Of a DNA stretch of 28,464 bases, positions 1 to 28,464 are shown one piece after another. The translations under genes were made by a program, and so were the position numbers. Source of the stretch: a virus; IMG/VR virus record IMGVR_UViG_3300030060_008185, positions 1 to 28,464 of that record, one strand, 5' to 3'. The notes under the pieces were generated by a model. It worked only from the letters and a program-made list of their open reading frames with translations. It did no database searches and was not told the DNA's origin. Every line of letters begins with the position of its first letter. Position 1 is the first letter of the stretch.

Positions 1-361
1 AAAATCTAGCTTCTTTTTCTTTCAATCCAGAATCAAAAAGAGACTCAACCATAGATTTTGCAATTTTGTCTTCAGGAATTGTTCCTTCGTCGACAAACGA
101 AATTACTTCATCAAGAAAATCGTCACTGAAATTTTGAAGTTGAGTCGTATCATTGTAAAGCTGATGATATGCGTTATCTATACTTCCCATTTCGTCTAAA
201 AAAGCAAGTGGATCTTTTATATCAAGAATCTCGACCATATCAATGGCTTCTGGATTTTCAAGAGCATCCTCGACCATTGCTTGCCTGACTTTTGGCATTG
301 TAAAAAGATCAGACAGACCTTCTAATGCACCTCTAACTATTTTACTTTTTGGACCTGCCAC
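1..361 (-). CDS. Unknown late-operon protein, 3' part beyond the window edge
   Basis: An open frame runs from a GTG at 361-359 to the left edge (about 120 codons seen). The start is chosen because AAGGAG sits 7 bases upstream of the GTG, and because this gene overlaps the end of the preceding 48-aa gene by 20 bases, in line with the tight packing here. The visible part is acidic and helical, with the stretches ALEGLSDLFTMPKVRQAMVE and DPLAFLDEMG, and has no signal peptide or membrane segment. I do not recognise a family. Position downstream of terminase and portal makes a virion or assembly role possible, but that is inference only. Confidence 0.7.
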   Translation of the reverse strand, partial: MAGPKSKIVRGALEGLSDLFTMPKVRQAMVEDALENPEAIDMVEILDIKDPLAFLDEMGSIDNAYHQLYNDTTQLQNFSDDFLDEVISFVDEGTIPEDKIAKSMVESLFDSGLKEKEARF

Positions 362-488
362 CTTTTTTCTCCTTTTTGTAGCCAGAGGCATAGATGGCAC
401 GACCCTGACGTTCAGCTGCTTCCTTGGTTTTATAAACCTTGCCAGAGTTGCCCCATCTATAACCACCTTTGACTTTGCGAACAGGCAT
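342..488 (-). CDS. 48-aa basic small phage protein (KGGYRWG...ERQGRAIYASGY)
   Basis: This 48-codon gene begins MPVRKVKGGYRWGNSGKVY and contains AERQGRAIYASGYK before a Lys-rich end. The GYRWGxSGKVY...AERQGRAIxASGY pattern is one I recall from many small uncharacterised phage proteins, which supports it being real despite its size. Its ATG overlaps the stop of the 30-aa gene by one base (TAATG). No function is known to me. It sits in a run of tiny basic proteins after the portal gene; binding of DNA or of the virion is a guess from charge. Confidence 0.75.
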   Translation of the reverse strand: MPVRKVKGGYRWGNSGKVYKTKEAAERQGRAIYASGYKKEKKGGRSKK

Positions 489-580
489 TATTTCCTTTTG
501 CCCATCTTTTTGCCCATCTTCTTCATAATTTTCTTTGGCTTTTTCTTCATGCCCGTAGATTTCTTTTTGCTGTGATACAT
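488..580 (-). CDS. 30-aa extremely Lys-rich peptide
   Basis: A 30-codon frame with AAGGAG six bases upstream of the ATG at 580-578. About half of the residues are Lys or Arg (MKKKPKKIMKKMGKKMGKRK at the C-terminus). It fits exactly between the stop of the 94-aa gene (591) and the ATG of the 48-aa gene, which it overlaps by one base, so spacing and ribosome site support translation. The function is unknown. It could also be mainly a coupling leader for the next gene. Confidence 0.5.
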   Translation of the reverse strand: MYHSKKKSTGMKKKPKKIMKKMGKKMGKRK

Positions 581-590
581 AATTTTCTCC

Positions 591-875
591 TTACCATGCT
601 TTACATGACCAATACCGAGCTTTAGTTTTTGGTCCAGGATTGTCACAATTGTGTCTTGCTCGGAAATTACTTCTTCTTCCTTTCTGATTCTTTTTAATCC
701 TCATATTTGGATCGCCAAAAGTTACACGCTTAACTCTACTGCCATCCATAACATAAACAACAGATTTTTTCTTACCATAGCTCGTTTCGCCTTTTGCGAT
801 ACGACGAGGTTTGTTAAGAGTTACTTTTCGACCTTTGTATGTAGCCAACTTTATTTTCCTTTTCAGCTGTTTCAC
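591..875 (-). CDS. 94-aa basic protein with C-terminal RARHNC...YWSCKAW motif
   Basis: This is a strongly basic 94-residue protein with a GTG start at 875-873. Visible segments are KGRKVTLNKPRRIA (about 14-27), VYVMDGSRVKRVTFGDPNM (about 40-58) and the C-terminal NFRARHNCDNPGPKTKARYW followed by SCKAW. I recall this DG-RVKRVTFGDPNM/FRARHNC/YWSC pattern from small proteins of marine phages, without a known function. The two Cys and one His near the end could bind metal. The GTG start has no good ribosome site and the frame overlaps the preceding zinc-ribbon gene by 62 bases, so the true N-terminus may differ, but the body of the protein is convincing. Confidence 0.75.
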   Translation of the reverse strand: MKQLKRKIKLATYKGRKVTLNKPRRIAKGETSYGKKKSVVYVMDGSRVKRVTFGDPNMRIKKNQKGRRSNFRARHNCDNPGPKTKARYWSCKAW

Positions 876-987
876 CTGAACAGCATGGTGATATATTTAT
901 CCTACATTTAGTGCATTGAATGTGTCCGTGAACTTCTACGACATTCTGAGGAGAGTAGCAATATGGACAGTACATTTTCTCCAACAT
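814..987 (-). CDS. 57-aa zinc-ribbon-like small protein
   Basis: Translation from the ATG at 987 gives a protein starting MLEKMYCPYCYSPQNVVEVH, then GHIQCTKC and SPCC. The CPYC...CTKC pair, 15 residues apart, is a typical four-Cys zinc-ribbon knuckle set. The ATG abuts the stop of the 50-aa gene (TAAATG), consistent with coupling; a second in-frame Met at codon 5 is an alternative start. The 3' 62 bases also encode the start of the 94-aa protein in another frame. A zinc-ribbon fold is inferred from Cys spacing, and no function is assigned. Confidence 0.55.
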   Translation of the reverse strand: MLEKMYCPYCYSPQNVVEVHGHIQCTKCRINISPCCSGETAEKENKVGYIQRSKSNS

Positions 988-1140
988 TTATTTTTTATGC
1001 AGTTTTTGAACATCAAAATTAGCTTTTAGGCTTGCACCTTTATGTGGTTTATATCCACCAACAGGATTTTTCATAAGTTTGAAACCTTTGCCTGATTTCA
1101 TCCAATGAAAACCTTTAGGAGCTGAAACTGATTTTTTCAT
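988..1140 (-). CDS. 50-aa basic small protein
   Basis: Translation from the ATG at 1140-1138 gives MKKSVSAPKGFHWMKSGKGF, then a Lys/Gly-rich remainder ending KLHKK. The ATG overlaps the stop of the 62-aa gene by four bases (ATGA). The repeated K-G-F/H-W-M-K and GKGFKLMKNP pattern and high Lys content make it one more of the small basic proteins in this operon. No family is recognised. It is supported by start/stop coupling and by the absence of any other frame across this stretch. Confidence 0.65.
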   Translation of the reverse strand: MKKSVSAPKGFHWMKSGKGFKLMKNPVGGYKPHKGASLKANFDVQKLHKK

Positions 1141-1325
1141 GATTTTTTCGCAGTCTTTGCTGCATTCTTAAAAGCAGTCTTTGTTGGTGCACCTTTGGAG
1201 CCAACCTTGCGTTTCTTCTTAGTCTTGCCTGCACCTAGTTGTTTAAGACGTATATTGCGATATAAACTGGGCTTCTGGGCTTTTGCCTTTGCAATCTTTT
1301 GTTTCTTTGTTAATTCTTTAGCCAT
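1137..1325 (-). CDS. 62-aa Lys/Ala-rich basic protein
   Basis: This 62-residue protein (MAKELTKKQKIAKAKAQKPS at the start, KTKKKRKVGSKGAPTK in the middle) is about one-third Lys. Its ATG lies inside the stop of the 84-aa gene in an 8-base overlap (ATGGCTAA), and its own stop overlaps the next start by four bases. Composition resembles a small nucleic-acid-binding or histone-like tail protein, but there is no recognisable domain. It could be packaged with DNA or act in assembly; this is inference from charge and location. Confidence 0.7.
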   Translation of the reverse strand: MAKELTKKQKIAKAKAQKPSLYRNIRLKQLGAGKTKKKRKVGSKGAPTKTAFKNAAKTAKKS

Positions 1326-1572
1326 AACTGTGATCCTTTAAAACTTTGTCCATCATGCCATGAACATCACCATCATGGATTTTGATGACTTTGACTTGCA
1401 TTTCGTTGTCTTCCATCATCTCTTCATCTTCCATCATGCCAGAGTCTTTGAGCATAGTTTCATGACAAAGCATTAAAAAATTCTCAAGCTGAGAATCATC
1501 TAAAGGAACATCATCAGATGAAAATCCCATCTTTGCTTCAAACATCGCTTTCATGTCAACATGTTCAGCCAT
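1318..1572 (-). CDS. 84-aa acidic Met-rich protein
   Basis: The start at 1572 has AAGGAG 7 bases upstream and overlaps the stop of the membrane-protein gene by 8 bases (ATGGCTGA). The protein is acidic and Met-rich, with an amphipathic stretch around LDDSQLENFLMLCHETML and a cluster of Glu/Asp/Met (MMEDEEMMEDNEM). It is the charge opposite of the basic 62-aa protein encoded immediately after it, so the two might bind each other. That is a hypothesis only, and I know of no family match. Confidence 0.7.
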   Translation of the reverse strand: MAEHVDMKAMFEAKMGFSSDDVPLDDSQLENFLMLCHETMLKDSGMMEDEEMMEDNEMQVKVIKIHDGDVHGMMDKVLKDHSYG

Positions 1573-1744
1573 TGCCTTTCTCCTTCATAAAAATTCCAAG
1601 ACCCACTGTTATAGCAGAAATAATTAAAAACACAGTTGCAGCTGATGGAAAAACCATTGACAAAACAATGCCACCAACACCAACAGCAAGCCAGCTTGTT
1701 GGCTCAACGATGCGATCTTTTACCCAGTCTAAAATATTATCCAT
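1565..1744 (-). CDS. 59-aa small membrane protein with two hydrophobic segments
   Basis: Translation from the ATG at 1744 gives a 59-residue protein beginning MDNILDWVKDRIVEPTSWL. Two hydrophobic segments follow (about residues 18-32 and 35-53, the second containing AATVFLIISAITVGLGIF), ending in KEKGNG. An AGGAGAG ribosome site lies upstream and the stop overlaps the next ATG. Size, an amphipathic N-terminal helix and two membrane spans separated by a short Pro-containing turn are compatible with a small class II-like holin. Location next to portal-region genes, away from a lysin, leaves this uncertain; a virion membrane protein is the alternative. Confidence 0.7.
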   Translation of the reverse strand: MDNILDWVKDRIVEPTSWLAVGVGGIVLSMVFPSAATVFLIISAITVGLGIFMKEKGNG

Positions 1745-1745
1745 T

Positions 1746-2207
1746 TTACTCTCCTGTTTTTTGACGAAGGTTTCTTAAGAACGATCCTAGATCATTAATA
1801 TCTTCGGGTAGATTTTCAAGAGCACCAACTGCTCTTTGATATTCATCAAATTCCATATCAGTTGTCGAGCCAGAACCCATTGGATTAGCAACACCAGTTG
1901 TCATTGTTGCAGCTTCAGCAGGAGTTATTGCACCAGACTGAACATCTTGCAACAATTTATTTTGTTGTCTAACCATACCTAAACTATTTTGTGCTTCTGG
2001 TGCTCCAGACATCATCATTGCATTTGGATCGCCTTCCTCTTCAGCTCTCCTCAAACGAGCTAAAGCATCCATGTAAGTTTGATATGCTCTTTGCTCAAGT
2101 TGGTTTCGACGAGATGGTAACATATTATTCATCATGTCAATTTCTTTATTTGTAACTCGACCCATTGATGTTGGTCCAGATGGTGTGTAGTCCATTGGCA
2201 GTTTCAT
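1746..2207 (-). CDS. 153-aa hydrophilic protein downstream of portal
   Basis: The ATG overlaps the portal stop by one base (TAATG) and is preceded by an AGAGGAA ribosome site. The protein is hydrophilic and helical, with a charged helix around residues 33-57 (RRNQLEQRAYQTYMDALARL) and Met/Gly-rich, probably disordered linkers (NAMMMSGAPEAQ, GVANPMGSGSTTDME). No membrane segment or catalytic motif is seen. A scaffold, protease-adjacent or head-completion role would suit a gene directly after the portal, but no family is recognised. Confidence 0.8.
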   Translation of the reverse strand: MKLPMDYTPSGPTSMGRVTNKEIDMMNNMLPSRRNQLEQRAYQTYMDALARLRRAEEEGDPNAMMMSGAPEAQNSLGMVRQQNKLLQDVQSGAITPAEAATMTTGVANPMGSGSTTDMEFDEYQRAVGALENLPEDINDLGSFLRNLRQKTGE

Positions 2208-4687
2208 TATAAAATTTCCTCTTTTACTGCTTTAGCATTATCACGTTGAATGTCGGCAGCAGCTTTTGCCTCTTCCAACTGAATGTCTGAACTTGCTTTT
2301 TGCTGTGCTATTTGAACTTCAGCTTGTAGTTTTGCTATCTTAGCTTCCATGTCAGCTTGCATCTTCATCATTTGTGCCTGAAGTTGCTGCTGTGCTTTTG
2401 CTTGATCAATAGCCATATCAGATTGTGCCTTAGCCTGATCAGCTTGAATCTCTGCCTCGGTGCGAACTTTCAGAGCTTCAGCTTCAAGCTGGGCAAGTTG
2501 TCTTGCATAATCTAAAGGATTTTGTTGCTGGCCAGCAGCACCAGACAATCCAGCGATTGGTTGCATTTGAGGAACATTTTGAACAACCTGTGCAGCTCGT
2601 TCAGCAATTGCATCATCCATCTCTTGCGGAATGTCCTCAAACTTAAATTTAGGATCACGAAGATTCGGAAGTTCTGGCATATCAATGCCCATAGCTTTCT
2701 CCATTCGCAAACGATACAGCAATGCAACATGCTCTGCAATATGAGCAATAAGAATTGGTTGTAGAGCTTTTGCTGCTGGATTTCCTGCGAGAGATGGATC
2801 ACTCATAAACTGAACATGCACAGCTATGTGTGCTTCGTGATTCTGCTCACTGAAAGCCTTAATTGGTTTGCCAAGTAATACAGCCATGTTCTCATCAACA
2901 GGATCGAGTTGTGCAGCTTCCTCTGGCTCTATAAGTATTTCGTCAATATTTTGAACACGAACTGCCTCGTACATTCTTTTATAGGCTTCATACATATCGT
3001 GAAGTTGTGGTGCACTTTGTGCCATTTGCAATATTGCTTGTGCTTGTGCGATGCGTTGGGTTGCACTAAATATATTTGGATCAGAAACTGGTATAACATC
3101 TATGCGATCATCAAAGTCTGATCTTTGAATAAAACTAGAGGAACCAGACTGTGCAAAATCAACTCTGTCTTCAAGATGCATGGAGTTGAGTCCAACCATA
3201 ATTTTAAACTCATTACCTTGCGAAACATGCAATCTTTTATGCACTGCACTGAATATTTTTGAACCCTGCTCAAGCAGAGCAACTGTCGTGCCAACAGGTG
3301 CTTGGTTTGTTGCATCGCCAACATTCAAATCAGCAATGGCTGCAAATCGCTGGCCAGCTTCAACAATAAATCCTAGCAACTGAAACAAAGTGCTTGATGG
3401 CTCTTTGAAAGGCAGAGGCATAACAGCCTTCTTAACATCATCAACAGTCGCATCAAGATCAACAAACTCTCCAGGAGAAATGTCCATCTCTCCTCCAGGA
3501 ACACGACCTTTAAGTTTGAAGCCACCTTGCATATTTGAAAATGCAGCTGAGTCTAAAAGAGCACGAAGAGAACCTGTTGCAACTTTACCGAGACCACCAA
3601 TAATATGATAAAGACCAAAGCCATAAAATCCTAGTCCAGGAAGAAATTTGTATTCGACAAACCACTCTCTTTTTTCTTGACGTTCATCATCCTCATGCCA
3701 GTTGCGACGAATCGAAACTATCTTTTCAGTGCTTTGCTCAATTGTTATACAGTATGGAAGTGCAACTGCATCCTCATCTGAAGAATCTGCACCATCAATT
3801 CCATCAAACATATAGTAGGTATGCATCTCCAAAAGAACAACTGTGCCATCATCACGCTCTGCATTATAAGAAGAAATGCCTTCTATCTCTTCAACTGTTC
3901 CGGAGTCATCATCAGCACCAGAGGAGTAAGGATCAAGAGGTTCGTAATAACCAGCTTTGACGAATCGGTTGTAGTCGTTTCTCGAGAGTTTAATAATGTG
4001 AGTGTAGCGAGGTGAAGTTTTTAGGTCTGTGCTATCAGGCGAAACAACAAAGTCTTCTGCCTGCACGAAACGTGCTGTTAATCTTTCAAAAGATGGATCA
4101 TACCACACCTTTTTAAATGTCTGGCCAACCAGAGGCAGGTGGAAAAGCATCTTGTCAAGATCAGGGAAAAACTCTGGCATCTCCTGTGTTATTTGATAAT
4201 TCATGTAATCTTTAACACGAGTTGCTTGCTCTTCTAATTCATCATTCGCTTCACCAATAATTACTGTTCGCACTGGACCACCAGAAGGATAAAGCTCGGC
4301 AATTGCTCGTGATTGAAATTGTGTTGCAGCTTCTGCGATAAGTGGATGAACAACTTGGCTTAAACCACGAATGGCACGATCTTCATCATCGTCATGCAAA
4401 TTGCCATCAGGATCTAAAGTTTTCAATCCATCTTTGTATCTTTGCTCCCATTCCATTCTGCCAGATTTATCTGTTTCGAAATAATCGATTAGCTCAGAGG
4501 CAGAATCTTTAAGTTCTCTCTCATCTATCTGGTCAACAAGATTTTGATCAAAAGATGTTTCAGGCTCGTCGTCAGGTTTATCGAAAGCACCAACAAGAAC
4601 TTCACCTGTCGGAAGCTCTTCTACTTCAAGGCTGTCTGCGGGAGCACCTTCAGAAAAAGGAATAACAGCAGTTGGATCTTTAGCCAT
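2207..4687 (-). CDS. Portal protein (P22-type, with long C-terminal helical barrel)
   Basis: This 826-residue protein follows the large terminase with an 8-base overlap (ATGGCTAA), the usual packaging-module position of a portal. The core contains ESATE-like early helices (IAEAATQFQSRAIAELYP near 115-132), a WYDPSFERLTARFVQAEDF segment near 194-213, and a central stem/wing region with DLNVGDATNQAPVGTTVALL near 450, which resembles the P22-type portals of marine podo-like phages. Residues from about 690 to the end are Gln/Ala/Lys-rich long helix, like the C-terminal barrel of the P22 portal. It is longer than P22 gp1 (725 aa). Function: dodecameric channel at the capsid vertex for DNA entry and exit. 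The subfamily is inferred; portal identity is fairly secure. Confidence 0.85.
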   Translation of the reverse strand: MAKDPTAVIPFSEGAPADSLEVEELPTGEVLVGAFDKPDDEPETSFDQNLVDQIDERELKDSASELIDYFETDKSGRMEWEQRYKDGLKTLDPDGNLHDDDEDRAIRGLSQVVHPLIAEAATQFQSRAIAELYPSGGPVRTVIIGEANDELEEQATRVKDYMNYQITQEMPEFFPDLDKMLFHLPLVGQTFKKVWYDPSFERLTARFVQAEDFVVSPDSTDLKTSPRYTHIIKLSRNDYNRFVKAGYYEPLDPYSSGADDDSGTVEEIEGISSYNAERDDGTVVLLEMHTYYMFDGIDGADSSDEDAVALPYCITIEQSTEKIVSIRRNWHEDDERQEKREWFVEYKFLPGLGFYGFGLYHIIGGLGKVATGSLRALLDSAAFSNMQGGFKLKGRVPGGEMDISPGEFVDLDATVDDVKKAVMPLPFKEPSSTLFQLLGFIVEAGQRFAAIADLNVGDATNQAPVGTTVALLEQGSKIFSAVHKRLHVSQGNEFKIMVGLNSMHLEDRVDFAQSGSSSFIQRSDFDDRIDVIPVSDPNIFSATQRIAQAQAILQMAQSAPQLHDMYEAYKRMYEAVRVQNIDEILIEPEEAAQLDPVDENMAVLLGKPIKAFSEQNHEAHIAVHVQFMSDPSLAGNPAAKALQPILIAHIAEHVALLYRLRMEKAMGIDMPELPNLRDPKFKFEDIPQEMDDAIAERAAQVVQNVPQMQPIAGLSGAAGQQQNPLDYARQLAQLEAEALKVRTEAEIQADQAKAQSDMAIDQAKAQQQLQAQMMKMQADMEAKIAKLQAEVQIAQQKASSDIQLEEAKAAADIQRDNAKAVKEEIL

Positions 4688-6188
4688 ACATCACCACCTT
4701 TTGTCTTGGTTGTTCTTCATCATCCTCCCAGTCTTCTGAGTGAGTTAAGAACCAACCTTTTCTCAAGCGTAACCAAGCCTGAGTGCATGTGTCTACAATA
4801 TCATCATTCTCCCCAACAGGGAATGCTGCACAAATACTGATTAAATCTTTAGCCCATTTTTTGCCAGAAGGAAACCAAATTCGTCCATCTTCAAGTAATG
4901 CAGATGCTGCATGTGCACGTGCCTGTTTGTCTCTATCAGGCATATACTCAAGTACAGGGACACCAGCCATTCTTAAATCTTGTATTAAACTTTGTCCGGA
5001 TGCCTTTTTCTCTATGAGAACAGCGTCTGGTTCGTACTCAGAATATGCATCTTGTGCTTCCCTGCGTAAATCTGGGTAGCTAACTCTATCGTACCAGCAA
5101 TCAACGACAATCGCATTCCAAGTGTTTTCAAACATAAAGACACCCCAAGTTGTTCTTGCTGAGTAACTCGATCTTTCTTTCTCTGAGTAAGCAGTATCCC
5201 ATGACTGAATAACATATTCAATGTTCGGTAAATCTTCTTTCTCCCAAGCTCGCCACCATTTGCTTTTAAGTATTGTGCCACCACGAGGCATTGGTCTTTG
5301 CTGAAGCTGTCCAGCAGTTGCATATTCGCCTAAGGATCTTTCAAGATTAGAAAGTGTTTTTTCATCAACTCTTTGTGGCCAGAGAAGTTCACCACGTTTT
5401 TTACGTGGATCTAAATTACCACCAGAGCCACTAACAATGGATGGGTGGTCTGGTTCGTAACGAGCTGGCAAACAAAGATGGCTCCAATCGTTTCCAAGAT
5501 CATTAGCCAATATGTGTCCTGTCAAATCAGCTTCATGCACACGTTGCATAATAATAACGAAAGCACCAGTCTGCGGATCATTAAGACGAGTTTGCATAGC
5601 TTGATCCCACCAATCAAGAACACCCTCTCGAACTGTTGAACTTTCTGCCTCACGAACATTATGCGGATCATCAATAACAATTATGTCGCCACCTTCACCA
5701 GTCAATGCACCATCAACAGAGGTTGCTATCCGATAGCCTGTTTGATCATTATCAAATCTTTGTTTCTGGTTTTGATCAGTTGTAAGTTGAAATTGGTTTC
5801 CAAAATGTTCTTTATACCAAGGCGAATCTATAAGCCTTCGACATTTAACAGAGTCTCTAATTGATAAAGAATTTGCATACGATGCGAACAAAAATCTTTT
5901 TCTAGGATCTCTTGTCCAAATCCAAGCTGGCAAAGCAACCGAAGATGTTATGCTTTTCATATGCCTTGGAGGAATGTTTATTATAAGACGACGAATATCA
6001 CCCTCAGCAACTGCTTGGAGATATTCACAAATCGCATCAATGTGCCAGTTGTCGTAAAAACTACGAGCTGGCTCGATTACTTGCCAAGAGTTCAGGATAA
6101 ACTGTTTCAGAGATCTCTTCATTTTCTCTGCTCGAATCTCCGTCAATGACAGCGTGTTCAAGAACTCGTTCAATTGTGGTGAGGTCAT
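4680..6188 (-). CDS. terL: Terminase large subunit (packaging ATPase/nuclease)
   Basis: The N-terminal ATPase shows a Walker A-like PPRHMKS (73-79) and a Walker B VIDDPH (171-176). The C-terminal RNase H-like nuclease shows QSWDTAYSEK (D331), LIEKKASGQSL (E393) and NDDIVD (D462/D466), the expected acidic triad. This is the PPRHxKS class of TerL (Terminase_6-like). The full frame starts at 6188 and overlaps TerS by 128 bases; an in-frame ATG at 6122 (codon 23, just before the conserved NSWQVIEPA region) is an alternative that shortens the overlap to 62. It cuts concatemeric DNA and drives it into the procapsid through the portal encoded next. Confidence 0.95.
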   Translation of the reverse strand: MTSPQLNEFLNTLSLTEIRAEKMKRSLKQFILNSWQVIEPARSFYDNWHIDAICEYLQAVAEGDIRRLIINIPPRHMKSITSSVALPAWIWTRDPRKRFLFASYANSLSIRDSVKCRRLIDSPWYKEHFGNQFQLTTDQNQKQRFDNDQTGYRIATSVDGALTGEGGDIIVIDDPHNVREAESSTVREGVLDWWDQAMQTRLNDPQTGAFVIIMQRVHEADLTGHILANDLGNDWSHLCLPARYEPDHPSIVSGSGGNLDPRKKRGELLWPQRVDEKTLSNLERSLGEYATAGQLQQRPMPRGGTILKSKWWRAWEKEDLPNIEYVIQSWDTAYSEKERSSYSARTTWGVFMFENTWNAIVVDCWYDRVSYPDLRREAQDAYSEYEPDAVLIEKKASGQSLIQDLRMAGVPVLEYMPDRDKQARAHAASALLEDGRIWFPSGKKWAKDLISICAAFPVGENDDIVDTCTQAWLRLRKGWFLTHSEDWEDDEEQPRQKVVMYG

Positions 6189-6669
6189 TATCGCTCAATG
6201 CACTAATGTCGATGACCTTGCGTTCTTCAATCGTTTGATTGATCTCAACTGCCTTCAGATCAGGAACGCATTTGGCCAACAAAGTTTTGGCAGCTGATAT
6301 TCTCAACTCAGGATCTGCAGAAATTTTTCCAACATGTTTTACATTGCCTTCCTCATCCTGTGCATAAACAGGAAATATTTCTTTACCGAGCATAACAGAA
6401 GAAAGAAAGCCAGCTGGATCTGCTTGACCCATAATCCAATTTTGCAAAGCTCTATGATTCCATTTGTATGGTTTTTTGCGACCAGCTTGTTGTGTCTTGA
6501 GTGGTTCAACAGAACTGAAACGACCATCAAATTTTACATCCTGACTAACTTTGCCATCCCACTTCAAATGAGAGTTATGCGGACTATCATCAACTGGTCT
6601 TTGAACTTGAACTTTTGGCTCTGGTTTTTTACGTGGACGACCACGTTTCTTTTTTGCTGTCTCTGGCAA
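6061..6669 (-). CDS. terS: Probable terminase small subunit with N-terminal AT-hook-like tail
   Basis: This 202-aa protein lies directly upstream of TerL. Its N-terminus, KKKRGRPRKKPEPK, contains the GRP core of an AT-hook flanked by Lys, expected to bind the minor groove of AT-rich DNA. A middle segment (WNHRALQNWIMGQADPAGFL, about 85-104) and a helical region with DPELRISAAKTLLAKCVPDL (about 139-158) resemble small terminases by size and placement. The start is a TTG at 6669 (a stop codon lies four codons upstream in frame), with AGGA about 10 bases away. Assignment is by synteny, with no diagnostic catalytic motif. Confidence 0.65.
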   Translation of the reverse strand: MPETAKKKRGRPRKKPEPKVQVQRPVDDSPHNSHLKWDGKVSQDVKFDGRFSSVEPLKTQQAGRKKPYKWNHRALQNWIMGQADPAGFLSSVMLGKEIFPVYAQDEEGNVKHVGKISADPELRISAAKTLLAKCVPDLKAVEINQTIEERKVIDISALSDNDLTTIERVLEHAVIDGDSSRENEEISETVYPELLASNRASS

Positions 6670-6686
6670 TGTAAATTATCCTGTAA

Positions 6687-6715
6687 AACATTGTCACGTA
6701 ATAAATATACATCAA
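6687..6715 (-). promoter_or_regulatory. Candidate promoter for the late (terminase) operon
   Basis: On the minus strand TTGATG (6715-6710), a 17-base spacer and AATGTT (6692-6687) lie between the upstream terminator and the TTG start of TerS. The -35 fits 4 of 6 consensus positions and the -10 is poor, so it may need an activator or be coincidental. It is the only reasonable candidate in this 160-base gap. Confidence 0.3.
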
Positions 6716-6736
6716 TAAGGTTATCTTATGTTTGAG

Positions 6737-6765
6737 CAAAAAGAAAGCCCCAATTTCTTGGGGCT
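6737..6765 (-). terminator. Intrinsic terminator after the ArdC-like gene
   Basis: Read on the minus strand, AGCCCCAA and TTGGGGCT form a perfect 8-bp stem with a 4-base loop (stem arms 6758-6765 and 6746-6753), immediately followed by TTTCTTTTT. It lies about 70 bases downstream of the stop of the gene at 6834-7730 and upstream of TerS, so it separates the antirestriction transcript from the late operon. Confidence 0.85.
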
Positions 6766-6833
6766 AGTTTAGGGAGTAGTTTACATGAAATATACGTGTA
6801 ATGTTTTATTTTATTCTGAACAATCTTCAAAAG

Positions 6834-7730
6834 TCAAGCAACTTTTTTTAAAGAAACCTCCTGCTGTTCATTCATCCAATCAACTGCCTCTTGAGATTTA
6901 GTTGCAGCTGTGAAGATAAATTGTTTATCATTGCGGAGAGCTTCAAGCCAGCCTTTAATATAAGCAACGTGATCATCACGCATTTCAGAACTAATGCCTA
7001 ACTGTTCGCAAAGCATCGCAGCTCCAATCTCAGCAACCAACTCTTCAGCAGCATAACTTTTCATGTTTCTGTCGCAACGAGATTCGTGCATAGTCGCATG
7101 AATATTCTCATGAGCTAATGTAGCATAATAAGTCTCAGTTGCCGAAGAAGTTTTAGTTGCATTAAAATCTTTACGAGTTGGCATACTTATCGAATCAGTA
7201 GAAGGTCTGTAAGAAGCACAGCCACCAGAGGTTTCTTTAGTACTAACACCAATGTTATTAAAAAATGCATCAGCTTCATTGATGATCTGAGTTTCATCTT
7301 TTAGATCTTCAGCTGGAGCTTCCCAACCAGTTACCTGCTCTGAATTAAACACATTGTAGTATTTTGCCCAAGCCACAGTTTTCTCTTCACCAGTTTCTTT
7401 GTCTTCAATTTTTTTAGTATTCCAAAATACAATTTGTGTGCTCTTTTCACCAGCCTGAACATTGTACTTAGATGGTTTAGTAATTTTCCACTTGCCATTA
7501 ACTTTTTCTTTGATGCCACCACCAGCTGTGAACCATTGATTCCAAGTACCCCAATATGGAGAAGAGTAGCCAGCCATCGCAAGCAACAATATATTAATGC
7601 CACGATACTTAATATTAGTTTGGAAATTTTGAGTGCCGAAAGTTGTGAATGGCATCTCGAACTTACCAACAGTCTCGAACTTTTCGATGATGCGATTTGC
7701 TACATCTTGTTTGACATCAAATTTTTTCAT
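6834..7730 (-). CDS. ardC: ArdC-like antirestriction protein (ssDNA-binding domain + zinc metallopeptidase)
   Basis: The 298 aa contain an N-terminal ArdC/DUF1738-type ssDNA-binding region (FGTQNFQTNIKYRGINILLL near 31-50, SSPYWGTWNQW near 56-66, VFWNTKKIED near 101-110, YYNVFNSEQVTGW near 124-136). A C-terminal metallopeptidase-like domain has LAHENIHATMH (HExxH, H207/E208/H211) and a downstream AAEELVAEIGA (E234) as third ligand candidate. ArdC proteins of plasmids protect incoming DNA from restriction. It is transcribed alone, divergent from the early operon, from a near-consensus promoter (7773-7801) with its own terminator, fitting expression immediately on infection. Ribosome site AGAAAGGA precedes the ATG at 7730. 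Family assignment is strong; antirestriction activity in this phage is inferred. Confidence 0.85.
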   Translation of the reverse strand: MKKFDVKQDVANRIIEKFETVGKFEMPFTTFGTQNFQTNIKYRGINILLLAMAGYSSPYWGTWNQWFTAGGGIKEKVNGKWKITKPSKYNVQAGEKSTQIVFWNTKKIEDKETGEEKTVAWAKYYNVFNSEQVTGWEAPAEDLKDETQIINEADAFFNNIGVSTKETSGGCASYRPSTDSISMPTRKDFNATKTSSATETYYATLAHENIHATMHESRCDRNMKSYAAEELVAEIGAAMLCEQLGISSEMRDDHVAYIKGWLEALRNDKQFIFTAATKSQEAVDWMNEQQEVSLKKVA

Positions 7731-7748
7731 ATTTCTTCCTTTCTAAAA

Positions 7749-7766
7749 GTTAGCAATCTCGCTAAC
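7749..7766. promoter_or_regulatory. Inverted repeat at the ArdC transcript start (operator candidate)
   Basis: GTTAGC (7749-7754) and GCTAAC (7761-7766) are perfect 6-bp arms around a 6-base centre. It starts about 7 bases after the -10 of the ArdC promoter, so a bound repressor would block initiation. Alternatively it forms a small hairpin in the 5' leader next to the ribosome site. Confidence 0.4.
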
Positions 7767-7772
7767 AAAGAC

Positions 7773-7801
7773 ATTATTGCTGATAATGATAACAATGTCA
7801 A
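7773..7801 (-). promoter_or_regulatory. Strong sigma70-like promoter for the ArdC-like gene
   Basis: On the minus strand TTGACA (7801-7796, 6/6 consensus), 17-base spacer, AATAAT (7778-7773, 5/6). The predicted start near 7766 gives a leader of about 35 bases before the ATG at 7730. This is the best consensus promoter in the window and implies immediate transcription by host RNA polymerase. Confidence 0.8.
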
Positions 7802-7809
7802 GCAAATAA

Positions 7810-7831
7810 TGCCGATGTTCGGCACTTTTTT
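7810..7831 (+). terminator. Small hairpin followed by T-run on the plus strand
   Basis: TGCCGA (7810-7815), a 3-base loop and TCGGCA (7819-7824) are followed by CTTTTTT. This has the form of a short rho-independent terminator reading rightwards, yet no gene lies upstream on that strand; it sits just behind the ArdC -35. It may insulate the region or be a repressor site, since it shares GCCGATG with the repeats at 7893-7910. Confidence 0.4.
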
Positions 7832-7849
7832 CCGACCTATTTTCACATT

Positions 7850-7910
7850 GGCATCGCACTTAAATTATTGATATCATTAAATAAAACAACGATGCGATGC
7901 CCGATGCCGA
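7850..7910. repeat. Spaced inverted repeat and GATGCC copies
   Basis: GGCATCGCA (7850-7858) and TGCGATGCC (7893-7901) are perfect 9-bp arms separated by 34 bases of AT-rich DNA, and a further GATGCCGA follows at 7903-7910. Paired sites flanking AT-rich DNA in a divergent promoter region suggest regulator binding with looping, or an initiator site. The function is not established. Confidence 0.45.
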
Positions 7911-8017
7911 CAATTCCCATATTTTTTAATGAAATTTTTTTTGCTCAGATCTCTTATATAACACTTGCTTTTTCTAAAAAACTCAGGCACTGTAAAAATT
8001 CACTGAGAAAGGAAAAC

Positions 8018-8046
8018 TTGACTTAGCTTTTATGATGAGACATACT
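8018..8046 (+). promoter_or_regulatory. Early promoter for the rightward operon
   Basis: TTGACT (8018-8023, 5/6), 17-base spacer, CATACT (8041-8046, 4/6). The predicted start is near 8053, just before the GAGAAAGGA ribosome site (8059-8067) of the first gene, ATG at 8076. This short-leader promoter is well placed to drive the long plus-strand unit. Confidence 0.7.
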
Positions 8047-8075
8047 AGCTAACCTGCTGAGAAAGGATACATATA

Positions 8076-8483
8076 ATGCAGACATTTTTACCATTGCCCT
8101 CAATGGGCGAATCTGTTCGTTGCTTGGACAACAAGCGACTGGGCAAACAACGAGTTGAGGCTTTACAAATATTGAAAGCTCTTAATGGTGAATACGACAA
8201 CACTGGTGCTTGGATCAATCATCCTGCTACAAAAATGTGGCGAGGATATGAAGGTGCTTTGACTTTTTATAAAGACCTTTGCATTGAAGAGTGGATTCGT
8301 CGTGGCTTCAAAAACACGATGGACTGGAAACAAGAGCATGCAGTAAAGATGCCACCATGGATCGGACGCAATGAAATACATGCGAGTCATCGATCTAATT
8401 TGTTGCGTAAAGAACCAGAATATTATTCACAATTTAATTGGGAGGAGCCAGACGACATGCCATATGTTTGGCCAGTGAAATGA
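8076..8483 (+). CDS. Pyrimidine-dimer glycosylase-like protein (MSMEG_6728 / T4 endonuclease V-like)
   Basis: This 135-aa protein begins MQTFLPLPSMGESVRCLDNK and continues RLGKQRVEALQILKAL, NHPATKMWRGYEGALTFYKD and a C-terminal HASHRSNLLRKEPEYY. This is the pattern of the MSMEG_6728 family, annotated as pyrimidine-dimer DNA glycosylase related to T4 endonuclease V. The predicted role is excision of UV-induced cyclobutane dimers from phage DNA, plausible for a sunlit-water phage. It is the first gene after the early promoter, with a GAGAAAGGA site 8 bases before its ATG. The Thr nucleophile position of T4 EndoV cannot be confirmed here because residue 2 is Gln and residue 3 Thr, so activity is inferred from family only. 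Confidence 0.75.
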   Translation: MQTFLPLPSMGESVRCLDNKRLGKQRVEALQILKALNGEYDNTGAWINHPATKMWRGYEGALTFYKDLCIEEWIRRGFKNTMDWKQEHAVKMPPWIGRNEIHASHRSNLLRKEPEYYSQFNWEEPDDMPYVWPVK

Positions 8484-8848
8484 GCACAGTATATATTGTT
8501 CAAGCACCACGTGAAAACAAATTTGGCTGGACACCAGATTTAACTGATGCAGCTCGCTATGGAAAAATGGTTTCAGTTTTTGAACCACATGAGAAACCAC
8601 AATTTTTACCAGTGCCAAGTTTGCGGAAAGCACGTGAGATTATGAAAGATTTTGGACCAGAGGATTATTTGCTCTGGGCTGGAGGAGGAGATCCTATTGC
8701 AGTATCGATATGTTCGATGGTTGCAGGAGAGAAATCCTCAATTGTACGTTTCTTGAGATGGGAGCGTAATCGTGAAGAAGGTGTCAGGGATAGACGCAAA
8801 GGATGGTATATGCCTGTCGCCATTGAGCTAAAAAGAAAGGAGGATTGA
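8480..8848 (+). CDS. 122-aa conserved phage protein of unknown function
   Basis: The start is set at the ATG overlapping the previous stop by four bases (ATGA); an upstream in-frame Met at 8438 would run far into the glycosylase gene. The protein contains RYGKMVSVFEPHEKPQFLPV, FGPEDYLLWAGGGDPIAVSI and KGWYMPVAIEL. The DYLLxxGDPxA core followed by a final YxPVxIE strand is one I recall from a widespread small phage family without known function. It has no membrane segment or enzymatic motif. It lies between the repair enzyme and the coiled-coil/ssDNA-binding pair, so an early accessory role is likely. Confidence 0.75.
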   Translation: MSTVYIVQAPRENKFGWTPDLTDAARYGKMVSVFEPHEKPQFLPVPSLRKAREIMKDFGPEDYLLWAGGGDPIAVSICSMVAGEKSSIVRFLRWERNREEGVRDRRKGWYMPVAIELKRKED

Positions 8849-9438
8849 TGAACGATATCAATCTGCTTGAGGACGTGGCACCTGCGTCCAACGAACTAGG
8901 TGCAATTGCCGAAGCTGCACAAAGAGCAAAAGTTCTCAGAGATGAGATCGAACAGCTCACGCAACAGCTGAAGGAAAAAGAGCAGAAACTTAAATCTCTA
9001 ACTGAACAAGAGATGCCTGACTTAATGCACGAACTTAATGTTAAAGAGTTCACTTTGACGGATGGTTCTCATGTTGGTCTTAAAGATATTGTCTCTGTGT
9101 CTATACCTTCAGCTGGTGCAATTGAGCGAGCTAAAGGTGATAACAAAGAGGAACTCTACGAACGACAGCAGTCGTGCTTTGAATGGTTGCGGTCGAATGG
9201 TGGAGGTGAACTCATCAAATCAAATGTCGAGATAGCATTCGGCAAAGGTGAAGATGAAAATTGTAAGCAATTCAAAAAAGAGTTGCGTGACAAGAAAATT
9301 TTTTATCGTGATTCGATGGGGGTGCATCCTCAATCACTGAGAGCATTCATTGGTGAATGTTTGGAGCGAGGAATGAAAGTTCCAAGCGAAATGTTTAAAC
9401 TATACACAGGACAAAAAGTCCAGATAAGGAGACCATAA
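8848..9438 (+). CDS. 196-aa coiled-coil protein linked to the ssDNA-binding gene
   Basis: The start chosen is the ATG at 8848 with AGGAGG five bases upstream, overlapping the previous stop (TGATG); a TTG three bases earlier is less likely. Residues about 15-60 form a coiled coil (AAQRAKVLRDEIEQLTQQLK...). The remainder contains VKEFTLTDGSHVGLKDIVSV, an acidic FGKGEDENCKQFKKELRD segment and HPQSLRAFIGECLERGMKVP. A similar architecture recurs in phages next to ssDNA-binding or recombination genes; I cannot name a biochemical function. Its stop overlaps the next ATG by one base. Confidence 0.75.
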   Translation: MNDINLLEDVAPASNELGAIAEAAQRAKVLRDEIEQLTQQLKEKEQKLKSLTEQEMPDLMHELNVKEFTLTDGSHVGLKDIVSVSIPSAGAIERAKGDNKEELYERQQSCFEWLRSNGGGELIKSNVEIAFGKGEDENCKQFKKELRDKKIFYRDSMGVHPQSLRAFIGECLERGMKVPSEMFKLYTGQKVQIRRP

Positions 9439-10223
9439 TGGCAAAACAAGCTGTAGCTAAAAAGAAAGATAATGTTGTTGCACTCGTCAATGATGAGATG
9501 CTATTCGAAGACAAAGGTGCTGGAGCAGAAGGCATTGGCACACAAGATCTCATGGTGCCACGAATACAAATTTTACAATCCATGAGTCCACAAGTAAATA
9601 AGCGTGATGGCAAATATGTCGATGGTGCTGAGGTTGGGCATATTTTCAACACAGTATCAGGAGAAGCTGTTGATGGAGAAAAAGGCATCACAGTTGTTCC
9701 TATTAAATATCGTCGTGCCCATATTGAATGGAAGCCAAATCGTGGTGGCTTTGTTCGTGACCATGGTTCTGATGCATCTATTCTTGAACAATGCACACAA
9801 GAAGAAGATTATAAACAAAGACTCGACAATGGCAATGAAATTGTCACAACATCTGAGTACTTTTTGTTTATTATTAATAAAGATGGATCTCATGATCCTG
9901 CATTATTAAGCATGTCATCAAGCCAGCTGAAGAAAGCTCGTCGTTGGAACTCAATGATGAACCATCTAAGAATACCGAAGCCAGATGGATCAGGCATATT
10001 TAATCCAGCGATGTTTTATGCTTCCTATAAACTGACAACTGTACCAGAGTCAAATGATCAAGGTGATTGGTTTGGTTGGGATGTTGAATGTCTTGATGGA
10101 AACTCCGGAGGTATTTTAGAAAGTCTGAAAAATGGACAAGGAGTTTACATGGATGCACGTTCTTTCAAGGAACAAGTCTCTGAGGGGAGGGTGTCAGCAG
10201 CACCAGAAGACGAACAGTTCTAA
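9438..10223 (+). CDS. Putative phage ssDNA-binding/replication protein
   Basis: The 261 aa contain a core with LMVPRIQILQSMSPQVNKRD (about 35-54), VDGEKGITVVPIKYRRAHIE (about 74-93), HLRIPKPDGSGIFNPAMFYA in the second half and an acidic C-terminus ending EDEQF. The VPRIxxLQxxSPQ opening and an acidic tail recall a family of phage proteins near replication genes that I associate with ssDNA binding; the acidic tip is like that of bacterial SSB. It sits directly before the primase gene. The role is inferred from composition and position. Confidence 0.5.
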   Translation: MAKQAVAKKKDNVVALVNDEMLFEDKGAGAEGIGTQDLMVPRIQILQSMSPQVNKRDGKYVDGAEVGHIFNTVSGEAVDGEKGITVVPIKYRRAHIEWKPNRGGFVRDHGSDASILEQCTQEEDYKQRLDNGNEIVTTSEYFLFIINKDGSHDPALLSMSSSQLKKARRWNSMMNHLRIPKPDGSGIFNPAMFYASYKLTTVPESNDQGDWFGWDVECLDGNSGGILESLKNGQGVYMDARSFKEQVSEGRVSAAPEDEQF

Positions 10224-10235
10224 GAAAGGATGTGA

Positions 10236-10257
10236 GGGGGAGGCTTCGGTCTCCCCC
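10236..10257 (+). promoter_or_regulatory. GC-rich UUCG-tetraloop RNA hairpin
   Basis: GGGGGAGGC, loop TTCG, GTCTCCCCC: nine base pairs (one G-U) closed by C-G around a UUCG tetraloop, an exceptionally stable RNA hairpin. It lies 13 bases after the stop of the ssDNA-binding gene and 20 bases before the primase GTG. No T-run follows, so it is more likely an mRNA stability, processing or partial attenuation element than a simple terminator. Confidence 0.7.
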
Positions 10258-10277
10258 AATTCATGGAGGGAAGATGC

Positions 10278-11810
10278 GTGAATAAAAATACAAAAAGATT
10301 CATGGCTTTGTTCGATGGTTACGAAAAAGCACACGGACAATACAGAGTGACAAGTAAAGGTGATGATGGAAAGTTATCAGGACGTGCTATAACAAATTCA
10401 GAACCAGCATCAAAAGAAAATTATACTGAGCACTTAGAAGGTGGTCAATATATACTTGGCATCATCATGCTCAAAGAAAATAATACATGTTCTTTTGGTT
10501 GCATTGATATTGACATTCGTGGTGTGGTAAAACTTGAAGAGCCATTAGAAGAATTAGAAAAGAAAATAAGACATACGCCACTCGTTCTTTGCAGATCAAA
10601 AAGTGGTGGTGCACATTTATATTTATTTTGTGATCCTGCAATTCCTGCACCAGATATGGTAGCAAAGTTGAATGGATTCTCAGCACAACTTGGTTATGGT
10701 GGAGCTGAGATATTTCCCAAGCAGGTATCACGTGCTAATGAACAAGATCGTGGTAACTGGATAAATCTTGCATACCATGGTGGTGACAAATCAGAACGCT
10801 ATGCAATTCATGAAGGAAAAAAATTAGACCTCAAAGGTTTTTTAGATCTTGCTGAGAGTAAAAGAGTTAGGCAAGAGCAACTTGATAAATTTGAGCCAAA
10901 TTTAGTTGAACTTTTTAATGATGGTCCACCATGTCTTCAACACCTCTCAACGATGGGTTTTCCAGAGGGAACACGCAACGTCTCTCTTTTTAATATAGGT
11001 GTCTACTATCGCAAGAAAAATCCAGATGATTGGCAAGAAGAAGTCATGAAACACAACTACGAGCATTTTGATCCACCACTGTCAAGTGGTGAAGCTGGGG
11101 GTGTCATAAAAGGAGTTGCCAAAAAAGAATATGCCTATACTTGCAAGCAGTCACCAATATGTAATTACTGTGAAAAAACAAAATGTCTAAAACGAGCTTA
11201 CGGAGTTGGTGGTAATTTTAGTGGCAATGCAATAGAAATTGACTCGATAACGAAATATGAAACTGAGAACAGATCTTCTGTGCGTTGGTATGTTGAGATG
11301 CAAGGTGAACGTATCGAAGTTACGACAGACCAACTGCTTGAGCAAAGAAAACTTCAAAGACTTTGTGTTGAGAAATTAAATAAGTGTCCATCAATTATGC
11401 CTCAGCCACGTTGGGAAAGTCGCATCAATGAATTGCTAACTGTTGTTGAAGTTATTAATGATCCTGATGATGCATCTCCTCGTGGCCAGTTCGAGAAAGT
11501 TTTAGATTCGTTTTTAACTGGTAAGGTGCAAGCAAGGCATCGTGATGAAATAATGAACGCTAAGCCATGGCACGACCCAGAGGCAGAAAAAGTGTATTTC
11601 CGATCTGAAGATCTTTTCATATACTTAGAGGCTAGGCGATTTCGATTCCACTCCCAGCACCAGATATGGTCTTGGTTAAGAGAGATTGGTGGTGATAGAG
11701 ATCAGTTTAGAATAAAAGGAAAAGCTATTAAAGTCTGGTCAGTTCCCGCACCAGAGTTTTACGAGGAGGAGCCACTAGGATTACCTCCAACAATAGAGGA
11801 GAACTTTTAA
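10278..11810 (+). CDS. Archaeo-eukaryotic primase-superfamily protein (TOTE-type primase domain)
   Basis: This is a 510-aa protein from the GTG at 10278, chosen because GGAGGG lies 7 bases upstream; the ATG at 10263 (515 aa) is an alternative but overlaps that site. AEP motifs: CIDIDIRG (two metal-binding Asp, about 77 and 79), SKSGGAHLYLF (His about 113, nucleotide binding) and GGAEIFPKQ (about 142-150), as in TOTE-system-like primases and primase-polymerases. A Cys cluster (CKQSPICNYCEKTKC) follows centrally and a winged-helix-like C-terminus (FRFHSQHQIWSWLREIGGD) ends the protein. Predicted role: primer synthesis for phage replication with the adjacent helicase. No fused helicase domain is present, so it may act with the UvrD-like or SNF2 proteins. 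Confidence 0.8.
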   Translation: MNKNTKRFMALFDGYEKAHGQYRVTSKGDDGKLSGRAITNSEPASKENYTEHLEGGQYILGIIMLKENNTCSFGCIDIDIRGVVKLEEPLEELEKKIRHTPLVLCRSKSGGAHLYLFCDPAIPAPDMVAKLNGFSAQLGYGGAEIFPKQVSRANEQDRGNWINLAYHGGDKSERYAIHEGKKLDLKGFLDLAESKRVRQEQLDKFEPNLVELFNDGPPCLQHLSTMGFPEGTRNVSLFNIGVYYRKKNPDDWQEEVMKHNYEHFDPPLSSGEAGGVIKGVAKKEYAYTCKQSPICNYCEKTKCLKRAYGVGGNFSGNAIEIDSITKYETENRSSVRWYVEMQGERIEVTTDQLLEQRKLQRLCVEKLNKCPSIMPQPRWESRINELLTVVEVINDPDDASPRGQFEKVLDSFLTGKVQARHRDEIMNAKPWHDPEAEKVYFRSEDLFIYLEARRFRFHSQHQIWSWLREIGGDRDQFRIKGKAIKVWSVPAPEFYEEEPLGLPPTIEENF

Positions 11811-11811
11811 T

Positions 11812-12024
11812 ATGACATCGCCAGAAGAATATATGAAAAAAGAAGACAGAGAGAAGCAAGGCGAAAGATTTAAATCTATGACAGATAACAAAATAGAAAG
11901 TGTTCTGTCATCAGTTGAAAATGTTTTAGACAAAGGGTCATTTAATTTGTCGATGATTGACGATGTAAAATTTTTGAGAGATTGGGTAGCGAAGGTTAGA
12001 TATGGCAACACAATCTCGAGTTAA
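11812..12024 (+). CDS. 70-aa charged helical protein between primase and helicase
   Basis: The ATG follows the primase stop by one base. The protein is hydrophilic and helical (YMKKEDREKQGERFKSMTDN, then IESVLSSVENVLDKGSFNLS and VKFLRDWVAKV). Its 3' end overlaps the helicase start by 23 bases. No family is recognised. Position suggests a small replication accessory factor, such as a helicase loader or linker, but nothing in the sequence proves it. Confidence 0.7.
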   Translation: MTSPEEYMKKEDREKQGERFKSMTDNKIESVLSSVENVLDKGSFNLSMIDDVKFLRDWVAKVRYGNTISS

Positions 12025-13471
12025 TATAATACTTGGTCCTCCAGGAACTGGGAAGACAACAACACTCCTCAACATTGTTGATGAGGCAATTGAATCTGGA
12101 ACACCACCAGAACGGATTGCTTATTTAGCTTTTACTCGAAAAGCTGCATATGAAGCTCAAGAGCGAGCCATGGCAAGATTTAATATTGATGAAAGCAGAT
12201 TGCCATATTTTCGGACACTTCACTCACTTGCATTTCGCCAGCTTGGAATTCAACGTGATGAAGTTATGACTGAAAGCCATCTGAGAAAGTTAGGTAAGAC
12301 TCTCGGTGTTGAGTTTCGAGGAGTGTATGATGATGCTGTTCACATGCCAATTGGAGATGGACTTGGTGATAAATGTGCTCGAGTTGAGGCATTGAGTCGT
12401 GTAAGAATCTGTTCAGTTGAACAACAATATGAATTGTCAAATGAGCCAGACCTAACACTTCATGCATGCCAGCAATTTTCAAAAGTTATCAAAAGATACA
12501 AAACAGAAAATGGCTTGCTTGATTTTACAGATATGCTTGAAAGATATGATAAAGAATTAGATGTTGATATATGCATTTTTGATGAAGCTCAAGATTTATC
12601 AGCACTTCAATATAAAATGGCAATAAATCTTTCCAAATCAGCATCAAAAATTTATATTGCTGGTGATGATGATCAAGCAATATTTGGATGGGCAGGTGCT
12701 GACATAAGAAAATTTTTGTCACTTGAAGGCAATAGAATTGTTTTGCCTCAAAGTTATAGAACACCAACATCGATACACAATTTTTCACAGAACATCTGCT
12801 CTAGGATAAAAAATAGATATAATAAAGATTGGACACCAAGAGAAGAAATTGGTAATGTTGAATGGGTTTCACATGAAGAAGAATTAGATCTGTCAGGATC
12901 TGAGTCTTGGATGCTTTTGTCAAGATCTAAATTTTTCTTAACGAGGTTTAAGAAAATATGTCAGCAGCAAGGTTATGCATATAAGATGTTCGGAGCATCA
13001 TCAACTAATACCAGTGAAACTCGTGCAATAATATCTTGGGAGAATCTGCGAAAAAATAAAACTATTTCTGTTTCTGAGGCAAAAAATTTAATTCAATTTA
13101 TTCCAATAAAAATTAAGTTGCCTGTCTTACAAAGCTACACGCTGAAAGATTTCGGATTTAGCAGTGATGCAAAACAACATAATTGGATGACTATGTTGAG
13201 AAACATAGCACCAGACGAAAGAGAATATCTTAGAGCATGTTTGCACAATGGTGAAAAATTTGGTGATGAGCCTCGCATAACAATCAGCACAATTCATCAA
13301 GTTAAAGGTGGTGAAGCTGACAATGTTGCACTGGTTACTGACATGGGTGGATTGTCATGGAAGGCAAGCACCACAGATGAGGAGATAAGAGTTTGGTATG
13401 TGGCAGCAACACGTGCTCGGAAAAACCTGTTTTTGGTTCGACCAAGGACATTAAAATTTTTTGACCTGTGA
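12002..13471 (+). CDS. Superfamily 1 (UvrD/Rep-like) DNA helicase
   Basis: The 489 aa show all main SF1A motifs: Walker A GPPGTGKTTT (12-21), Ia YLAFTRKAA (41-49), II FDEAQDLS (193-200), III IAGDDDQAIFGWAGA (219-233), IV LPQSYRTP (248-255), V ISTIHQVKGGEADNVAL and VI WYVAATRARKNLFLV near the C-terminus. The length is shorter than UvrD/Rep (about 670-720 aa), with reduced 1B/2B regions, as in phage Dda/UvrD-like enzymes. Predicted role: 3'-5' (or Dda-like) unwinding at phage forks, ATP-driven. AAGG six bases upstream of the ATG serves as ribosome site. Direct linkage to the AEP primase suggests a primase-helicase pair encoded as two proteins. Confidence 0.93.
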   Translation: MATQSRVNIILGPPGTGKTTTLLNIVDEAIESGTPPERIAYLAFTRKAAYEAQERAMARFNIDESRLPYFRTLHSLAFRQLGIQRDEVMTESHLRKLGKTLGVEFRGVYDDAVHMPIGDGLGDKCARVEALSRVRICSVEQQYELSNEPDLTLHACQQFSKVIKRYKTENGLLDFTDMLERYDKELDVDICIFDEAQDLSALQYKMAINLSKSASKIYIAGDDDQAIFGWAGADIRKFLSLEGNRIVLPQSYRTPTSIHNFSQNICSRIKNRYNKDWTPREEIGNVEWVSHEEELDLSGSESWMLLSRSKFFLTRFKKICQQQGYAYKMFGASSTNTSETRAIISWENLRKNKTISVSEAKNLIQFIPIKIKLPVLQSYTLKDFGFSSDAKQHNWMTMLRNIAPDEREYLRACLHNGEKFGDEPRITISTIHQVKGGEADNVALVTDMGGLSWKASTTDEEIRVWYVAATRARKNLFLVRPRTLKFFDL

Positions 13472-13479
13472 TTAAGTTA

Positions 13480-13511
13480 TTGATTTATAAAGAAAAGAAA
13501 ATACTTTACTT
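13480..13511 (+). promoter_or_regulatory. Repeated promoter-like element, copy A
   Basis: TTGATT (13480-13485), 17 bases, ACTTTA, within a shared core AAAGAAAATACTTTACTT. It begins 9 bases after the helicase stop and is followed about 35 bases later by the shared leader CTGAGAAAGGA before the zinc-finger gene. The same arrangement occurs at 22637 and 23890. It is probably a promoter with a nonstandard -10; an RNA leader or regulator site is possible. Confidence 0.6.
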
Positions 13512-13562
13512 TTTATTAGTAATCGGCAATAATGTCTTCGTTAACTGAGAAAGGAAAGTGAA

Positions 13563-13826
13563 ATGGTAAAATTTAAGATTCATGTTCATTGTGCTGATTG
13601 TGCTGGTTATGGTGTTGTGTCTGATGGCCACCCTAATGATCCCAGTTCTAGAAATGTTCTTTGTAAAGAATGTGATGGCACAGGAAAAGATTCTTTTATT
13701 GATGAAATGGAGTATGACTCTATTACAGATGTTATACAAGATTATCCAAAGGCCATTGGCTTTACATATGTTGACTCTAACCCGCAACTTAAAAATTATA
13801 CATACATTAGAAAGGAAACAAAATGA
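13563..13826 (+). CDS. 87-aa DnaJ-type zinc-finger protein
   Basis: Two CxxCxGxG motifs are visible, CADCAGYG near residues 11-18 and CKECDGTG near 38-45, as in the cysteine-rich domain of DnaJ, where four Cys hold one zinc. There is no J-domain. The rest is short and acidic (DEMEYDSITDVIQDYPKAIG). CTGAGAAAGGA lies upstream and the stop overlaps the next ATG by four bases. Some marine phages carry a partial DnaJ domain fused to their DNA polymerase; here it is a separate gene beside replication genes. The role could be protein-protein or DNA contact in the replisome (inference). Confidence 0.75.
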   Translation: MVKFKIHVHCADCAGYGVVSDGHPNDPSSRNVLCKECDGTGKDSFIDEMEYDSITDVIQDYPKAIGFTYVDSNPQLKNYTYIRKETK

Positions 13827-14389
13827 CTACAGTATATGGATTATATCACACTGGCAAAGAAGCACCTAAGATTGAAGTTTTTGCATCAGCTGAAATTGCT
13901 AGAAGTTCTGGAAATGGATTCAGCATCGTTGAAAAGCAAAGTTGCTTGAATGATGTTAGGATATTTCCAACCAGCTTACTTATTGATATTTACAATATCA
14001 ATGCAGAGCGTAAAGTTTCTAGATTTAGAGACCGAGCAACTGCAGAAAGTCGGGTGTGGAAAATGCTAACTGAGCAAGAAGCTCCTCAGGAGCAAACTCC
14101 TCAGGAGCAAACAGAAGCACCTAAAGAGGTTTCTAAGAAACCAAAAAAATTACACAATGGAGGTTACAATAATTCTAAAAGATTTGCGAATCGTAGAATT
14201 ATTTCCAAAGTTACTTCTAATCCTCGAACAAAGAAAACTGGTTATGGATACAATTCAATGGAAATTGTTATCAATGCCGGAGAGTCTGGAATCTTATACG
14301 AAGAGTATATCAGACTTGGAGGAAGAGATGTTGATCTTCGTTGGGATCTTGATAGAGAAAATGTTTTTGTTACACCATCTGAAAAATAA
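13823..14389 (+). CDS. 188-aa protein with Pro/Gln linker and winged-helix-like C-terminus
   Basis: The N-terminal region (about 1-75) ends in IYNINAERKVSRFRDRATAE and SRVWKML, resembling a short domain I recall in phage and bacterial proteins before a linker. The middle (about 84-105) is low-complexity, EAPQEQTPQEQTEAPKEV, partly encoded by a perfect 15-bp tandem repeat. The C-terminal 70 residues (SNPRTKKTGYGYNSMEIVIN, then YEEYIRLGGRDVDLRWDLDR) look like a small DNA-binding winged helix. A regulator or replication accessory protein is possible. AGAAAGGA precedes the start. Function unknown. Confidence 0.7.
   Translation: MTTVYGLYHTGKEAPKIEVFASAEIARSSGNGFSIVEKQSCLNDVRIFPTSLLIDIYNINAERKVSRFRDRATAESRVWKMLTEQEAPQEQTPQEQTEAPKEVSKKPKKLHNGGYNNSKRFANRRIISKVTSNPRTKKTGYGYNSMEIVINAGESGILYEEYIRLGGRDVDLRWDLDRENVFVTPSEK
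14082..14111 (+). repeat. Perfect 15-bp tandem duplication in a coding linker
   Basis: CTCCTCAGGAGCAAA occurs twice in tandem (14082-14096 and 14097-14111), encoding the A-P-Q-E-Q / T-P-Q-E-Q linker repeat. In-frame slippage of a linker is the simple explanation; each unit also contains the CTCCT/AGGAG inverted repeat. Confidence 0.85.
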
Positions 14390-14394
14390 TATTA

Positions 14395-14420
14395 ATGGAG
14401 GGGAACATGTTCCCCTCCAT
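14395..14420. promoter_or_regulatory. Perfect 26-bp palindrome upstream of the ThyX-like gene
   Basis: ATGGAGGGGAACA followed at once by its reverse complement (13 + 13 bases). As RNA it makes an 11-bp stem with a CATG loop that buries a GGAGGGG sequence. It lies 5 bases after the 188-aa gene and 20 bases before the ThyX-like ATG. There is no clear T-run on the plus strand, but T-rich sequence follows on the minus strand. Candidate operator, RNA processing site or weak terminator. Confidence 0.65.
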
Positions 14421-14440
14421 ATATTTAAAGGTAAAATATT

Positions 14441-15526
14441 ATGAGATTAGAAATAATATCAGAGGACACTGAACATCAAGGTGCAAGAAAGACTCATTTA
14501 TCTAGACATTGCTGGGAACTTTCTAGATCACCTGATGATACGACACCACTCGAAACAATTTTATCAATTGATGCACCAGTGAATGAAATTCCATCTTTCG
14601 TTATTGGGGTTGAGTGCACAATTCTTGAAAGAGAAATTTTTGCATCTTTCCGAGACCATGTGATGTGGGCAAGAACATCAAGAGTTGATGCCCCATCACA
14701 ATTTCAAGCTCCTGAGTTTTTTGAAAACCAGTATAAACATCACTTGGCAGCAATAAGAGATAGAATCTTTTTTGAGATTTCAAAAGGTGTTATTCAAGAT
14801 GAGTACCGAATGTTAATTCCACTTTGTTCTTTAACATCATTTAGCACAAGATTGTCTTGGCGAGGTTTGATTAAGTTATATAAAATGTATGAACATCTTG
14901 CCGAGATAGATGGATATTTTAATATTGGTCTTAATGCTCTTGAAGAAAAATTTAAATTATCAAAATTTGCAAAGAATTATAGCTTCGCAGATGTTTTGCC
15001 TTCTTTAGAAAAAGAAAATTGTATCTCTGAGAGAAGTGGTCCAATGGTAACAATATTTCAAGAAATGCCAATTGGCTTGAGAGCACAAGTTGTTCGTCAC
15101 AGGAATTTTACAATACACGACAATTTAAAAGATATAATTAATCAGGAAGATTTTTGGATCAAAACAATTGGAGACCCAATGCTTGTTTCTATTTCTGCTT
15201 CAGCTGAATTTTGGAAAACTGTCGTAAACAAAAGGCAGTGCTGGATAGCTCAATATGGAATATGGTCTGAGATAATACAAGAAGCTCAAATGTTTCTTGA
15301 TATTGATGAGAATGATTTACCATGTTCTGATGGCTTTTGTCCATACACAAGGGATGCTGAAATAAGGCATACCGATGACGATCCTGGAGCACCTTGTCCA
15401 ATACATAGCAATTTAACAAATACACCAGTTCAAGAAAAATATCTTAACTCGATAGAAATCGAAGCAAGCTATCGACCAAACTTTTGGAAAAAACACATAG
15501 AAAAAATGGAGGTTACTAATGCTTAA
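14441..15526 (+). CDS. thyX: Divergent ThyX-like (flavin-dependent thymidylate synthase family) protein, possibly internally duplicated
   Basis: 361 aa, longer than the usual 220-250 aa of ThyX. The second half has LRAQVVRHRNFTIHDNLKDI (RHR at 219-221), resembling the ThyX signature RHRxxSxNxxSxR with the later Ser/Asn/Arg positions altered. It continues with FWKTVVNKRQCWIAQYGIWS, like the C-terminal AQxEIR helix. The first half has a similar order: VECTILEREIFASFRDHVMW then LTSFSTRLSWRGLIKLYKMY. A Cys-containing tail (CSDGFCPYTRD...CPIHSN) follows. ThyX converts dUMP to dTMP with FAD and methylene-tetrahydrofolate. The neighbours downstream, a deoxyribosyltransferase and a nucleotidase, fit nucleotide metabolism. 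Active or degenerate status cannot be told from sequence alone. Confidence 0.6.
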   Translation: MRLEIISEDTEHQGARKTHLSRHCWELSRSPDDTTPLETILSIDAPVNEIPSFVIGVECTILEREIFASFRDHVMWARTSRVDAPSQFQAPEFFENQYKHHLAAIRDRIFFEISKGVIQDEYRMLIPLCSLTSFSTRLSWRGLIKLYKMYEHLAEIDGYFNIGLNALEEKFKLSKFAKNYSFADVLPSLEKENCISERSGPMVTIFQEMPIGLRAQVVRHRNFTIHDNLKDIINQEDFWIKTIGDPMLVSISASAEFWKTVVNKRQCWIAQYGIWSEIIQEAQMFLDIDENDLPCSDGFCPYTRDAEIRHTDDDPGAPCPIHSNLTNTPVQEKYLNSIEIEASYRPNFWKKHIEKMEVTNA

Positions 15527-16076
15527 AATTTATCTTGCAGGACCATTCTTTAACGAAAAACAGATTGATCTTATAGAGAGAATCGAATCTGAGTTTGATA
15601 AATATGGATTCGATTATTTTTCTCCAAGAAAAGGTGGTGGTGTTTTATCACATTTATCACCAGAGGAGAGAACTAAAGAATCGAAAAGGATATACGAAAG
15701 CAATGTCCGAGAGATGATTAATGCGAATGTTCTTTTTGCAATAATTGATGGAAGAGACACAGGAACTGTCTATGAGATGGGATATTTCAAAGCTCTTACA
15801 GATCATTTTAAATATAAAAGTGGTCGCTCCGAAAAAGATTTACAGAGATATTCAGTAACCTGTACAGACGAAAATTTTGGTTTGAATATAATGATAAAAG
15901 AATCTGTTGATGCTCACATTGTTGGCAACAAAGATTTACAAAATTTCTGTGGAATACTTGCTGGTAATTGGGACGCCCCAGTTGGAAAAGAGAATGATCC
16001 AAAGTGGCAAAACAATTATGAAAGAAGAGAAAAAATATTGAGTCAGTTTCAAAACTTTAACCCAGATGTTATCTGA
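15519..16076 (+). CDS. Nucleoside 2-deoxyribosyltransferase family protein
   Basis: The 185 aa open with KIYLAGPFFNEKQIDLIERI, the start typical of the family, followed by YFSPRKGGG and NVLFAIIDGRDTGTVYEMGY, where D77/D80 and E86 match the catalytic Asp/Glu region (DGxDxGTxxExG). The reaction is transfer of deoxyribose between bases, or hydrolysis of deoxynucleoside monophosphates in related DNPH-type enzymes. GGAGG lies 6 bases before the ATG, and the gene overlaps the ThyX-like gene by 8 bases. It most likely takes part in salvage of host nucleosides for phage DNA; substrate preference is unknown. Confidence 0.85.
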   Translation: MLKIYLAGPFFNEKQIDLIERIESEFDKYGFDYFSPRKGGGVLSHLSPEERTKESKRIYESNVREMINANVLFAIIDGRDTGTVYEMGYFKALTDHFKYKSGRSEKDLQRYSVTCTDENFGLNIMIKESVDAHIVGNKDLQNFCGILAGNWDAPVGKENDPKWQNNYERREKILSQFQNFNPDVI

Positions 16077-16750
16077 TGAATGTTGTAAAAATATTTAGTA
16101 TATCTCAGAGCATGTCGTCTATCAATAGATATTCGCAGATAAATCTTTTGCACCCAGAGTCAGTTCTTGAGCACACAGGATTTGTTTGCCTATTTACTTA
16201 TTTAACATGTTCTGAGATAAATTTCTCTTGTGAGAAAAAAATAAATACTGGTTTGGCTTTGATGAAAGCAGTGTTTCATGATGTTGATGAAGTTGTAACT
16301 GGGGACATACCTAGGCCAACGAAATATTTTAGTGAGGAGTCAAAAAATATATTTGACAAAATTGCATCACAAGGAATAAATCAAATAATATCTGAACTTG
16401 GTATTAAAAGTAGTGAAAGTTCTCAAGAGATAGAAAATCTTTGGAGAGAATCAAAGAATGATGAAGAAGGTCGGATTGTTGCTCTCTCAGATCTTGCAGC
16501 TGTAGTATACAAAATTTGGGAGGAAGTTATTCTACTTGGAAACAAAAAACTCGTCCTTCAAGGTAAGCAGGTTTTTGGCTATATAGAGGATTTTGCAAGT
16601 TCTCTTGATAGCCAAGAAATAAACGAACAACATAGAACTGTTATTGAAGATGTTATCTGCCAGCTTTTGAATATTTCTTCCAAAATAAAAGATATGGAAG
16701 ATCCAATGATTGGAACTTTAGCATCTCTTAACAATCCAGAAAAAAATTAG
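16076..16750 (+). CDS. HD-domain 5'-deoxynucleotidase, YfbR-like
   Basis: The 224 aa have the HD-superfamily metal ligands H33 (HPESVLEHTGFV), H68-D69 (MKAVFHDVDEVVTGDIPRPT) and a later Asp in IVALSDLAAVVYKIWEEV. The motif HDVDEVVTGDIPRPTKYF is very close to that of YfbR, which hydrolyses dNMPs to deoxynucleosides. YfbR is about 200 aa, so the length fits. The ATG overlaps the preceding stop by one base. With the deoxyribosyltransferase it forms a coherent deoxynucleotide cassette. A DatZ-type dATPase is a related possibility, but no PurZ-like gene is in the window to support it. Confidence 0.85.
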   Translation: MNVVKIFSISQSMSSINRYSQINLLHPESVLEHTGFVCLFTYLTCSEINFSCEKKINTGLALMKAVFHDVDEVVTGDIPRPTKYFSEESKNIFDKIASQGINQIISELGIKSSESSQEIENLWRESKNDEEGRIVALSDLAAVVYKIWEEVILLGNKKLVLQGKQVFGYIEDFASSLDSQEINEQHRTVIEDVICQLLNISSKIKDMEDPMIGTLASLNNPEKN

Positions 16751-16763
16751 AAAGGAGATAATA

Positions 16764-17195
16764 ATGAGAAAGGAAATAATATTTTTAACTTTAATACTTG
16801 GAGCGTGCTCAACAGACAAACTGAGTGAGGCACCAAGTTGGTATACATCACCACCAGATGATAAAAATTCACTTTATGCATCTGGATATGCATCTGATCA
16901 AAACCTTCAGTTTGCTATCGAAGTTTCTGAGCTAAGTGCAAAAAGGACAATTGCAAGCCAGATTTCTACAACTGTCAATGGGCAGTCAAAATATTATCGT
17001 GGAGCTGGTGGTAAAAATCTTTCTGAGATTGCATCTGTTGAAACAATAAATAATGTTAACCTGTCTGGATTTAAAAGAGAGGAAATTGAAGTTGTTGAGC
17101 ATGAAGGAGTGTTCAATGTTTATATGTTACTTGCTTACAGATTAGACAACATGTCTCAAGAGCCAGAAATATTTGAAAGTATAAAAAATGATTAA
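16764..17195 (+). CDS. LPP20-like lipoprotein
   Basis: The 143 aa start with a lipoprotein signal (MRKEIIFLTLILGACSTD; lipobox LGAC with Cys15), followed by APSWYTSPPDDKNSLYASGY and ASDQNLQFAIEVSELSAKRT, the pattern of the bacterial LPP20 outer-membrane lipoprotein family. A charged beta-rich C-terminus (REEIEVVEHEGVFNVYMLLA) completes the domain. AAAGGAGAT lies 6 bases before the ATG. Predicted location: lipid-anchored in the periplasm or outer membrane of the infected cell. In a phage early operon this suggests envelope modification or exclusion of other phages, which is inference. It may have been acquired from a bacterial host. Confidence 0.8.
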   Translation: MRKEIIFLTLILGACSTDKLSEAPSWYTSPPDDKNSLYASGYASDQNLQFAIEVSELSAKRTIASQISTTVNGQSKYYRGAGGKNLSEIASVETINNVNLSGFKREEIEVVEHEGVFNVYMLLAYRLDNMSQEPEIFESIKND

Positions 17196-17346
17196 GAATA
17201 TAATAATTTTGTTTATGGCTTTTTGCATATTTGTTTTAGCAAATAAGAGTGTTGATGAGACAGTGGAAGAAGCATTCACCAGAGTTGGAAAAAACATGTA
17301 CACAACAACAATGAACATCGTTAAAGGAAGCATAGATAATGGTTGA
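17188..17346 (+). CDS. 52-aa exported or membrane-anchored small protein
   Basis: Translation from the ATG at 17188 gives MIKNIIILFMAFCIFVLANK, a short basic start and hydrophobic helix like a signal peptide, followed by a polar 32-residue remainder (SVDETVEEAFTRVGKNMYTT...). It overlaps the lipoprotein stop by 8 bases (ATGATTAA) and the phosphatase start by 8 bases (ATGGTTGA), so it fills the space exactly. Such a fit strongly supports translation. It may work with the lipoprotein at the envelope; no family is recognised. Confidence 0.7.
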   Translation: MIKNIIILFMAFCIFVLANKSVDETVEEAFTRVGKNMYTTTMNIVKGSIDNG

Positions 17347-17773
17347 GAGAATAATACTATGTGACCTTGATGGGACACTCTGCAACTGTGAGCACAGATT
17401 AAATTTCGCAGAACAAAAGAATTGGGATGCATTCAATGAGCGTTGTACAAACGATACAGTTAACTATGATATTGCTAACATTATTAGCAATTTAAGATCT
17501 GAAGAAACTCATATTTATCTTGTTTCTGGTCGAGATACTCGTTACAAAACGCACACAGTAGAATGGCTGAGGCTTAATGATATTTATTATGATCGTTTGA
17601 TTATGAGAGAGAGTAGCGACCATCGTCCAGATCATGTTGTCAAAGAGTCATTTTTAGATAGCTTAATCGATAAGAAAAAAGTTTGGTTTGTTTTGGATGA
17701 TAGAAAATCAGTTGTTGAAATGTGGCGAAAAAATGGACTACGTTGTTTACAAGTTCAGGAAGGAGATTTTTAA
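17339..17773 (+). CDS. HAD-superfamily phosphatase, PNKP 3'-phosphatase-like
   Basis: The 144 aa show HAD motif I ILCDLDGTL (D9 nucleophile, D11), motif II IYLVSGRDTRYK (S63) and motif IV VWFVLDDRKSVVEMWR (D120/D121), ending CLQVQEGDF. The latter stretch is characteristic of the phosphatase domain of T4 polynucleotide kinase (PseT) and related phage proteins. There is no kinase P-loop, so only the phosphatase half is present. Possible roles: removal of 3'-phosphates from nicked DNA or RNA, or nucleotide dephosphorylation in step with the cassette upstream. Confidence 0.8.
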   Translation: MVERIILCDLDGTLCNCEHRLNFAEQKNWDAFNERCTNDTVNYDIANIISNLRSEETHIYLVSGRDTRYKTHTVEWLRLNDIYYDRLIMRESSDHRPDHVVKESFLDSLIDKKKVWFVLDDRKSVVEMWRKNGLRCLQVQEGDF

Positions 17774-17777
17774 TATT

Positions 17778-17930
17778 TTGGAAGATAATAAAAAATTATT
17801 AAAACGCATTAAAGTTTTGGAAAAATCTTTAAAAGAGATAATAAGCATAGCAAGTGTCTCTGAAGGACATGCAGCAGAATTCTATGGAATGTTGGCAAAA
17901 AAAGGTCTTGAAAGGAAAGAAGATGATTGA
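17778..17930 (+). CDS. 50-aa helical protein with non-ATG start
   Basis: The frame after the phosphatase stop has no ATG until late; the first plausible start is TTG at 17778, with AAGGAG about 12 bases upstream (an ATT at 17775 is nearer the optimum). It encodes a helical peptide (LEDNKKLLKRIKVLEKSLKE, coiled-coil-like, then IISIASVSEGHAAEFYGMLA) and overlaps the next ATG by 8 bases. Beginning further upstream inside the phosphatase gene (ATG at 17688) is possible but less tidy. Confidence 0.5.
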   Translation: MEDNKKLLKRIKVLEKSLKEIISIASVSEGHAAEFYGMLAKKGLERKEDD

Positions 17931-18180
17931 AATACGTTTAATTGGAAATGACATTGAAATTGATAATCAAAAAGTTGCCAGAGTTTTAGACATCTCAGCA
18001 AGTATGATGGATGATCTTCGTTCTTTTATACATAAAGCGAACAACTATGATAATATAGATGATAAGGTTGAAGATCTACAAAAACAAATTACTGAGGTAG
18101 AAAAAAATTCACAATCAGCATACTCCGAAGGAAAAATAGATGGGTATGCGGAAGGAAGAGAACATGGCACATCCGACTGA
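17923..18180 (+). CDS. 85-aa acidic helical protein of unknown function
   Basis: The start at the ATG at 17923 has an AAAGGAAAGAAG ribosome site and overlaps the preceding stop by 8 bases (ATGATTGA). The protein begins MIEIRLIGNDIEIDNQKVAR, then VLDISASMMDDLRSFIHKAN and a coiled-coil-prone C-terminus (VEDLQKQITEVEKNSQSAYS). There is no enzyme motif or membrane segment. It belongs to a run of small accessory genes between the phosphatase and the exonuclease. Confidence 0.7.
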   Translation: MIEIRLIGNDIEIDNQKVARVLDISASMMDDLRSFIHKANNYDNIDDKVEDLQKQITEVEKNSQSAYSEGKIDGYAEGREHGTSD

Positions 18181-18451
18181 GCACATAGCAGCAGCATTTG
18201 AAACATTTAAACAAAGAAGCGAGGTTTATGGTGATAATTATTTAACTCATGGAAAAGTTATGATGGCACTTTTTCCTAATGGTGTGGATCTTAAAACTGA
18301 GAATGAATATAATAGATTTGGAATTATTAACATGATGGTTGCAAAGCTAACAAGATATTGTCAAGGCTGGCCAAATGCACACCAAGACTCGATCCATGAT
18401 TTAGGTGTATATTCTTTTATTCTTGAAAGTTTAGATGATGATAGTGTTTGA
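18164..18451 (+). CDS. 95-aa DUF6378/MazG-like all-helical protein
   Basis: The start chosen is the ATG at 18164, after GGAAGAG. The sequence FKQRSEVYGDNYLTHGKVMM, NRFGIINMMVAKLTRYCQGW and HQDSIHDLGVYSFIL fits a family of phage proteins with a YGDxxxxH...KLxR...H.DSIxDLxxY pattern (DUF6378-like), thought to be related to all-alpha NTP pyrophosphatases. Catalytic ability is uncertain. Its position beside nucleotide and replication genes fits a house-cleaning or dNTP-sensing role. It overlaps the 85-aa gene by 17 bases and the exonuclease by 17. Confidence 0.7.
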   Translation: MAHPTEHIAAAFETFKQRSEVYGDNYLTHGKVMMALFPNGVDLKTENEYNRFGIINMMVAKLTRYCQGWPNAHQDSIHDLGVYSFILESLDDDSV

Positions 18452-18977
18452 TCTTGAAACAACAGGCTTGCCGATGGCTGAGGGTGCAGATCTTAATCTT
18501 CAGCCTAGAATAACTGAGTTCGGAGCAGTTAAGCTAGATGAGGAGCTTAATGAAATTGGCATATTAGAATTTATGTGTAATCCAGGAATACCACTCGATC
18601 CAAAAATAACAAAAATAACTGGGATAACGGATGAAGATCTTTCAAGCAAAAAACCATTCGTTTCGATGCTTGATGAGGTTTGTGAATTTTTTTTAGGCGA
18701 GCGAACTTTGGTTGCACATAACTTGCCATTTGACAGAACTGTGCTCAAGTTTGAGCTTGAAAGATTGGGCAAGGTGACGAGCTTTCCTTGGCCACCAGAG
18801 CAAATTTGTACTGTTGAAGTTGGCGAAACGATATGGAATAAAAAACGTAAACTTAGTGATATTTATCTTGAGGTTACAGATAAAGAGCACAAAGGTGCTC
18901 ACCGATCAATCGCAGACGTTCGTGCTCTGATAGAAATTGTTAAGTGGTATAACAAGGAGGGGCATTTAAATGGCTAA
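18435..18977 (+). CDS. DnaQ-like 3'-5' exonuclease
   Basis: The 180 aa show DEDDh motifs: Exo I FDLETTG (D6, E8), Exo II VAHNLPFDRTVL (D100), Exo III HRSIADVRA (H156, D161). The size and a lone exonuclease domain match proofreading epsilon-type subunits. The phage DnaE-type polymerase encoded 850 bases downstream lacks its own exonuclease, so this is its probable proofreader. Two adjacent ATGs (18435, 18438) could serve as start; the gene overlaps the upstream gene by 17 bases and the methyltransferase by 8. Confidence 0.92.
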   Translation: MMIVFDLETTGLPMAEGADLNLQPRITEFGAVKLDEELNEIGILEFMCNPGIPLDPKITKITGITDEDLSSKKPFVSMLDEVCEFFLGERTLVAHNLPFDRTVLKFELERLGKVTSFPWPPEQICTVEVGETIWNKKRKLSDIYLEVTDKEHKGAHRSIADVRALIEIVKWYNKEGHLNG

Positions 18978-19668
18978 CTGGCGACAAAAGGTTGTTGATT
19001 GGAACCATGAAAATGCTGATTGGGATGGTGAAGAGCAACTTCAAAAATCAATAAAAGACGCTCAATCAAATATACATTATCTTAAACTTTATGGCACAGG
19101 TGGTTGCATTTTAGATATAGGATCAAATATAGGAGAGTTCGCGATCGAAGCATCACATCTTTTTGATAAAGTTTTCTGTTATGAAGCACATCCGATGTCT
19201 TATAAAATCTCTTTGTCTAGATCTTCAAAGTTTAAAAATATAATGATTGAAAATAAAGCTGTTTGGAAAAGCAATGGGGAACAACTTTTCGTTTCGACAC
19301 CTGAAAATTCAACAGGTGCAACAGCTAGGGAAAAGAAATTTTACCCAAGTCGAAAAGAAGGATATTACAAAATAGTTGATTCTGTTTTATTTGATGAATT
19401 GATGATGACTAAAAATCCAAGAGTAATTAAAATTGATATTGAGGGTTGTGAATATGAAATATTGCCAAATGCTGAATTTAATGATTCTCTTGAATTTATT
19501 TCTGTTGAGTTCCATCAGCCTTTTGTTTCACCATCAAGAATTAAAAAATTTAATCAATGTTTGGAGAATTTAAAAAATAATGGATTTTCAATTATCAACG
19601 ATGTTAATTTAAAACCAAGAAAATTACTCTATTTCATAATAATTTTTCAAAGAAAGAAGAACACATGA
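18970..19668 (+). CDS. FkbM-family SAM-dependent methyltransferase
   Basis: The 232 aa contain the SAM-binding motif I CILDIGSNIGEFAIEASHLF (about 41-60), VFCYEAHP with the ribose-binding Glu, and the FkbM hallmark PRVIKIDIEGCEYEILPNAE (about 150-169), followed by FISVEFHQP. FkbM proteins O-methylate sugars or other small molecules; in phages they are found occasionally. Here it is placed between the exonuclease and polymerase genes rather than near structural genes, with GGAGG upstream. Substrate unknown: a surface glycan, a nucleotide sugar or a modified base are all conceivable. Confidence 0.85.
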   Translation: MANWRQKVVDWNHENADWDGEEQLQKSIKDAQSNIHYLKLYGTGGCILDIGSNIGEFAIEASHLFDKVFCYEAHPMSYKISLSRSSKFKNIMIENKAVWKSNGEQLFVSTPENSTGATAREKKFYPSRKEGYYKIVDSVLFDELMMTKNPRVIKIDIEGCEYEILPNAEFNDSLEFISVEFHQPFVSPSRIKKFNQCLENLKNNGFSIINDVNLKPRKLLYFIIIFQRKKNT

Positions 19669-19847
19669 GCACATTTAAAATCAAAGTTCGAGAAAAAAAT
19701 GACGACAAAGGAAAAATATACAGCATTTCTTGTAAAGAAATAGAGCTTGCTTTATGTCGTGATAAATCAATAGCTAAATTCATAATGGATTCAATTGCCA
19801 GCCAAGGAAAAGAAAAAGTAGATGCTGCACTTAAAAATAAGAAGTGA
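19665..19847 (+). CDS. 60-aa basic protein before the polymerase gene
   Basis: The ATG overlaps the methyltransferase stop by four bases (ATGA). The protein starts MSTFKIKVREKNDDKGKIYS and ends in a helix KFIMDSIASQGKEKVDAALK. Its last 26 bases overlap the polymerase start in another frame. No family is recognised. It could be a small polymerase partner or simply couple translation of the polymerase. Confidence 0.65.
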   Translation: MSTFKIKVREKNDDKGKIYSISCKEIELALCRDKSIAKFIMDSIASQGKEKVDAALKNKK

Positions 19848-22632
19848 ATATTCATTTCGTACAGCTTATGGACCAATTGATAAAGTTGTAGAGGCTTGTG
19901 AAGGTGATGCTGTTGGTCTGTGTGATACAGGCACTTGGGGTCATGTTGCTTTCCAACGAGCCTGTAAAGAGGCTGGAAAGAAGCCAATATATGGTGTAGA
20001 GATAGCTTTTGTTGATGACGCAAGATCAAGAGAAAAACAGCCAATTAATTACATGTCATTTATAGCTAAAAATAATAAAGGTTTAAAAGAAATTTACGAG
20101 CTTGTTACTAGATCTACAGATAATTTTTATTACATACCTCGCCTTGATTATTCCGATCTTTTTGATATCTCTGATAATGTAATAATACTTTCAGGGGCTA
20201 ATCCAAACTGGGGAATGCTTCCATCAACTCATAAAGAGAATCTTTATGTAGAAATTGGACCAATGAGCACCAAGAAGTGCCTAGAGGCAGTAAGCAAAGG
20301 TTTTAAACCAGTCGCAGTGAGTGATAACTTTTATCCGAGAGTTACAGATAAAAAGGTTTACGAGGTTTTGACAGGACGCAATCGTCAATCAAGAACCAAG
20401 CCAATGCATGTCCTTAATGAGTGGGAGCTTAAATCTGTTATAAAATGGCTTCCAGAAGAAGCAATAGCAAACACATATGCAATATCTGAGCAATGTGATG
20501 CAAACCTCCCACAGGCACAAATGGTTCGTTATAATACAAAAAAGACACTCAGATCTCTTTGTATTTCAGGAGCAAAAAAACTTAATATAGATCTCGATGA
20601 TAAAAAATATTCTGATAGATTAAATCACGAATTAAAAATGATATCTCAAAAAGAATTTGAAGATTATTTTTTTGTTATAGCAGACATGGTAGATTATGCT
20701 CGCAAGCATATGCTTGTTGGACCAGCAAGAGGATCTGCAGCTGGGTCGCTTGTTTGTTACCTAATAGGAATAACAAGTGTCGATCCAATTGAGCATGATC
20801 TTCTTTTTGAAAGATTTATTGATGTTACAAGAGATGACCTTCCGGACATTGATATTGATTTTCAAGACAATCGCAGGGAGATGGTTTTCGAATATCTAAG
20901 GAATAAATATGGACCAGAGAAAGTTGCACACCTCGGTACAGTTTCAAGATATAAAGCCAAGAGCACAATAACAGAAGTATCCAAAGAGCTTGGCATTCCA
21001 TTATGGGAGGTGAATGATTTAAAAGGTGCTATTATTGAAAGAAGTGGTGGAGATTCAAGAGCAGCATTTTGCATTTTAGACACATTTAATGAGCTAGATA
21101 TTGGAAAACAAATTTTAGAAAAATATCCACAAATGAAAATAGCAGCTGATATGGAATACCATGCAAGGCACAGTGGTGTTCATGCAGCAGGAATACTCGT
21201 AACAGAAAAGCCAGTTCATAATTACTGTTCAGTTAGTAGCTATGGAGGTTCTGCTCAAATAGATAAAAAAGATGCTGAGTCTTTGAATTTGTTAAAGATA
21301 GATGCTCTCGGTTTAAGAACATTAAGCATCCTTCAAGACATACTTGATCAGATAGGTTGGGAGAGAGATAAGCTAATAAACTATCCATTAGATGACAAAG
21401 AAGCATTCGCTATATTAAATGATGAAAAGTATGCTGGCATATTTCAGTTTGAAGGTTATGCTCTGCAATCTGTTACAAGACAAATGAAAGCTCATCATTT
21501 TGAAGACATTGTTGCTATAACTGCTCTTGCTCGTCCTGGACCACTAAACTCAGGAGGTGCAACAGAATACATAAAAAGACATACAGGAGAAGCAAAAAAA
21601 GAATATCTTCATGAGCTAGCAAAAGACACAACTGAAATAACAAATGGAGTTGTTATATATCAGGAACAGGTTATGAGGATTGGAAGAGAGATTGGAGATT
21701 TGTCTTGGGAGGATGTAAACCAATTAAGAAGAGCTATGAGCAAATCTCTCGGACAGGAATTTTTTGATAGATATTTTGAGAAATTCAAAATTGGTGCAGG
21801 GAAGAAAAATGTTACAGAGGAAGAGGCAAAGAAAATATGGGATCATATTAACACTATGGGCAGTATGGCTTTTAATCGTAGCCATGCTGTTAGCTATGGG
21901 ATTCTTTCTTATTGGTGCTGTGTTCTTAAGTATAAATTTCCTCTTGAATTCGCTTCAGCTTGTCTTCGAAATGTCAAAGATGATGCTCAAGGTGTAAAGT
22001 TGCTAAGAGAAGTTGTCCGAGAAGGAATGTCTTATAAGCCATTTGACAAATTTAGATCTTTGGAGAACTGGTCTGTCCAAGATGGAGAATTAATAGGTGG
22101 ATTAATTGGCATAAAAGGTATTGGTCCAAAAATGTCAGAGGATATAATAAGAAGAAGAAAGATGGGAGAATCTTTAACACCAAGACAAGAGAATCTTTTA
22201 AACAATGGCACAACTCCATACGATGACATATTTGAATGTGAACGTAGGTGGGGGCACATCAAGAAAAATCCAAAAGAACATAATATCGTTTCTGAAATTA
22301 CAGACATTCAAGATCTTGATGCCGACAATCCTGGAACATTTGTTTTCTTTGGAAAGTTAATGGAGAAAAATTTACGTGACATGAATGAAGTTGTAAACTT
22401 GGCCAAGCGTGGTGGTCGGAGAGTTGAGAATAATAATCTTTGGCTCAACTTAACATTCGAAGATGACACAGCACCAATCATCGGAACAATAGATAGGTTT
22501 AAGTATAACAAGATGGGCAAACCTATTGTTGAACAATCACGTGATGGAGACTGGTTTTTAGTCAAAGGCCAGATCAAAAAAGGTTTCAGAAAAATTTATG
22601 TTGAAAACATTCGTAAACTTGATGACTCTTAA
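19822..22632 (+). CDS. dnaE: DNA polymerase III alpha (C-family) replicative polymerase
   Basis: The 936 aa, against about 1160 in E. coli DnaE, show an N-terminal PHP domain (LHLKIRSEYSF, VEIAFV). Polymerase motifs follow: GPARGSAAGSLVCYLIGI (300-317), LPDIDIDFQD (catalytic Asp pair about 342/344), LLKIDALGLRTL (third Asp D494), ALARPGPLNSGG (569-579) and MAFNRSHAVSYGILSYWCC. A helix-hairpin-helix (LIGIKGIGPKMSEDIIRR) and a C-terminal OB-like region follow. The PHP metal site is degraded (Arg7 replaces the second His of HxxxHS; CDTG replaces TDHG), so built-in proofreading is unlikely and the separate DnaQ-like protein probably supplies it. The shortened C-terminus may lack the tau-binding region. 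Confidence 0.95.
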   Translation: MLHLKIRSEYSFRTAYGPIDKVVEACEGDAVGLCDTGTWGHVAFQRACKEAGKKPIYGVEIAFVDDARSREKQPINYMSFIAKNNKGLKEIYELVTRSTDNFYYIPRLDYSDLFDISDNVIILSGANPNWGMLPSTHKENLYVEIGPMSTKKCLEAVSKGFKPVAVSDNFYPRVTDKKVYEVLTGRNRQSRTKPMHVLNEWELKSVIKWLPEEAIANTYAISEQCDANLPQAQMVRYNTKKTLRSLCISGAKKLNIDLDDKKYSDRLNHELKMISQKEFEDYFFVIADMVDYARKHMLVGPARGSAAGSLVCYLIGITSVDPIEHDLLFERFIDVTRDDLPDIDIDFQDNRREMVFEYLRNKYGPEKVAHLGTVSRYKAKSTITEVSKELGIPLWEVNDLKGAIIERSGGDSRAAFCILDTFNELDIGKQILEKYPQMKIAADMEYHARHSGVHAAGILVTEKPVHNYCSVSSYGGSAQIDKKDAESLNLLKIDALGLRTLSILQDILDQIGWERDKLINYPLDDKEAFAILNDEKYAGIFQFEGYALQSVTRQMKAHHFEDIVAITALARPGPLNSGGATEYIKRHTGEAKKEYLHELAKDTTEITNGVVIYQEQVMRIGREIGDLSWEDVNQLRRAMSKSLGQEFFDRYFEKFKIGAGKKNVTEEEAKKIWDHINTMGSMAFNRSHAVSYGILSYWCCVLKYKFPLEFASACLRNVKDDAQGVKLLREVVREGMSYKPFDKFRSLENWSVQDGELIGGLIGIKGIGPKMSEDIIRRRKMGESLTPRQENLLNNGTTPYDDIFECERRWGHIKKNPKEHNIVSEITDIQDLDADNPGTFVFFGKLMEKNLRDMNEVVNLAKRGGRRVENNNLWLNLTFEDDTAPIIGTIDRFKYNKMGKPIVEQSRDGDWFLVKGQIKKGFRKIYVENIRKLDDS

Positions 22633-22636
22633 ACTA

Positions 22637-22668
22637 TTGATATAATTGAGAAAGAAAATACTTTACTT
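22637..22668 (+). promoter_or_regulatory. Repeated promoter-like element, copy B
   Basis: TTGATA (22637-22642), 17 bases, ACTTTA, with the shared core AAAGAAAATACTTTACTT. It starts 5 bases after the polymerase stop and is followed about 30 bases later by the leader TTGAGAAAGGA and the ATG at 22715. Confidence 0.6.
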
Positions 22669-22714
22669 TTGTGCCAAAATAAAAGAGAATAACAAAATTG
22701 AGAAAGGAAATGAA

Positions 22715-23893
22715 ATGTCTGATTTTGATTCTGAGTTGTTTTCATTAGCAGATGAAACTATTGCAGCACTGGCCAGCCCCAAACGTGGGCTGGTTGCACA
22801 GCCTAACATTTTTAAAATAGCAGGCTCTAATTCTCGTAAAGCATCTAGCACTTTTTATAAAAATATGCGTCAAGCAACAAGATTTGTTCTTGAGGATGAA
22901 CTCACAGAATATGTTGCTAGAATGTCAACACAGATTAGTGCTAAAGAACTTTATGAAATGCTGACTGAGATTTCACGACTTCCAACAAATCTTGTTTGGA
23001 TCGAGTGGAATGAAAAAATTAGAGTCAGAGAGATAAACACATCTTTGGACAATTTTATTGAAGACACCGAGCTAGATCACATATCAGATCGTGTTGGATA
23101 TCTTTGCGAGACCACCGGAGATGAAACTGCGATTTTTACAATGGCTTTTCAAGATCATAAAGTGACAAATAACTCTATCGGATCAGAAAAAATTTACATC
23201 GCACCGATAGGTTTTGAACTTAATTTCTCTGGTCCATATTCTGAAAAAGAAAACCGAGAGCGTGTCGCAGATTTTCTTTATGATGATAAAGATAAAACAG
23301 TTGATGGAACTCTCGACACAGGAATCGATGGATACGATAGCTATGAGAGTTTTCAGTCTGCTAACAGAGAAGCTGCAAGCCAGCTTCTTTCTCGCTGGTG
23401 GGTCGACCAAATGGCTGGTGAAAGAATGTTTGATCTTGTTGACTCAATTGCTATTTGCCAGACAAACGCAGTTCATTGGTGGTGCCAGACAGACAATAAC
23501 AATTTTGATGCTGATGTTTTATCGAAAGTAAGTCAAATGTCAATAACTTCAGCACAAGGTGATGCTCGTTTTATGATTTGTCTTCTTGGTGTTTTAAACT
23601 TTGACTGGTTTATCAATGAGCCAACAAAGAAATTTTCTCACACAAGAGTTCGTTATGGTAAAGTTCGCAGAGGAAATGATTATCGGGTTATAACTCTTAA
23701 ACTTCCAAAAAAGACTGGGCAAGTTATAAATATTAATCAGCATGAAAACAGCACAGCAACAAAGAGACTGCACGAGGTTCGTGGTCATTGGTGTGTTAGG
23801 AGAAGCACAAACAAACGCTATTGGCGTAAAGCACATAAGCGTGGAGACAAGTCTCTCGGAACAATCACAAAAGACTATAAGCTAGACCATTGA
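22715..23893 (+). CDS. 392-aa phage protein of unknown function
   Basis: The start is set at the ATG at 22715 behind GAGAAAGGA; an upstream Met at 22646 lies inside the promoter-like element and gives an implausible Lys-rich leader. The protein has an acidic N-terminal half, Trp-rich centre (SRWWVDQMAGERMFDLVDSI; AVHWWCQTDNNN) and a basic C-terminus with HEVRGHWCVRRSTNKRYWRK and AHKRGDKSLGTITKDYKL. The RGHW...W...H-RGD tail recurs in phage proteins I cannot assign. It has its own promoter-like element, so separate, probably higher or later, expression is likely. DNA binding through the basic tail is a guess. Confidence 0.8.
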   Translation: MSDFDSELFSLADETIAALASPKRGLVAQPNIFKIAGSNSRKASSTFYKNMRQATRFVLEDELTEYVARMSTQISAKELYEMLTEISRLPTNLVWIEWNEKIRVREINTSLDNFIEDTELDHISDRVGYLCETTGDETAIFTMAFQDHKVTNNSIGSEKIYIAPIGFELNFSGPYSEKENRERVADFLYDDKDKTVDGTLDTGIDGYDSYESFQSANREAASQLLSRWWVDQMAGERMFDLVDSIAICQTNAVHWWCQTDNNNFDADVLSKVSQMSITSAQGDARFMICLLGVLNFDWFINEPTKKFSHTRVRYGKVRRGNDYRVITLKLPKKTGQVININQHENSTATKRLHEVRGHWCVRRSTNKRYWRKAHKRGDKSLGTITKDYKLDH

Positions 23894-23921
23894 TATACAA
23901 AACAAAGAAAATAATTTACTT
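23890..23921 (+). promoter_or_regulatory. Repeated promoter-like element, copy C
   Basis: TTGATA (23890-23895), 17 bases, AATTTA, core AAAGAAAATAATTTACTT. The -35-like hexamer overlaps the stop codon of the 392-aa gene. The leader CTGAGAAAGGAGG follows about 30 bases later, before the TTG start of the hydrolase. Confidence 0.6.
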
Positions 23922-23968
23922 CTGGAGGAAAATAAGAGACAATAAAATTATCTGAGAAAGGAGGAGAT

Positions 23969-24442
23969 TTGTTTAGAATTTTAACAGCTGTAATTTTATT
24001 TTTATTATCATCACCTGCAATAGCTAATGATGAACAGCAGTGTTTGCAAGAAGCTATGTATTTTGAAGCGAGGAGTGAAGGTAAAATAGGAATGCTAGCT
24101 GTTGGCATTGTAATAAAAAATAGAGTTATTTCTAGCAAATATCCTAAAACATACTGCAGTGTAATTCGTCAAGGAAGATATTTTAATGGCAATCCTATCA
24201 AAGACAGGTGTCAATTTAGCTATTGGTGTGATGGTAAAAAAGAAGAACCAACAGACCAAAAATCTTGGTTGTCTGCAGAAAACATTGCAAAACTTGTAAT
24301 GAAAAATGAAATAATTATTCATGGCATTGAAGATGCAACTCATTATCATGCCAGATACGTATCTCCAGATTGGTCTATTTCGCATAAAAAGTTAGCTAAA
24401 ATAGGACAACATATATTTTATGAGGCACCACGTGCAAATTGA
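23969..24442 (+). CDS. SleB-type cell-wall hydrolase with signal peptide (endolysin candidate)
   Basis: The 157 aa begin at a TTG start (23969) with AAAGGAGGAG directly upstream; no better ATG exists. Residues 1-20 form a Sec signal (FRILTAVILFLLSSPAIA-N). The domain EAMYFEARSEGKIGMLAVGI (catalytic Glu about 33), IKNRV and CQFSYWCDG is characteristic of SleB/CwlJ-family hydrolases, which cleave peptidoglycan glycan strands. Export by Sec would place it in the periplasm, so it may act in lysis without a holin or in local wall opening. It has a private promoter-like element and lies in the replication unit rather than beside membrane genes. Confidence 0.85.
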   Translation: MFRILTAVILFLLSSPAIANDEQQCLQEAMYFEARSEGKIGMLAVGIVIKNRVISSKYPKTYCSVIRQGRYFNGNPIKDRCQFSYWCDGKKEEPTDQKSWLSAENIAKLVMKNEIIIHGIEDATHYHARYVSPDWSISHKKLAKIGQHIFYEAPRAN

Positions 24443-26105
24443 GAAAGCAAAAGGTCGGTATTGTTATGCAAATGTCAAGTTGACATCTGAAGCAACACAA
24501 AATCTGAGAAATTTTCCAGGATTTAGCAAGTGGATTGGACGTAAAATGATGTTCTCTCCAACAGGAGCAAATATAAAACATATTCAAAAACACTGGCCAG
24601 ATGCTCAGTGGGATGAAGAATCAAAATTCATTCTTGATAATTATATAATGTCACTTCGTGCAGCTGAAGACAGAGAAAAATTTTCTGTACCAGAGAATGA
24701 TGATTACATGTTTGAGACCAAACCATTCGAACATCAACGCAGAGCATTTTATATGTCAAGAGACAAAGATAATTTTGCACTTTTGATGGAGCAAGGAACT
24801 GGTAAAACAAAAATAATAATTGACACTGCAGCTTATCTTTATGCAAAAAGCAAAATAACAGCTCTTGTAATAATCGCACCAAATGGAGTTCATCGAAACT
24901 GGTTGAGGAATGAGATTCCATTTCATTTACCAGAGTGGTGTCCAAGGAAAACAATATACTATTCAGCATCCATGAAGAAAAAAGACATGGAAGAATGGGC
25001 TGGTGTTCAAAAATCATCAGACAGTCTTAAAGTATTCTCTTTTAATGTTGAAGGATTTGTCTCAAAAAAAGCTCAAAACCTAATTAGCAAAATTATGATA
25101 TCAGAAAATGTATTACTTGTTGTTGATGAAAGCTCTCGTATAAAACGTCCAGGAGCAAAGAGAACAAAGTTTATAACTCAAATTGGCAAGCAAGCAAAAT
25201 ATCGCAGGATACTAACTGGCACTCCAGTTACCAAAGGTCCAGAGGATGTTTACAGCCAGTTTAAATTTCTTGATCCATACATACTTGGCTATGAGAGTTT
25301 TTACTCTTTCCGAGCTAGATATTGTGTAATGGGTGGTTTTGAAAATAGACAAATTATAGCTTACAATAACATTGATGAATTAACAAAAAATATTGAAGGG
25401 CATTCATACAGAGTGTTGAAAAAAGATTGTTTGGATCTTCCTGATAAAATATACCAGCGTGCATATGTTGAACTATCAGAAGCTCAGAGACGTTTATACA
25501 ACACAATGAAAGATGATTGGGTTGCAGACCACCAAGAAGACACCATTGAAGCTCCTGAAGCTATTACAAGGCTTTTAAGGCTACAGCAAATAACATGTGG
25601 TTGGTTTCCATCAGAAACACCAGTGCCAATAGATGAAAAGAATCCGAGATTAGAGCTTCTCAAAGAGTTGCTAAGTGACATTGATGGAAAAGTTATTATT
25701 TGGGCACGCTTTAGAGCCGATTTAAAAGCCATAGAGGACGAGTTAGGAAAGCTCGCAGTCGCTTACCATGGAGGAGTGTCTAATGACGCTAGAGCAAATG
25801 CTGTAGATTCTTTTCAAAATGATCCTAAAATCAGATATTTTGTTGGCCAGCCTCAAAGTGGTGGAATTGGTTTAACATTAACAGCAGCAAGCTATGCAAT
25901 ATATTACTCAAACAGTTTCGATCTTGAAGTTAGGTTGCAGTCAGAAGACAGATGCCATCGGATAGGCACAACCAACAATGTAACATATATAGATATCGAA
26001 GCAAACAAAACGATTGATAAAAAAATTATAAAAGCTCTGCGAGATAAAAAGAGTCTTGCGGATATGGTTACTAAAGATCCAATGTCAATTTTTATGGAGG
26101 ATTAA
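24420..26105 (+). CDS. SNF2-family DNA helicase/translocase
   Basis: The 561 aa show the SF2 motifs of SNF2 proteins: motif I LMEQGTGKTK (122-131), Ia IIAPNGVHRNW, II VVDESSRIKRPG (DESS in place of DEAH, D236/E237), III ILTGTPVTKGPED (264-276), V QSGGIGLTLTAASYAIYYSN and VI QSEDRCHRIGTTNNVTYID. An N-terminal region of about 100 residues resembles the HARP/SMARCAL-type leader seen in phage members. It starts inside the hydrolase gene (ATG at 24420, or GTG at 24432). Predicted role: translocation and fork or recombination remodelling, together with the VRR-NUC nuclease two genes downstream, a common phage association. Confidence 0.93.
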   Translation: MRHHVQIEKAKGRYCYANVKLTSEATQNLRNFPGFSKWIGRKMMFSPTGANIKHIQKHWPDAQWDEESKFILDNYIMSLRAAEDREKFSVPENDDYMFETKPFEHQRRAFYMSRDKDNFALLMEQGTGKTKIIIDTAAYLYAKSKITALVIIAPNGVHRNWLRNEIPFHLPEWCPRKTIYYSASMKKKDMEEWAGVQKSSDSLKVFSFNVEGFVSKKAQNLISKIMISENVLLVVDESSRIKRPGAKRTKFITQIGKQAKYRRILTGTPVTKGPEDVYSQFKFLDPYILGYESFYSFRARYCVMGGFENRQIIAYNNIDELTKNIEGHSYRVLKKDCLDLPDKIYQRAYVELSEAQRRLYNTMKDDWVADHQEDTIEAPEAITRLLRLQQITCGWFPSETPVPIDEKNPRLELLKELLSDIDGKVIIWARFRADLKAIEDELGKLAVAYHGGVSNDARANAVDSFQNDPKIRYFVGQPQSGGIGLTLTAASYAIYYSNSFDLEVRLQSEDRCHRIGTTNNVTYIDIEANKTIDKKIIKALRDKKSLADMVTKDPMSIFMED

Positions 26106-26106
26106 A

Positions 26107-26346
26107 ATGGCGAAATATACGGACGAGTTTATAATAAAGATAAAAAAAGATGCAGAGAGTATGACTGTAAAAGAAATTGCAGAGAAACATCATATGACAA
26201 CTGGGAAAATAAAATACATTATATACAGAGCTAAGCCAAAAGTTAGTTCTGAAGAAATTTCTAAAAAAGAAAGACGTGATATAATTTTCGGTTTAGACAG
26301 AAAAAAGAAAAGAAAAAGAACTTTTTTGGAGTGGCTTTTTGGATGA
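26107..26346 (+). CDS. 79-aa helix-turn-helix protein
   Basis: The ATG lies 6 bases after GGAGG, two bases behind the SNF2 stop. The helix-turn-helix is KEIAEKHHMTTGKIKYIIYR (about residues 22-42), followed by a very basic C-terminus (ERRDIIFGLDRKKKRKRTFL). Likely a DNA-binding regulator, or a specificity factor for the SNF2/VRR-NUC pair in whose operon it lies. The stop overlaps the nuclease ATG by four bases. Confidence 0.75.
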   Translation: MAKYTDEFIIKIKKDAESMTVKEIAEKHHMTTGKIKYIIYRAKPKVSSEEISKKERRDIIFGLDRKKKRKRTFLEWLFG

Positions 26347-26792
26347 GCGAAAAAAATTTCTGGAATTTAATAAGAAATAATCTTGATCTTAAAATGTATC
26401 GTGTTGAGAACAGAGTCTCTTCTGGAATGCCAGATGTTCATTATGTTTCAGAGAATGGTTCTGGCTGGATTGAATTAAAATACATTCCGGAGTTTCCACT
26501 TAAAGGAAAAATGAAAACTGGAATAAGACAGTCACAATATCTTTGGCATGAGATGTACAAACGCCATGGTGGCAAAAGCTGGGTTCTTGTTCGAGTTGGC
26601 AGAAGAGGAGTAATTCTTGTAAAAGGTGGTGTTTTGAGAGAGGTTGCAAAAGGAATATCTGTTTCAGATGTTATTGATAAATCAAGCTGGTCTCATATGG
26701 GTAATTTAGAAAAACAAGACTGGGAAAATTTAAAAGGAGTTATAAATGGGAAAGATGAAGAAAATTTTAGAGACATCGGAGAGGGCAAATGA
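26343..26792 (+). CDS. VRR-NUC domain nuclease
   Basis: This is 149 aa from the ATG at 26343 (a GTG at 26331 would add four residues). The VRR-NUC/PD-(D/E)xK motifs are SSGMPDVHYV (D31) and SGWIELKYI (E44, K46), followed by RQSQYLWHEMYKRHGGKSWV (Gln and His as in the family) and VLVRVGRRGVILVKGG. It is a standalone restriction-like nuclease of the type found in phages beside SNF2 helicases, probably a structure-specific (junction or flap) endonuclease. The 3' end is overlapped by two other frames (26746 and 26789). Confidence 0.9.
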   Translation: MSEKNFWNLIRNNLDLKMYRVENRVSSGMPDVHYVSENGSGWIELKYIPEFPLKGKMKTGIRQSQYLWHEMYKRHGGKSWVLVRVGRRGVILVKGGVLREVAKGISVSDVIDKSSWSHMGNLEKQDWENLKGVINGKDEENFRDIGEGK

Positions 26793-26916
26793 TCAATGGT
26801 TTAAAGATTATTGGTGGAATCTTGCTAATTGGCTTGCTCACAGGCATGAGTCCATCCACGGATACTCTCTGGTCGAGGAAAGTGATGAATTGCCAGAACA
26901 GCAAGTGCTCCATTGA
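26746..26916 (+). CDS. 56-aa overlapping open frame (candidate overprinted gene)
   Basis: The ATG at 26746 is preceded by AAAGGAG with six bases between, the best ribosome site in this stretch, yet lies inside the VRR-NUC gene. The 56 codons (MGKMKKILETSERANDQWFK, then DYWWNLANWLAHRHESIHGY) cover the nuclease 3' end and the first 128 bases of the 143-aa gene in a third frame. The product is soluble, aromatic-rich and protein-like. If translated this is an overprinted gene; if not, the ribosome site would be coincidental. Confidence 0.45.
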   Translation: MGKMKKILETSERANDQWFKDYWWNLANWLAHRHESIHGYSLVEESDELPEQQVLH

Positions 26917-27220
26917 CACAATAACTTGGTTGTCAAACCAAGAAATAAACAATGAACAAGGGCATCAAGTTGAGCTAACAAAACATTTTTGCAAAAAACC
27001 GGAGCACTGGGTTAAAGTTCTCAGATCAATGGCAGTCAAAGATGGAAGGCACAACATGCTTTTCAAAGATCAGGTTATGATAGGTAATTGCTTCGAAATG
27101 TCGTTCCAGAAAAAAGCAGTTATATTTGAGATAGCAAAAGAAGGAAATGGGTGGCTTGTTCGCAGAGCACAGTGGCTTTATGATCAACCGGAGGAAATGT
27201 ATCAGGGGTATTTAAAATGA
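26789..27220 (+). CDS. 143-aa exported protein of unknown function
   Basis: The ATG overlaps the nuclease stop by four bases, with GGAGAGGG upstream. Residues 4-18 (GLKIIGGILLIGLLTG) form a signal peptide or membrane anchor, then a mainly polar domain with Cys at about 35, 40, 68 and 101 that could make disulphides in the periplasm (MNCQNSKCSIDTITWLSNQE; HFCKKPEHW; MIGNCFEMSF). No family is recognised. With the next gene it gives a pair of small exported proteins at the end of the early unit. Confidence 0.7.
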   Translation: MINGLKIIGGILLIGLLTGMSPSTDTLWSRKVMNCQNSKCSIDTITWLSNQEINNEQGHQVELTKHFCKKPEHWVKVLRSMAVKDGRHNMLFKDQVMIGNCFEMSFQKKAVIFEIAKEGNGWLVRRAQWLYDQPEEMYQGYLK

Positions 27221-27456
27221 ATGTTTTTACAATAGTTGTTTCTTTGCTTTGGCTTTATCCTACAGATAATTTTGAATTAACTAATGTTTATGAGATAACA
27301 CACTATCGTGGTTCTGAAATAAAATTTGACACATTAGAAAAATGTTTTTTTCATGTCGAAGAAAATTATAATGAGATAATAATTTCTGTTAATGAAATAT
27401 ATAAAGGAAGAGCACTACCATTTGAAATTTTTTGCAAAAGCTCTGTTTCAACTTAA
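27217..27456 (+). CDS. 79-aa small protein, last gene of the early unit
   Basis: The ATG overlaps the preceding stop by four bases (ATGA). The N-terminus MNVFTIVVSLLWLYPTDNFE is hydrophobic enough to be a short signal or membrane anchor; two Cys follow (CFFHVEENYN and EIFCKSS). Function unknown. Its stop lies directly against the stop of the opposing 116-aa gene, with no space for a terminator between them. Confidence 0.65.
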   Translation: MNVFTIVVSLLWLYPTDNFELTNVYEITHYRGSEIKFDTLEKCFFHVEENYNEIIISVNEIYKGRALPFEIFCKSSVST

Positions 27457-27807
27457 TTAAGAGTTTTGCGGATGTTTTCCATTATGTAATTTTTTCATCA
27501 TATCAGCCTCTTTAAACAACATCTCTTGACCCATCTCCAGACGAGCCAACCGAGAGTTTAAGTCTGCCAAGTTATCTACAGAATTAATAGAAGCTAACGT
27601 ATTAACACGAGCCGTAAGTACACTTCTGTCCGACTCAGCATTGTCTAATCTTTCGTCGAAACTAGCTTTATACTTATCGTGGTTTTTATGAAACTGCTCA
27701 AGGTCTTGCATTACACGACTTAAATTAGACTTAACAACAGCGTAACCTCCAACAACTGTTGCTAATAATAAAACACCCTGCATGGCATGTGAAGCAGTTA
27801 GTTCCAT
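27457..27807 (-). CDS. 116-aa single-span membrane protein with coiled coil
   Basis: The ribosome site AAAGGAG precedes the ATG at 27807. Residues about 8-25 (AMQGVLLLATVVGGYAVV) form one membrane span, followed by a heptad-like helical stretch to the end (MQDLEQFHKNHDKYKASFDE; VDNLADLNSRLARLEMGQEM). An anchor plus periplasmic or cytoplasmic coiled coil resembles inner-membrane spanin or holin-associated phage proteins, but no diagnostic feature is seen. It is the last gene of the minus-strand block at this end. Confidence 0.7.
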   Translation of the reverse strand: MELTASHAMQGVLLLATVVGGYAVVKSNLSRVMQDLEQFHKNHDKYKASFDERLDNAESDRSVLTARVNTLASINSVDNLADLNSRLARLEMGQEMLFKEADMMKKLHNGKHPQNS

Positions 27808-27826
27808 TTTAATTCTCCTTTAGCAT

Positions 27827-28042
27827 TTATTTTAAAATTAACTTTTTAATATGTTTTCTGCCTAAATACAGTTCTAGTTCAGCTTGTGATTTTAAACACT
27901 CAAACCGAACATTACTATTTGATTTTATCTGCCTCATGGCAACTCGTTTGCCTTTCAGGCATACGGACATAGATGGCTGAATTCGATGTTCTTTAATCTC
28001 GTTATTCACCATCATCATCAATGCGATTACTGTTTCAATCAT
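27827..28042 (-). CDS. 71-aa small protein with hydrophobic N-terminus
   Basis: The ATG overlaps the stop of the 120-aa gene by four bases (ATGA). It begins MIETVIALMMMVNNEIKEHR, then MSVCLKGKRVAMRQIKSNSN and FECLKSQAELELY, ending in a basic GRKHIKKLILK. The arrangement (short hydrophobic lead, two Cys about 20 residues apart, basic end) recalls small uncharacterised proteins in marine phages that may be exported. Function unknown. Confidence 0.65.
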   Translation of the reverse strand: MIETVIALMMMVNNEIKEHRIQPSMSVCLKGKRVAMRQIKSNSNVRFECLKSQAELELYLGRKHIKKLILK

Positions 28043-28401
28043 TTTAAGTTCCCATTTTCTCGAACTTTATCTTTTAATTTTTCAATATCACTTAAAGCCT
28101 TTTCCAATTGTTTTTCTATATGTGTCAACATAACTTGGTTATGAATATTCTTATCTAAAAGCTCTTGATGTTTCTCAACTGTCTCATAGAGATCTTCGAG
28201 AAGTAGGAACTGTTCCTTATCAACTGTGGTCTGTTCACTAGCTTTTAAAAGATCAGCGTTCATAAGCTCACGGCTAGTTTCTAGGCTAGTCAGTCGTGCG
28301 GTTATCTCTGTATATGCAAAGATACCCATAGAAACACCTATTATTATGCCAACCATATTTTTAATAGGCATTGCCACGGCTGTTTCTGAACTAACTTCCA
28401 T
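28039..28401 (-). CDS. 120-aa membrane protein with long coiled coil
   Basis: One membrane span near residues 13-30 (IKNMVGIIIGVSMGIFAY) is followed by about 85 residues of charged helix with heptad character (TARLTSLETSRELMNADLLK; IEKQLEKALSDIEKLKDKVR). The ribosome site AAGGA lies about 9 bases upstream of the ATG at 28401. It is built like the 116-aa protein two genes on. The two could pair through their coiled coils; a lysis or tail-associated role is possible but unproven. Confidence 0.7.
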   Translation of the reverse strand: MEVSSETAVAMPIKNMVGIIIGVSMGIFAYTEITARLTSLETSRELMNADLLKASEQTTVDKEQFLLLEDLYETVEKHQELLDKNIHNQVMLTHIEKQLEKALSDIEKLKDKVRENGNLK

Positions 28402-28403
28402 TA

Positions 28404-28464
28404 TTATTGATTCCTTGGCACTAGTCGTATAAAGTCTAATACAAATCCTAACTTAGATGGAAAT
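28404..28464 (-). CDS. C-terminal end of a gene entering from the right edge
   Basis: On the minus strand one frame is open from the window edge to TAA at 28406-28404, giving the last 19 residues FPSKLGFVLDFIRLVPRNQ. The stop lies two bases before the next ATG, as expected of this tightly packed operon. Nothing can be said about the product beyond a hydrophobic, basic C-terminus. Confidence 0.4.
   Translation of the reverse strand, partial: FPSKLGFVLDFIRLVPRNQ

Follow-up and report, generated by a model that had tools for sequence, protein, structure and literature searches.

The roles of the active-site residues of ThyX, the flavin-dependent thymidylate synthase, are established for the TmThyX enzyme. 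In other phages, enzymes of the ThyA type have changed their substrate to dCMP, and T hypermodification usually starts from hmdU. The DNA of phage SP-15 has 5-(4,5-dihydroxypentyl)uracil in place of over half of its T; authors of the SP-15 genome guessed that gp130 is a hydroxymethyluridylate synthase, and their account does not mention an NDT (PMC5977210). In phage YerA41, T is underrepresented and hypermodified, and nucleosides of up to 1286 m/z share a 346 fragment that was read as T + 104 (PMC9023294). In modules of Z phages, a synthase is accompanied by an enzyme that eliminates the canonical nucleotide, either DatZ of the YfbR type or DmtZ of the NDT type (PMC8342488, PMC12884076).

Here we describe ThyX-L, a tandem ThyX-like protein of 361 aa recognized by its ORF, family, AlphaFold2 (AF2) model and fold matches. 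The gene (14441-15526, + strand) opens a run of three overlapping genes. They lie in the replication region of a fragment from a marine phage; this fragment, a 28,464-base virus record, was analysed here as a whole and is called the window. An NDT-family gene (15519-16076) and an HD-domain gene (16076-16750) complete the run. SP-15 gp130 is a member of the ThyX-L family, as is a YerA41 gene annotated 'hypothetical protein'. Among member phages, base chemistry is known for these two only, and neither result concerns the ThyX-L gene itself. In the open-licence literature, we found no publication tying this gene to NDT or DNA modification beyond the SP-15 guess.

Family and fold of ThyX-L

Profile searches place ThyX-L at the margin of ThyX. 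The window protein scored 12.1 bits (E = 0.16) with the Pfam Thy1 profile (PF02511), under the curated cut-off of 24.8, and the best family members reached 20-26 bits. There was no PHROG or NCBIfam match, and phmmer with the single sequence returned nothing from the PDB. Full-length conservation was seen in 36 IMG/VR loci, close relatives at 58-84% identity, and IMG/VR also contains further, more distant relatives. Homologues in isolate phages were detected by tblastn in phiXF1 (38% identity), YerA41 and GN1 (36%), SP-15 (22%) and Va2 (21%), and a second round through these first isolate members reached Carin-5, GXN1 and two Vibrio phages. Members diverge down to about 21% identity. When genome contigs of bacteria and archaea were scanned for the most conserved motifs, no relatives came up, either prophage or cellular, and the family appears to be viral only at the search sensitivity used. 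Viral contigs scanned with Va2 and YerA41 as queries yielded no matches. The terminases of the window and of Roseobacter phage CRP-901 share 72% identity; CRP-901 is without a ThyX-like gene.

An AF2 model of the full protein, built from 28 aligned members, had a pLDDT of 87.4 and a pTM of 0.83. Residues 1-183 of the model form a complete ThyX fold (Z 10-11, rmsd 3.2-3.5 A over about 173 residues). Repeat 1 (residues 1-188; 14441-15004, + strand), defined by VIA, Pfam and PDB profile matches and the conservation table, spans the whole TM0449 chain (residues 9-212) with Z of about 10.2-10.7, and the PBCV-1 type structure 4fzb gave Z 11.1. Because one domain can fill the match list of a full protein, residues 189-361 were modelled and searched separately. 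This model had a pLDDT of 91.5. Its best 50 Foldseek matches were all ThyX, as were the first 47 VIA entries (Z 5.2-6.5, mostly 100-107 residues, 2.7-3.6 A); the next, unrelated entry had Z 4.3 and later ones were lower. A single match with Z below 8 may be chance, but a list made up of one family, returned by a modelled half searched by itself, is hard to explain in that way. Repeat 2 (residues 189-285; 15005-15295, + strand), delimited by the separate AF2 model, the fold searches and the conservation table, is a shrunken ThyX fold. Missing from it is the middle third of ThyX, a long helical segment that separates the RHR helix from the C-terminal strand-helix pair.

The remainder of the chain is a C-terminal tail (residues 286-361; 15296-15523, + strand) recognized by conservation and by the motif D..R...DP.P.P, which also occurs in LIS04_124, a Listeria phage protein discussed below. 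D305, R309 and R345 of the tail are invariant, and C295, C300 and C319 are present in most members. Together with C267, these make up four cysteines (15239-15397) kept in 14-15 of 20 members and absent from most of the SP-15/Vibrio branch; a metal site in the tail is possible from this conservation. Fusion to other domains was also seen: one ThyX-like protein (L052, 9209-11113) has an N-terminal DUF559 endonuclease-like domain, and in YerA41 a separate DUF559 gene lies directly upstream of the ThyX-like gene.

Direct sequence self-alignment of the two halves detected no similarity (hhalign probability 0.2), so the claim of duplication rests on structure and a bridging homologue. Listeria phage LIS04 is a relative of SP-15 with a matching sugar-decoration cluster, the common genes being those for UDP-glucose dehydrogenase, uridylyltransferase, CDP-glycerol glycerophosphotransferase and glycosyltransferase. 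The slot after NDT in LIS04 is occupied by LIS04_124, a single-domain ThyX that is so annotated. The repeat-1 HMM matched residues 100-224 of this protein with 28.7 bits (best shuffle 6.6) and the repeat-2 HMM residues 210-306 with 37.7 bits (best shuffle 7.4). Both profile alignments meet on one LIS04_124 segment, SARSLLPILSKR, which aligns with NARSLMNFLNLR of TmThyX. Through this segment, R141 of repeat 1 corresponds to TmThyX R165 and R265 of repeat 2 to R174. On the models, ThyX-L holds as two ThyX-derived units fused in one chain. This bears out the two-copy ThyX proposed in an earlier, sequence-only reading of the window: both halves match ThyX by fold, LIS04_124 bridges them, and the bounds suggested for the repeats (50-155 and 205-285) fit both folded cores well. 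In the predicted structure, the ThyX fold is present and is not confined to one domain beside an unrelated half.

Reciprocal retention of active-site residues by the two repeats

Residue conservation was counted over 20 divergent ThyX-L members, with equivalents numbered as in TmThyX. Repeat 1 retains R71 (R78), T/S79 (S88), R81 (R90), R/K123 (R147) and R141 (R165) in all 20, is without an equivalent of Q75, and at the R174 position has L, F, Y or I and never Arg. Repeat 2 supplies Q216 (Q75; 17/20), R219 (R78; 19/20), H220 (H79; 17/20) and R265 (R174; 20/20), retains an AQ motif (A270-Q271), and never has Arg at the R165 position in the same members. The repeats are therefore duplicates with reciprocal residue retention.

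Both of the R-D/H-H/R elements noticed in the sequence-only reading proved real. The first is RDHVMWARTSR (residues 71-81; 14651-14683, + strand), in which R71, W76 and R81 are invariant (20/20). The second is QVVRHR (residues 216-221; 15086-15103, + strand), which aligns by profile to the RHR motif of ThyX 2cfa/4fzb. The aromatic helix described after each element is also found in the AF2 model, at residues 140-156 and 255-265. A third motif, KRQCWIAQYGIW (residues 264-275; 15230-15265, + strand), contains invariant R265 and W275 (20/20) and was aligned to TmThyX R174-HAQWEI through LIS04_124. The RHR-x7-S-x-R signature is consequently not found within one domain, as RHR lies in repeat 2 and (T/S)-x-R in repeat 1. 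Loss of the canonical Ser had been proposed, and this is correct only in part: T79-S80-R81 of repeat 1 sits at the S88-x-R90 position of ThyX, with R81 kept in 20/20.

Since the two repeats keep different halves of the ThyX active-site set, conservation suggests that they form a single composite FAD/dUMP site and not a pair of damaged sites. The earlier expectation that one or both sites are altered was right in that residues are missing from each repeat, but the complementary sets point to a single shared site. FAD binding by ThyX-L is inferred. LIS04_124 carries both active-site residue sets in one domain, which supports duplication followed by complementary loss and makes this protein the likely unduplicated form. 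A degenerate repeat 2 was considered, with the protein acting as a regulator or inactive nucleotide-binding scaffold. Absence of the middle third of ThyX from repeat 2 favors such an interpretation, as does the lack of essential residues in each repeat taken singly. It is nonetheless highly improbable, as the charged residues of both repeats are invariant across members down to about 21% identity and the losses are complementary, not random.

Partner genes of ThyX-L

The NDT-family gene (Nuc_deoxyrib_tr, PF05014, E = 6.4e-16; 15519-16076, + strand) overlaps the ThyX-L stop, and its product scored 59 bits against a cut-off of 28.8. Y5, D80, E86 and N123 are invariant in 26/26 homologues. D80 and N123 are presumably equivalent to the nucleoside-transferase Asp/Asn of L. 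leichmannii NDT. In NDTs, Asp/Asn stabilise the 5'-OH, and DmtZ is without them (PMC12884076). The resemblance of D80 and N123 to these residues suggests that the window NDT may act on nucleosides and not, as DNPH1 and DmtZ do, on 5'-phosphates. The third gene (16076-16750, + strand), which overlaps the NDT stop, encodes an HD-domain protein of the YfbR-like 5'-deoxynucleotidase/DatZ-like phosphohydrolase type (Pfam YfbR-like, E = 2.4e-22; 79.9 bits against the PF12917 cut-off of 25.9). Among PDB entries it matched YfbR (E = 7e-10) with HDxxE kept, and DatZ (E = 4e-3). Its active-site motif HDVDEVVTGDIPRP aligns with HDASEVLTGDLPTP of YfbR.

Co-occurrence was counted in 16 phage records with ThyX-L, the window excluded. 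NDT scored above the PF05014 cut-off in 16/16, and YfbR HD above that of PF12917 in 15/16, usually adjacent, with Va2 as the exception. In the set of loci, NDT homologues were present in 67/69 and HD homologues in 63/69, mostly adjacent to ThyX-L. Gene order is ThyX-L/NDT/HD in the clade of the window and HD/ThyX-L/NDT elsewhere. Across 50,697 phage records searched by tblastn, which misses distant copies, co-occurrence with ThyX-L gave Fisher p values, computed with related phages treated as independent, of 5e-29 (NDT) and 8e-30 (HD). ThyX-L and NDT distances were correlated with a Mantel r of 0.85 (n = 20) that fell to 0.35 among the 10 most distant members; this weak correlation indicates that the two genes are not strictly co-inherited. 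PurA/PurZ homologues were found in 0/17 records, some of which may be fragments, with controls at 14/14; thus, HD and NDT are not serving 2-aminoadenine there. Canonical ThyX was present in 1/16 records (SP-15 only) and ThyA in 1/16 (Carin-5 only).

YerA41 QSM00787.1 (L002, 15380-15916), annotated as a mannosyltransferase, is in fact of the NDT family (PF05014, E = 8e-14). The 'N-glycosidase' of phiXF1 was rejected as an NDT since it is of the NADAR family; the phiXF1 NDT directly follows ThyX-L. Other neighbors of the module recur less regularly. A PNKP-like HAD phosphatase (17339-17773, + strand; Pfam HAD_PNKP, E = 7e-35), whose homologue adjoins the module in loci L060, L061, L064 and L065, is possibly an accessory nucleotide phosphatase. 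A small DUF6378-type protein (18140-18451, + strand) is a recurrent neighbor of the module. It was rejected as a MazZ-like partner because it also occurs in CRP-901, which is without ThyX-L, and it probably lies outside the module. An FkbM-type methyltransferase (18970-19668, + strand; Pfam E = 9.7e-9), present among all loci only in the window and L039, is a candidate tailoring enzyme that might methylate a hydroxyl of the base side chain; its membership in the module is speculative. SDR reductases (5/16 records) and dUTPase (2/16) are not universal and were rejected as module members. Neither a glycosyltransferase nor an SDR is in view in the window, a fragment beyond which such genes may lie, and PADLOC gave no defence match.

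Several further genes of these loci are of separate interest. A denV-like repair gene at window positions 8076-8483 (+ strand) encodes a pyrimidine-dimer DNA glycosylase (Pyr_excise, E = 5e-23) and has a homologue after the module in L071 (15651-16133). In L073, DNA polymerase III alpha is encoded by two overlapping ORFs (11668-12744 and 12741-14984), split inside the NTPase domain. A TPP-binding protein and a phosphoenolpyruvate mutase are encoded within 10 kb after the ThyX-like gene of Va2 (L004, 11869-21392); the two together could produce phosphonoacetaldehyde, which is likewise an aldehyde. About 6 kb of Geobacillus phage GR1 (L082/L083) hold genes for NDT, thioredoxin, a YfbR-type HD protein, a glycosyltransferase, a nitroreductase and a single-domain ThyX, in what looks like another thymine-modification locus.

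Proposed function and relation to known systems

A virus-only family, two nucleotide-breaking partner genes and members in phages with decorated thymine together indicate that ThyX-L probably makes a modified-thymine precursor. The ThyX-L/HD/NDT set is composed like the modules of Z phages, with a pyrimidine synthase, which makes a C5-modified dUMP synthase combined with clearance of thymidine nucleotides the most economical interpretation. With a probability we put at roughly 60%, ThyX-L is a C5-modified dUMP synthase for T-modified DNA whose product replaces some or all dTMP. An ancestral phage ThyX was duplicated and fused, repeat 1 keeping the equivalents of the dUMP-phosphate-binding and central Arg residues and repeat 2 the RHR/Gln motif and the uracil-contacting Arg. 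With a geometry predicted from these residues, both repeats would jointly form the composite FAD/dUMP site, where reduced flavin, by homology with ThyX, would deliver a carbon donor to C5 of dUMP. The modified deoxyuridylate would then be phosphorylated and polymerised. Based on family and conserved catalytic residues, the HD protein is predicted to dephosphorylate thymidine nucleotides and the NDT to split the nucleoside into base and deoxyribose, actions that would lower the competing dTTP pool. In the larger phages, neighboring genes suggest a role for SDR reductases and glycosyltransferases in elaborating the side chain. The changed activity on another pyrimidine raised in the sequence-only reading would fit the company of ThyX-L, namely hypermodified-thymine phages, NDT and HD; the change is more likely to lie in the C5 product made from dUMP than in the starting pyrimidine. 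Because relatives of the window's phage were sequenced from metagenomes, this phage is unlikely to carry a decoration as large as the one that blocked ordinary sequencing of YerA41.

The nature of the C5 product may be narrowed further. A one-carbon dUMP hydroxymethylase on a ThyX base, i.e., a 5-hmdUMP synthase, is a special case of a C5-modified dUMP synthase that we regard as possible, if tentative. It is the activity proposed for gp130 by the SP-15 genome authors (PMC5977210), and ThyX structures with formaldehyde or an N5-carbinolamine flavin exist (7ndw, 7ndz). Such an enzyme would accord with hmdU as the usual entry to T hypermodification. However, dihydroxypentyl-uracil has its five-carbon chain directly on C5 and is no obvious hydroxymethyl derivative, and a one-carbon route leaves the obligate NDT no role except clearance. 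Rather doubtful is a second proposal in which ThyX-L is a carbon-chain ligase: HD and NDT would turn dTMP into thymine and 2-deoxyribose (or its phosphate), and C1 of the sugar would be coupled to C5 of dUMP. Reduced flavin would activate the sugar aldehyde, the product would be trihydroxypentyl-dUMP, and SDR enzymes of some phages might reduce trihydroxypentyl to dihydroxypentyl, so that a single module would remove the competing nucleotide and use its sugar to make the substitute. Speculative as it is, deoxyribose as donor would explain both why NDT is near-obligate and why the SP-15 base has a five-carbon chain. The computed neutral mass of trihydroxypentyl-deoxyuridine, one oxygen above dihydroxypentyl-deoxyuridine, is 346.14 and agrees nominally with the 346 fragment of YerA41, an agreement that is ambiguous as to ion form and may be coincidence.

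Two other proposals take ThyX-L away from modified dUMP altogether. It could be a divergent flavin-dependent thymidylate synthase that still makes dTMP, with HD and NDT serving general nucleotide salvage. The ThyX fold and RHR motif are present, most member phages are without another detectable thymidylate synthase, and MAP_020 of Ma-LMM01, another large two-part phage ThyX, is so annotated. This idea is weakened by the partners of ThyX-L and by the presence of ThyX-L alongside ThyX or ThyA in two phages, and we consider it unlikely. SP-15, which keeps much T, and Carin-5 carry ThyX-L in addition to ThyX and ThyA, respectively; both members with known DNA chemistry have hypermodified T; and near-obligate HD and NDT would destroy thymidine nucleotides, which is self-defeating for a module that makes dTMP. 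Activity on dCMP to give a 5-modified cytosine has a precedent in the switched ThyA-type enzymes of other phages, but it is the least probable proposal, as the chemistry of SP-15 and YerA41 concerns T and no cytosine-specific partner gene recurs beside the module in the records examined.

With a defined family, its conserved three-gene module and a prediction at the level of residues, both dihydroxypentyl-uracil synthesis and the base of the YerA41 decoration become testable. As a sequence marker, ThyX-L may also flag uncultured marine phages that have thymine-modified DNA. It is an example of an enzyme with its active-site residues divided between two fused copies while an undivided relative survives. 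If true, coupling of the sugar would add a new reaction that forms a carbon-carbon bond on a DNA nucleotide.

Compared with known systems, ThyX-L resembles ThyX (Thy1; TM0449, PBCV-1 2cfa/4fzb) in the fold of both repeats and in the RHR motif. The equivalents of R90, R147, R165 and R174 occur once each across its repeats and that of R78 in both. It differs in having two fused repeats, divided residues, a sequence below profile cut-off, an extra C-terminal tail and near-obligate NDT and HD neighbors. LIS04_124 is like ThyX-L in its slot beside NDT, its match to both repeat profiles and its tail motif, but has one ThyX domain bearing both residue sets. SP-15 gp130 is a full-length homologue with the two-repeat layout (24% over alignment A1) and an NDT gene nearby; unlike the window, SP-15 adds SDR, sugar genes and canonical ThyX, and gp130 is without the tail cysteines. 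MAP_020 of Microcystis phage Ma-LMM01 (491 aa; L084, 15717-17192) also appears from its sequence to consist of two halves resembling ThyX, between which the motifs are split: ERSTRY lies in half 1, and RHRSIWRY and LRSRVGGHINYR lie in half 2. As neither repeat profile gives significant similarity, it was rejected as a family member and is probably a separate case of two-half architecture; no gene annotated NDT or HD occurs in the 100 kb of Ma-LMM01 examined. Like the Z modules (PurZ with DatZ, MazZ or DmtZ), the ThyX-L module combines a nucleotide-modifying synthase with HD and/or NDT proteins that clear the canonical nucleotide. In contrast to those modules, it has no PurZ, its synthase is of the ThyX fold, and its NDT appears to keep the Asp/Asn that DmtZ is without.
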